A stretch of DNA of 43,355 nt from a virus: positions 1 to 43,355 of the IMG/VR virus record IMGVR_UViG_3300046817_000744; one strand, written 5' to 3'. The position numbers were made by a program, and so were the translations under genes. The notes under the pieces were generated by a model, which was given only the letters and a program-made list of their open reading frames with translations, ran no database searches and had not been told where the DNA came from. Positions 1 through 43,355 of this stretch are shown here, piece by piece. The stretch's first letter is position 1. Each line of letters opens with the position of its first letter.

Positions 1-140
1 CCGGAGGCGGAGGCGGAGCGGGAGGCGCAACCGGAGGCGGAGGCGGAGCGGGAGGCGCAACCGGAGGCGGAGGCGGAGCGGGAGGCGCAACCGGAGGCGG
101 AGGCGGAGCGGGAGGCGCAACCGGCTCCGCGGGCTTGCCG
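1..140. repeat. Terminal direct repeat and 30-bp tandem array (left copy)
   Basis: Four perfect 30-bp units, each reading CCGGAGGCGGAGGCGGAGCG then GGAGGCGCAA, are followed by 20 bp of unique flank. The same 140 bp recurs at 43216-43355 with one difference (C at 14, T at 43229). The repeat is coding: on the minus strand each unit encodes VAPPAPPPPP. The identity of the two ends shows that the contig is a circle cut inside this array, so the true number of units is uncertain. Confidence 0.95.
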
Positions 141-1171
141 TGCTGAGCAATGGCGCTCTCTAGGGTCCCGGCCGCGTGGTGGGCCTTGTAGAAGCCGTGC
201 CACTCGCTCCCGACCGGATGCCAGAGTTTCCCGTCATAGAACGGTTGGTTCTCCACGAACGGCCCGGGAGCCGTTGCCGGGTTCACGGCTCCGGCCAACG
301 CCGGTGCGTTGCCGGCCGGAGGGAGTGCTGCGTTTTGCTCGATTTTCGAAAGAAGAGATTCGCGATCGTTCATGTGGAATAGGCTCCTAACCTTGCTTGT
401 TGAATTCAATAGTCCGTGCTGTTTGCAACGTTCGATGTGCACGCATCCGCCATATTGGTTGCATGCCTTGGGATTCGGCTCCAACTCGACGGCAGTGCGC
501 TTTGCGCGGATGTGCGCTTGCATGAGGCTCGCGCTTGTGTGGAGGCGTTCTAGGGCTTGCTCCGTCTCTCCCGGAGTAATGACCGGCCGGGCGTTGGTTC
601 CTTCCTCATATACCGGAAACGTTTTTGGTTCTCCGACTGTCGCCGTGTAGTTCCAGTGCAGTTCAACTACGGGCACGTTGAACGCGTACATGTGCTCCGC
701 CGCGTAGAGCCCAGATTGTAGGTTATCCGTTCGCAGCTCCTTTGCCGTTTTCCCCCACTGTTTGGGATCTTTGCTGGACTTGTGATCGCCCACGTACCGG
801 CTAGGCATTTCGAAATCCTTATAGCCACGGAACGGAATCCCGAGGATTGAAATCCGAAACTCCCGCTCTACCTCCAGGCCTTTCAGTCTAGGCGTTGGGA
901 TGAGATGCAGCGCGGACAGAGCGCGGAGGCCTTCCGGCGTGAGCGTGTCTAGCGGCTTGCCGTCTCGCAGCCAGTCTTCGAGCACCTTGTGAAAGCGCTT
1001 CCCGAATTCCGCGGAAGCGTTGGAAGAGCGCGGCACTCCGTCGAGCTTGTTCCACGCCCATTTCACTTCGCAAAGATCGAACGTCTCGCATTGTGTGACG
1101 CTGAATACGTGCGTCTCAACGTCCGGATAGACGAACGTTTCCGGCTCTTGTTCGCGTTCCGTTTCACCCAC
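1..1171 (-). CDS. Cas4/RecB-like PD-(D/E)XK iron-sulfur nuclease fused to a polyproline tail (N-terminal part; continues at 43215)
   Basis: The frame opens at a GTG at 1171, overlapping the stop of the HTH gene upstream, and stays open to base 1. It resumes at the right end of the window, giving about 455 aa on the closed circle. Residues 1-266 look like a RecB/Cas4-family exonuclease: His61 in GKRFHK, Asp119, the D-x-K motif at 129-131 (GDHKSS) and a Q-x3-Y motif at 152-156. Cysteines at 28/34, 237, 243 and 249 match the one-plus-three Fe-S cluster pattern of this family. Such enzymes resect DNA ends in recombination and replication. The nuclease has no stop codon: it runs into Met267, which has AGGAG eight bases upstream, then into a linker and the VAPPAPPPPP repeats. 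Met267 could also start a separate short protein. The fold call is from motifs only. Confidence 0.82.
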   Translation of the reverse strand, partial: MGETEREQEPETFVYPDVETHVFSVTQCETFDLCEVKWAWNKLDGVPRSSNASAEFGKRFHKVLEDWLRDGKPLDTLTPEGLRALSALHLIPTPRLKGLEVEREFRISILGIPFRGYKDFEMPSRYVGDHKSSKDPKQWGKTAKELRTDNLQSGLYAAEHMYAFNVPVVELHWNYTATVGEPKTFPVYEEGTNARPVITPGETEQALERLHTSASLMQAHIRAKRTAVELEPNPKACNQYGGCVHIERCKQHGLLNSTSKVRSLFHMNDRESLLSKIEQNAALPPAGNAPALAGAVNPATAPGPFVENQPFYDGKLWHPVGSEWHGFYKAHHAAGTLESAIAQHGKPAEPVAPPAPPPPPVAPPAPPPPPVAPPAPPPPPVAPPAPPPPP

Positions 1172-1373
1172 GACTAGGGACCATTGCCGCACGAAGCTCC
1201 GGCGTATCACTGACCCAACGCCAAAGCGTGCGCAGGTTCATGTGCAGCTCGCGCGCGGTACCTGCAACGCTACCGTGCTTCGCGTACGCGGCGAGGATCA
1301 TCCGCACCGCGGTTGCCCTGTCTTCGCCTCCGCGCGCTAGCAGATTTGTTATCGGTGTGTGTCCGAATTGCAT
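1164..1373 (-). CDS. Small Fis-type helix-turn-helix protein
   Basis: A 69-aa protein. Residues from about 30 to 55 (GSVAGTARELHMNLRTLWRWV) form a clear Fis/NtrC-type helix-turn-helix, so it probably binds DNA as a small regulator or nucleoid-like factor. I chose the ATG at 1373 because the longer frame begins at a TTG at 1412 without a good ribosome binding site. Its TGA overlaps the GTG of the nuclease gene by 8 bp, which suggests translational coupling. A second protein with the same type of HTH lies at 8299-8532. The regulatory target is unknown. Confidence 0.75.
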   Translation of the reverse strand: MQFGHTPITNLLARGGEDRATAVRMILAAYAKHGSVAGTARELHMNLRTLWRWVSDTPELRAAMVPSRG

Positions 1374-1442
1374 GAGAGAAAACCCTTTCGGGAGTCGGAG
1401 AGAATAGCACAACGGGCACGGAGGAGACGGAGAGTTTCAACC

Positions 1443-1718
1443 CTACAGCTCCCGGATCTGAACGATCCATTCATCGTCCGTGTCTCGTTTGAACACGGCA
1501 TGGATCCAACCCGAAACCGGTTTGCCGTTCAGCATGATCCGGAAGGAGAGGGTATCCACTCCGTTGACGCTTCCGGTTCCTTGCTCGATTGTAAGCCCGG
1601 CCGCCTTGGACTCTTCCGGAGTTGCGTAGCCTCGTTCTTTGCAGATTTCGGCGCAACGCTTCTCCACGGCATGCAAGAGCATTAGGTGCACTTCATGAGC
1701 AAGCGCTTCGACGCTCAT
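1443..1718 (-). CDS. Hypothetical protein, 91 aa
   Basis: Starts at an ATG at 1718 that overlaps the TGA of the preceding gene (ATGA), so the two are probably translated together. The first 35 residues look helical, with two cysteines in a KRCAEICKERGY segment. The second half looks like a short beta sheet ending in WIHAVFKRDTDDEWIVQIREL. I recognise no family. The gene sits in the leftward recombination and replication operon between a coiled-coil phage protein and the HTH gene. A longer frame extends upstream but would lie almost wholly inside the neighbouring gene. Confidence 0.65.
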   Translation of the reverse strand: MSVEALAHEVHLMLLHAVEKRCAEICKERGYATPEESKAAGLTIEQGTGSVNGVDTLSFRIMLNGKPVSGWIHAVFKRDTDDEWIVQIREL

Positions 1719-2338
1719 TTCGCACTCCGAACCGTGAGTGATTCTTCCTCGAAGAATCTCACACCCGGGATCGAGAGAACCGCGGATTTGTCGTGCTTGT
1801 GGGTTTCGATCAAGCGGTTGATCTTGTCCGGGTCCGGAGAGCAATACTCCCGAGGAACCATCGCAGCATCCACGATCTCTGCTTTCCAACGTTTGACGGA
1901 ATGCGTCCCGGTCGGGAGCGTTGGCATTTGCACCGCCAAGACGTCGGCTCCCGCTGCGATTTGCTGCATCGCCTCCACGGCCGCCGCTTTGCCTTTCTGG
2001 ACATACGCGATGATCAAGCCCTTGAGATGCTTCTCCGCCGCGTCCAGGTCTTTCACGGCTGGCATGAGCAGAGCGTTCACCGCTGCCTCCGCTTGCCTCA
2101 AGGGTGCGGTGATTGTTTTGCGGGAATCGTCAATCCTCGTTTTCTCCGCCCGGATCATTTCGATCACGGACTTTACCTCGGAGCACCGAGTTTCATCCGC
2201 GATCAACGTGCCTCGTGCACCGGCCAGAACGCGCGCCGCGAAAACAGTTTCCGCACTTGCGGCCGTCTCTAGTGCCTTGCTCGGAGGCGGAACGGTAATC
2301 GTACCCTCTTGCCCTTTCAGGGCTAGTTCGGTGCTCAC
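1715..2338 (-). CDS. Phage coiled-coil protein of the recombination module, function unknown
   Basis: A 207-aa protein starting at a GTG that overlaps the previous stop (GTGA). Residues about 40-125 are strongly helical and charged and likely form a coiled coil. The C-terminal part has a pattern I associate with conserved phage proteins found near recombinases: a W/KAEIVD segment, VPREY, a PD-x-DKINRLIE helix and IPGVRFFEE. No catalytic motif is visible. A structural or accessory role in DNA recombination or replication is inferred only from position beside the nuclease and the ParB-like gene. Confidence 0.72.
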   Translation of the reverse strand: MSTELALKGQEGTITVPPPSKALETAASAETVFAARVLAGARGTLIADETRCSEVKSVIEMIRAEKTRIDDSRKTITAPLRQAEAAVNALLMPAVKDLDAAEKHLKGLIIAYVQKGKAAAVEAMQQIAAGADVLAVQMPTLPTGTHSVKRWKAEIVDAAMVPREYCSPDPDKINRLIETHKHDKSAVLSIPGVRFFEEESLTVRSAK

Positions 2339-2760
2339 TTGCCGGCCGCTTGCTTTCCCGCCTCTGCAAGGAACCGGAGCGCGGCCCGGCCCATTCGAGT
2401 GGCGTGCTTGTCGCGGCGCATTTGGTGGATCAGCGCGGCGTTTTGCTTATCTGCCTTGTCTTTGGCTGTTTTTTCGGCATGCAAATGCGCGACGGTAGCA
2501 TCCAACAAATCAGCGATCTCCGAAAGCTTCCGCGCTTCCTGGACATCCCGCACGCGGTGAATACGCGCGGCTACTTCATCCACGGCCGTGAGCACGCGCG
2601 GATCGTTGTCCTCCACGCGCTCTGGTGCGTCGAGCGCTTCGAACACGCGCTTTTCTAGTTCGGTATAGCTTTCTCGATCCTCCGGATCTACTATCCGGTC
2701 TAGCTGGTCTCCGAACAACTCCCGGAGGCGCTCCCTATTCTTGTCGTTCAATCTTCCCAT
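2335..2760 (-). CDS. Hypothetical charged helical protein, 141 aa
   Basis: The start chosen is the ATG at 2760, which has GGGAGC about 7 bases upstream. A GTG at 2850 overlaps the ParB-like gene's stop (GTGA) in the same frame and would add 30 residues, so the start is uncertain. The protein is mostly helical and rich in Glu, Arg and Lys, with no motif I recognise. Its stop overlaps the next gene's start (GTGA). The 90 bp between the two possible starts contains a tRNA-like sequence, described separately. Confidence 0.68.
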   Translation of the reverse strand: MGRLNDKNRERLRELFGDQLDRIVDPEDRESYTELEKRVFEALDAPERVEDNDPRVLTAVDEVAARIHRVRDVQEARKLSEIADLLDATVAHLHAEKTAKDKADKQNAALIHQMRRDKHATRMGRAALRFLAEAGKQAAGK

Positions 2761-2776
2761 TTTCGTGCTCCCTTCG

Positions 2777-2824
2777 TGAACCGTCCAGGATTCGAACCGG
2801 CCTAAAAGCCCCAAGGCACGGCTC
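2777..2824 (-). other. tRNA-like remnant
   Basis: The minus strand holds a 7-bp helix (GAGCCGT at the 5' end, ACGGTTC at the 3' end, one G-U pair) enclosing a T-arm-like GGTTCGAATCC. An A follows at the discriminator position. A 4-bp GCCT/AGGC helix sits where an anticodon stem would be. At about 48 nt it has no D arm and cannot be a normal tRNA. It may be a decayed tRNA or a coincidence within the longer version of the gene at 2335-2760. Confidence 0.35.
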
Positions 2825-2846
2825 TTGCGCCTTTCGGCGCGTGTGC

Positions 2847-3776
2847 TCACTCCGGTTTCAATGCCTTCCGGAAAAGCTTTTGCACATCGTCATAGCCTTT
2901 CAGTGCGGCCGGGCCTTCTCCGAGAACGGCCCGAAGCACGGCATTGGCCAACTCGATGTTTTCCGTGCCCTTGCCGTAGGGTTCCTCTTTCGTCGCGGCC
3001 GTGAGGTAGGCGAATTTCTTGACCTGCGCAGCGGTCATTTTGGCCGACGTTTCCTTGGCCTCTGCCGGCTTGGTCTCTCCCTTCGAGTGGTTCTCTTTCT
3101 GCTCCTTCTTGAGCTTCCGAACCTGCTCCGCCTGGGCTTGCCCTTTCGTGTTCTTGGCCGTGGCCAGCGCGGCCGCTTGGTCCTTCGGAGCCATCGTTCC
3201 GATCGTGGATGCGGCTTTGGCCGTAATCTCACCTCGGGCCACGGCTCCAATGGTTTCGCTCCCGGCTTGGAGCATATCGAACCATGCGCGCACGGCCGGG
3301 ACGCCCACGGCAAACACGCGTGAGATCTCCTCGTTCGTCCTGCCGGCCGCACGGAGGCGCTCCGCTTTCCTGGCTTTGGCCAAGAGAGAATCGCCTTGTC
3401 GGAACCCTTCGTTCTCGATGATCAGTGACGCAAGCGGATCGTAGTCATCGATCACGCACTTGATCAGGATCTCTGATTTCATCAAGCGCTGCGCTTCCCG
3501 GGCGTGCTTCACGCGCTGGCGTCCGGTCACCACGAAGACTCGGTTCTTCGGATCGCTCTTGGCTCGGCGGACCTTGATCGGTTCCCTCACGCCGTGCTCC
3601 GCAATGCTCGCCACGAGATCCGGGTTGATCGGGAGGTTGATCCGATCGGGATCCGCAAGGTCCGGGTACTCCTCCGCAGGGCAATCAAGGCCCACGATCG
3701 TGAGATCTGCACACGGAATGTTCACGCCGGTAAACGTGCTTTCCGCCTTGAACGTTTCTTTCAGCGAAGCTCCCAT
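2847..3776 (-). CDS. ParB-like nuclease-domain protein
   Basis: A 309-aa protein. Residues about 45-120 match the ParB/Srx fold: NPDLVASIAEHGVREPIKV, then a VVTGRQRVKHA stretch at 82-92 corresponding to the GxRR nucleotide-binding loop. Residues 146-169 form the helix-turn-helix that follows this domain in ParB/Noc-type proteins. The C-terminal third is Lys/Ala/Glu-rich and ends in another helical segment. Phage ParB-like proteins bind DNA and sometimes act as CTP-dependent clamps or nucleases; which applies here cannot be read from sequence. The ATG at 3776 follows the upstream stop by a few bases, and 186 codons of unlike composition are excluded by this choice. Confidence 0.82.
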   Translation of the reverse strand: MGASLKETFKAESTFTGVNIPCADLTIVGLDCPAEEYPDLADPDRINLPINPDLVASIAEHGVREPIKVRRAKSDPKNRVFVVTGRQRVKHAREAQRLMKSEILIKCVIDDYDPLASLIIENEGFRQGDSLLAKARKAERLRAAGRTNEEISRVFAVGVPAVRAWFDMLQAGSETIGAVARGEITAKAASTIGTMAPKDQAAALATAKNTKGQAQAEQVRKLKKEQKENHSKGETKPAEAKETSAKMTAAQVKKFAYLTAATKEEPYGKGTENIELANAVLRAVLGEGPAALKGYDDVQKLFRKALKPE

Positions 3777-3780
3777 TCTA

Positions 3781-4023
3781 TTACACGCCTTTCTTTTCTT
3801 TGATCGTTCGTTTGAGATCGGCCAACGTTGCGTCGATGATCCGATCGGATACGGAGAAGAATGCGGCCCATTTGGCATCGAAGCTACGCCTTTGCAACTC
3901 GCACCAATTCGTGAACATCTCGTTCCGGAATCGATACATCGCAACCGAGCCGGCAATGTTTGCCGTTCTGTTTGCTAGCTCCACTGATGTCGTAGCGTCT
4001 GACGAAGTCCGGAGTATTGCCAT
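3781..4023 (-). CDS. Small hypothetical protein, 80 aa
   Basis: Begins at an ATG at 4023 and ends 5 bases before the ParB-like start. The C-terminal half is amphipathic and basic (DATLADLKRTIKEKKGV). The middle carries aromatic residues (MYRFRNEMFTNWCELQRR). No family is recognised. It overlaps the possible membrane-protein gene upstream by 49 bp, so the real start may be the later ATG near 3936. Confidence 0.5.
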   Translation of the reverse strand: MAILRTSSDATTSVELANRTANIAGSVAMYRFRNEMFTNWCELQRRSFDAKWAAFFSVSDRIIDATLADLKRTIKEKKGV

Positions 4024-4178
4024 TTGTAGTGAAGCAGAACGACTTGACCGAACAAGGCAGCGCGCTTTTGCTCATGCCTGGATCGGGAGATCTTGTTAGT
4101 GTCGAACGGCCGGGTTGTGTGCTCGAAAGCGTAGGCGTCTGCCGCTGCAAGAACGAAACTAGCGATGAACAGGTCCAA
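3975..4178 (-). CDS. Small membrane-anchored hypothetical protein
   Basis: A 67-aa frame from a TTG at 4178, with AAAGGG just upstream and an in-frame stop immediately before that. It starts with one hydrophobic segment (LFIASFVLAAADAYAF) and continues with a polar tail. The N-terminus could be a signal peptide or a single membrane span. It overlaps the next gene, and no homologue is recognised. Confidence 0.42.
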   Translation of the reverse strand: MDLFIASFVLAAADAYAFEHTTRPFDTNKISRSRHEQKRAALFGQVVLLHYKWQYSGLRQTLRHQWS

Positions 4179-4262
4179 GGTTTTCCCTTTCTAAGCGCCA
4201 TCCGTGGCACTGTCAAGGACAAGATCCGGGATCGGATCATGCCCTTTGCAGTGTCGCGGATG

Positions 4263-4526
4263 TCAATCGCGCCCTTCTTGTTTGAGCCAGTAGTCTCGTC
4301 TTTCGATCTCCTCTTGCTCGTCTGCGCGTGCGCGGAGTCTTTTCATCACTTGCTCGTGTGTTTCTCCTTTCTTGACGTCTTCTGACCAGCCGAACCAAAC
4401 CTTCCCCACCGGTTGGCCACGATGTCCGAAACGCCCAACCTGGATCGATCGTCCGTAGGAAACCGAATCGTTATGGTCAACCAAGCTGTTTAAAACACGG
4501 GTCAAAGCAATGACCAGTCTTCGCAT
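4263..4526 (-). CDS. Hypothetical protein, 87 aa
   Basis: The ATG at 4526 is supported by a strong GGAGG at 4535-4539. The N-terminal 50 residues look like a small mixed fold (GRFGHRGQPVGKVWFGWSED). The last 35 residues form a charged helix rich in Glu and Arg. I do not recognise the family. It lies just after the DUF932 gene in the same leftward transcription unit, downstream of the promoter at 5682-5710. Confidence 0.65.
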   Translation of the reverse strand: MRRLVIALTRVLNSLVDHNDSVSYGRSIQVGRFGHRGQPVGKVWFGWSEDVKKGETHEQVMKRLRARADEQEEIERRDYWLKQEGRD

Positions 4527-4592
4527 GTCCGGTACCTCCAACGCCGCAAGGCCCAACCTTTCGGTATGGGCCGGGCCTTGCGTGGGTGCGGG

Positions 4593-5639
4593 TTACTCCG
4601 CGTCTGCGAGCATTTGTTGCAGGATGTCCGATCCGACCGTTGCCGGGTTGGCTCCGGAGGCCAGCGCGTCCGGGACAGTCATTGCCTGGATCTCTCCGTT
4701 GCTCATGATCATTTCGATCTTGAGGAGAATCTCCTCCACGTCTTCTCCGCGCTTGCCGAGAAGCATCGAGTCCAAGCGGTTGCCTCCGCGGAGCTTGCGT
4801 GCGTCTCCGCTCTCCGTACGGTCGACCAAGTACGTGGCCGCGTTCCAAAGCGACGCTAGCGAGTTGCCAGCGGCGTTAATCGGCATTGCCGCTGCGATGC
4901 GACCAGCGGCCCGGGCGTTCTCCGCGCGCGTCTTGGCGTTGGGCGTGGCGTCTTCCTTGGCGGCCGGGAAGAGAAGATCGAAAGCCTTCTCCGCGTTGGT
5001 GCGATCCATGCGGAACGTTTCCGCCGCGTGGTACATTTCTTTGACCTTCTCGCCGGTCTTGATGGCATCACCCACGGACGCGGTCAGTGCCTTGATCTTG
5101 TCGTGAATCGATGAAGTGTGGCGGAACGCGGCCATGCCGTGCCCGTCGCTCCGGATTGCTGCGGAGAGAGTATTGCAGCAAACGACTCGCACCGAGGTGT
5201 GGCCGCATCGAAACTTCTGCGAACCGTCGAAGCTGTCGACCATGACGAAGTAAGTCCGGATGCCGTTCGACTCGCCTACCTCGAAGGTGGCGACGATCAC
5301 GCGGCCGTTCCGGAGCGAGAATGCGCCCGTGGGCTTTGCTCCGGCAGTCACGGCCGCCGCGATGAGATCGCGCCAAGCTTCCGGCGTGGCCGGTTCGTAC
5401 TTGTCGCCCACGACTCCGACGACGTCCGCGGAGCTGTCCGCGTAGGTTGCTACGACTGCATCGCGATAGCACTTGAGGCCGGCAACGGTCATGAGCGCGG
5501 CCGTGGAGACGTGCGTCGGCCAAGCACGCACGCGCTCTCCGTGAGCGATCATCTCCTTCGCGTCGGCCATCGTGCCGATCTCCTCCAAGCCGTGCCAAGA
5601 GGAATCAACGAGAACACCACGGGTAAAGTTTGCGGTCAT
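4593..5639 (-). CDS. DUF932-family phage/plasmid protein
   Basis: A 348-aa protein of the DUF932 family. The hallmarks visible are SSWHGL near residue 13, VVGDKYEP near 76, a NGRVIVATFEVG strand near 111, and the RVVCCNTLSAA motif near 151. The family is common in phages and plasmids near replication genes; its molecular function is not established. I chose the ATG at 5639, which has a GGAAG ribosome binding site, over an ATG eight codons upstream. It is the first gene after a near-consensus sigma70-type promoter, so it is probably an abundant early product. The C-terminal 100 residues are helical and acidic. Confidence 0.85.
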   Translation of the reverse strand: MTANFTRGVLVDSSWHGLEEIGTMADAKEMIAHGERVRAWPTHVSTAALMTVAGLKCYRDAVVATYADSSADVVGVVGDKYEPATPEAWRDLIAAAVTAGAKPTGAFSLRNGRVIVATFEVGESNGIRTYFVMVDSFDGSQKFRCGHTSVRVVCCNTLSAAIRSDGHGMAAFRHTSSIHDKIKALTASVGDAIKTGEKVKEMYHAAETFRMDRTNAEKAFDLLFPAAKEDATPNAKTRAENARAAGRIAAAMPINAAGNSLASLWNAATYLVDRTESGDARKLRGGNRLDSMLLGKRGEDVEEILLKIEMIMSNGEIQAMTVPDALASGANPATVGSDILQQMLADAE

Positions 5640-5681
5640 TTGGTTATCTTCCTTCCGAAGCATCGTGTGCTTCTAAGGAGC

Positions 5682-5710
5682 AAGATAGGCTTCCCACGGA
5701 ACCGTGTCAA
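5682..5710 (-). promoter_or_regulatory. Sigma70-type promoter for the DUF932 gene and downstream genes
   Basis: On the minus strand a consensus TTGACA (5705-5710) and TATCTT (5682-5687) are separated by exactly 17 bases. The DUF932 start codon lies about 43 bases downstream. It would let the DUF932, ParB-like and nuclease genes be transcribed independently of the PrimPol gene by host RNA polymerase. Confidence 0.8.
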
Positions 5711-5762
5711 GTGTGTCGTGGTCGATTTCATCAAACAGCGAGAAAAAGGCTTCTGCACCGTG

Positions 5763-5969
5763 TCACGGTTGGCGCTTCCGGAGCACGCCATCCGCCGTCC
5801 GTTGCACCCAAACAGGGGAAACGCGGCGAACGCGGAATCCGTCTGGCGTTTCCTCGATCTTCAGGTAGCTCACGCCAAAAGAGAGCGCGTCGAAGATCGC
5901 AAGCGCGCAGTCTTCCGAAGAAAGCCGCGCGATCATCTCCGGCCCGGCTTCGCTTGCTCGCTTGATCAT
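5763..5969 (-). CDS. Hypothetical protein, 68 aa
   Basis: The ATG at 5969 overlaps the TGA of the PrimPol gene (ATGA), so translation is probably coupled. The protein is MIKRASEAG followed by a helix and a short beta-rich region (GVSYLKIEETPDGFRVRR). No motif or family is recognised. It closes the PrimPol transcription unit, about 50 bp before the promoter at 5682-5710. Confidence 0.62.
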   Translation of the reverse strand: MIKRASEAGPEMIARLSSEDCALAIFDALSFGVSYLKIEETPDGFRVRRVSPVWVQRTADGVLRKRQP

Positions 5970-8302
5970 CCCGCTACCTTCCTCACGCTCCAAAGGATTG
6001 TCTTCGAGTGCTTGTCCTCGTGGCCGGTCACGGCAAACCCGCCCACGTTCCGATCCCGCAATCGCTTCAAGAGCAACGCCAGCCGGATGGCCGTGGGCCG
6101 CTCGTGAGCCTTGAGGCGGAGCGCGGTTTCGACAGCTCCGCGGAGCCGTTCGAATTTCGGGGAATGCCAAGAACTGAGTAGGTCTTTCGCGGCCCGAGGC
6201 GTGTGGGCGTTGGCCTCCCAGTGCACGAGCGCTTCTAGGAATCCCTGCACCAGCTCTTGGTTGCTATCGCCCAGCTCGTTCGCATAGACCAAGCCCTCTC
6301 GGCTTTCTCCAACGTCTCCGAGCCCGTGGAAGGCAACGCAAGCCGCGACGGTATCGCGCCAACCCTCGAAGCTTCCCCAAGGCGCAAGGCCAGCCGGGAC
6401 CGGGCTACCCGCGGCAACCCAAGCGCGCCAAAGGCTCACCAGCGCGGCCGTGAATGTCCGCCGATGCTCCCACACGAACGCGTCAAAGTTAGGCTCCGCC
6501 AGATCGGTGCGAAGCTCCGGCCGTTCCTCTTTTGGTGAGATCCGGATGTGCACGATCCTCCGGTGCATGTCCGGGCCGATGCTGCAATTGTTGGCCGTGA
6601 CGTGGAAGATCGTCCGGTTCTTGACCGTGCGTTTCTCCGTTTGGCCAAGGATACGATCCTCCCATTCATCAGCCGTGAGCATCGCGGTTAGCGTGTCTCC
6701 GCCGAGCTGGATCGATACGTTGTCAAAGCGAATCACGCGGCTTCCGCCGAACACGCTGGCGGAGATTGTCTTGCGCCGCTCTTCCTCGTTTCCGCTGAAC
6801 GGCCCAAAGGGCGCATCGCGGCCCATTGCAGCAACGCAACAGAACCGGGAGAGCTTCCCTTTGCCGGCTCCGGCCGTGGGTGCGTCAAACAGGAAGAGCG
6901 GTGTCGGTCCTTCGAATGCGTGGCGAAGGATTGGCGTGAGCGCAGCGCAGTAGAGCGCTGTTCGGTTCACGGGCCGCGCGAACTGAAAATTCTGGATCGC
7001 GTAGTCAATCACGCGCAAGGCTTGTTCCGGCGTGATCGACAAATCGTAGGCCCCGTCAAGCCGTAGGAAGATACCGCTTGCTTGGTCGTAGCCGCTCGCG
7101 TTCAGCACACGCCCGTCCGGGAGCGGTACCGGGCTCGTGCTGATTCCCCGGAGCACGCGTGCGTGCGGGAAGGCGGGTTGGGCCACTAGCTCCTTCACGA
7201 CGCGCTCCGGAACCGGAAGCGGCCGCCCGGTCGTGGCTCGGAAGGTAATGCGCCGGCCAATCTCCGCCGCTATGTGGATCTCGTGCGCGCTGCGAATGGT
7301 CATCGCTCCGGAGTCCGTGTCGAGTCCTGGAATGGGATCTCCGTACGCAACTTGCACAAGCCGGCCGCTCTGTTGATAAAGCTCCGTCTCGCCTAGCGCC
7401 TGCTCTGCAATCTGTGAGGCCTCGTGGAGTTTCTCCGGTTCGTAGATTATCTGCCGGGTTTCGTCGCGTGTGTTTTCCGGTACCGCGAGCCACTCTTGAA
7501 CCTGCCGGACAGTCGCGGTGCCTACGGCTTTGGCAAGCGTACCCCAGCCGGTTAGTCGCTCGCCTCGGGCGTGAACCTCCAACGAATGCGCTACCATGTT
7601 CGCGCGCTTCGAATCGTCTCCGCACACGGCCGTGATGAAACCGAGCGTCTCTTCCGCTTGCCAACCGGATTGAATCAGCGCGCCAGCAAGGGCAAGGCTC
7701 GTCTCGTGGCGTCCACCTTCCGGCCAATTGCGCACAAGAAGGGTTGCAGCTGCAAGCGCGGAGAAGCGCGCGGTTAGTTCGTCGTAGCTCACGCGTGCGA
7801 TTGGCGGAGCGTTGGGCGTGAATTCGATCAGTTCCGGCGTGGTTGGCTCGCCCGGGAGTAGGCGTTGCTTGGAGTCATACGTCGGCGCACGGTAAGAGCC
7901 CGGGAAAACGGTTTGAAGTCCGGTGAACCGAAACTCCAAAAGCATCTTCTTCTTCGTCTCCTTGAATTGGAGCGAGCGCGCGTGATCGCCAGTGACCCAA
8001 TAGAGATAGTGACTCCGTGGTTTGCTTGCGCGTCCGAACGTGAGCGTTGGCGGGAGAAAGTAAGGCGCGAGGTCGACAGCTTCCTTGCAGTCTAGATCTC
8101 CGTCTCCGAGGTTGCCGCTCGGTTCTCCTAGGAGTACGCCAATGTTCTCGTACTTGTCTTGCAACAAGTTTTCGGTTGCGTGTGTGAGCGTGCGTAGCTC
8201 CCACCCGCGTTCGACCGGACCCTTGCGGCCCCGAGGAATCGGGACAGTTGTCCAGCCGGCTTGCTGGTATAGCCGGACCCATTCCAGGATCTCCGTGTTC
8301 AC
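5966..8302 (-). CDS. PrimPol-helicase (primase-polymerase domain fused to an AAA+ helicase)
   Basis: A 778-aa replication protein; the GTG at 8302 overlaps the upstream stop (GTGA). Residues about 1-180 resemble an archaeo-eukaryotic-type primase-polymerase: the metal-binding D-x-D at 69-71 (GDLDC), S-H at 97-98 and an acidic residue at 123 in LLEFRF before a PGSYR strand. Residues about 465-600 form a P-loop ATPase: Walker A APTAGAGKGK (474-483), Walker B VIRFDNV (523-529), sensor VTANN near 568-572 and an Arg pair at 581-582. Proteins of this layout make primers and unwind DNA at phage and plasmid origins. It is the second gene next to the inverted-repeat region at 8.6-8.95 kb, which fits initiation there. 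Assignment is by motif. Confidence 0.85.
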   Translation of the reverse strand: MNTEILEWVRLYQQAGWTTVPIPRGRKGPVERGWELRTLTHATENLLQDKYENIGVLLGEPSGNLGDGDLDCKEAVDLAPYFLPPTLTFGRASKPRSHYLYWVTGDHARSLQFKETKKKMLLEFRFTGLQTVFPGSYRAPTYDSKQRLLPGEPTTPELIEFTPNAPPIARVSYDELTARFSALAAATLLVRNWPEGGRHETSLALAGALIQSGWQAEETLGFITAVCGDDSKRANMVAHSLEVHARGERLTGWGTLAKAVGTATVRQVQEWLAVPENTRDETRQIIYEPEKLHEASQIAEQALGETELYQQSGRLVQVAYGDPIPGLDTDSGAMTIRSAHEIHIAAEIGRRITFRATTGRPLPVPERVVKELVAQPAFPHARVLRGISTSPVPLPDGRVLNASGYDQASGIFLRLDGAYDLSITPEQALRVIDYAIQNFQFARPVNRTALYCAALTPILRHAFEGPTPLFLFDAPTAGAGKGKLSRFCCVAAMGRDAPFGPFSGNEEERRKTISASVFGGSRVIRFDNVSIQLGGDTLTAMLTADEWEDRILGQTEKRTVKNRTIFHVTANNCSIGPDMHRRIVHIRISPKEERPELRTDLAEPNFDAFVWEHRRTFTAALVSLWRAWVAAGSPVPAGLAPWGSFEGWRDTVAACVAFHGLGDVGESREGLVYANELGDSNQELVQGFLEALVHWEANAHTPRAAKDLLSSWHSPKFERLRGAVETALRLKAHERPTAIRLALLLKRLRDRNVGGFAVTGHEDKHSKTILWSVRKVAG

Positions 8303-8532
8303 GAGGATAGAACCGTGAAGGTTTCGAGGTCTTGCGCCGCGATCTCCCGGTTGACCTTGTGTCCTCGCACGGCCGGCTTGCCGGCCACCTCCCACCGGTC
8401 GATCCAGCGGTAGAGCGTGCGTCGGTCCACGCCCATGATCCGGGCAACCGCAGTCACGTTGCCATCGTGTTTGAACAGCAAAGCGCGCACATACAAGAGC
8501 GTTAGAGAGTCAAGCGTCAGCATTCCGGCCAC
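8299..8532 (-). CDS. Fis-type helix-turn-helix protein
   Basis: A 77-aa protein whose residues 22-46 (HDGNVTAVARIMGVDRRTLYRWID) form a strong Fis/NtrC-type HTH, followed by a basic segment. It is the first leftward gene from the divergent control region and overlaps the PrimPol gene, so it is well placed to bind the iteron-like repeats and control transcription or replication. The GTG at 8532 or the ATG at 8523 could be the start; neither has a clear ribosome binding site. It resembles the HTH protein at 1164-1373 only in type of fold. Confidence 0.75.
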   Translation of the reverse strand: MAGMLTLDSLTLLYVRALLFKHDGNVTAVARIMGVDRRTLYRWIDRWEVAGKPAVRGHKVNREIAAQDLETFTVLSS

Positions 8533-8619
8533 AGTCGCACGGTTGCTGTCCAGTTTGCAAGCGATCAGTGTGCGAAATTTGCCGGGAATCTATGGCCCGT
8601 GTGGCAGAATGGTTGATGT

Positions 8620-8942
8620 ATGGTCATGTATGGCCGCGGGTAGTTGCATATGGTCACGTATGGTTTTCTAGAAACCTTGCGGGTAGTGCGTAGAGTTGCG
8701 GTAGTTTTCCCAGCCCTCCCAGCTCCGTACATGTGTCCCTCCCTCTTTGACACTATATGACGATATATAAATAACTAGGTTAGGAGTTTTTTTGGAGCCG
8801 TTGAGTATATAGTAGGTTTATATAAAACCATACGTGTATGGTCATTTGGAGAGGGACACATGCACGGAGCTGGAAGGGCTGAGAAAGGATGCGCAACTCT
8901 ACGCACTACCCGCAAAGTTTCTAGAAAACCATACGTGACCAT
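8620..8942. repeat. Four iteron-like 14-mers around ATGGTCACGTATGG
   Basis: Copies are ATGGTCATGTATGG at 8620-8633 (plus), ATGGTCACGTATGG at 8650-8663 (plus), CCATACGTGTATGGTCA at 8828-8844 (a composite of both orientations) and CCATACGTGACCAT at 8929-8942 (minus). They flank the AT-rich centre symmetrically, as binding sites for an initiator or repressor would. Confidence 0.7.
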
Positions 8943-8945
8943 ATG
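8647..8945. repeat. Large imperfect inverted repeat, arms of about 98 bp
   Basis: The arm at 8647-8745 is repeated in inverted orientation at 8849-8945. Long identical blocks include CATATGGTCACGTATGG, TTTTCTAGAAAC, TTGCGGGTAGTGCGTAGAG and CCAGCTCCGT. The main differences are in a short stretch near 8692-8705. About 103 AT-rich bases lie between the arms. Confidence 0.88.
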
Positions 8946-8991
8946 TGACACGTGTGGGTCTTGATTTGGGCGTTCAGCTTGATCTAGGCTC

Positions 8992-9477
8992 GTGTGCGTG
9001 GTGTCGGAGAGCGTCCCGGAATTGCGCGTGAGGTACGGAGCACGTGGCCTAGAGGCCTCGGGTGATGGCGTGCACTGGTTTGCCTGGACGCCTCCGCCTC
9101 CGGCCGGGAGCGTGCTCGTGCGCAAGAGCGAGCTATCCGGACTCCTGGAGCAGTCGATCGACGGCCGCACGTGGTCCCTGTTCGTGACCGAAGATGAGCA
9201 CGCCCGGAACATTCGGATCTTGAGCTACTGCCGGGACGCGGCGGAGCGCATCGCCCACGATATGGCCGATGGGAAAATGCCGCTCACGCGCCCAGCCGAG
9301 ATCAAGAGCATGACCGAGACGGCATTGCTCTTGGACGGCAAGACGCGAGCGGGAGAGAAGGCCGGAGGCGGAGCAGGGTCCGGAGAGCTGCGCATTCCAG
9401 ACTTTTCACAATGCACTCCGGACGAACTAGAGATCGTGATCCAGTACGGAGTGATTGAGCAAAAATACTCCCGCTGA
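8992..9477 (+). CDS. Hypothetical protein, first rightward gene
   Basis: A 161-aa protein from a GTG at 8992 (other GTG codons follow closely). The N-terminal 70 residues look beta-rich and include a WTPPPPAG turn. The middle is helical (EDEHARNIRILSYCRDAAERIAHDMADG), followed by RPAEIKSMTETALLLDG, a Gly-rich linker and a final helix. I do not recognise it. The helical segment with a TETALLLDG pattern and the position ahead of the terminase gene would allow a small terminase subunit, but that is a guess. The ribosome binding site is weak. Confidence 0.68.
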   Translation: MCVVSESVPELRVRYGARGLEASGDGVHWFAWTPPPPAGSVLVRKSELSGLLEQSIDGRTWSLFVTEDEHARNIRILSYCRDAAERIAHDMADGKMPLTRPAEIKSMTETALLLDGKTRAGEKAGGGAGSGELRIPDFSQCTPDELEIVIQYGVIEQKYSR

Positions 9478-9560
9478 TTTCTTGGCCCGTTCAGTGCGTG
9501 CGCAGTATTGCCACAACCAGGAGCAACCGAGTAGGTTGCACACTAGGAGACTGCAAACAC

Positions 9561-9869
9561 ATGCACATCATGAGCGATAATAGGATTTGGTTGAACACAA
9601 CCGCGAAGCTCGGCTCGGTTGAGCTTGGATTGGTGGAGGTTGATCTCGATCAACCCGTTCCGGTTGAATTGACGGAGAAGGCTTGTCGGACGCTCGGAAT
9701 CAGTCGAGAGCAATTGATCGAGGCACGCGCGTGCGTTCGGAGGCGCAATGCTTCGGATGCCGATCCCGTTCAAACCCAACCCGAGCCCGCGACCAAACCC
9801 AACCGATTCCAGCGCCGAGCCGGAAGCGTCAAAGCGCGGAAGGCAATGCGCAAAGCCGGGCGGCCATGA
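9561..9869 (+). CDS. Hypothetical protein with basic tail
   Basis: A 102-aa protein. The ATG at 9561 is preceded by AGGAG; a second ATG lies at 9570. The first 60 residues form a small acidic mixed domain (LGSVELGLVEVDLDQPVPVELTE in two segments). The C-terminal third is Arg/Lys-rich (QRRAGSVKARKAMRKAGRP) and may bind nucleic acid. No family is recognised. Its TGA overlaps the next start codon (ATGA). Confidence 0.6.
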   Translation: MHIMSDNRIWLNTTAKLGSVELGLVEVDLDQPVPVELTEKACRTLGISREQLIEARACVRRRNASDADPVQTQPEPATKPNRFQRRAGSVKARKAMRKAGRP

Positions 9870-9982
9870 GCACAACCGCGCAAGCTTTTATCTGGGGAGT
9901 TATCGTTGGCATTCTGGCCTTTGCCACGTACTTGGCAATGGTCGTGGAATTCGGAGACGACGACGAAACCGACGATGACTAG
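9866..9982 (+). CDS. Single-span membrane miniprotein, 38 aa
   Basis: The ATG overlaps the previous stop as ATGA. The protein is MSTTAQ, one strongly hydrophobic segment of about 21 residues (AFIWGVIVGILAFATYLAMVV) and an acidic tail, EFGDDDETDDD. This is a typical small single-pass membrane protein with an acidic end. Such early phage proteins often act on host membrane functions, but no function can be named. The stop overlaps the following gene by 8 bp. Confidence 0.62.
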   Translation: MSTTAQAFIWGVIVGILAFATYLAMVVEFGDDDETDDD

Positions 9983-10205
9983 ATGCCACAAGGGCACGCA
10001 CGTGCGCAGGTGCCGCAAGGCCCGGCCGCTTTGCAGGGAACGCCGGAAAGAATCCGAGAACCGCAAGCCGTGCGAGTGCGCCGCCTATTCCTTCCCGCAT
10101 CGCAACGGCTCCGGGCATTGCGGCCATCCGGAGCGGCGCATGCTGGAAGAACAGGAATGGTACGAAACGCGCGAGGCTCTTGCACGTGAGCGCGGCGCGG
10201 CGTAG
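9975..10205 (+). CDS. Small Cys/His-rich, probably zinc-binding, phage protein
   Basis: A 76-aa protein starting at an ATG inside the end of the membrane miniprotein. It has cysteines at CHKGTHVRRC, at RPLC, and then a CECAAYSFPHRNGSGHC block. The last block (C-x-C-x4-5-FPHR-x-GSG-x-C) is one I associate with small conserved phage proteins of unknown function. A structural zinc site is likely. The C-terminal 25 residues form a charged helix. The role is unknown. Confidence 0.7.
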   Translation: MTRCHKGTHVRRCRKARPLCRERRKESENRKPCECAAYSFPHRNGSGHCGHPERRMLEEQEWYETREALARERGAA

Positions 10206-10214
10206 GAATTGCGC

Positions 10215-10592
10215 ATGCAATTTTTTCAAGAGATCAATAACGGCGCAACTCCCATTCCCCTGGACGCGAGTCCGAACCTCACGCCTCCGAATCCGTCCCG
10301 GATCGTTCGCATTCCCAAAGGCGAAAGGGTGCAGGTTCTTTCGGCTACTCCGGCAGTGCAGGCGCAAGCGCTCAACGGAACCACGTGTACGCTCCGCCTT
10401 TGGGCGCTCGAAGAAAGCACGGGCACTTGGGTTGTGATCAGTGCCGGAGACGTCACAACCACGCCACCAGCCGATACCACGTCCAGTGGATCCGGATTCA
10501 TCGGGATCTGCGCATTGCCGGACGCGCAAGTATTCATGCAAGTGGTCGCGAACACGGGCGTTACCAAGGTTGGTTGGTTCCTCGCGGCTTGA
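10215..10592 (+). CDS. Hypothetical beta-rich protein, possibly virion-associated
   Basis: A 125-aa protein; the ATG at 10215 has AGGA 7 bases upstream. Its composition (many Thr, Val, Pro, Ala and Gly, few charges) and strand pattern (RIVRIPKGERVQVLSA, CTLRLWALEESTGTWVVIS, GFIGICALPDAQVFMQVVA in separate stretches) look like a small beta-sandwich such as a decoration or spike protein. No homologue is recognised. It ends shortly before the block of tandem terminators. Confidence 0.62.
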   Translation: MQFFQEINNGATPIPLDASPNLTPPNPSRIVRIPKGERVQVLSATPAVQAQALNGTTCTLRLWALEESTGTWVVISAGDVTTTPPADTTSSGSGFIGICALPDAQVFMQVVANTGVTKVGWFLAA

Positions 10593-10646
10593 CGAAACCG
10601 AAGCGCGCGCGTAGTGTCTGAGGACTTCGTGCGGAATGGGCCGCGT

Positions 10647-10706
10647 GCGGTGCTCCTGGGCGGCCCGGGTTAGGTAGCGGTGCTCCTGGGCGGCCCGGGT
10701 TAGGTA
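10647..10706 (+). repeat. Perfect 30-bp tandem duplication
   Basis: The 30-mer beginning GCGGTGCTCCTGGGC occurs twice back to back (10647-10676 and 10677-10706). The second copy supplies the 5' arm of the terminator at 10691-10754, so the duplication also duplicated that half of the stem. Confidence 0.93.
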
Positions 10707-10754
10707 AACGGCTCGGGTATGTCGAGCAAAGGGACCTAACCCGGGCCGTTTTTT
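10691..10754 (+). terminator. Intrinsic terminator with 15-bp perfect stem
   Basis: CGGCCCGGGTTAGGT (10691-10705) pairs perfectly with 10734-10748 and is followed by six T. The 28-base loop contains an inner GCTCG/CGAGC hairpin. Because the first repeat copy carries the same 5' arm, an alternative pairing is possible. Confidence 0.9.
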
Positions 10755-10756
10755 AA

Positions 10757-10872
10757 TGGTATGCTCCGGCTTGTGGGCATGTTGCCCACGCAAAGGAGCA
10801 CGGCCATCGACTGAACCGAGTCCAGACCGCCCAAGTTGCCCGGGTCTAGATGGGACCCGGGCAATTTCTTTT
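10757..10872 (+). ncRNA. Candidate small structured RNA cassette, copy 1
   Basis: An extended -10-like TGGTATGCT (10757-10765) precedes a GTGGGC/GCCCAC hairpin (10773-10789). That hairpin is nested inside a possible TGCTCC/GGAGCA helix. A terminator follows: an 11-bp stem (10836-10846 with 10854-10864), a 7-base loop and TTTCTTTT. The layout resembles a stand-alone RNA of about 100 nt, but no -35 element is evident and expression is unproven. Confidence 0.38.
10836..10872 (+). terminator. Intrinsic terminator, cassette copy 1
   Basis: The stem TTGCCCGGGTC (10836-10846) pairs with GACCCGGGCAA (10854-10864), with loop TAGATGG and a T-rich tail at 10865-10872. Confidence 0.88.
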
Positions 10873-10889
10873 CCGGGGCCGTTTTTTAA

Positions 10890-11004
10890 TGGTATGCTCC
10901 GGCTTGTGGGCATGTTGCCCACGCAAAGGAGCACGGCCATCGACTGAACCGATTTCAAACGCCCAAGTTGCCCGGGTCTAGATGGGACCCGGGCAATTTC
11001 TTTT
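10890..11004 (+). ncRNA. Candidate small structured RNA cassette, copy 2
   Basis: This is a second copy of the preceding cassette, offset by 132-133 bp. The TGGTATGCT box (10890-10898), nested hairpin and terminator are unchanged. The copies differ mainly in a short linker around 10951-10959, outside the stems. Conservation of the structured parts with change in the linker is what an RNA function would predict, but a recent duplication explains it equally well. Confidence 0.38.
10968..11004 (+). terminator. Intrinsic terminator, cassette copy 2
   Basis: The same 11-bp stem as in copy 1 (10968-10978 with 10986-10996), followed by TTTCTTTT. It is the last strong terminator before the virion genes, about 40 bp upstream of the next start codon. 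Confidence 0.88.
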
Positions 11005-11043
11005 CCGGGATCTGTGAAGCCCTGCGCGTGCTAGCGTCGAAGC

Positions 11044-12105
11044 GTGACCACAGAAGAGTTGACTTGGCAAACCGATCTAAACCACGCCTTTTCTCCGAGC
11101 AGCGCAGGAGACTTGGCTCAGTTCGACGTCTGGTACCTCAAGTCGCTTTGTCTCGGGACGGGCATCACGCTCCGGGATACGTCGCAGAATCCGATCGGAT
11201 CTCCGTCCGGCGTTTGGACCGTTATCGACTGTAGCGACAGCGTCTCCCACACGGCCTCCGACCTTTGGACTTCGACCTATACGCCTTCGAAGTTGGTTTG
11301 GTGTACCGCGGACAATGCCGGACAAGCGCACTCATGGATCTTGCTGAAATCACCGCACGCCACGCCGGTGTACATGCTGATCCAGTGCTTGGACAACTCC
11401 GGCAACAAGTCCAGCATCCACATTGAGACCAGTTGCACTGCACCAACCGGTGGGAGCATCACGGCCCGGCCCACGTTTACAAATGCGTGGTACCACCACG
11501 GTCCGACGTCGCAAGTACAACACGTCAATAATGCTTCGCAGCCTAGCCATTTTCACGGATGGTTATCGACCACTGGCGATGTGATGTTTCTATATTCCCG
11601 GGACGGTGCGGGCTTTCCAACCAAAGCGCACTTTCTTCGCCAAATGGTAGACACCGAGTCCGGCGAGGCTTCGCCGATGGTCTCGTATTTCGAATTCAAC
11701 GACAGCAACGGAGTCTTTCAACTCAATCAATATTTCAGCGGTTCTGGTGCTGTAAACTCGCTTGGGTGGGGAGGACGATCGTTTGTCACGGCAACCGCGG
11801 CCGTTGTCTATCAAGCGATCCTCCCCTACTACAGCTCAAGCGCCATTCAGGTGGCAACCGCAGTCAACGCCATAACGGGCAAGGCACCGGATTTCCCAGT
11901 GTACCTCTATTGCAGTACGGCCGGACAGAACTGGAAACGCGGACGCATTCCCGACATATCCACGCTGCCTAACGTCATAGGCGCGAATAAGGTTGAGCCG
12001 AGCAGCGGTCCGCCGTTCGGATCGCTATGCGTTGGCAATCCCTCTAGCGGGCAAGGTTATGTTGCGATGCCATGGCCGGGCATGGCGGCCGGTCCGTCGT
12101 GGTGA
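11044..12105 (+). CDS. Probable virion or appendage protein, family not recognised
   Basis: A 353-aa protein from a GTG at 11044. It is rich in Ser, Thr, Gly, Trp and Tyr, with few charged residues and an alternating-strand pattern throughout. There are no membrane segments or enzyme motifs. Two regions have repeated aromatic and His residues (TFTNAWYHHGPTSQ; SHFHGWLSTTGDVMFLYS). This composition is typical of phage structural and receptor-facing proteins. Its place upstream of terminase, right after the terminator block, is unusual for a tail fibre. The ribosome binding site is weak. Confidence 0.68.
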   Translation: MTTEELTWQTDLNHAFSPSSAGDLAQFDVWYLKSLCLGTGITLRDTSQNPIGSPSGVWTVIDCSDSVSHTASDLWTSTYTPSKLVWCTADNAGQAHSWILLKSPHATPVYMLIQCLDNSGNKSSIHIETSCTAPTGGSITARPTFTNAWYHHGPTSQVQHVNNASQPSHFHGWLSTTGDVMFLYSRDGAGFPTKAHFLRQMVDTESGEASPMVSYFEFNDSNGVFQLNQYFSGSGAVNSLGWGGRSFVTATAAVVYQAILPYYSSSAIQVATAVNAITGKAPDFPVYLYCSTAGQNWKRGRIPDISTLPNVIGANKVEPSSGPPFGSLCVGNPSSGQGYVAMPWPGMAAGPSW

Positions 12106-12113
12106 GGTGAACC

Positions 12114-12518
12114 GTGGCAACGTTTGACCGGTTCCAGACACCACCTCCGCCGAACCAATTCCGTGGTCCGTACGTGAGCGTGTCGACATACACGGGCCGA
12201 TTTCAAACGCCCGTGTTTTCCTCGTTCACCTTGCCCACGGTCGGGAGCCAGGTCCCGGCTCCGGGAGCGTCAATCATTCCGGCGCAAGCCGTGACCTTTC
12301 TCGTGTCCGGGATCTTCGCACCGTTTCCGGTCACGCTCATTTATCCGAGCGGTAAGACTGAGGTGGTTTGGGATGGCCAAGCATTCACGGCCGCATTCAC
12401 GACCGGGAGCACGGCCGATGCAGTCGTAGCGGGGAAACAAGCGTTCTCCGTTCGGCGGCTTGGCGGTTGGCAAGAATCGCCCACGTTCCTGATTCCGGTT
12501 GGTGGACGACTCGGATAG
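12114..12518 (+). CDS. Hypothetical protein, probably structural
   Basis: A 134-aa protein from a GTG nine bases after the previous stop. The first 50 residues are Pro/Phe/Thr-rich with little predicted order and a duplicated GRFQTP/DRFQTP motif near residues 5 and 28. The remainder looks like one immunoglobulin-like beta domain (VTFLVSGIFAPFPVTLIYPS; EVVWDGQAFTAAFTTG). No family is recognised. It appears paired with the preceding gene as an accessory virion unit ahead of terminase. Confidence 0.6.
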   Translation: MATFDRFQTPPPPNQFRGPYVSVSTYTGRFQTPVFSSFTLPTVGSQVPAPGASIIPAQAVTFLVSGIFAPFPVTLIYPSGKTEVVWDGQAFTAAFTTGSTADAVVAGKQAFSVRRLGGWQESPTFLIPVGGRLG

Positions 12519-12546
12519 AACGCCGCGCAAGGGAAGGCGCGCGCAA

Positions 12547-14031
12547 ATGAACACGGAGCCTTTTCAGCATTCGCGCTATAGCCCAGCGGCCCGAGACGTT
12601 GCACTAGTCCGGGCCGGAGGCCTGCACATGTTCACGCGCCTTGCGTGGAAGCATGCGGAGCCTAGCGCCTCGTTCTCCGACAATTGGCACATCGGACTAA
12701 TCGCGCGCGAGCTAGAGGCCATATCCCGAGGCGAGACCAAGCGCGCGATCATCAATCAACCTCCGGGCACAACCAAAAGCCTGATGACAGGTTGCTTTTG
12801 GGTTGCGTGGGATTGGATCGAAAACCCGTGGCGTTTCTGGTTTTTCGCAAGCTACGCGCAAAGCTTGTTGAACGACACGACCACGAAGCTAGAGCGCCTC
12901 TTGCGTTCACAGTGGTACGTCGAACGTTGGGGAACGAAGCTCCCGCCAGTGATCGGTATTTCGGACTTCGAAACAAGGGAAGGCGGCGGCCGATTTAATA
13001 CCAGCTTCGGAGGCGGAGGCACGGGCCGCCATGCGCATATCCAAGTTATTGACGATCCGATCAAGCCTCGCGATGCGAACGGCGGAGCGGCCGTAACCAA
13101 GGCCACACTGGACAAGGTCCGGGATACCTTCGCAAACACGTTTGCAAGCCGCGCCAAGGACCCTAAGACGTTCGCCCGGGTCGTGGTTATGCAGCGCATC
13201 CACGAAGATGACTTGACGGGTTTCTGTCTAAGCCAGGGCGGTTGGAGGCACGTGCGGCTCCCGCTCTTGTGCGAGGCGGAAGAGAAGCATCCGGAGGATC
13301 CGCGGACCGAAGGCGAAGCGCTGGACAAGAACCGCCACGACATCTTGACGATTGAACAGATCAAGAAAGACATGGGACCGGACACGTTTGCAACGCAAGC
13401 GCAGCAACGGCCCACGGTTCCGGGAGGCCAGATCCTTCGTGCGGCGTGGCTCCGGCCGTTTCTCGTTGATCTGGAATACGTGCGCAGTCTCCGAGGCGTG
13501 CGTAAGCAGTCGTGGGATCTCGCATTCAAAGACGCGGAACATTCCGATTTCGTGGCCGGTCAATGGTGGCTCCGTGCCTTCCTAGAAGGCAAGAACGCGA
13601 AAGGCGACACGATCAAGGAAGCGCACTATTTCCTATGCGACGAGCCGGTATTTGATCAGCTCGGTTTCGTGGAAACGATCGCGGCAATCCGGAGCAAGCG
13701 CTACACATGGCCAAGCACGGAGATACTAATCGAAGACAAGGCCAACGGCCCGGCCGTGGATTCTGCACTCCGTCACGAGATCCCAAACATCCGAATGATC
13801 GAACCGCTCGGGAGCAAGATCAGCCGAGTGCATGCGTGCGCTCCGGTCGTAGCCGATGGCAAGGTGCATCTCCTCCGAGGACCGAGCACCGATCGGATGA
13901 TCAAAGTCCTAACGCAATTCCCCCGCGTGCGTCGTGACGATGAAGTGGACGCGTTCAGTCAAGCGATCCTGGAAATGAAAAAGGCAGCGAGCTTCGAGGA
14001 AGCTATGCGCGTGGTCCGCGGAGAAGCGTGA
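12547..14031 (+). CDS. terL: Terminase large subunit
   Basis: A 494-aa packaging motor. The ATPase domain has a Walker A variant QPPGTTKS (71-78) and Walker B HIQVIDDP (164-171). The C-terminal RNase H-like nuclease starts at SWDLAFKD (Asp324), followed by ILIEDKANGPA and the final acidic motif in RRDDEVDAF. It cuts concatemers and pumps DNA into the prohead. The length is normal for the family. The ATG at 12547 was chosen; an in-frame upstream extension overlaps the preceding gene and lacks a better ribosome binding site. A small subunit is not obvious next to it. Confidence 0.95.
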   Translation: MNTEPFQHSRYSPAARDVALVRAGGLHMFTRLAWKHAEPSASFSDNWHIGLIARELEAISRGETKRAIINQPPGTTKSLMTGCFWVAWDWIENPWRFWFFASYAQSLLNDTTTKLERLLRSQWYVERWGTKLPPVIGISDFETREGGGRFNTSFGGGGTGRHAHIQVIDDPIKPRDANGGAAVTKATLDKVRDTFANTFASRAKDPKTFARVVVMQRIHEDDLTGFCLSQGGWRHVRLPLLCEAEEKHPEDPRTEGEALDKNRHDILTIEQIKKDMGPDTFATQAQQRPTVPGGQILRAAWLRPFLVDLEYVRSLRGVRKQSWDLAFKDAEHSDFVAGQWWLRAFLEGKNAKGDTIKEAHYFLCDEPVFDQLGFVETIAAIRSKRYTWPSTEILIEDKANGPAVDSALRHEIPNIRMIEPLGSKISRVHACAPVVADGKVHLLRGPSTDRMIKVLTQFPRVRRDDEVDAFSQAILEMKKAASFEEAMRVVRGEA

Positions 14032-14037
14032 TAGGGT

Positions 14038-15387
14038 ATGCGTGCGACCATGAGCCTTTCCGAGACAATCACGCGCCTTGATAGCTGGCTAAACTCGCTA
14101 ACCGGGTTCGGCATCCAAGGCAGAGACCGAGCCGTCTCTACTACGTTTTGCAAAGACCTTTGGCTTACGTGGGCGGAGCTGTCCGATCTCTACCACTACG
14201 ACGCACTTTGCCGGCGCATCGTCTCGATCTTCCCGCAAGAGGCGCTCCGTAGGAAGTGGACGATCGAAGGCCCGGACGAGCAACGGGCCGCGCAGATAAC
14301 CAAGATCATCAAGCAATTGGAGGTAGTCCAAAAGGTGCGCGCGGCGGCCGTGTGGGGTCGGCTCTTCGGAGGCTCGGTCGTGGTTTTGGGCATTCCCCAG
14401 AACGTGGATCCGCGCTGGGAGTTGGAGATCGACGGCCCGACCCCGATCCGGTTCCTGGACGTTTACGACGTCCGGCGCGTGTGGTGGGATCAGACGTACT
14501 CCGACCCACGCACTCCGAGCTACGCAAAGGCGCAAGTCTTCCGGATCACGCCCATGTACGGGCAGCAATTCTTCGTGCACCGCTCGCGTTGCCTCGTGTT
14601 CGGCGGAGCGCTCACAGCCGACCAAGAGAAGGAGACGCGTGCGGGTTGGGATGCGTCAATCCTGCAAGCACCCTACGACAAGATCCGGGACTTCCAGAAT
14701 TCTTACGGGAGCCTCGTGCACTTGCTCTCGGATGCATCCACGGCCGTGTTCAAGATCCGCGGCTTGCTGGACATGATCGCGAACAAGACGAACGAAGACG
14801 TCTCAACGCGGATGCAGCTCATGGATCTCATGCGCTCCGTGTTCCGCTCCGTGGTTCTAGACGCGGACCAAGGCGAGAGCTTCGACAAAGTGCAAACGCA
14901 ATTCTCCGGCGTTGGAGACGTTGTGGAGCACATCAACGGGTTGATCTCGTCAGTCACCGAGATCCCGCAAACGGTTCTGTTTGGGCGCTCTCCCGCAGGA
15001 ATGAACGCAACCGGAGAGAGTGACATCCGGATCTGGTACGACCGGATCGAGAGCTATCACAAGGAAGAGATCGAACCGCAGCTAGAGCGCATCCTGGAGA
15101 TCATCGCTCCGGATGAAGGCTACAAATTCAAATTCGTTCCGCTTTGGCAACCGCTCCCGAAGGAGCAAGCCGAAACGCGCAAGCTCAACGCGGACGCGGA
15201 CGCGGTCTATATGGATCGCGAGGCGCTCATGCCCGAGGAAGTCACGCGCGCACGGTTCGGACCGGACGGCCCGCAAGAGGACATCGTGGCGGATATGACG
15301 CTACGGCTCCAAGCCGGAATCAAGCCCACGACGCTACCGCCAACCGCCGCAGCGGCCAACGCCACGGCACCAACCACGATGAAGTGA
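14038..15387 (+). CDS. Portal protein, DUF1073 family
   Basis: A 449-aa protein resembling the DUF1073 portal family. Features include an N-terminal SLSETITRLDSWLN helix, the conserved LYHYDALCRRIVSIFPQEALR block near 55-75, the AAVWGRLFGGSVVVLG segment near 100, and the long wing/clip helical region. PQTVLFGRSPAGMNATGE near 315 is the family's most characteristic stretch. Portals form the dodecameric DNA gate at one capsid vertex. A second ATG at 14050 is an equally good start. The gene directly follows terminase, as is usual. Confidence 0.9.
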   Translation: MRATMSLSETITRLDSWLNSLTGFGIQGRDRAVSTTFCKDLWLTWAELSDLYHYDALCRRIVSIFPQEALRRKWTIEGPDEQRAAQITKIIKQLEVVQKVRAAAVWGRLFGGSVVVLGIPQNVDPRWELEIDGPTPIRFLDVYDVRRVWWDQTYSDPRTPSYAKAQVFRITPMYGQQFFVHRSRCLVFGGALTADQEKETRAGWDASILQAPYDKIRDFQNSYGSLVHLLSDASTAVFKIRGLLDMIANKTNEDVSTRMQLMDLMRSVFRSVVLDADQGESFDKVQTQFSGVGDVVEHINGLISSVTEIPQTVLFGRSPAGMNATGESDIRIWYDRIESYHKEEIEPQLERILEIIAPDEGYKFKFVPLWQPLPKEQAETRKLNADADAVYMDREALMPEEVTRARFGPDGPQEDIVADMTLRLQAGIKPTTLPPTAAAANATAPTTMK

Positions 15388-15394
15388 GGGAACG

Positions 15395-15622
15395 ATGATT
15401 GATGAAAAGTATGAATATGAAACGTTCGACGTTCCGGTGAAGGACAACCGGATCGTGCTCCCGCTCCCGAAAACGCTCACGGATGAAGGTTGGGAGCATC
15501 AGATCGAGGAGCATCATCTTTCAGAGATTCGCACCGAACGTGCATCCGCTCCGTTGCAGCTCCGTCGACTGCTTCCACTTCCGTCTCTTGCCGCTTGCCG
15601 GCTTCGTCCGCCCACGGAGTGA
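15395..15622 (+). CDS. Small hypothetical protein
   Basis: A 75-aa frame with a good GAGGG ribosome binding site 4 bases before the ATG. The first 45 residues are acidic and polar (KYEYETFDVPVKDNRIVLPLP). The last 30 change abruptly to Leu/Arg/Pro-rich sequence (LQLRRLLPLPSLAACRLRPP), which looks unlike a folded domain and may mean a frameshift or a recently extended end. Function unknown. Confidence 0.5.
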   Translation: MIDEKYEYETFDVPVKDNRIVLPLPKTLTDEGWEHQIEEHHLSEIRTERASAPLQLRRLLPLPSLAACRLRPPTE

Positions 15623-15687
15623 GACAACTCGCCGCGCATTGAATAGCGGGCCGTGTGCTATGCGTTTTCCTTCGAAGGGAAGGCGTC

Positions 15688-16014
15688 ATGACGGACAACT
15701 ATTTTAAGGTCGGGAATATCTTTATCTTTTTCGAGAATTCCGAAACCGGAGCACTCGCCGCGCACGAGCAAGCGCGCGACGTTTCGGCAAACCTCGGAGG
15801 CGTGAGCATTTCCCATTTCCGGGATCCGCGCGGGATCGCGCTCTACGCCCGGGCGGAGTATCGGCACGTCAAGGAAGGCGCGGAGGAGAAGCGTGCCGAG
15901 TGCAAGTGCCGCGGACAGTGCCCGATGTGCGAACAGCTCACATGGGCCGTGGCACAAGCGCGCCATGTCTATGTCCACTCCGGGGAAAGCAGACTGATCG
16001 GAGAAGGGCTGTGA
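15688..16014 (+). CDS. Hypothetical protein with a CxC...CxxC cluster
   Basis: A 108-aa protein. The ATG at 15688 follows GAAGGGAAGG and is preferred over an upstream in-frame start. The first half is beta-rich (NYFKVGNIFIFFENSETG). The second half contains ECKCRGQCPMCEQL, probably a zinc-binding knuckle. It sits between portal and gpF-like head genes, where small accessory genes are common. No family is recognised. Confidence 0.65.
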   Translation: MTDNYFKVGNIFIFFENSETGALAAHEQARDVSANLGGVSISHFRDPRGIALYARAEYRHVKEGAEEKRAECKCRGQCPMCEQLTWAVAQARHVYVHSGESRLIGEGL

Positions 16015-16397
16015 AACGCAATCTCATGCGGGAGATCTTCGGGCCGGATCTCGTGTTCATTCCTTGGAAGCGGTTGATCATGATGCTCGTCGACCTGGAG
16101 GAGACGCGCGAAGATCTTGCACTCGAATTGCATCACGCAATCGGAGATCGCAAGGACGTGATTCAGGCCGCACACAATGCAGTGGTGGAGCGCCATTCGT
16201 TCCTTCTCGACCTGGCACGTGAAGCGTACGCACGTGGTTGGGATGATCTGGCGCTTTGGCCCGATGCGAAAGCACTGAGCAGGTACAAGAAAAACCAACG
16301 CGAAGCGGGCCGGGCGAATGACGTGATAGAAGCAAATGAGGTTCGCCGCCAATTCAACCTCCCGCCGCATGCGCAAGCTCAAGCGTTTCAGAACTAA
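16011..16397 (+). CDS. Hypothetical helical protein, 128 aa
   Basis: The GTG at 16011 overlaps the preceding TGA (GTGA). The protein is almost entirely helical and charged (LVDLEETREDLALELHHAIGDRKD in two helices), with a C-terminal segment ending in FNLPPHAQAQAFQN. A head-assembly accessory role is inferred only from its position between portal and the gpF-like gene. It overlaps the next gene by 29 bp. Confidence 0.62.
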   Translation: MKRNLMREIFGPDLVFIPWKRLIMMLVDLEETREDLALELHHAIGDRKDVIQAAHNAVVERHSFLLDLAREAYARGWDDLALWPDAKALSRYKKNQREAGRANDVIEANEVRRQFNLPPHAQAQAFQN

Positions 16398-17187
16398 GCT
16401 ACAAGCACCCAAGCCTCCGATGGTTGCTGCGATGGGTTTGGTGAAAGCCTATCGCGACAAGGTTGTCGGAGGCGTTCGTGCTTCCGTGAAGCGCCACATA
16501 CTGGACGAGTGGAACACCAACGCTATCGCGTTCGGTCCTAACTTCGGGCACCGCGATAGCGCATGGATCAACCGAAGGATCTCCAACGTCAAAGCCGACG
16601 CGAAGCAAGCGATCCGCGACACTGTCCCGGACGTCGAACTAGCGGCCACGCGCGTGGACACGAAGAACAAATCCGAAATGGCCCGGCTGATTCCCGTGAG
16701 CATTCGGAAAGAAGTGGGCGGCCACGAGGCCATCGACAAATTTCGCCAAGCAAATTTGGATCGCATCACGTCCTTGACCGATTCCGGGATCGAAGAATTG
16801 CGGGATCTCTTAGAAGATGCCGAGATCAAGAGCATGCGCGTGGAGGATCTAGCCGACCTAATAGAGGAGAAGCTAGGCGTGAGCGAGTCCAAGGCAGCGC
16901 TCTTGGCTCGTGACCAAACGCTGAAACTCAACGCGGCACTCACGCAAAAGCGACAGACGCAAAGCGGGATCGAGAAGTACGAATGGTCAACGTCCGACGA
17001 TGAACGCGTGCGGCCGGCGCATGCGGATCTAGACGGTCAAGAATTCTATTGGTCGGATCCTCCGGTCACGAACGACGACGGAGACGAGAACGCACCGGGC
17101 GAAGACTATCAGTGTAGGTGCGTGGCGATTCCGATACTCCCGGACCTTCCGGACGACGATGACACCGACGATGCAGAAGACGAATGA
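16369..17187 (+). CDS. Mu gpF / SPP1 gp7-like minor head protein
   Basis: A 272-aa protein. The C-terminal domain has the family signature: DQTLKLNAALTQKRQ, YEWSTSDDERVRPAHADLDG, and a final PGEDYQCRCVAIP with paired cysteines. The N-terminal part is helical. Proteins of this family bind the portal and enter or line the head; a few are nucleases or toxins, but no extra catalytic domain is seen here. The ATG at 16369 was chosen to limit overlap with the gene before. The acidic end DDDDTDDAEDE is unusual but short. Confidence 0.87.
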   Translation: MRKLKRFRTKLQAPKPPMVAAMGLVKAYRDKVVGGVRASVKRHILDEWNTNAIAFGPNFGHRDSAWINRRISNVKADAKQAIRDTVPDVELAATRVDTKNKSEMARLIPVSIRKEVGGHEAIDKFRQANLDRITSLTDSGIEELRDLLEDAEIKSMRVEDLADLIEEKLGVSESKAALLARDQTLKLNAALTQKRQTQSGIEKYEWSTSDDERVRPAHADLDGQEFYWSDPPVTNDDGDENAPGEDYQCRCVAIPILPDLPDDDDTDDAEDE

Positions 17188-17371
17188 CGATTGGCCGATT
17201 CACGAAGGCCATGTGATCGTTTGGTGCCTTCTCGTGTGTTTGGCCATGATCGCTATGTCCTACGCGTTGCAAGGATGCCCTGGTAATGTAAACGCGTGGA
17301 GAACGACGCACGGAACGAGGCAGCGAACGCCGCACGCAAAGACGCAACCGATAGGGGCGTGCGACGCGTAA
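17171..17371 (+). CDS. Small membrane protein or lipoprotein
   Basis: A 66-aa frame with an ATG inside the end of the gpF-like gene. One hydrophobic segment (VIVWCLLVCLAMIAMSYAL) ends in LQGC, which could be a lipobox with an atypical Gln. The polar tail overlaps the start of the DUF2213 gene by 76 bp. It is plausible because the hydrophobic segment is well formed, but the overlaps lower confidence. A membrane or lysis role would be speculative. Confidence 0.42.
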   Translation: MQKTNDDWPIHEGHVIVWCLLVCLAMIAMSYALQGCPGNVNAWRTTHGTRQRTPHAKTQPIGACDA

Positions 17372-18837
17372 GCCGTAGAGATCTAACGGAACAGATCCGG
17401 GATGTGCAGGCTACGCCTAGCGGCGGCCGGAGACTGCAAGGCAATTACTCCCGTGTAGGCGTGTTCAATTACCGCCAACCTGACGGGAGCTTGCAGCGTG
17501 AGTTTCGGCCTCCGGAGGAGGTGTTTCACCCGGATTCCGTGGCCTCGTTCGTGGGTGCACCGATCACGATTCTGCACCCACCGGACATGGTCGATCCGGC
17601 CAATTGGAAAGAGTACAGCATCGGCCATGTGCTGAATTCCTCGGCCGCTCCGCCTTTCGTGGGCGGACATGTGGACATCAACCATTTTGACGGCATCGAC
17701 AAGATCGACTCCGGAGAGCTGAAAGAGATGTCTACCGGCTACTCCGCGGACATCGATCCAACTCCCGGAATTTGGGAGGGTCAGCCGTATGACGTCGTTC
17801 AGCGTCGGATTCTCGTGAACCACGTGGCGTTGGGTCCGAATGGTTGGGGAAGACAAGGACCGAGTGTTTCCTTGCGCAGTGATTCCGCATTCGCTATCAG
17901 TGCGGATATGGCCGACGAGAAACAGACGAACAAGCGCGTTGCAGTGGTCGACGGAATTCCCCACGACCACGGAAGCGATTCCCACATCGGTGCTTTGCAA
18001 AAGCAGATCTCAGATCTTGCGGCCGGGAAAACCACGGCGGAGACGCGAGCCACGACCGCGGAGAATTCGCTGAAAAAGGCGGAAGAGCGGAGCGACGCGA
18101 AGATCATCGCCAAGCGAGCAGGCGTCCGCGCCAATCTCATCATCCGCGCTCGTCACGCGATGGCCTATCGCGCTCGACTCGACGGCAATAGGAAGGCCTA
18201 CGATGCTGCGTTCCGGTACCTGGACGCGGACGACGAGGAAGCATCCACGGCAACGGACGGAGACATCGTCAAGAAAACCCTCTTGGCTATGTGCCCGGGC
18301 TATCCGGTGGACGATCTTTCCGATGATCAGCTCGTGGGCGCGCTTCACGCGATGGCCCACAAGATCGGCCCGGACGGCAACGGAGCCGCAACGGAGCCGG
18401 ATGTAGACGACGTGGAGCCGGAGAACGACGACGCGTATGGCATGGAGGACGCTGGCGGACAGCAAAACGGCGTTTTCCCCGATAAGGATATGCCGGGCGT
18501 CCCGAGCAAGGATGCCGGAATGGTTCCGCAACCCTCAGGCAACGTGATGTCCAAGGAGAACGACGCTCCTCCGGACAAGCAAAGCCCGGGCGGCGCTGCG
18601 ATGAAGCCTCCGCCGCGTCCGTTCGACAAGAAGGACTCTTGGGATCAGCGGTTCGTTCCGCGCGGTGCATTCGTTCGCACCGATTCCCGGGACGGGAAGG
18701 GCGTTCCTGCGAATCAGGAAGAGCGAGCAGGCAAACGGCAAGAGACGGAAGCGGAAGCGCGTCAGCGAGTCAACAAGCGCGACACGAACCGATGGCAAGA
18801 TCCGCAAGGACGCTTCGGCCTCGGCGCCAAGAAGTAA
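17296..18837 (+). CDS. DUF2213 protein, probable prohead protease/scaffold
   Basis: A 513-aa protein. Residues about 50-200 match DUF2213: SRVGVFNYRQPDGS, REFRPPEEVFHPDSVAS, FVGAPITILHPPDMV, ELKEMSTGYSADID and a VNHVALGPNG-type strand. These are the core features of a serine-type head maturation protease domain. Residues 230-285 form a charged coiled coil. The last 150 are acidic, Pro/Gly-rich and disordered-looking, as in a scaffold. A single protein doing proteolysis and scaffolding just before the capsid genes fits this gene order. The start is a GTG at 17296. Catalytic residues were not assigned. Confidence 0.85.
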   Translation: MENDARNEAANAARKDATDRGVRRVSRRDLTEQIRDVQATPSGGRRLQGNYSRVGVFNYRQPDGSLQREFRPPEEVFHPDSVASFVGAPITILHPPDMVDPANWKEYSIGHVLNSSAAPPFVGGHVDINHFDGIDKIDSGELKEMSTGYSADIDPTPGIWEGQPYDVVQRRILVNHVALGPNGWGRQGPSVSLRSDSAFAISADMADEKQTNKRVAVVDGIPHDHGSDSHIGALQKQISDLAAGKTTAETRATTAENSLKKAEERSDAKIIAKRAGVRANLIIRARHAMAYRARLDGNRKAYDAAFRYLDADDEEASTATDGDIVKKTLLAMCPGYPVDDLSDDQLVGALHAMAHKIGPDGNGAATEPDVDDVEPENDDAYGMEDAGGQQNGVFPDKDMPGVPSKDAGMVPQPSGNVMSKENDAPPDKQSPGGAAMKPPPRPFDKKDSWDQRFVPRGAFVRTDSRDGKGVPANQEERAGKRQETEAEARQRVNKRDTNRWQDPQGRFGLGAKK

Positions 18838-18860
18838 TCGGCCCGCAGTCCAAACCAAAC

Positions 18861-18892
18861 CACCAACTTTTCACGATACGGAGAAAAAATAG
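18861..18892 (+). repeat. Shared leader motif, copy 1
   Basis: CACCAACTTTTCACG followed by ATACGGAGAAAAAATAG lies just before the cement-protein gene. Nearly the same sequence precedes the major capsid gene at 19407-19435. Each carries the GGAG ribosome binding site and an A-rich spacer, a plausible high-level translation leader. Confidence 0.75.
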
Positions 18893-18894
18893 CC

Positions 18895-19386
18895 ATGCCG
18901 CAATTGACCTACACCTTGGATCCCGCGATTGCGCTCCCGGGTCAAATCTTCGACTCGAATACCGCGCACGTCGATTCCGGTGCGGTGCAAACGGCGGCCG
19001 GTCTCACCTCGGGCCGGTTCTGCAAGCTCGGTTCACAGAGCAACCCGACTGCCGGACCTGCGCAACTCAGCTTCGACGCGATCAGCTCCAACGCGGATGC
19101 CGTGTTCGGTTGCCTCGTTCGCAAAGTCATGGCGGAGCCAAGCACTCCGGACTTCCCGCAATTCGCGGAAGCCGGCGCAATGCGGCGCGGACGCATCGCG
19201 GTGAACACGTCCGGAGCCGTGGCCCGAAACGCCGCGCTCTATGTCGTGGCATCCGGAGCCAACGCCGGCCAGCTCACGACCACGAGCACGAGCAACATCG
19301 CGCTCAAGAACGTGGAAGTCCTCGTTCCGAGTGCGGCGGATCAGGGAATCGCCATCATCGACATCAACTTCCCGGGCGAGAGCTGA
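18895..19386 (+). CDS. Head decoration / structural cement protein
   Basis: A 163-aa protein of the type found immediately before DUF2184 capsid genes in small myoviruses. It begins TLDPAIALPGQIFDSN and contains GRFCKLGS, RRGRIAVNTSGAV and SADQGIAIIDINF strands that resemble the structural cement (Gp24-like) and DUF2190-type families. Such proteins trimerise on the capsid surface and stabilise it. It has the same leader motif as the capsid gene, which suggests matched high expression. The family assignment is by position and pattern. Confidence 0.78.
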   Translation: MPQLTYTLDPAIALPGQIFDSNTAHVDSGAVQTAAGLTSGRFCKLGSQSNPTAGPAQLSFDAISSNADAVFGCLVRKVMAEPSTPDFPQFAEAGAMRRGRIAVNTSGAVARNAALYVVASGANAGQLTTTSTSNIALKNVEVLVPSAADQGIAIIDINFPGES

Positions 19387-19406
19387 TCTCGTTCGGCACA
19401 AATTCC

Positions 19407-19435
19407 CACCAACTTTCACGAGACGGAGAAAATAG
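19407..19435 (+). repeat. Shared leader motif, copy 2
   Basis: CACCAACTTTCACG followed by AGACGGAGAAAATAG precedes the major capsid ATG by two bases. It matches 18861-18892 apart from three single-base gaps and one or two substitutions. Confidence 0.75.
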
Positions 19436-19437
19436 AA

Positions 19438-20430
19438 ATGCGTCGGAACATTTTGGACTCGGCTTTCAACAGGGCGGCAGTCGCAACCCTTGCGGCGATC
19501 GGCGTGCTCGGCTCGGTCCAAGATGGCCGACGTTTCGACGCCGGAGAAACCGCGACCTTCACGCGCCAGCTCGAATCCGTGAAGGTTCAGATCGTAGAGG
19601 CGCTCTATCCTGATCTGAAACTCCCGGACATCGTCCCTCTTGCCGGCAACATCGATGAGGGTGCGGATACTTTCGTTTGGCGCGAATTCGATCACGTAGG
19701 TCTTGCGAAGATGATCTCGTCCTACGCGACGGATCTCCCCGAAGTGGACATGTTCGGGAAGGAAAACAAGACTTCGATCGAGAGCATCGGAGCCGCGTAC
19801 TCCTACAGCATCCAGGACGTGCGCCGCGCTGCGATGGCGAATCTCCCGCTCGAAGCGCGCAAGGGCGTGCTCGCTCGCGAGATGATCGAGCGCAAGATGG
19901 AGCACGTTGGCGCGCTGGGCGATGCAACCCGCAACGTGCCCGGTCTGCTCAACAACCCGAACGTTCCGCTGATCACGGCCGGAATCACGGGCACCTGGTC
20001 AACCGCGGCGGCCACTGCCGTTCTGGACGATCTCCACATTCTCCGTCTCGCTCCGTGGAAGGCCTCCAAGCAAATCCACACGCCGAACACTCTGCTCCTG
20101 GGCACCAATGCCTACGGGTTGATCACGCAAAAGCGGATCTCCGATCTCGTTCCCTCGGAGACGGTCTACAGCACGTTCCTCAAGAGCCAAGATCAGATCA
20201 AGCGGATCATTCCTTGGGTCGAGTTGGATACAGCCGGAGCCGGCTCCGTGCCTCGCGCGGTCGTGGGCGCGATCGATTCCACGAACGTGGAAATGGTCAA
20301 GCCGCTTGCGTTCGAATCGCTCCCTCCGCAACCGGAGAACCTCCGTTTCAAGGTTCCGTGTCACGGCCGTTTCGGAGGCGTCGTCATCTATCGGCCCTTC
20401 GCGTTCGCATACTGCGATCTGCTCGGCTGA
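19438..20430 (+). CDS. Major capsid protein, DUF2184 family
   Basis: A 330-aa HK97-fold coat protein of the DUF2184 type. It has an N-terminal extended arm, LKLPDIVPLAGNIDEGADT near 60-77, FVWREFDHVGLAKMISSYATDLPEVD near 78-103, and a SYSIQDVRRAAMANLPLEARK block near 120-140. The long A-domain ends in GGVVIYRPFAFAYCDLLG. Length and order after the cement protein are typical. It should be the most abundant virion protein. Ribosome binding is through the shared leader motif. Confidence 0.92.
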   Translation: MRRNILDSAFNRAAVATLAAIGVLGSVQDGRRFDAGETATFTRQLESVKVQIVEALYPDLKLPDIVPLAGNIDEGADTFVWREFDHVGLAKMISSYATDLPEVDMFGKENKTSIESIGAAYSYSIQDVRRAAMANLPLEARKGVLAREMIERKMEHVGALGDATRNVPGLLNNPNVPLITAGITGTWSTAAATAVLDDLHILRLAPWKASKQIHTPNTLLLGTNAYGLITQKRISDLVPSETVYSTFLKSQDQIKRIIPWVELDTAGAGSVPRAVVGAIDSTNVEMVKPLAFESLPPQPENLRFKVPCHGRFGGVVIYRPFAFAYCDLLG

Positions 20431-20451
20431 TTCTTCGTTCCGCGCAAGGCC

Positions 20452-20499
20452 CGGCCCGCACTGCTCGCAAGAGTGGCCGGGCCTCGGGCCGTTGGAAGG
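20452..20499 (+). repeat. 48-bp intergenic hairpin repeat, copy 1
   Basis: A GC-rich element with CGGCCC and GGGCCG at its ends, an inner GGCCCG/CGGGCC helix and a CTC-GCAA-GAG tetraloop. It matches 20919-20966 at 46 of 48 bases. It ends in GTTGGAAGG, the ribosome binding region of the next gene. Confidence 0.88.
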
Positions 20500-20507
20500 A
20501 GCAACAA

Positions 20508-20900
20508 ATGCTCGCTCGATTCTGTCTCATGATGACGCCGTTTCTCCTCGCCACGGAAGGCAGCACGGCCGCTGGCGGCGGATCGCCTCCGATCGAACCT
20601 CCCAAACCTCCGCCTCCGCCTCCGCCTCCGCCTCCCGCTCCAGAGCTGGCGACCGTGAGCGAGGTCAAGCGAGTGACGCGAGAGAGCGTCAAGGAGGAGC
20701 CTCCGGCCGGGCCGGTAGCAATGCTCGTGAACGAGACTGATCGCGTGCTGTGCTTCGCGCACTCCGCGTTCCACGCCACTCTAGTGGGCGGTGCCTCGGT
20801 TCCGGTTCCGACCGAAGCACTCGCGGAACTGATCCACGGCGAGATCCAACGCATCGAACGCGGCGGAGCGAAAACCGGATTCAAGCTGGTTGCCGTCTAA
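20508..20900 (+). CDS. Hypothetical protein with polyproline segment
   Basis: A 130-aa protein starting at an ATG after GGAAGGAGC. It has a hydrophobic N-terminus (MLARFCLMMTPFLLATEG), then PPKPPPPPPPPPPAPE near residues 30-45, a charged helix, and a C-terminal mixed domain with IQRIERGGAKTGFKLVAV. The N-terminus could be a weak signal or simply a buried strand. The gene is flanked by two copies of a 48-bp hairpin repeat, so it may be an inserted or duplicated cassette in the head gene cluster. Function unknown. Confidence 0.7.
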   Translation: MLARFCLMMTPFLLATEGSTAAGGGSPPIEPPKPPPPPPPPPPAPELATVSEVKRVTRESVKEEPPAGPVAMLVNETDRVLCFAHSAFHATLVGGASVPVPTEALAELIHGEIQRIERGGAKTGFKLVAV

Positions 20901-20918
20901 GCAAGACACGCCCAGCAA

Positions 20919-20966
20919 CGGCCCGCACTGCTCGCAAGAGCGGCCGGGCCTTGGGCCGTTGGAAGG
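20919..20966 (+). repeat. 48-bp intergenic hairpin repeat, copy 2
   Basis: The second copy of the element at 20452-20499, with two base changes. One change (T to C next to the tetraloop stem) extends the hairpin to GCTC-GCAA-GAGC. It again ends just before the next gene's start. Confidence 0.88.
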
Positions 20967-20980
20967 GAAGAAAACACACG

Positions 20981-21433
20981 ATGGCACACGAGAATCAGAA
21001 ACCACCCACGGCACCCACGGACGCGGAGCCGCAACCCGGCCGCATTCGAAACCTCATGTCGCGGCCGCAAATCTTCGCGTTCCCTGTCGTTCTGGAAAAG
21101 GACGGCAAGCGCGTCGGACCGACCGACACGAACACGGCCGGTGCAAAAGTCATTCATCCCGAATTCTTCTACATGAGCATTCCGGGCGAAGTCTTCGAAG
21201 TCCCTGCGGAGCTTGTGGGCCGCATTCAGGCGGAAATGGCGGAGCATCCGGATCGCCTGGAGGATCGCACGCGCCGAGCAATCAAACCCAAGCAAGGGAA
21301 GACTCCGGCCGTATACCACCAGAAATGGGAGTGGACTACGGATCCTCTTCGCACTCCGAAGATGATCGCGGAACAAGCGGACGAAGAAGCGGAGACCAAC
21401 GGCAACGCGTACCAGGGAGCCTTCCAAGGCTGA
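20981..21433 (+). CDS. Hypothetical head-region protein, 150 aa
   Basis: The ATG at 20981 follows GGAAGGGAAG. The first 25 residues are Pro-rich and disordered. The middle contains beta segments (QIFAFPVVLEKDGKRVG; PEFFYMSIPGEVFEVPAELV). The C-terminus is charged. It sits between the capsid and the DUF4054 connector gene, where small head or head-tail accessory genes occur. No family is recognised with confidence. Confidence 0.68.
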   Translation: MAHENQKPPTAPTDAEPQPGRIRNLMSRPQIFAFPVVLEKDGKRVGPTDTNTAGAKVIHPEFFYMSIPGEVFEVPAELVGRIQAEMAEHPDRLEDRTRRAIKPKQGKTPAVYHQKWEWTTDPLRTPKMIAEQADEEAETNGNAYQGAFQG

Positions 21434-21442
21434 TCCTACCGG

Positions 21443-21733
21443 ATGGATCTCGCCACGTTCCGATCGCTCCGCCCTGAATTTGAGTCTGTGTTAGACGCTC
21501 AAATCTTGGCGGAGCTTGCCTTTGCAACCAACTCACTCGATCCCGCGATCTTCGGATTGGCGATTGATCAAGCGATTGAGTTGCTTGCGGCCCATTACTT
21601 GAGCCTCGCACCGGGAGCGCAGCAAGCTCGGTTGGATCCTTCCGCCGCAAAGGATGCCGGGACAAATACAACCTACGGCCGGATGTATCTGACGATCCGG
21701 GATCGCGCGGTTGCTTGTCGTAGGATATTCTAA
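21443..21733 (+). CDS. DUF4054 head-tail connector protein
   Basis: A 96-aa protein matching the DUF4054 pattern: TFRSLRPEFESVLDAQILAE, then NSLDPAIFGLAIDQAIELLAAHYLSLAP. These small helical adaptors join the portal to the tail neck. The family is usually slightly longer (about 120 aa). It is directly followed by a tail-completion-type gene, as expected. Confidence 0.85.
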   Translation: MDLATFRSLRPEFESVLDAQILAELAFATNSLDPAIFGLAIDQAIELLAAHYLSLAPGAQQARLDPSAAKDAGTNTTYGRMYLTIRDRAVACRRIF

Positions 21734-21737
21734 CGGC

Positions 21738-22199
21738 GTGGCCGTTACTGATCGCGATACTGGCTACCGCAAGATCCTTGCCGCGCTAGACAAGGCCCGA
21801 TCGTTTGCAATGACGATCGGGATTCACGAGGAAGACGGCGGAGCACCAGCGGGCGGAGGCGGCGGAGCAACGGTCATTGAGGTGGCAACGTGGCTCGAAT
21901 TCGGTACGGAGCACATTGAACCGCGGCCCGCGATCTCTGCATGGGCCGACGAGAACGCATCAAAGGTCACGCGCGAAGTAGGCGACGATATGCGCAAGGC
22001 TTTGAAAGCCGGCGTGAGTCCAGCGCAGCGCGCGGATCAGCTCGCGCAAAAATACGCCGGCCAAATCCAGCAAAAGATCGCGGCCGGTATCCCTCCGCCC
22101 AACAAGCCCGCGACAGTAAAAAAGAAGGGTAGCGACAAGCCCTGGATCGATACCGGACAGACAAGGTCGAGTATCCGCGGTAAGGTTCAGGCCAAATGA
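21738..22199 (+). CDS. Neck / tail completion protein (gp10-like)
   Basis: A 153-aa protein; the GTG at 21738 is the most likely start. It has TIGIHEEDGG, a Gly-rich loop, EVATWLEFGTEHIEPRPAISAWADEN and a C-terminal DKPWIDTGQTRSSIRGKV. The FGTxxIEPRP and DTGxxxxSI patterns are characteristic of HK97 gp10-like and related tail-completion proteins that terminate the tail. The stop overlaps the next start (ATGA). Confidence 0.8.
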   Translation: MAVTDRDTGYRKILAALDKARSFAMTIGIHEEDGGAPAGGGGGATVIEVATWLEFGTEHIEPRPAISAWADENASKVTREVGDDMRKALKAGVSPAQRADQLAQKYAGQIQQKIAAGIPPPNKPATVKKKGSDKPWIDTGQTRSSIRGKVQAK

Positions 22200-22978
22200 T
22201 TGACTGGGCAACGGTAGAGCCCGGGTTGCTGACGCTTGTTAAGCAGCTCACGCGGTGCCCACAATGCGTGTGGATTGATCAACCGCGGCCCGCGGTCGTG
22301 ACGTGCATTGCCTTGCTCGCTCACGTCTCCACGGTTGCTTATTCATCGGGCATGGACAGCACGTACAAGCCGCTTGCGCTTGTTACGCCTCCTGGTTTGA
22401 CCGCCACGCCCGGCCTCGTTCTCCCGGGCACTGTCGCGCTCGTGAACGGCCAATCCGGGATCGTTCTCTCGACTGCTCCGGATCCGAGTATCGCAATCGA
22501 GGCGGACGGAGGAGCGCTCGTGTTCGATGCGCAACCCGGTGTGTCTTACGGTCTCGCGGCGGACATCACAGCGGCCGGAGCTGCAACGCTCTCCGTACCT
22601 TTTACCGGCCCGACAACCGCGGCGGCCGTGGCCACGTTCACGAGCGATCTCCTCCACGAAACGATCGACGAGGCGGACTACATCACGATCCGTGTGCGTG
22701 TCGAAGCCTACGATCAGCGCTACGGAAAAACGGCCCGGCAATACCTCGAAGCAATGCGCACCACGTGGTGGAGAACGCGCATCACGATCGCTCTTAACGC
22801 GCTAGGTCTTGGCTATGTCGACATGGGCACAACCCAAGACTTGAGCGAGACCAGAGACGGGCATCGTGTGTCGATTGCGTCCGCTGATCTCACGTTCCTC
22901 GTTCTTACAAGCGATGTTGATCCTCTCGGAGATCCACCGATCAATTCTATGGATCCTCCGGATGCCATTCTCAGCTAA
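22196..22978 (+). CDS. Neck terminator / head-tail joining protein with inserted domain
   Basis: A 260-aa protein coupled to the gene before by ATGA. Residues 1-35 and about 155-260 together resemble the gp12-like neck terminator family: a helical start, then TIRVRVEAYDQRYGKTARQYLEAMRTTW, DLSETRDGHRVSIASADLTFLV. The Val/Ala/Gly-rich beta region in between (about 50-150) looks like an inserted domain. The family assignment rests on the ends and on position before the sheath gene. Confidence 0.72.
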   Translation: MIDWATVEPGLLTLVKQLTRCPQCVWIDQPRPAVVTCIALLAHVSTVAYSSGMDSTYKPLALVTPPGLTATPGLVLPGTVALVNGQSGIVLSTAPDPSIAIEADGGALVFDAQPGVSYGLAADITAAGAATLSVPFTGPTTAAAVATFTSDLLHETIDEADYITIRVRVEAYDQRYGKTARQYLEAMRTTWWRTRITIALNALGLGYVDMGTTQDLSETRDGHRVSIASADLTFLVLTSDVDPLGDPPINSMDPPDAILS

Positions 22979-22990
22979 GGTGATTTCAAC

Positions 22991-24367
22991 ATGTCGAACC
23001 TGAACACGATCGTTGCGGAAACCATCACACGTCAAACGGTTTTCCCGAGTGCTCCCGGGTTTGGGACGCCGATGTTTCTATGCGCGCATTCCTTTTGGCC
23101 CGACCGTGCGAAGCGCTTTGAATCGCTCCCGGATCTTCAAGCCGCGGTCGTGGCGGCCGGAGGCAAGGTCACGGATCCGATCTGCAAAGGCGCGGCGGCT
23201 GTGTGGGCGAATGAGCCGAGCCCGGACGCGTTGATCATCGGCAAGCGGCTTCTTGCGAGCACGCAAATCGTCAAGCTCTCACCGCTGAACACTACCCCGG
23301 GTTATGTGTGGCTGCTTTTCGTCACGGACCAAACAACCGGACTGAAAGAGCCGGTCACGTACACGAACGGAAACAGCGAAACGACGCAAACGATCGCAAC
23401 CGCGATTGGTGCCGCGATCATGGCCTTGGCATCTGCGGACGTCTCCACTGGCGTTGCAACGTCCGGCGTTCTGCTCGTGACCATGGTCTCCGGAAAGTTG
23501 GTGGAGTTTTCCGGACTCCCTCCGGTTTCGATCATGAAATTCGAGGACACGAGCACCGATCCGGGCATCGCCACGGACGCGGCGGCCGTGCTCGCAGCGG
23601 CATTGCTCGGCGGATCTCCGCTCTCGTTCTATGGTGTTTTCGTCGATCACTGCTCCAACCTGATTGGGCAAGCCCTGGCGACTTGGGTCGAGTCTCAAAA
23701 GCTTTTCTTCGTGGCCCGGACCACGGACACGAAAGCCACGGACTCTTCTTCCACGACGGATCTCATGGCCTACGTTCAGTCCGGAAGCTTCAAGCGGACC
23801 ACGGTCATGTTCGCCCAGTACAGCGATCAAGACTATCGCGACGGTTGCTTGCTCGGACAGTTGCTCCCGTTGCGGCCCGGTTCCTACACGGCCGCGTTCA
23901 AGAACCTTCCCGGGATCCAGGTGGACGCTCTCCAAGATGCAGAGGCCACGAACATCGAAGCCAAAAATGGCATGTGGTACCGCACGATCGGCGGAGCGAA
24001 TATCACGTACGAAGGCAAGACGGGTTTCGGCGAATTCATCGATATTCCGATCTCGATCGATTACATCGGGCAGAAACTACAATTCGCCTGCTTTGGTCCG
24101 CTCGTGGTCGTGCCAAAGGTTCCCTACGTGCAACGTGGGATCGCGGTTCTCGTGGGCGCGATGCAGAGCACGCTGAACGATGAAGTGGAGACGGCGGACA
24201 GTCCGCGCATGTTCGCCTCCGATCCTGCTCCGGTTGTGACCGGCCCGAAGATCTCCACGGTCTCGCCTTCCGACAAGAGCACGCGTCGGCTCAAAAATAT
24301 CAAGTACACCGGGACGCTTTCCGGAGCGATCCAGGGCGTCAACCTCCAGGGTTTCGTCACTGTCTGA
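22991..24367 (+). CDS. Tail sheath protein, DUF3383 family
   Basis: A 458-aa protein of the DUF3383 sheath-like family. It shows GFGTPMFLCAH near the N-terminus, the LPDLQAAVVAAGGKVTDPICKGAAAVW helix region, SFYGVFVDH with CSNLIGQALATWVESQKLFFV near 220-250, LGQLLPLRPGS and KNLPGIQVDAL. The C-terminal strand-rich part would exchange strands between subunits. This gene is the main evidence that the tail is contractile. Length is normal for the family. Confidence 0.9.
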   Translation: MSNLNTIVAETITRQTVFPSAPGFGTPMFLCAHSFWPDRAKRFESLPDLQAAVVAAGGKVTDPICKGAAAVWANEPSPDALIIGKRLLASTQIVKLSPLNTTPGYVWLLFVTDQTTGLKEPVTYTNGNSETTQTIATAIGAAIMALASADVSTGVATSGVLLVTMVSGKLVEFSGLPPVSIMKFEDTSTDPGIATDAAAVLAAALLGGSPLSFYGVFVDHCSNLIGQALATWVESQKLFFVARTTDTKATDSSSTTDLMAYVQSGSFKRTTVMFAQYSDQDYRDGCLLGQLLPLRPGSYTAAFKNLPGIQVDALQDAEATNIEAKNGMWYRTIGGANITYEGKTGFGEFIDIPISIDYIGQKLQFACFGPLVVVPKVPYVQRGIAVLVGAMQSTLNDEVETADSPRMFASDPAPVVTGPKISTVSPSDKSTRRLKNIKYTGTLSGAIQGVNLQGFVTV

Positions 24368-24382
24368 AAGGCGTTCGCTACC

Positions 24383-24823
24383 ATGTCCAAGGTCTACACA
24401 CTCGCGCAAGTTGTCCTTGCTCACGGCTTGATCCAGATCGGCGGAGCCGGAGAAGGCGGTTTCGTCGAACTAGAGAAAAAGAACGACGATTTCACCGCGG
24501 AGGAGATGATCGACGGAGAGGTAATTCTTTGCTTCACCGGCTCCCGGCTTTGGACGGCCAAGATCACGTTGGCGCAGACGTCCAATTCCAACGACGTGCT
24601 CAGCGCGATCCGTCTTGCTGGCGTGAATGCTGCGCGCAACGGCAACGGAGGCGCCAGCATCGTACCCACGACCGTGAGCGACACCGGAGGCTCTACGCTG
24701 TTCAACTCTCCGCGGAGCATCGTCGGGAAGCCGGCCAAGGCGGACTTCCAAAGCAAGGTCAAGGATCGGGAGTGGACGATCCTTTGCACCGACGTCGATG
24801 TGTTCATCGGCGGCCAGCTCTAA
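24383..24823 (+). CDS. Tail tube protein, DUF3277 family
   Basis: A 146-aa protein of the DUF3277 type. It begins SKVYTLAQVVLAHGLIQIGGAGEGGFVELEK in two strands, then a DFTAEEMIDGEVILCFTGS loop-strand, ITLAQTSNSNDVLSAIRLAG and a closing VKDREWTILCTDVDVFIGG. The compact beta-barrel pattern and position straight after the sheath gene support an inner tail tube role. A long perfect inverted repeat follows its stop. Confidence 0.9.
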   Translation: MSKVYTLAQVVLAHGLIQIGGAGEGGFVELEKKNDDFTAEEMIDGEVILCFTGSRLWTAKITLAQTSNSNDVLSAIRLAGVNAARNGNGGASIVPTTVSDTGGSTLFNSPRSIVGKPAKADFQSKVKDREWTILCTDVDVFIGGQL

Positions 24824-24831
24824 GAGACGGA

Positions 24832-24908
24832 GCGCCCCCTAGAGCTGCGCGCGAGTAGCGGCCAGCTCTTCCCCTGGTATCGGACACGAGCGCAGCTCTA
24901 GGGGGCGC
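24832..24908 (+). other. 19-bp perfect inverted repeat after the tail tube gene
   Basis: GCGCCCCCTAGAGCTGCGC (24832-24850) is perfectly complementary to 24890-24908, with a 39-base loop. No T-run follows, so it is unlikely to be a classical terminator. A processing or stability hairpin that sets the ratio of abundant tube mRNA to downstream tape-measure mRNA is likely. Confidence 0.85.
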
Positions 24909-24927
24909 ACAAGGGAAGGAAACGGCC

Positions 24928-25389
24928 ATGGGATTGAAAGTCACGGAGCACACGATCGGGAATACGGTCGTAGAAATTACGCAGCTCAACGCGTTGACCG
25001 CGTCAAAGGGTCTCGTGCGGCTATCGCGCGTGCTCGGAGAAGCGCTTGCGGAAGCCGGCGCAAAGGATCCGGAGAGGCTGTTTGCTCTCGCACTGGGCAA
25101 GCTTCACGAAGACGAGATCGAATGGTTCGCGCGGTTCTTTGAAAAGAGCACGCGGATCGTGGTGCGCGTGAGCGCGGAGGCAGATCCGGGGTACGTCAAA
25201 TTCAACCTGGATAGACATTTCACGGAATCGTTGAAAGACCTACTCACGTGGATCGCGCTCTGCATCGCGCACAACTACCTTGATTTTTTAGGCGGTCTCC
25301 CGACGTCCACGCCCGTTTCGGACTCGGGGAAGAAGACGACGAAGGAAACCCAAAACCCGAACGAAACAACGGTCTCGGAGGACTCCTAG
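24928..25389 (+). CDS. Tail assembly chaperone (G-like, zero-frame product)
   Basis: A 153-aa protein equivalent in position to lambda gpG and to the chaperone pairs of myoviruses: between the tube gene and the tape measure. It has helical segments (ALTASKGLVRLSRVLGEALA; LFALALGKLHEDEIEWFARFF) and a polar tail after residue 121. At codons 119-121 the frame contains GAT TTT TTA, a classical slippery site, allowing a -1 shift into the next entry. Chaperones of this kind coat the tape measure protein during tail assembly and are absent from virions. Confidence 0.85.
   Translation: MGLKVTEHTIGNTVVEITQLNALTASKGLVRLSRVLGEALAEAGAKDPERLFALALGKLHEDEIEWFARFFEKSTRIVVRVSAEADPGYVKFNLDRHFTESLKDLLTWIALCIAHNYLDFLGGLPTSTPVSDSGKKTTKETQNPNETTVSEDS
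25284..25290 (+). promoter_or_regulatory. Programmed -1 frameshift slippery heptamer T-TTT-TTA
   Basis: TTTTTTA is in the correct phase relative to the zero frame (codons GAT TTT TTA) for tandem slippage. After a -1 shift the reading frame stays open for 97 codons and encodes a protein-like sequence, while the zero frame ends at 25389. Confidence 0.9.
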
Positions 25390-25583
25390 ACAAGCCAGAG
25401 CAATTTCTTTGGCGCTGCGCAATCAACCCGCGAAGCAACGCGGACATCGTTACGATCGAAGAAACATGGTCGATCGATGATGTGCTAAACTGTCATATAA
25501 TGCTTTCTGCCATCGAGGAAGCAGAGAAAGAAGCAAGCGCGGCCCGTCATGAGCGCACTGAGAGAGATCCTAGCCCGTTTTGA
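25290..25583 (+). CDS. Tail assembly chaperone extension (T-like, read only after a -1 frameshift)
   Basis: This frame has no good start of its own. Read after the slippery site it gives a 218-aa fusion protein. It contains a Gly/acidic linker, then LDKPEQFLWRCAINPRSNAD, IVTIEETWSIDDVLNCHIML and an acidic helix SAIEEAEKEASAARHE. The WSIDDVLN...ML pattern is typical of the second half of such chaperone pairs. The end overlaps the tape measure start by 35 bp, which is also usual. The lambda gpGT model predicts that a small percentage of ribosomes make this form. Confidence 0.85.
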   Translation, partial: RRSPDVHARFGLGEEDDEGNPKPERNNGLGGLLDKPEQFLWRCAINPRSNADIVTIEETWSIDDVLNCHIMLSAIEEAEKEASAARHERTERDPSPF

Positions 25584-27234
25584 CATTCAAGTCTCTGGAG
25601 GGGACAAGGTCAAAGGCGCGCATAAAGGAATCGAAGATCTCACGGGCAAGCTGAAAAGCTTTGGAACGCTCATTGCGGGCGGCTTGATTGTCTCCGGTGT
25701 AGAAGATTTTATCAGCGGTTTGCAGGATCAAGCCGCGGAGCTTCGTCACACCTCGGAACGGCTCGGGATCAATGAACAGGATCTCCAAGCCTGGCAATTC
25801 GCGGCCAAGCTTTCCGGCGTGGAGGCGGAAGGCTTTGCCACGTCGATCAAGCTCCTACAGAAGAACGCGTCAAAGGCAGCGGAATCCGGAGCCACGACCG
25901 GAGGCGTATTTCAAAAGCTAGGCGTCCACTTGCGAGAGAACGCGGGCGGACCGATGCGAGACACGCAAGAGATTCTCTACGACACCGGGATCGCGATCTC
26001 CAAACTGAAAGATCCCGCGGATCAAACGAAAGCCGCGCTAGACGCATTCGGTAGGCAAGGCTCGGCACTGCTCCCGCTGTTCAAGAAAGGCGAGCAGGGC
26101 GTAAAGGATGCGCTGTCGCAGATCGACAAATTTGGCGGCGGGTTGTCGTCAAATGCGATCGATGCGCTGATCCAGTCGAAGGAAGCGACGGAGAAATGGG
26201 AGATGTCCCTAACCTCCGTCAAGTCGCAGCTCGTGGTGACCTTCCTTCCGGCGTTCACTTCGTTCGTGACCAAGCTTGCAGGATCCGCGGTTGCGTTCAG
26301 CAAGAACGAGAACGCGATGGCCGCGCTCCGCATTGGCGTCTTTGCCGTTGGAGCAACCTTCGCAGCGGCCGGTATCGCGGCGGCCGCTCCGTGGATTCCC
26401 GTCGTGGCCTTGTTCGTGGGCCTTGCGCTACTGCTCCAGGATATTGCGGTAGGCCTGAAAGGCGGAGATTCGCTTACCGGCCGCATGCTGGACAAGGTGT
26501 TCGGAAAAGGCGCGGCGCGGAACGTTTTCGATGCTCTGAAACAGTCGGTCGACGATTACACGATCTCGATCAATCAAGGACACTCCGCCACGGATGCATT
26601 CTGGCAATCCCTCACGGACGGCCAGAGTGTGACGGAAGGCGTCAAACAGATCTTCAGCGACATGGGAAACTGGATCGACACCGCGTTGACCGCGGCTGCT
26701 ACGACCATCCGCATGAGATTCGGTGAGATTCCAGGAGACATCGCAGACGTAGTGAACGGAGCGCTTACCGGTTCTCTACACGACATCATCAACGATTTCG
26801 AAAAACTTGGAGAGGACATCGTCCAAGGCATCATTGACGGCGTGGATCGTGCCGCTGGTAAGGCGGAGGACGCACTCAAAAATCTAGGAAAGCGACTCAT
26901 CGGCGGAGCAAAGCAAGGCGCGGATTCGCACTCGCCTAGCGTGCCCATGATCAAGCTCGGTCGGGACATCGGGCTAGGTGCGGAGATTGGCGCGATGCAA
27001 TCCCTCTCCGGTATCGATCGGACCTTTTCGAAGCTCGGTCAAGCCGCGATCAACGCTCCTGCACAAGCGATCCAAAACTCGACAGTTGGGCCGCGCTCTT
27101 CTTCGATGCAGGCGAGTATCCAAAACAATTTCAACGTTCAGGGCGGGAGCGTTTCGACCGTCCAGAGCGGAGTACGCGCAGCGAATGACGAAAGCCTCCG
27201 CGCGGCGTATAACACCTTCCAGAGCTACTTCTAA
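25549..27234 (+). CDS. Tape measure protein
   Basis: A 561-aa protein with the usual make-up of a tape measure: a helical N-terminal region (ILARFDIQVSGGDKVKGAHKGIEDL), long Ala/Gln/Lys-rich helices and a hydrophobic stretch near residues 260-305 (GVFAVGATFAAAGIAAAAP). Its C-terminus is Gly/Ser-rich and includes SHSPSVPMIKLGRDIG. No peptidoglycan hydrolase motif is visible. At 561 aa it predicts a short tail, of the order of 80 nm by the usual 0.15 nm per residue rule. Its stop overlaps the next ATG (TAATG). Confidence 0.88.
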   Translation: MSALREILARFDIQVSGGDKVKGAHKGIEDLTGKLKSFGTLIAGGLIVSGVEDFISGLQDQAAELRHTSERLGINEQDLQAWQFAAKLSGVEAEGFATSIKLLQKNASKAAESGATTGGVFQKLGVHLRENAGGPMRDTQEILYDTGIAISKLKDPADQTKAALDAFGRQGSALLPLFKKGEQGVKDALSQIDKFGGGLSSNAIDALIQSKEATEKWEMSLTSVKSQLVVTFLPAFTSFVTKLAGSAVAFSKNENAMAALRIGVFAVGATFAAAGIAAAAPWIPVVALFVGLALLLQDIAVGLKGGDSLTGRMLDKVFGKGAARNVFDALKQSVDDYTISINQGHSATDAFWQSLTDGQSVTEGVKQIFSDMGNWIDTALTAAATTIRMRFGEIPGDIADVVNGALTGSLHDIINDFEKLGEDIVQGIIDGVDRAAGKAEDALKNLGKRLIGGAKQGADSHSPSVPMIKLGRDIGLGAEIGAMQSLSGIDRTFSKLGQAAINAPAQAIQNSTVGPRSSSMQASIQNNFNVQGGSVSTVQSGVRAANDESLRAAYNTFQSYF

Positions 27235-27932
27235 TGCCCGTGACCATTGTCCCTGACGATGCAACGCTCCCGATCATCTTCTTCGATGGTACGGCCGTGG
27301 AGGTGCACGTGTTGGAGGGAACACCCACGGACAACCCGACCGAAACCGGAGAACCGGTCACGGATCATTTCATCAAGGCACCGGCTGATTTCTCATGCGA
27401 GGTGCGAACCTCAGCAACGCCCAGCCGACCGGATCTCGTGCTTGTGGGAGAAGGACAGATCCTCCCGCTGACCCTGCAATACGCACCCAAGTCGCCAAGC
27501 CCGATTCTTTTTCCTTCACCTCCGTACGTGCTCCCGAAGCAAACGCAGTCGCTTCAATTCCCGGGTTTGCCCGATCGAATCAAGCGCACTTGGCAACAAT
27601 TGGAGAGCATGTGGAGCGGCGTGGCCCTATGCAGCGTCTACACGACGCGCAAGGTCTACAATTCGATGATCCTCACACATGTGGATGAGACGGTAGCCAA
27701 CATTTACATGGGCAAATTCAAGCTCGCGTTCCGGCAAATCAAACGTGTGCAAACGCAAACGGCGACTGCACCACAACCGAAAGAGCCAAGAGGTGTGCCT
27801 CCCAGCAATCTAGGACCCAAGAACCCTCTGGACGACGGAAGCAACATCGCGAAAAAATGGTACGATCAGTTTGTTGGCGATAAGTCCGTAGCCTTGGGCC
27901 TTGCACAGAAAGCCGGGCTTGCTTCGCCATGA
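27234..27932 (+). CDS. Baseplate/tail hub protein, Dit-like N-terminal domain
   Basis: A 232-aa protein coupled to the tape measure stop. It has VEVHVLEGTPTDNPTETGEPVTDH, then a beta region, FPGLPDRIKRTWQQLESMW and KVYNSMILTHVDETVANIYMGKFKLAFRQI in consecutive segments. The last two are typical of the Dit-like phage tail protein N-terminal domain that starts the baseplate in compact myoviruses. The C-terminal 50 residues are Pro/Lys-rich and probably flexible. It should link the tail tube to the hub. Confidence 0.83.
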   Translation: MPVTIVPDDATLPIIFFDGTAVEVHVLEGTPTDNPTETGEPVTDHFIKAPADFSCEVRTSATPSRPDLVLVGEGQILPLTLQYAPKSPSPILFPSPPYVLPKQTQSLQFPGLPDRIKRTWQQLESMWSGVALCSVYTTRKVYNSMILTHVDETVANIYMGKFKLAFRQIKRVQTQTATAPQPKEPRGVPPSNLGPKNPLDDGSNIAKKWYDQFVGDKSVALGLAQKAGLASP

Positions 27933-28258
27933 GCACGATCCAGCAAATCCCGTTGCCCACGGACAACCCGTCATTTTCACAGCGCGTTTCGTTGTCTGGA
28001 ACGGACTACGTTTTGCGATTTGATTACAACGGCAGAGAAAATCGCTGGTATTTGGACGTGTTCGACACGGCCGATAGTCCGATCGTTCGTGGTGTGAAGT
28101 TGATCCCGGAGTGGCCTTTGCTCCGCCGCGTCGCGGATTCCCGCAAGCCTCCCGGGCATCTCGTGTGCACGAACTACAGCGGAAACAAATCAGGGCTTAC
28201 GCCTCCGGGTTTCTCTGATCTCGGGCGGAGCTTCGGGCTTGTTTACGTGATCCCATGA
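27929..28258 (+). CDS. Baseplate plug protein (DUF6983-like)
   Basis: A 109-aa beta protein starting with an ATG that overlaps the previous TGA. The visible pattern is QRVSLSGTDYVLRFDYNGRENRWYLDVFDTA in two strands, then GVKLIPEWPLLRRV and a C-terminal DLGRSFGLVYV. This matches the small plug protein family described from compact contractile phages such as Pam3. It would sit in the lumen of the baseplate hub. Confidence 0.8.
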   Translation: MSTIQQIPLPTDNPSFSQRVSLSGTDYVLRFDYNGRENRWYLDVFDTADSPIVRGVKLIPEWPLLRRVADSRKPPGHLVCTNYSGNKSGLTPPGFSDLGRSFGLVYVIP

Positions 28259-29130
28259 CTCTCCTTTGGGATAGGAGATCCACGGTCACGGTCGGGACGA
28301 TTCAGATCCAAAGCCGTGGACTCGCGGACCAAGGCCCGGGCGATCTGCGCTTCTCGTTCGACGTCACGAAAACGATCCGGCCGGAGCCAAATAAGTGCAC
28401 GCTCCGACTGTTCAACTTGAACGGAGATCATCGATCATACCTGCAACAACTCTCGCCAATCGGGAGCACGCGAGGGATTCCGGTTCAGATTGAAGCGGGA
28501 TATGCGGAAGGAACCTCCGTCATATTCCTCGGAGACGTGCGGAATGCCGTCTCGACCAAGGACGGCCCGGATCGCATCACGACTCTAGGAGGTGGAGACG
28601 GAGAGAAGGTGCATCAAGCTGCAAGAGCGTCGCAGACTTTCCCGAAGGGAACCAAACCCGGAGACGTTGTCCGCGCGCTGGCGGTTTCGTTGGGCGTCAA
28701 GCCCGGAAACCTGAACGCCGCGATCAGCCAGATCAATACAGCGTTCGACGGAATCTTCTTAGGCGGAACCGTCATTACGGGCCGGGCATCCGACGAGATG
28801 ACCCGCATTTGCAAAGGTCTCGATCTCGAGTGGAGCATCCAAAATGGCGTGCTCCAAATCCTGGATCGAAAGGCGGCGTTGGGGAAAACCGCGATCGTTC
28901 TGAACAAGGACACCGGACTACTAGGCAACCCGACGATCGGAATCGACAGCAAAGACAAACGGCAAGTGGTGACGTGCAAATCGCTTTTGCAACCGGACGT
29001 CTATCCGGGCCGGATTGTGATCGTCCAAAGCGACGATGTCCAAGGCCAATTCAGGATAGAGGAGACGCATCATCAAGGAGACAGCCGAGCGGAAACATGG
29101 GAAGTTGAGATCAAAGGAAAGCGCTACTAG
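28255..29130 (+). CDS. Baseplate hub protein (gp27/gp44-like)
   Basis: A 291-aa protein coupled by ATGA. It begins with IQIQSRGLADQGPGDLRFSFDV, then CTLRLFNLN, VQIEAGYAEG and IFLGDVRNAVSTKDGPDRIT, the common start of contractile phage hub proteins. The middle has the GDVVRALAVSLGV and EMTRICKGLDLEWSIQNGVLQILDR subdomains, and the end an RIEETHHQGDSRAETWEVEI strand. It should form the trimeric ring that holds the spike. Confidence 0.85.
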   Translation: MTLLWDRRSTVTVGTIQIQSRGLADQGPGDLRFSFDVTKTIRPEPNKCTLRLFNLNGDHRSYLQQLSPIGSTRGIPVQIEAGYAEGTSVIFLGDVRNAVSTKDGPDRITTLGGGDGEKVHQAARASQTFPKGTKPGDVVRALAVSLGVKPGNLNAAISQINTAFDGIFLGGTVITGRASDEMTRICKGLDLEWSIQNGVLQILDRKAALGKTAIVLNKDTGLLGNPTIGIDSKDKRQVVTCKSLLQPDVYPGRIVIVQSDDVQGQFRIEETHHQGDSRAETWEVEIKGKRY

Positions 29131-29765
29131 TGTCTCCCATCACTCCCACAATCTCCGAGGTTATCGGGGCGGCCGTAGAAGGAGCACGCGCACGCACGTG
29201 GACAATCTCCGTAGGCTCCGTGTCCTCTGTGAACGGAGACGGCACGGTTGACGTTGATCCGGGCATTGAACAACCCGCGGACACTGCGGAAGGCGCAACG
29301 GGTTACGAAAAGCTCCCGAACATTCCGAACTGTCGGATCTGCTACCTCCAAGCCGGCAACGCAGCGATCACGTTCAAGGTCGACGTGGGCACAACCGGAA
29401 TGCTTTTGCATCCGACCTACTCGATCGCGGAATGGCGACAAGGCAACGGAGGTGCGGCGCAACCCGCGGACGTTCGCACGCATCATCTAGGGCAAGCGCT
29501 CTTTCTCCCGTGCGTGGTTGTGGACTCTAAAACCGCCACGTATGCGAACGATCCGGATATGGTCCTAGAGCCCGGAACGAATATGATCCGGCTCGGCGGA
29601 GCGGCGTCCGATTTCGTGGCGTTGGCAAGCAAGGTAAACCACGAACTAGGGTCAATCTCCTCTGCACTCTCGCATCTAACGGCGCCTCTCGGAGGCGGAA
29701 CCGTTACAGGAAATACGTACGTGGCTCCGGGCGATGTATCGGCAACCAAGGTGAAAGCGGAATGA
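29130..29765 (+). CDS. Baseplate central spike protein (gpV/Gp138-like)
   Basis: A 211-aa protein from a GTG one base after the hub's last codon. Residues about 25-150 resemble an OB-fold spike domain (TISVGSVSSVNGDGTVDVDPG; CRICYLQAGNAAITFKV; VGTTGMLLHPTYSIAEW). The C-terminal part has EPGTNMIRLGGA and a Gly/Thr-rich end likely to form the beta-helical tip. It would pierce the outer membrane. No lysozyme domain is fused to it. Confidence 0.82.
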   Translation: MSPITPTISEVIGAAVEGARARTWTISVGSVSSVNGDGTVDVDPGIEQPADTAEGATGYEKLPNIPNCRICYLQAGNAAITFKVDVGTTGMLLHPTYSIAEWRQGNGGAAQPADVRTHHLGQALFLPCVVVDSKTATYANDPDMVLEPGTNMIRLGGAASDFVALASKVNHELGSISSALSHLTAPLGGGTVTGNTYVAPGDVSATKVKAE

Positions 29766-30217
29766 GCTTTTCCTATACGCTCATTCCGAACGTTCCAGCT
29801 TCGGTCGATCCGCTTGTGCTTGCACAGAACGCGGCGGAGTCGATTGCGCTTAAGGCGAAAAAAGACTGGAAATTCGATTTCGAGCTTAACGACATCGTGA
29901 CTCCGCGCGTGCTCATATCCGGAGCCGATGCGATCGTGCAACGGGTTGCGTTCCGTTGGAGGTTCTTTCTGGGCGAGTGGTTCTTGGATCAACGGCTCGG
30001 AGTGCCTTGGTACCAAAGGATCCTCAAGAAAGGCGCGGACCTTCGGGATGTGCGCCAGCTCTTGATCAACGTCGCGCTCCAGGTTCCGGGCGTGAAGTCC
30101 GTCAACAACTTTACGATCGCGCTGAACCGGAGCACGCGGAGGCTATCGATCACTAACTTCGTGATCGTTCTTTCGGATGGATCTTTCGCCCGGTTGGAGG
30201 CACCGTTCATCCTATGA
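29762..30217 (+). CDS. Baseplate wedge protein, gpW/gp25-like
   Basis: A 151-aa protein. The middle and end show the gp25-like pattern: VAFRWRFFLGEWFLDQRLGVPWYQRIL near 65-92, then helical DLRDVRQLLINVALQVPGVKSV and a C-terminal beta pair. These proteins contact the sheath and start sheath assembly. It lies, as usual, just before the J-like gene and overlaps it as ATGA. Confidence 0.87.
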   Translation: MSFSYTLIPNVPASVDPLVLAQNAAESIALKAKKDWKFDFELNDIVTPRVLISGADAIVQRVAFRWRFFLGEWFLDQRLGVPWYQRILKKGADLRDVRQLLINVALQVPGVKSVNNFTIALNRSTRRLSITNFVIVLSDGSFARLEAPFIL

Positions 30218-31437
30218 TCACGATCGACGCATCCGGGATCACGATCCCAACGCAAGCGGAGATCGCGGCGGACATCGGAACCGATCTTCAAGGCACCGTC
30301 GATCCGCTGATCAGTGTCGATCCTGATTCTCTGGACGGTCAAGACGTAGGAATCGTTTCGTCCGATCTTCGGGAGTTGTGCGAAGTAGTCCAATCGCTCG
30401 TCAACGCATTGGACCCGGACAAGGCAGAAGACGAGCGGCAGGACGTTGTGTGCTCGCTCACGGGCACCCGGCGTAACATCGCCACTCCGTCCTACCTGAA
30501 GGGTTCGCGCGCAGCATCCGCTACGTTGCAAGCCGGTAAAACACTCCCAGCCGGATCGTTGGCCTCCGTGTTCGGAGATCCGTCAATCATTTTCCGGACG
30601 ATGGCCGACGTCACCAACTCCGGAGGGAGTCCGGCAACGCTCCCGGTTGACATGGTCTGCACCACGACCGGACCCGTAACGGTCAATCCCGGGACGCTTA
30701 CGGTTCGCATTTCGTCCGTATCCGGCTGGACCGCGATCACGAACACGCAAGCGGCGGCACTCGGTGCAAACGTGGAAGGAAACGAGGATCTCAGGATTCG
30801 CAGGGAAAGCGAACTGCAAGCGTCTGGTACCTCCACGTTTGAAGCGCTGCGCGGCCGTTTGCTCGCCTTCCAAGATTCGAGCGGCAATCAACCGATCCTT
30901 GACGCGTTCATCATCAACAATACCGCGGCAACGCCGGCAAACGGCCTCCCGCCCAAATCCTTCGAGGTTGTGATTTGGGATGGTCCGTCGATGCTTGCGC
31001 AGAACGCGGACGTTGCCGGCGTGATTTTCGGATCTGATCCGCTGGGCATCGGTCCGGTAGGAGCGATCCCGAACACGGTGATCGACTCCCAAGGCAACGC
31101 GCAATCGATCCCGTTCACCCGGGTTACCATCCGAACGATCTCGATTCGCGTCACGTTCAACTACGATGCAAAAACATACGTGGGCGACATAGCGCACAAG
31201 GCCACTCTCGCGAACCGCCTAAACGATCCGATCCTTGGACAGAAAACGGCCAAAGGCGTTCCGTGGAGCGTTTACTCCGCCGTCTCTCAGGGCGTGACCG
31301 GCGTGGAGAAAATCGAGAATTTCGAGCTGATGATCAACGGCGGATCATTCGCCAGCTTCACAGACATTGCGATAGCGCTCCGGGAGATTGCGCAGACTGA
31401 TCCAACGGACATCACGCTTATCGGGACGCCAGCATGA
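30214..31437 (+). CDS. Baseplate J-like protein
   Basis: A 407-aa wedge protein with the J family layout: ITIPTQAEIAADI near the N-terminus, a LDPDKAEDERQDVVCSLTGTRR helix, a domain with VPVDMVCTTTGPVTVN-type strands, and the highly typical NVEGNEDLRIRRESEL near 185-200. The C-terminal IRVTFNYD and KGVPWSVYSAVSQGVTGVEKIENF segments also fit. It forms the baseplate wedges together with the gp25-like and DUF2612 proteins. Confidence 0.9.
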   Translation: MITIDASGITIPTQAEIAADIGTDLQGTVDPLISVDPDSLDGQDVGIVSSDLRELCEVVQSLVNALDPDKAEDERQDVVCSLTGTRRNIATPSYLKGSRAASATLQAGKTLPAGSLASVFGDPSIIFRTMADVTNSGGSPATLPVDMVCTTTGPVTVNPGTLTVRISSVSGWTAITNTQAAALGANVEGNEDLRIRRESELQASGTSTFEALRGRLLAFQDSSGNQPILDAFIINNTAATPANGLPPKSFEVVIWDGPSMLAQNADVAGVIFGSDPLGIGPVGAIPNTVIDSQGNAQSIPFTRVTIRTISIRVTFNYDAKTYVGDIAHKATLANRLNDPILGQKTAKGVPWSVYSAVSQGVTGVEKIENFELMINGGSFASFTDIAIALREIAQTDPTDITLIGTPA

Positions 31438-31829
31438 CGGAAATGCTCCACTATGCGTTGGTTGGGCTTGGATACCTCGGTTCTATTGCCGTGGTTATCG
31501 TGACTCTTACGTGGGGGCTACGCGGCCGGCTGGACGGCCTCTCCACGGAAATCAAGCTCGGTCAAATCACGACCAAGGCCAGCGTTGATGCCGTGATGTC
31601 CGAAACCAAGCTCCAAACCGTCATGATCAAAAACGTGGCGGATAACGTGAGCCGGCTCGAATCCGACCACAAGGAGCACGAGAAAAAGGACGATGTCCGA
31701 TTCTCTGCACTTGCCGAGGTTCACACGAAACAGGCTGTTCAGGAAAAGCAAATCCAGCTCCTAGAACAGCGGCGGCCGGGGTATACTCCTCCGCCGTTCA
31801 AATCGCCCATAGGAGGGCAAAGAACATGA
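31434..31829 (+). CDS. Single-span membrane protein with coiled coil (possible lysis or spanin-like role)
   Basis: A 131-aa protein coupled by ATGA. One membrane segment near residues 6-28 (YALVGLGYLGSIAVVIVTLTWGL) is followed by a long charged helical region likely to form a coiled coil (NVSRLESDHKEHEKKDDVRF; KQAVQEKQIQLLEQRR) and a Pro-rich end. The topology is that of an inner-membrane spanin or a holin-associated protein. Its position in the middle of the baseplate genes, with another membrane gene after it, suggests a lysis cluster. Function is inferred from topology only. Confidence 0.7.
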   Translation: MTEMLHYALVGLGYLGSIAVVIVTLTWGLRGRLDGLSTEIKLGQITTKASVDAVMSETKLQTVMIKNVADNVSRLESDHKEHEKKDDVRFSALAEVHTKQAVQEKQIQLLEQRRPGYTPPPFKSPIGGQRT

Positions 31830-32344
31830 AAGCTGCAATTCTCGCCTTTTACAACTCCCCATTTTTCTTGTACCTTTTCCCGATCCTCGTGTGGCCAGCG
31901 ATCACGGCCGTTGTGTCGCTCTTTCACAGCAAGATCGAACCGCGCTTTCCCCGGTTCGTGGCGTTCCTGAAAGCCTCCGGGCTTTCGCTCCCAGGTGTGT
32001 GGGCCGTGCTTCGTTCCCTTTTCGTGAGGCTCCCGGAGCTTCCCGTGAAGGTTGCCGGTGTGTTCCTGCTCTTCTTCCTGCCGGTCGTGGTCATCGCCTG
32101 CAACGGTTGCGGGGCAACAGGCATTTCGCCGCAAACGGGCATCGCGATCGGTGAGGATCTCGGGCAAGTCACCTGCACGATCTTGGAAGGTATCCCGCAA
32201 ACGGACGTCACGGCCGTGCAACTGATCTGCTCGCAATTGCCGAAACACGGAACGAAAGGAACCGTCAAAACGTTCCGAATGACTGTCACGAAAGCACAAG
32301 CCGACGCGCTCACGGCTCCCGCTCCGGGCAAGGTTAGCCCGTGA
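31826..32344 (+). CDS. Two-span membrane protein with embedded lipoprotein signal
   Basis: A 172-aa protein. Segment one (about 11-33, SPFFLYLFPILVWPAITAVVSLF) and segment two (about 74-91) are hydrophobic. The second starts at an in-frame GTG (32045) with GGAG six bases upstream and reads VKVAGVFLLFFLPVVVIAC, a complete lipoprotein signal with lipobox VIAC. So the same gene may give a long membrane protein (holin-like) and a 99-aa lipoprotein (outer-membrane spanin-like). The mature part NGCGATGISPQTG is soluble. It is coupled to its neighbours on both sides. Confidence 0.7.
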   Translation: MKAAILAFYNSPFFLYLFPILVWPAITAVVSLFHSKIEPRFPRFVAFLKASGLSLPGVWAVLRSLFVRLPELPVKVAGVFLLFFLPVVVIACNGCGATGISPQTGIAIGEDLGQVTCTILEGIPQTDVTAVQLICSQLPKHGTKGTVKTFRMTVTKAQADALTAPAPGKVSP

Positions 32345-33060
32345 AGTGCACTGAAATTGCTTTCGTGAACGAGGATCCGGACGTCAAGGATCAAGACGTC
32401 AAGGACTACGCGGAGGCGTGCGGGTTGCAGCTCAAGTTGCACGTGGCTCCGGAGTACGATCGTACGGCCGTACCAGTGAAATTCTACGCCTCGCGCGCGG
32501 AGGTTCCGGCAACGTCTGCGCTCTTGCCGTTCCTTCCGCAAAGCGCGATGGACGATCCGAACGCCATCGCCTACCACACGAGCAAGGACGATCGGATCAT
32601 GGGCATCGTGTGCGCCGCGTTGGCCGTCGCAAACGGGATGGATCCGGGCGTCGCTGCGTCCCATGAAGTGTGCGAGCTGTTCAAGGATCCGTGCTGCAAC
32701 GCCACAACGTGGAGCGCGGACGGTCGAGGCTTGGACGATGAAATCTGCGATGGCGTCCAGGATGGGACCTATCCGATCACGATCGGATCGGGCCGCGTGA
32801 TGAACGTCTCCAATTTCGTGACCGGTGCATGGCACGATCCGCAAGACGCCCAGGGCCCGTACGATTTCAACGGCACGCTCACGGCTCCGCACTCCAAAAC
32901 GCCCGGAGGGTATTTGGACTATGTGGACGGCAAAGGCCAGCGCCAGCAAGAAGGCATGATGCCGGCTTGGCGCAAACGCGTCTCCGTTCGACATTTCAAA
33001 AAAGACAAGCGACGCACGGGCCACATGCGCGCAACAGTTCCGGACGGACCCGGAGCGTAG
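32341..33060 (+). CDS. Putative zinc metallopeptidase-like protein
   Basis: A 239-aa protein from a GTG overlapping the previous TGA. It contains AASHEVCELFKDP (His108, Glu109, Glu112) and, 22 residues later, DDEICDGVQDGTYPI, then VMNVSNFVTGAWHDP and YDFNGTL. The H-E-x2-E motif followed by an E-x-CD motif and a (S/N)xFV strand is a pattern I recall from uncharacterised phage and bacterial proteins that look like zincins. The usual HExxH is not present. It could be a virion or lysis peptidase. The C-terminus is basic. Confidence 0.65.
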   Translation: MKCTEIAFVNEDPDVKDQDVKDYAEACGLQLKLHVAPEYDRTAVPVKFYASRAEVPATSALLPFLPQSAMDDPNAIAYHTSKDDRIMGIVCAALAVANGMDPGVAASHEVCELFKDPCCNATTWSADGRGLDDEICDGVQDGTYPITIGSGRVMNVSNFVTGAWHDPQDAQGPYDFNGTLTAPHSKTPGGYLDYVDGKGQRQQEGMMPAWRKRVSVRHFKKDKRRTGHMRATVPDGPGA

Positions 33061-33069
33061 GAGCACCAA

Positions 33070-33672
33070 ATGCCCATTCCGCAAACGATCGACCACCACA
33101 CGGACCTTGTGCTTTCGTACAAGGACGTTGGTGCGCAGCTCCAACCGATGAGGTTTGGAGAGCTGATCTGTCCACAAGGACCAATCGGGACGATCGATTT
33201 CTTTTGCGGAGTCGACCCCAGGGGAGGACCGCGGAGCACGTGTGGGCTCGCCTCCCTTGGTTGGCTTTCGATGATCCTCCGGCGCATGAACGCGGACGGG
33301 AATCTCTCGGATCCGATCACGGATGAGCGTTGGGAAAACCGCTTGGTTGACCGCGCGCAAGCGGATGACGCCTACTTCACGGGAGGTTCCGGGCGGCCCA
33401 TTACCCGGGCTTGCATCGTCTACATGCTCAATTCCACGGGTCAGCACTGGACGTCCACGACAACGGACCCGGACGCGCAAGGCGTGACCAAGTGCATGGC
33501 CGGAGGCCATGTGGACGAAAAAGGCTACCAGGTTGTCCGGGAAGAAGAGCGGATCTTTCATGGCGTTTCGCGGGAACAGCACTCCGGGAAACCGATCGTC
33601 TACTTCATTGACTGCGGCATTATCATTGCCAAGGCGTGTGCCGCGCTGAACCTCACCTCCGACCCAACCTAG
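33070..33672 (+). CDS. Hypothetical protein, possible cysteine hydrolase
   Basis: A 200-aa protein with no family I can name. It contains GGPRSTCGLASLGWLSMIL around Cys58, where a Cys opens a helix as in NlpC/CHAP-type enzymes. Later segments are CMAGGHVDEKGYQVVREE and VYFIDCGIIIAKAC. It lies between the metallopeptidase-like gene and the DUF2612 gene, where an endolysin could be expected, and no other endolysin is visible in the genome. That context makes it a candidate cell-wall enzyme, but the motif alone is weak evidence. Confidence 0.62.
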   Translation: MPIPQTIDHHTDLVLSYKDVGAQLQPMRFGELICPQGPIGTIDFFCGVDPRGGPRSTCGLASLGWLSMILRRMNADGNLSDPITDERWENRLVDRAQADDAYFTGGSGRPITRACIVYMLNSTGQHWTSTTTDPDAQGVTKCMAGGHVDEKGYQVVREEERIFHGVSREQHSGKPIVYFIDCGIIIAKACAALNLTSDPT

Positions 33673-33676
33673 AACG

Positions 33677-34294
33677 ATGCCCGTTCTCCGCTCCACGGAC
33701 CACGTAGCGCGCGCCACACGCCGCGCACTGTCGCAATTCCAAGGATCTCCGAAGGTTCTTGGAATTCTCGCGGCCAAGGTCCGGAAATCCCAAGAGCTAG
33801 AAAACGACATCTGGAAGATCACGGACGCAATCTCGATCGACTCTCCCTATGATTTCATTCTAGACATCATCGGGAAGATCGTCGGTCGTGGGCGAAATGA
33901 GCTTTCAAATCAGCTCTATCGCCTCGCCATCCGTGCGCAGATCCGGATCAACCGTTCGTCCGGTATCGTGGAGGATTTCAACGCGGTTGGCCAACTTGCG
34001 GCGAACGATCCCACGGTCGTGATCATCTGTTCGCCGATCGGAACCGCGGCCGGTCAAGTGGAGATGTACGGCCTCCCGCCAGGCGGAGGCGCTGTCATGT
34101 GGGACAGCTTCCGTCAAATGCCCGTACTGGGCGTTTCGCTGAATTTCGTTTATGGTGAGTGGCCTGCTTCTCAAGACTGGATCGGTAGCCTGGATCCAAC
34201 CGGAGATTATGGGACTCCGGACATGGTGAACGGAGACGGTTGGAGCGGAGACGATACATTTGGAGGCTATGCCTCCGCGGAGTTTACCGAATGA
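33677..34294 (+). CDS. Baseplate/tail protein, DUF2612 (gpI-like)
   Basis: A 205-aa protein with the DUF2612 pattern: IDSPYDFILDIIGKIVGRGRN near 55-75, SNQLYRLAIRAQIRINRSSGIVEDF near 76-100, then a beta part with VIICSPIGTAAGQVEMYGLPPGGG. The family corresponds to the P2 gpI position, linking wedges to tail fibres. It is followed directly, by ATGA overlap, by the fibre gene. Its separation from the J-like gene by four lysis-like genes is unusual. Confidence 0.85.
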   Translation: MPVLRSTDHVARATRRALSQFQGSPKVLGILAAKVRKSQELENDIWKITDAISIDSPYDFILDIIGKIVGRGRNELSNQLYRLAIRAQIRINRSSGIVEDFNAVGQLAANDPTVVIICSPIGTAAGQVEMYGLPPGGGAVMWDSFRQMPVLGVSLNFVYGEWPASQDWIGSLDPTGDYGTPDMVNGDGWSGDDTFGGYASAEFTE

Positions 34295-35592
34295 GACCCG
34301 GAAGCCTTCTCCCTTGGTTGTTTGCCAGCGTCACGAACTACACTGATCCTACTCCGCCCGCTCCCATTCCCTCGCCTCCGGGTTGGAACGGACAGCCGAG
34401 CAAGGTTCCTCTGACGTTCGGTGCCTTCACGCAAGGATGGCTCCCGGGCCGTCGTCGGGCCATCGATCGGGAGAATTGGTTGCTGAACCTGATCGGCAAG
34501 TGGATCCAAGGGCACGACGCGTACGAAGTGCAAAACTTCGAAACGCCCGGAGTCTCTGCCAAGACATCCAACAACCACCTAGAGAAGCTAGTGCTCGTCT
34601 CTAGTACGCCAACGGTCAACGGCTCTACGCCGGCTGAGGGTAGGTTTTGGTTGTTTGGCTTTGCGTCAACCGGAAATGACGTGTGGGTCAGCAATTCCGG
34701 GCAACGTTGGGTCCTCGAAACAACCTTTTCCCTTTCCGGTCAACGAGGAACGGACGCGGACACGGACGGAACCGGCGCACACATTCTCGTGACCACGCAC
34801 GGAGGCGTGGATATGCAAACGAGAATTTCCGGAGTGTGGGGTACTCTCATGGCAACCGGCATGGATCACACGTTTTGCGTGACCTACTCTCCGGCATACT
34901 CCGCGTTCTATTGCGGCGCGGAGGCCGGTGCGGGAGTTACCCCGAAGATCGGCAAGGTCAACCAAGCGCTCACGACGTTTACCGCGATTGCCATCACGAA
35001 AGGCACCGGATACCCGGCAGGTTCGACCGACGAAAACGGAGTACAAGCAATCGCTTGCAACATCGTCAAGTCTGGAGGCGCAAGCGTAGGCACCGGAAAC
35101 CTGATCGTCGCGGCGGCCGGCAACGCCACGGGTTCGCCGCAAGGCCTCGCGACGTGGCATAGTTCGGACGGAGCCACGTTCGCACTCGTGCAAATCGCGA
35201 CTGCGCAGAAGTGCATGGAGTTGTTTTGGGATGACTCCCAACAACTCTTCTACCTCGTGGCAGAGACTGGGCACCTTTTCAGCTCGCCAGACGGAGCAGT
35301 GTGGACGGACACCGGAACCGTGATCCAGATCGACACGAGCAAGCAACACACGTTTGCCGTGTACGGTTCGATCTGGACGGCCGTGCTCAACAATAACGTG
35401 ATGGCCTACAGCGTTGACCAAGGAGCGCACTGGACGACGGTCCCGCACCCTTTCACGTGTGATTCGAGCGAGCTGCCTACGGTCGTAGTCCAGCGCGTTG
35501 TGCAGGCTCGTGACGGACGCATGGCCGCACTCGGTCAAGCTTTGATCGACACCGGTGCGGCTTCGATCTCGTGGTCGGGCCGGGCTATCTAG
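34291..35592 (+). CDS. Tail fibre / receptor-binding protein, beta-propeller-like
   Basis: A 433-aa protein; the ATG at 34291 overlaps the previous TGA. The N-terminal 100 residues probably attach to the baseplate (FGAFTQGWLPGRRRAIDREN; LIGKWIQGHDAYEV). The rest is a chain of Trp/Gly/Thr-rich strands with repeated D-G-x-x-W motifs such as SPDGAVWTDTG and SVDQGAHWTTV, as in sialidase/BNR-type propellers. It is the last rightward gene and the best candidate for host recognition. No tail fibre chaperone follows. Confidence 0.8.
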   Translation: MRPGSLLPWLFASVTNYTDPTPPAPIPSPPGWNGQPSKVPLTFGAFTQGWLPGRRRAIDRENWLLNLIGKWIQGHDAYEVQNFETPGVSAKTSNNHLEKLVLVSSTPTVNGSTPAEGRFWLFGFASTGNDVWVSNSGQRWVLETTFSLSGQRGTDADTDGTGAHILVTTHGGVDMQTRISGVWGTLMATGMDHTFCVTYSPAYSAFYCGAEAGAGVTPKIGKVNQALTTFTAIAITKGTGYPAGSTDENGVQAIACNIVKSGGASVGTGNLIVAAAGNATGSPQGLATWHSSDGATFALVQIATAQKCMELFWDDSQQLFYLVAETGHLFSSPDGAVWTDTGTVIQIDTSKQHTFAVYGSIWTAVLNNNVMAYSVDQGAHWTTVPHPFTCDSSELPTVVVQRVVQARDGRMAALGQALIDTGAASISWSGRAI

Positions 35593-35842
35593 GACAGCAC
35601 AGCAGGGCCGCGTTGCAGGTACCGGCGAACGCTTGCCCGTTCACACGGTAGCGGCAATCTGGCGTAGCTCCGAAGGTTGCCGGATCGCATGTCGTGGGTG
35701 CGGCCGGTTCGAAGCACGAGGGAGCTACGACGCTTGCCGCTGGCGCGTCTTCTCCGCCGCCAGCTCCGGACGTGACATCCACGGAGCGGGAGCAAGCCAC
35801 GAGGGCAAGGAACGCAAAGCAGACGAGAAAAAGCTTGGTCAT
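35585..35842 (-). CDS. Small Cys-rich lipoprotein with its own promoter
   Basis: An 85-aa predicted lipoprotein: MTKLFLVCFAFLALVAC with lipobox LVAC (Cys17), a Gly/Ala/Pro-rich linker and a compact Cys-rich end (TTCDPATFGATPDCRYRVNG, then CNAALLCCPR). GGAGG at 35850-35854 supports the ATG at 35842. Its stop overlaps the convergent fibre gene by 8 bp. It has its own consensus promoter, while its neighbours do not. Lone lipoproteins beside fibre genes often block superinfection by masking the receptor; that role is inference. Confidence 0.8.
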   Translation of the reverse strand: MTKLFLVCFAFLALVACSRSVDVTSGAGGGEDAPAASVVAPSCFEPAAPTTCDPATFGATPDCRYRVNGQAFAGTCNAALLCCPR

Positions 35843-35861
35843 GGGAGAACCTCCAAAGACC

Positions 35862-35890
35862 AAGCTAGTGACACTGGTGTCACGTGTCAA
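35862..35890 (-). promoter_or_regulatory. Promoter with palindromic operator for the lipoprotein gene
   Basis: On the minus strand TTGACA (35885-35890) and TAGCTT (35862-35867) are 17 bases apart. The spacer contains the palindrome TGACAC-CA-GTGTCA. The predicted transcript starts about 13 bases before the lipoprotein ATG. A repressor bound to the palindrome would cover the spacer and block polymerase. Confidence 0.75.
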
Positions 35891-36279
35891 GTCTTCGGAG
35901 GTTGGATCACCCATGGCAGTGTCTGGACGTGTTCAGAGCTTTTCCGCAAGTACGCAAAGGCCGGGAGAGAACGCCACTCGATCCGGCGTTGGTGCTTGAC
36001 GGCGTGCGCATACCCTTCCGCCATGCCTCCGGAGACTCCGAGATCGAAGTACATGGCCGTGACGTGCCCGGCTTGCGCCCAGGCCAACCCGGCTTCGATC
36101 CCGATCCTCCGTTCGCCCGGCTTCGCGTCGTTCAAACAAGACGCGTAGAGCAAATGAGAAGCAAAGGGAGCCTCTCCGCGGCGGAGAGAATCGATCATGC
36201 ATTCCCGAAGATAACGCTTATTGAATTCGATCCCGGGAGCGAATGGCGATTCAATGACCACGAGCAGAGGCTTGGACAC
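35887..36279 (-). CDS. DUF7768-like protein (deoxyribosyltransferase-type fold)
   Basis: A 130-aa protein. LLVVIESPFAPGIEFNKRYLRECM, then LRRGEAPFASHLLYASCLND, GIEAGLAWAQAGHVTAMYFDLGVSGGMAEGY and a final RRIEWRSL strand match the Rossmann-like DUF7768 / nucleoside 2-deoxyribosyltransferase-like pattern. Such phage proteins probably act on nucleotides, but the reaction is not established. The GTG at 36279 is preferred because AAGGAG lies eight bases upstream. It overlaps the methyltransferase gene by 29 bp. Confidence 0.78.
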   Translation of the reverse strand: MSKPLLVVIESPFAPGIEFNKRYLRECMIDSLRRGEAPFASHLLYASCLNDAKPGERRIGIEAGLAWAQAGHVTAMYFDLGVSGGMAEGYAHAVKHQRRIEWRSLPAFAYLRKSSEHVQTLPWVIQPPKT

Positions 36280-37069
36280 GTACGCACTCCTTATCGGTTG
36301 CTCTCGCATCATAGCGACGTTTGACGTTGGGCCGGGAGAGATCCTCATCCGTCGCTTGTGCCTTTGCCGTGAGGTAGCGCTCCACGTGCTCCCGCTCCAA
36401 TTCCGAGAGAGGAGAACGGAGGCGCTCCTGACCGAACGCGGCCCACGTTTCGGACAGCTCCAACCCGAGGAAGTTGCGGCCTAGTAGTTGGCAAGCGCGG
36501 CCCGTAGTTCCGGCTCCGGCCGTGAAATCGATCACCCATTCGCCCGGTTCGGAAAACCACGAAACGAGATCGAGCATTTGATCGAGCGGCTTTTGCGTCT
36601 TGTGCTTTCCCTCTCCGCGCATGGCCGTATGGTTCAAGGAGACAAGGCCTCCGGAACCGTTCCAACGCTTCCTGGTTTTTGGGTGAAAGCACAGAACCAC
36701 TTCGAAGCCTTGAGGCGGCCGGTCTCCGGTCGTTTGCGGCATAGACCAGCGCACCCAAGGGAGCGTTCGAACGTAGCCAACGCCACGAGCTTGCATCGCA
36801 AGGCGGAGGATCCAGTCATTCTCAACGTCGGAATAGAGGAGAGTCCAGCGCTTGATCCCGCGGAGCAGGTTGCACGCTGCGATGCGTGTCTCCCGATCTA
36901 GGTAGGAGAATTCCAGATCGCGGTTTCTCCACGTGCCCTTGTCCACGGACGTGGCCGATTTGTGAACGTGCTCCGAGTAGGGGAGATCGCAGATCGCAAC
37001 GTCGAACCGGGAGACGATCTCCGGCGAAAGGTCTTTTAGGTTGCCTTGGAATATTTGAACGGATGTCAC
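36251..37069 (-). CDS. DNA methyltransferase (N4/N6 type, DLPY motif)
   Basis: A 272-aa enzyme from a GTG overlapping the upstream stop (GTGA). The catalytic motif IV is ICDLPYS at 26-32, with Leu in place of the usual first Pro of DPPY. KTQKP follows at 157-161, then the AdoMet-binding motif I DFTAGAGTTG at 181-190 and GLELSE. Motif IV before motif I makes it a beta-class (permuted) amino-methyltransferase. No partner restriction gene is present, so it is probably an orphan protecting phage DNA from host restriction. The target sequence is unknown. Confidence 0.87.
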   Translation of the reverse strand: MTSVQIFQGNLKDLSPEIVSRFDVAICDLPYSEHVHKSATSVDKGTWRNRDLEFSYLDRETRIAACNLLRGIKRWTLLYSDVENDWILRLAMQARGVGYVRTLPWVRWSMPQTTGDRPPQGFEVVLCFHPKTRKRWNGSGGLVSLNHTAMRGEGKHKTQKPLDQMLDLVSWFSEPGEWVIDFTAGAGTTGRACQLLGRNFLGLELSETWAAFGQERLRSPLSELEREHVERYLTAKAQATDEDLSRPNVKRRYDARATDKECVRVQASARGH

Positions 37070-37545
37070 GGCCGCACCTTGAACCGGCCAAGCACGGCCA
37101 TTCCGATCCCGATTGCATCGTACATATTGTGCAGGTAGCTCGGCGCGATCCGGGTTGCCGCATCGTGCACGGTTGCCCGCTCCGCATCCGTGAGCTTGCG
37201 GCGGACCTGCTCCCAGCATTGATCCTTGGAAAGTGAAGCCTTCCACGCGCGCGGTTCGATCTCCGCCACGTCATATCCGAAAGCCTCATACCAACCGGCT
37301 AGCTTCCCGGCATTCCAAGCAAGGGTCATCTTTGCCGTGAGTGGGATCGGTTTGCCGTTTGCTCCTTCCCGGCCGTCCGCTTGCGGCCGTTCAATAGCAA
37401 CGCGGTACCGGGATACTCCTTGCGTTCGTGCAGGCATGTAGCGCTCTTTCGTGATGCCACACTCTGCAAGAGACATGAAACCGGAATTAAACCAGAAAAG
37501 AGCAAACCCGGTCACGTTGCCCGGATCGATTGCTACTAACCCCAT
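37066..37545 (-). CDS. RuvC-like Holliday junction resolvase
   Basis: A 159-aa protein. The RNase H-fold catalytic acids are visible: Asp7 in MGLVAIDPGNVTGFAL, Glu52 in VAIERPQADG and Asp143 in NMYDAIGIG. PRAWKASLSKDQ near 98-109 is the segment before the third strand. Phage RuvC-like enzymes cut branched DNA made during replication before packaging. The ATG at 37545 begins exactly at the first strand; a longer frame upstream lies inside the polymerase gene. It overlaps the polymerase stop by 10 bp. Confidence 0.85.
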   Translation of the reverse strand: MGLVAIDPGNVTGFALFWFNSGFMSLAECGITKERYMPARTQGVSRYRVAIERPQADGREGANGKPIPLTAKMTLAWNAGKLAGWYEAFGYDVAEIEPRAWKASLSKDQCWEQVRRKLTDAERATVHDAATRIAPSYLHNMYDAIGIGMAVLGRFKVRP

Positions 37546-39404
37546 GCGATCAACCTTCCGTCCTTGTGTACGCGTTTTGCGTCCTTCGACCAATATTTCA
37601 TAGCCACGGACTCCACTTTGATCCGGACGTGCCTTAGCCACGGCTCGGCGCCGAGAAGCATGAGCCTTTCCAGCTCCAAGGCTACCTCATGTTCCCAGCC
37701 AGCATCGCATTCCAAAATGAATTCATCGTGTACGAAATTAACGATCCGGGCGTTGGCTTGGTAGAGCACGGAATCCGGCTCCACGTAGCACGCTCGCATG
37801 ATCAACCAACCGGCCGTCTTAGCTATATCCGAGCCCGGGCCTTGGAACATGATGTTGCATGCCTCTGTGAAGCAGCAACGGCCGCGCGCGCGGTTGGAGT
37901 ATGGGAGAACTACCGGTTCTCCAGAGTCAACCAAGCGGGAGACATGCGAGAAGTAATCCGGCATGTCATACCAGCGATCGAACCACAACCGGCGGAGCTG
38001 GCGCGATTGGTCGATCGACACCTCCACGTTGTATGATTGCAAGGCGTAGCTAACGAACGTCTCCGCTCCACAACCTCCAGGAAATCCGAAGTTGGCAACC
38101 TTTGCGCTGTTTCGTGCGTTTTTGACCCAACCGAACATTTTATGATTTGGGTCCTTGTAAATGGCGAAGATCTCATCTTCGGGCCGTTGCAAGAGCGGCG
38201 GAACCATTTCCAGGTGCGGATCGCGGCCGGCGTTGAGTACGTCTCCCAACGTGCTCCGGCCGAAAAGGAAAAACATTGTCTCCGCCAGCGTGCACAACTC
38301 CAAGCCCGCATAGTCGCAAGCCACGAAAACGCGCAATGGCCGCGGAACGAAGCACTCTCGCAAGCCCGGCTTCCGTCTCACGTTTTGGATATTCGGTTGT
38401 TTGGACGACGTCCGGCCGCTCGTAAGGACGTGTTCAATCCGTGTGTGGATAGGCCATCGCACGCCGGCCAAGAGCGTTGGAACGTCCGTGGAGAGGACTT
38501 TGGCAAGCGCGCTGAATTCAGAATACTTGACCAGATCCTTGCTCCCGCTCTTAGCGCAAGCCACGCGCGATGTGGAAATTTCATCGCCCTTGGTCCTCGG
38601 CGGAGACTCGCCTTGTGCTTCGTAGGCTTTGGCTAGCATCTCCCTCGCTCGGTTTACGTTCCGGCTTCCGGGTTCGATCTGTCCTTTGCGCGGGCCGCTC
38701 TTGAGTGTGTGATCTGGCCGGAGCAAGCCAACGGCCCGAAGGTCCGCCGCCACGATCTCTTTCTCCGCGCGAGTCTTCCGAGCGAAATCCTCCACGCCCT
38801 TCGGGTTGGTGCAAATTCCCCAAACGGTCATGAGCTGCAACCAAAACGCGGCCCGTGCTTGGAAGATGTGATCCGGGCACATGGGCATAAATTCATCCTG
38901 GACTAGGCGGACGTCGAACGTGATCCGGGCGTCTGTCTTTGCGTAGGTCTTGGCTGATTCCGGCCACTGCTCGATCGGGATGTGCATCAACTCGCCGAAG
39001 CGCGCTTGCCATTCCGCGTTGACCTTGCGCCCTATCCTATGCCGTTGGGCCAGATCGTCCAGGTTGTATTTGATTTTTAGACTCTTTCCGGAGTCTTCGT
39101 CGTCGTCAAAACCGCCAAGGATTCCCGCATAGTTGTCCTGTAGTTTTTGAACCGTCAGGACATCCTGGATCCGGTCTTCTTCGTACGCCCTGACGATTGC
39201 CGGGAGCGTGTCCGGCCACGTTGCAGCAATTGCCGCAAAGTCATAGGCACCGTGCGCCGTGACCAGCGTGGGGACCGTGAGCAACTCTCGCGGGAAGTCT
39301 CGGAGCAGGTACGTGCTCCCGGCATCCGCGACGGAGACGCAAGCAACCGGAGGCGCCATGCAATGCGGCCCAAAGGCTACGGTTTCGGTATCGAACGAGA
39401 GCAC
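37536..39404 (-). CDS. Family A DNA polymerase with 3'-5' exonuclease
   Basis: A 622-aa replicative polymerase. Exonuclease motifs: FDTET (4-8), HGAYDFAAI (50-58) and YAKTD (153-157). Polymerase motif A is VACDYAGLELCTLA (Asp363, Glu368). Motif B is RNSAKVANFGFPGG (Arg430, Lys434, Phe438) and motif C is VHDE (556-559). Motif A reads DYAGLEL instead of the common DYSQIEL, and motif B has GFPGG where many have GxxYG. All catalytic acids remain. The gene is shorter than bacterial Pol I, as in phages. The GTG at 39404 is the likely start. Confidence 0.93.
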   Translation of the reverse strand: MLSFDTETVAFGPHCMAPPVACVSVADAGSTYLLRDFPRELLTVPTLVTAHGAYDFAAIAATWPDTLPAIVRAYEEDRIQDVLTVQKLQDNYAGILGGFDDDEDSGKSLKIKYNLDDLAQRHRIGRKVNAEWQARFGELMHIPIEQWPESAKTYAKTDARITFDVRLVQDEFMPMCPDHIFQARAAFWLQLMTVWGICTNPKGVEDFARKTRAEKEIVAADLRAVGLLRPDHTLKSGPRKGQIEPGSRNVNRAREMLAKAYEAQGESPPRTKGDEISTSRVACAKSGSKDLVKYSEFSALAKVLSTDVPTLLAGVRWPIHTRIEHVLTSGRTSSKQPNIQNVRRKPGLRECFVPRPLRVFVACDYAGLELCTLAETMFFLFGRSTLGDVLNAGRDPHLEMVPPLLQRPEDEIFAIYKDPNHKMFGWVKNARNSAKVANFGFPGGCGAETFVSYALQSYNVEVSIDQSRQLRRLWFDRWYDMPDYFSHVSRLVDSGEPVVLPYSNRARGRCCFTEACNIMFQGPGSDIAKTAGWLIMRACYVEPDSVLYQANARIVNFVHDEFILECDAGWEHEVALELERLMLLGAEPWLRHVRIKVESVAMKYWSKDAKRVHKDGRLIAWG

Positions 39405-39407
39405 GGC

Positions 39408-39515
39408 TCACCTCACGGCATGCAATGTAACAAATGCGAAGAGCATCACCAGTAGTAGCAGCAATGCGAATCCTTCGAACACTGGCGGTTCGTTTTTGCC
39501 TCTCTCGACAATCAT
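39408..39515 (-). CDS. Single-span membrane miniprotein, 35 aa
   Basis: The ATG at 39515 overlaps the previous stop (TGATG) and the frame ends 4 bases before the polymerase GTG. The protein is MIVERGKNEPPVFEG followed by one hydrophobic span (FALLLLLVMLFAFVTL) and a short HAVR tail. The tight coupling on both sides and the clean membrane span suggest a real gene. No function can be named. Confidence 0.55.
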   Translation of the reverse strand: MIVERGKNEPPVFEGFALLLLLVMLFAFVTLHAVR

Positions 39516-39769
39516 CAGAAAAGCCCGCGGTACTTGGGTGGGATACTCTCCCGGTACGCGTCCAGCGCTCCGCGGTAGAAGCGGAGAATCGACTCGGGAG
39601 GTACCGGGATCTTGCTGGCTGCGAAGCCTTCCGCCACGGACTGGATCCCGAGCAGGAACATGTGAACGAATGCGAAACCGATCAAGTCCTTGTCTTTGCT
39701 CGGCAAGCGCGCGATAGCCTCGGAGACGGCCTCTAGCTGAACCAAAACCTTTTCCGCTGTCTTGTCCAC
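39515..39769 (-). CDS. Hypothetical helical protein, 84 aa
   Basis: Starts at a GTG two bases after the stop of the MazG-like gene. It is helical throughout (EKVLVQLEAVSEAIARLPSKDKD; FVHMFLLGIQSVAEGFAASK; LRFYRGALDAYRESIPPKYRGLF in three segments). There are no motifs I recognise. It sits in the polymerase operon; an accessory replication role is only positional. Confidence 0.6.
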   Translation of the reverse strand: MDKTAEKVLVQLEAVSEAIARLPSKDKDLIGFAFVHMFLLGIQSVAEGFAASKIPVPPESILRFYRGALDAYRESIPPKYRGLF

Positions 39770-39771
39770 GG

Positions 39772-40101
39772 TTAGATCTTCTTCCCGCCGTGCTTGAACG
39801 GCCGTAAATCGTTGTAACTCAATTTAAGGGAGATCGCGCGCTCTAGGTCAATTCCGTGTTTACCGCAAAAATGAGCAATGCGGATCACGACGTCGGCCAG
39901 CTCGATCGGGATGCCTAGCGGTTTATGCCCGTCGACGTTGCAGGTGTAGATCTCATCCGGCCGACGGCCGTTGCGGTACTCCTCCAACGCTTCGGAAATC
40001 TCCGAATGCATCAAAGCGAAGTCCTCGCCGATCGTGGCGTTCGTGAATCCCTTTGCTTTCGCGATAGTGAATGCGTCTTGAATAAGATGGTCGATGCGCA
40101 T
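39772..40101 (-). CDS. MazG-like nucleotide pyrophosphohydrolase
   Basis: A 109-aa all-alpha NTP-PPase. The metal-binding acids are in place: LMHSEISEALEEYR (Glu34, Glu37, with Glu41) and IPIELADVVIRI (Glu67, Asp70). Phage MazG-like enzymes hydrolyse nucleotides and may counter the stringent response or clean the dNTP pool. The ATG at 40101 has AGGAG seven bases upstream. It is the first gene of the polymerase unit, downstream of the tRNA region. Confidence 0.87.
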   Translation of the reverse strand: MRIDHLIQDAFTIAKAKGFTNATIGEDFALMHSEISEALEEYRNGRRPDEIYTCNVDGHKPLGIPIELADVVIRIAHFCGKHGIDLERAISLKLSYNDLRPFKHGGKKI

Positions 40102-40267
40102 TTGGTTCTCCTCTAGAAAATCAGAGCAGAGGTAGCAGTGTCGGATCTCCGGACAGAAACCGCAAAAATGCCCGGGTCAACTCCTAGTCCAGTGTTTGAA
40201 CGCTGGCGCGGTTAGGCTTCGCGATATTCTCAAGGCTACACGGACGCTCGCGGATCCTCTGCTCCGG
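40102..40267 (-). other. Untranslated leader before the MazG-like gene
   Basis: The 166 bases between the tRNA-Gln and the MazG-like start hold the ribosome binding site and a TTGACC at about 40177 without a convincing -10. No gene or clear structure is seen. It may be a processed leader of the tRNA-containing transcript. Confidence 0.5.
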
Positions 40268-40338
40268 TTCCCTGCCGTGGATTCGAACCACGTTATCCCG
40301 GGTCAAAGCCGGGCGCTCTGCCGTTGAGCTAGCAGGGA
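40268..40338 (-). tRNA. tRNA-Gln (anticodon UUG)
   Basis: A complete 71-nt cloverleaf. The acceptor TCCCTGC/GCAGGGA is followed by A73, and the D stem is GCTC/GAGC. The anticodon stem CCCGG/CCGGG has loop CTTTGAC (anticodon TTG at 40304-40306). The T arm is CGTGG-TTCGAAT-CCACG. CCA is not encoded (CCG follows). It reads CAA and, by wobble, CAG codons. The phage uses many CAA codons, so the tRNA may compensate for a host preference. Confidence 0.93.
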
Positions 40339-40369
40339 AAAGCGCTCCGTATGGCCGGAGCAACGCCTT

Positions 40370-40494
40370 TGGCTGCGGTAGGATTTGAACCTCACGGTGC
40401 CCACGTCCGGGCGCGAATCCGGACGCTTTGACCTCTCCTTTCCCGGTTGCCGTCCCGGGCTATGAAGTCTCCCGGCTAGGAGACCTGCGCAGCC
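40370..40494 (-). ncRNA. tRNA-like RNA with an oversized middle, 125 nt
   Basis: A perfect 7-bp acceptor-like helix (GGCTGCG with CGCAGCC) closes the element, followed by A. A T-arm-like GGTTCAAATCC lies just before the 3' strand. After the 5' strand comes a strong GTCTCC/GGAGAC hairpin where a D arm would be. The middle of about 70 nt, instead of one anticodon arm, has two further hairpins (CCCGG/CCGGG and CGTCCGG/CCGGACG). No 7-base anticodon loop with T33 is evident. It may be a tRNA with an insertion, a class II-like tRNA with abnormal arms, or a tRNA-derived regulatory RNA. Confidence 0.55.
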
Positions 40495-40500
40495 AAACTT

Positions 40501-41208
40501 TCAGCCGGTCACGCCGGCAGGAAGGAGCACCCAAGAATTGCTAGCAGCGTCCAGGTAGTGCCCATTCTGAACCGGCCTTCCGGTCCAAGGGTGCGCCGCG
40601 GGGGGCGGAGGCGGAGGCGGAGGAGCCGGAGCGCGCGGAGCGATACGCGCGGCCGTGGCCGGGGCCGGCCGGGCTTTGGGCTCTTCCCGCGAGCGCATAT
40701 CGTCAAGCACGGGTTGGAGCAGTGCGGCCCATTCACTCGGGCCACGGCCGTTGACCGGTACTTGCCAATTGTGGATCGTGAAGTCTCCGCCGTTTTTCTT
40801 GGTCTTGTGCGCAACCGTCCGGACGGAGAACGGTTCTCCGTGCAACGGGTTGTCTTCGCTCACGGCTGTGGCGATGAACGCCTCCGCGTAGTCTTGATAT
40901 TCCGCCAGCTCATTGCGGTTATTGGCGTTCACTCCCATCATCGCAACCGCGAAGCCGGCCATCGCACCCAACGCGATGTCTTCGTCCTTCGTGGACTGGA
41001 TCCACGTGCGCCGATCTCCCGGCTTCACGTCCGGATGCGTGCTCGTCTCTACGTTCAGCTCCACGACGAACGAGCCGGAACGATCCGCGATCAACATCCG
41101 TTCGATCGTCCCGGTGTACATTGCATCCGCGTACGGAAGGAACGCACCGCGGCCCGTGATCGGAGCCTTGCCAAGGCCGGCGAAAAACTTGTTAGAATTG
41201 AATCCCAT
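40501..41208 (-). CDS. Candidate ssDNA-binding / DUF669-like protein with polyproline tail
   Basis: A 235-aa protein. Residues about 20-160 look like an OB-type beta domain (YTGTIERMLIADRSGSFVVE; FSVRTVAHKTKKNGGDFTIHNW), similar in layout to DUF669-type phage proteins beside helicase genes, which are thought to bind single-stranded DNA. The tail has eight consecutive prolines, then AAHPWTGRPVQNGHYLDAAS. The polyproline tail and small C-terminal motif echo the nuclease fusion, so both may use the same partner. Assignment is tentative. Confidence 0.6.
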   Translation of the reverse strand: MGFNSNKFFAGLGKAPITGRGAFLPYADAMYTGTIERMLIADRSGSFVVELNVETSTHPDVKPGDRRTWIQSTKDEDIALGAMAGFAVAMMGVNANNRNELAEYQDYAEAFIATAVSEDNPLHGEPFSVRTVAHKTKKNGGDFTIHNWQVPVNGRGPSEWAALLQPVLDDMRSREEPKARPAPATAARIAPRAPAPPPPPPPPAAHPWTGRPVQNGHYLDAASNSWVLLPAGVTG

Positions 41209-41237
41209 ATTCTTATCCTCTTTCCTTTTTCTTGGTC

Positions 41238-43016
41238 CTAATCGTCATCATCAAGCAAAGGTTCGTGATACCTGTTATCGCCCGGGCCGGTGTGCGGCTT
41301 GGGATAAGACGGAGGAGCATAGCAAAGCTTTTGCTCCTGGCCAAGCGTTTGCTGCAAATTCGCCGCGTCTAGGCGACCTTGCTGTACTGCCTTTTGGTGC
41401 TCCAAACAACCGTGGAGCACGTCAAAGCTCACGGCATCCGAGGGTTGATAGTCCCGGTGTGTGCGCCCTAGAACCTGCTCCCATTGCATGCCGTTTGGAA
41501 ATGGCGAGGTTATCAGGTTTCGATCGAACAAGTGCTGTAGGTTTCGGCCTTCTCCGTTGCTATTGGCGGAGGCGATGATGCAGTCCTCCCGGGCGTGTTC
41601 AATGAACCGGCCGTTCTTGTCCAAGCCCTGCGCTCCGAAATAGGGAACGCCGGTCATGTCCGAAAGCTTGCGCGCGAAGTCCTTGTGCTCAGTCCACACG
41701 ATCGATCGCTGGGCTCCGCGCATCCACTCCGCACACACACGCAAGGCCACATCCGAGATCCATACCGGAACTGTATTGACCGGGAATCTCTCCTCCACGG
41801 TTTCCCAGTCTGTGAGGATCTTTGGAGCCGCATGCTTGATCGTGGAGAACGCGTCTTTCGGGTTGAACCACCTTTCTTCGAAATGAGAGTGGTCGTAGTG
41901 TCCGGCTTTGATTGCCCGGCGCATCGGATCTTGGGAGTCTAGGTCTCGCCGGTTGTACTTGATCAGATACCGGCAAACCTTGCCCCAACGTTGCCGCGGA
42001 ATGCTCCACCACTCGGGCGGCCGTGGATCCCACACCAGGTAGAAGCCAAGCGCGAGCTGGCGCGCGATGCGGCTTTGCGAGAGACCGTCCGGCTGGATCC
42101 AACCGTCCGGCGTTTCCGCATTCTTCCGGAGTTTCAGGAACGCTGCATCGATCTCCGGATTGTGCGGAATGTCGATATGTTTGATCGTGAGCGCGATCTC
42201 ATTGCCCTTGAGAGACACCGGCCGCGCTTCCGTCGTGCCCACGATTCCGGTAGTATCCCGGAACCGGCGTTGCAGTGCTTGACGGACCGTCTCCACGGAG
42301 ACCACCTCTCCAGGGTCAAGCAACGCCCGGAGATGACCAAGGCCCACGGACGGGTTGTCTTTCAGAGCATCCGCCCAATCCTTCAGCTCTTGGTAGTGAG
42401 TAGGAAGCGGATAGTTTTCGGGCGGAAGGCTCCACGCCATTGTGTGCGCGAAGTCTGCGATCGATCGCTTCATTGGCGTTCCGGTCATTTGGCAAACCCG
42501 GCAACCGTGCGCCTCGATGTACCTCCCGATCCTTTTCCCGGCTACACGCTGTAGCCTTTTAAGCTTGTGGCTTTCGTCGAAGATGATCAGGTCCGGCCGC
42601 ACCAACTCCAGAAACTTTTCGGATTGCGGCCGATCCAGCATTTCGTAGCTTTCGATCTGGAGGTGCCGAGGGATTCGCCAGTGCTCCGAGAGCGCGAACA
42701 TTTCGAGGCGTGTCTTTTCCCGGAGCTTGGCCGGGACAATCAATAACGGTCGCTTCGCGCACGTCACGGCCGATGCGAGCAGAGAGACCAAAGTCTTTCC
42801 GCCACCAACGCGAATCGGTCCGAACAATCCACCAAACGTCGCTAACTCATACAGCGCTTGACCTTGGACGGGCCGGAGCGCTTGCGTACCGCGCGCGGTT
42901 TTGAGCACGCGAGTTAGATCCGCCGCAATCTCGGTTCCGTCCCACGTCCGGCGTGGAATCTCCAAGATGCGACGAAGCTCGCTCGTGCGTTGAACCGCGC
43001 GCGGTGCACTAGCCAT
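41238..43016 (-). CDS. SNF2/SF2-type helicase
   Basis: A 592-aa protein with SF2 motifs: LRPVQGQAL (Q-like), GGGKT (71-75, motif I), IIFDESHKLK (145-154, motif II DESH), QMTGTPMKRS (176-185, motif III) and, towards the end, GEGRNLQHLFDRNL and QWEQVLGRTHR (motifs V and VI). DESH and the spacing point to the SNF2-like subgroup. Such phage helicases remodel DNA-protein complexes or drive recombination-dependent replication. The N-terminal 45 residues are basic. Its ATG lies two bases after the stop of the nuclease fusion. Confidence 0.9.
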   Translation of the reverse strand: MASAPRAVQRTSELRRILEIPRRTWDGTEIAADLTRVLKTARGTQALRPVQGQALYELATFGGLFGPIRVGGGKTLVSLLASAVTCAKRPLLIVPAKLREKTRLEMFALSEHWRIPRHLQIESYEMLDRPQSEKFLELVRPDLIIFDESHKLKRLQRVAGKRIGRYIEAHGCRVCQMTGTPMKRSIADFAHTMAWSLPPENYPLPTHYQELKDWADALKDNPSVGLGHLRALLDPGEVVSVETVRQALQRRFRDTTGIVGTTEARPVSLKGNEIALTIKHIDIPHNPEIDAAFLKLRKNAETPDGWIQPDGLSQSRIARQLALGFYLVWDPRPPEWWSIPRQRWGKVCRYLIKYNRRDLDSQDPMRRAIKAGHYDHSHFEERWFNPKDAFSTIKHAAPKILTDWETVEERFPVNTVPVWISDVALRVCAEWMRGAQRSIVWTEHKDFARKLSDMTGVPYFGAQGLDKNGRFIEHAREDCIIASANSNGEGRNLQHLFDRNLITSPFPNGMQWEQVLGRTHRDYQPSDAVSFDVLHGCLEHQKAVQQGRLDAANLQQTLGQEQKLCYAPPSYPKPHTGPGDNRYHEPLLDDDD

Positions 43017-43018
43017 CG

Positions 43019-43355
43019 CTAGATCAACTCCGTGAGCACGCCATACGCATCGGCCATCATGCGATGTGCTTCCGCGATCTTCTGGAGCGCGGCGCGCTTC
43101 GCGATCGTGTCCTCGCTCGGAGGCCTCCCGCCTTTCTTGGCCGGCTTGGTTTCGTCCGTGGGAGTTGCAACAATCGAAACGGTTGCAGTTTGCGACGGAA
43201 GCGGAACCGGCGCAACCGGAGGCGGAGGTGGAGCGGGAGGCGCAACCGGAGGCGGAGGCGGAGCGGGAGGCGCAACCGGAGGCGGAGGCGGAGCGGGAGG
43301 CGCAACCGGAGGCGGAGGCGGAGCGGGAGGCGCAACCGGCTCCGCGGGCTTGCCG
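43019..43355 (-). CDS. C-terminal part of the nuclease-polyproline fusion (continues from base 1)
   Basis: This is the same frame as the CDS at 1-1171, read after closing the circle. It contains the rest of the VAPPAPPPPP repeats, a linker (VAPVPLPSQTATVS), a basic KPAKKGGRPPSEDT segment and a final helix AALQKIAEAHRMMADAYGVL. The last helix is well formed and could be a dimerisation or docking element. The stop at 43019-43021 nearly touches the helicase start. Repeat number in the real genome is uncertain. Confidence 0.85.
   Translation of the reverse strand, partial: GKPAEPVAPPAPPPPPVAPPAPPPPPVAPPAPPPPPVAPPAPPPPPVAPVPLPSQTATVSIVATPTDETKPAKKGGRPPSEDTIAKRAALQKIAEAHRMMADAYGVLTELI
43216..43355. 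repeat. Terminal direct repeat and 30-bp tandem array (right copy)
   Basis: One variant unit (T in place of C at 43229), three perfect 30-bp units and the same 20-bp flank as at 121-140. It matches bases 1-140 with that single difference. Confidence 0.95.

Follow-up and report, generated by a model that had tools for sequence, protein, structure and literature searches.

Does the large inverted repeat at which the genes of this virus diverge serve as a replication origin, and is the primase-helicase encoded beside it the initiator that uses it?

The divergence region and its neighbouring genes

The window, by which we mean the whole stretch of 43,355 nt that was analysed, is an IMG/VR virus record, and its genes are those of a phage with a contractile tail: terminase, portal, head protease, major capsid, tail sheath, tape measure and baseplate. 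As the preliminary description had it, the repeat lies at a gene divergence point near an HTH gene and a PrimPol-helicase gene: both of these lie to its left, and rightward genes that run on to terminase and portal lie to its right. Among the leftward genes are those for a Prim-Pol protein whose C-terminal half is helicase-like, a ParB-like protein, a DNA polymerase and a helicase. The family-A DNA polymerase of the phage is encoded at 37536-39404 and a tRNA-Gln gene lies at 40266-40338. Within the window we also observed a perfect 30-bp tandem repeat (10647-10706) directly ahead of a ~133-bp unit in tandem (10740-11009; 95% alike over 88 nt and 100% over 50 nt), each copy of which holds a GC-rich terminator-type hairpin with no match in Rfam. 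The two ends of the window (1-140 and 43216-43355) are 99% alike and consist of a GGAGGCGGAGGC-type repeat; they may be where the assembly of a circular or permuted genome overlaps itself.

The repeat had been described as two arms of about 98 bp, about 90% alike and 103 bp apart, and is real: its arms (Table 1) are 95 nt each, 91% complementary and 109 nt apart, and form the longest inverted repeat in the 43-kb window. The AT-rich interior that had been reported between them is likewise present, as the core holds both the lowest-GC 100-mer and the lowest-GC 60-mer of the window (starting at 8746 and 8763, respectively). Folded as single-stranded DNA, the region has a predicted energy of -114 kcal/mol, against -39.4 +/- 3.6 kcal/mol for shuffles (z = -21). 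Each arm also contains a short ORF behind a possible, G-rich ribosome site (8565-8732 on the minus strand and 8860-8964 on the plus strand), and the two peptides have nearly identical starts (MxGAGRAxKxxATLRTTRKVSRKPYVTIC). We considered the arms as small genes on account of these ORFs, but their divergence is too small for a coding test.

Table 1. Features of the divergence region and its flanking genes (window coordinates)
Feature	Position	Strand	Remarks
PrimPol-helicase, candidate initiator	5966..8302	-	ORF 5966-8395, probable start GTG at 8302
77-aa HTH protein (HTH_28/HTH_29/Fis-like)	8299..8532	-	between repeat and PrimPol gene
ATGGTCATGTATGG, one mismatch to the 14-mer ATGGTCACGTATGG	8620..8633	+	motif search
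Outlying iteron-like site CCGCGGGTAG	8634..8643	+	weak: rank 47 in window by matrix
Left arm of inverted repeat	8647..8741	+	repeat search
14-mer ATGGTCACGTATGG, candidate HTH-protein operator	8650..8663	+	motif search; exact
21-nt element GTTTNNANAAAACCATACGTG, copy	8655..8675	-
Left iteron triad, candidate initiator sites by homology	8677..8704	+	second and third copies degenerate
Units of left triad: TTGCGGGTAG, TGCGTAGAG, TTGCGGTAG	8677-8686, 8687-8695, 8696-8704	+
AT-rich core, candidate melting region	8742..8850	.	33% GC
21-nt element GTTTNNANAAAACCATACGTG, third copy, within core	8816..8836	+	repeat search
Right arm of inverted repeat	8851..8945	-	repeat search
Right iteron triad, mirrored, candidate initiator sites by homology	8888..8915	-	innermost copy weak
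Units of right triad: TTGCGGGTAG, TGCGTAGAG, TTGCGCATC	8906-8915, 8897-8905, 8888-8896	-
21-nt element GTTTNNANAAAACCATACGTG, copy	8917..8937	+
14-mer ATGGTCACGTATGG, mirror position	8929..8942	-	motif search; exact
First rightward gene of late arm, 161 aa	8992..9477	+	no family match

The PrimPol-helicase combines a Prim-Pol N-terminus, a D5/SF3-like ATPase and a candidate C-terminal DNA-binding domain (about residues 700-809), and its helicase part matches the phrog_29234 profile (E = 5e-40). The stop of the HTH gene overlaps the probable start of the PrimPol-helicase (GTGA, 8302-8299). A sequence search of the protein against solved structures gave no significant match, and a structure model computed from the single sequence was of too poor a quality to be used. 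A model based on 30 homologs (mean pLDDT 72.5) is good from about residue 310 and poor in the N-terminal Prim-Pol part; its fold matches D5-type primase-helicases and SaPI5 PriRep1 (7ola and 7pds, E ~2e-5 to 5e-5, probability 1.00, target-normalised TM 0.39-0.44), a likeness of fold alone.

Repeats beside homologous helicase genes

If the inverted repeat belongs with the PrimPol-helicase, comparable repeats may be expected beside related genes. Searches of DNA found no relatives of the region in phages, nor any in viral contigs by an 18-mer of the arm, and searches with single proteins (PrimPol, polymerase) found no viral relatives. We speak here of 35 viral loci collected by protein homology to the PrimPol-helicase alone, in which inverted repeats with a loop of at least 25 nt were recorded. 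The top inverted repeat of the locus falls within 400 bp 3' of the helicase gene in 19 of them, against a chance expectation of 4% per locus (p = 7e-18, uncorrected for relatedness). Counted by identity clusters, the association holds for 5/12 at 40%, 8/18 at 50% and 10/22 at 70% identity (p = 7e-5, 2e-7 and 5e-9, respectively), and an earlier set of 16 loci, which includes one that is apparently no true homolog (L225), gave 7/16 (p = 8e-7). In about half of the homologs no such repeat is the top one of its locus, and TPWB-08 (L192) and several others have no clear repeat. None of the 35 has its top repeat on the 5' side of the gene, which makes the window exceptional in position.

Since cos is often located ahead of terS, a repeat at this place might instead be a packaging site (cos or pac) ahead of the terminase genes, the first rightward gene being perhaps the small subunit by its position. 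That assignment was unsupported by every search we made, and in many other loci similar repeats come after the helicase gene, so that we regard a packaging site as highly improbable.

Many of the homolog arms consist of mirrored sets of two or three phased 9-10-bp iterons, often TGCGGGTA-like and in others of the GGTGACGAT type. Nine TACCCGCA sites stand behind the helicase gene of vir525 (BK063673.1), L215 has mirrored TGCGGGTTT sets and Rctr197k has an AGTGAGC array. An alignment of ten members was too divergent for motif search, and a smaller one was usable. Similarity of the C-terminal domain to that of the window does not sort the homologs by iteron type: L245 has the iteron closest to that of the window, yet a low C-terminal score.

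Shared iterons, candidate operators and the reading as a probable origin

When the 43-kb window was scanned with a matrix built solely from the iterons of vir525 and L215, its two mirror TTGCGGGTAG sites ranked first and second, which counts as one independent match because either arm is a copy of the other; on the 3' side of the PrimPol-helicase gene the scan placed no top-ranked site. In each arm one of the three iterons is close to consensus and the remaining two are degenerate. The window arm has an 8-mer in common with 9 of 24 homolog arms, where none of 1072 control segments of the window does so with more than 6, and a 14-mer in common with the L245 arm, where the longest word shared by these controls is 11; the motif had been spotted before these tests were designed. 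The counterpart of the window triad in L245 is CTGCGGGTAGTGCGTGCTCTGCGGGTAGT. Against the longer, unselected 3' flanks, a 14-mer match also occurs in 10 of 495 random segments, so only the arm-based test is clear. The arms might also be a recent inverted duplication without function, as they are 91% alike along their whole length, well past the iterons; this we consider very unlikely, as their iteron sets and AT-rich core match the design seen in the homologs.

The 14-mer ATGGTCACGTATGG had been proposed as the initiator's iteron. Its exact mirror positions were borne out, and all remaining matches in the window, apart from ATGGTCATGTATGG, have three mismatches. Its proposed role was not borne out: it is absent from the homolog arms, except for a weak 8-mer, GTGACCAT, in L260, and the shared iteron is instead the mid-arm TTGCGGGTAG. 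The outer 14-mers are thus probably not the initiator's iteron and are better read as regulator sites, perhaps operators of the HTH protein.

An alternative is that the region serves transcription control alone, as a divergent promoter with operators: the repeat would then be a control segment present twice, with a leader and HTH operators in either copy, and replication would start elsewhere. The divergence point itself, the recurrence of the 14-mer and the 21-nt element within the region and the adjoining HTH gene would all fit such an arrangement. Several large-terminase relatives of the phage also contain arrays of a short motif in both orientations in non-coding DNA, adjoining a primase/helicase gene or at a divergence point, with a different motif in each (GATCGCAT in L084, TGAGACAC in L090, CTCCCTAC in L092, AACCCTCC in L103 and ATGTCACC in L121), and an XRE-type HTH gene adjoins the array of L090, as this alternative would have it. 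In L103, L121, L092 and L110, however, the genes on both sides of the array run in the same direction, and these arrays therefore cannot be put down to a divergent promoter. The homologous helicase genes, moreover, have such repeats at their 3' side, with an iteron common to the window. A promoter scan found no sigma-70-type site in the region, which says little. Taken together, we judge control without replication to be an improbable account of the region. Further repeats or mirrored motif arrays were seen in these relatives (L110 7359-7540, L098 2126-3144 and L084 396-669), beside other primase/helicase genes or at divergence points.

We conclude that the inverted repeat region is very probably the replication origin of the phage and that it is used by the PrimPol-helicase as initiator, in keeping with the preliminary description. 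Comparative support for this is moderately strong: mirrored iterons around a core stand beside the homologous genes far more often than by chance, and the window arms carry the same kind of iteron. The turn in GC skew that had been looked for at the site lies elsewhere, with the minimum of the cumulative skew at 6871; a purine walk is lowest at 8748, yet this tracks gene direction.

Our confidence attaches to an origin used by this initiator and not to the individual steps by which it might work. In the mechanism we propose, the PrimPol-helicase would bind the mirrored TTGCGGGTAG iteron sets via its C-terminal domain and two ring assemblies would form on them face to face; the two facing initiator complexes envisaged in the preliminary description would fit both the mirrored sets and the SaPI model. 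The rings would then melt the AT-rich core, the Prim-Pol domain would lay primers and the family-A DNA polymerase would extend them both ways, giving bidirectional replication. The same stretch probably also controls divergent transcription, perhaps through the HTH protein acting on the ATGGTCACGTATGG sites. A further step, which we offer as rather doubtful, is that a single element serves as both origin and master control region: its two mirrored arms, in which initiator iterons would be interleaved with HTH operators, would also drive both divergent operons; if so, binding of the initiator would couple the start of replication to the switching between early and late transcription.

More broadly, the mirrored-iteron layout of phage satellites proves common next to the phrog_29234 helicase family in viruses, and these loci suggest that tailed phages have it too. 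Few uncultured tailed phages have a known origin. Mirrored iterons beside phrog_29234 helicases can be recognised in the sequence by itself, which would allow pairs of origin and initiator to be predicted and tested in many viral contigs.

Comparison with known origins

The preliminary description knew of no phage origin with this layout, which was too strong a statement given the precedents of PICI/SaPI, pRN1 and the Bordetella phage BIP-1. PICI/SaPI origins consist of two iteron sets flanking an AT-rich region directly 3' of rep (PMC6092414, PMC7581432). The window resembles them in its two iteron sets around an AT-rich core near the gene of a putative primase-helicase initiator, and in the modelled fold that its protein shares with SaPI5 PriRep1. 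It differs in that its repeat stands upstream of the HTH-PrimPol operon, past the HTH gene and at the divergence point, in that its 95-bp arms are much longer than iterons and its putative initiator is of a different family, and in that it is the whole genome of a tailed phage, where PICI and SaPI are satellites. The region is not a SaPI/PICI origin, because it neither lies 3' of the gene nor belongs to a satellite; it probably works like one.

A large stem-loop origin beside a PrimPol-helicase gene has been proposed for pRN1 and BIP-1 (PMC4234260). Like pRN1, the window encodes a protein with Prim-Pol and SF3-like helicase parts (by a Prim-Pol match and a D5-type fold match) with a small regulator gene ahead of it, and like pRN1 and BIP-1/BPP-1 it has a long inverted repeat near that gene (PMC4234260). 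In pRN1, however, the stem-loop is 3' of the gene and iterons are reported to be absent (PMC4234260), whereas in the window the stem-loop is 5' and iterons are present. A variant of our preferred reading would follow pRN1 more closely, with the arms acting as a hairpin or cruciform and not as binding sites. The predicted hairpin is very stable, and the essential 100-nt stem-loop of pRN1 likewise adjoins its PrimPol-SF3 helicase and regulator genes; the homolog arms, on the other hand, are sets of iterons in which shared motifs can be recognised, and have loops of up to 245 bp, which make a cruciform less likely. We consider this variant unlikely and retain the arms as candidate binding sites.

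Also comparable are vir525 (BK063673.1), L215, L245 and L232/L236, which have a homologous helicase and mirrored sets of TGCGGGT-type iterons; unlike those of the window, their arrays stand at the 3' end of the gene and their arms are shorter. The alpha protein of satellite phage P4 is also a primase-helicase initiator that binds repeats (PMC4234260), as the window protein may do, but has a Toprim primase (PMC4234260). Set against these precedents, the window differs in having its repeat 5' of the operon, past the HTH gene, in its long arms and in being a whole tailed phage instead of a satellite.
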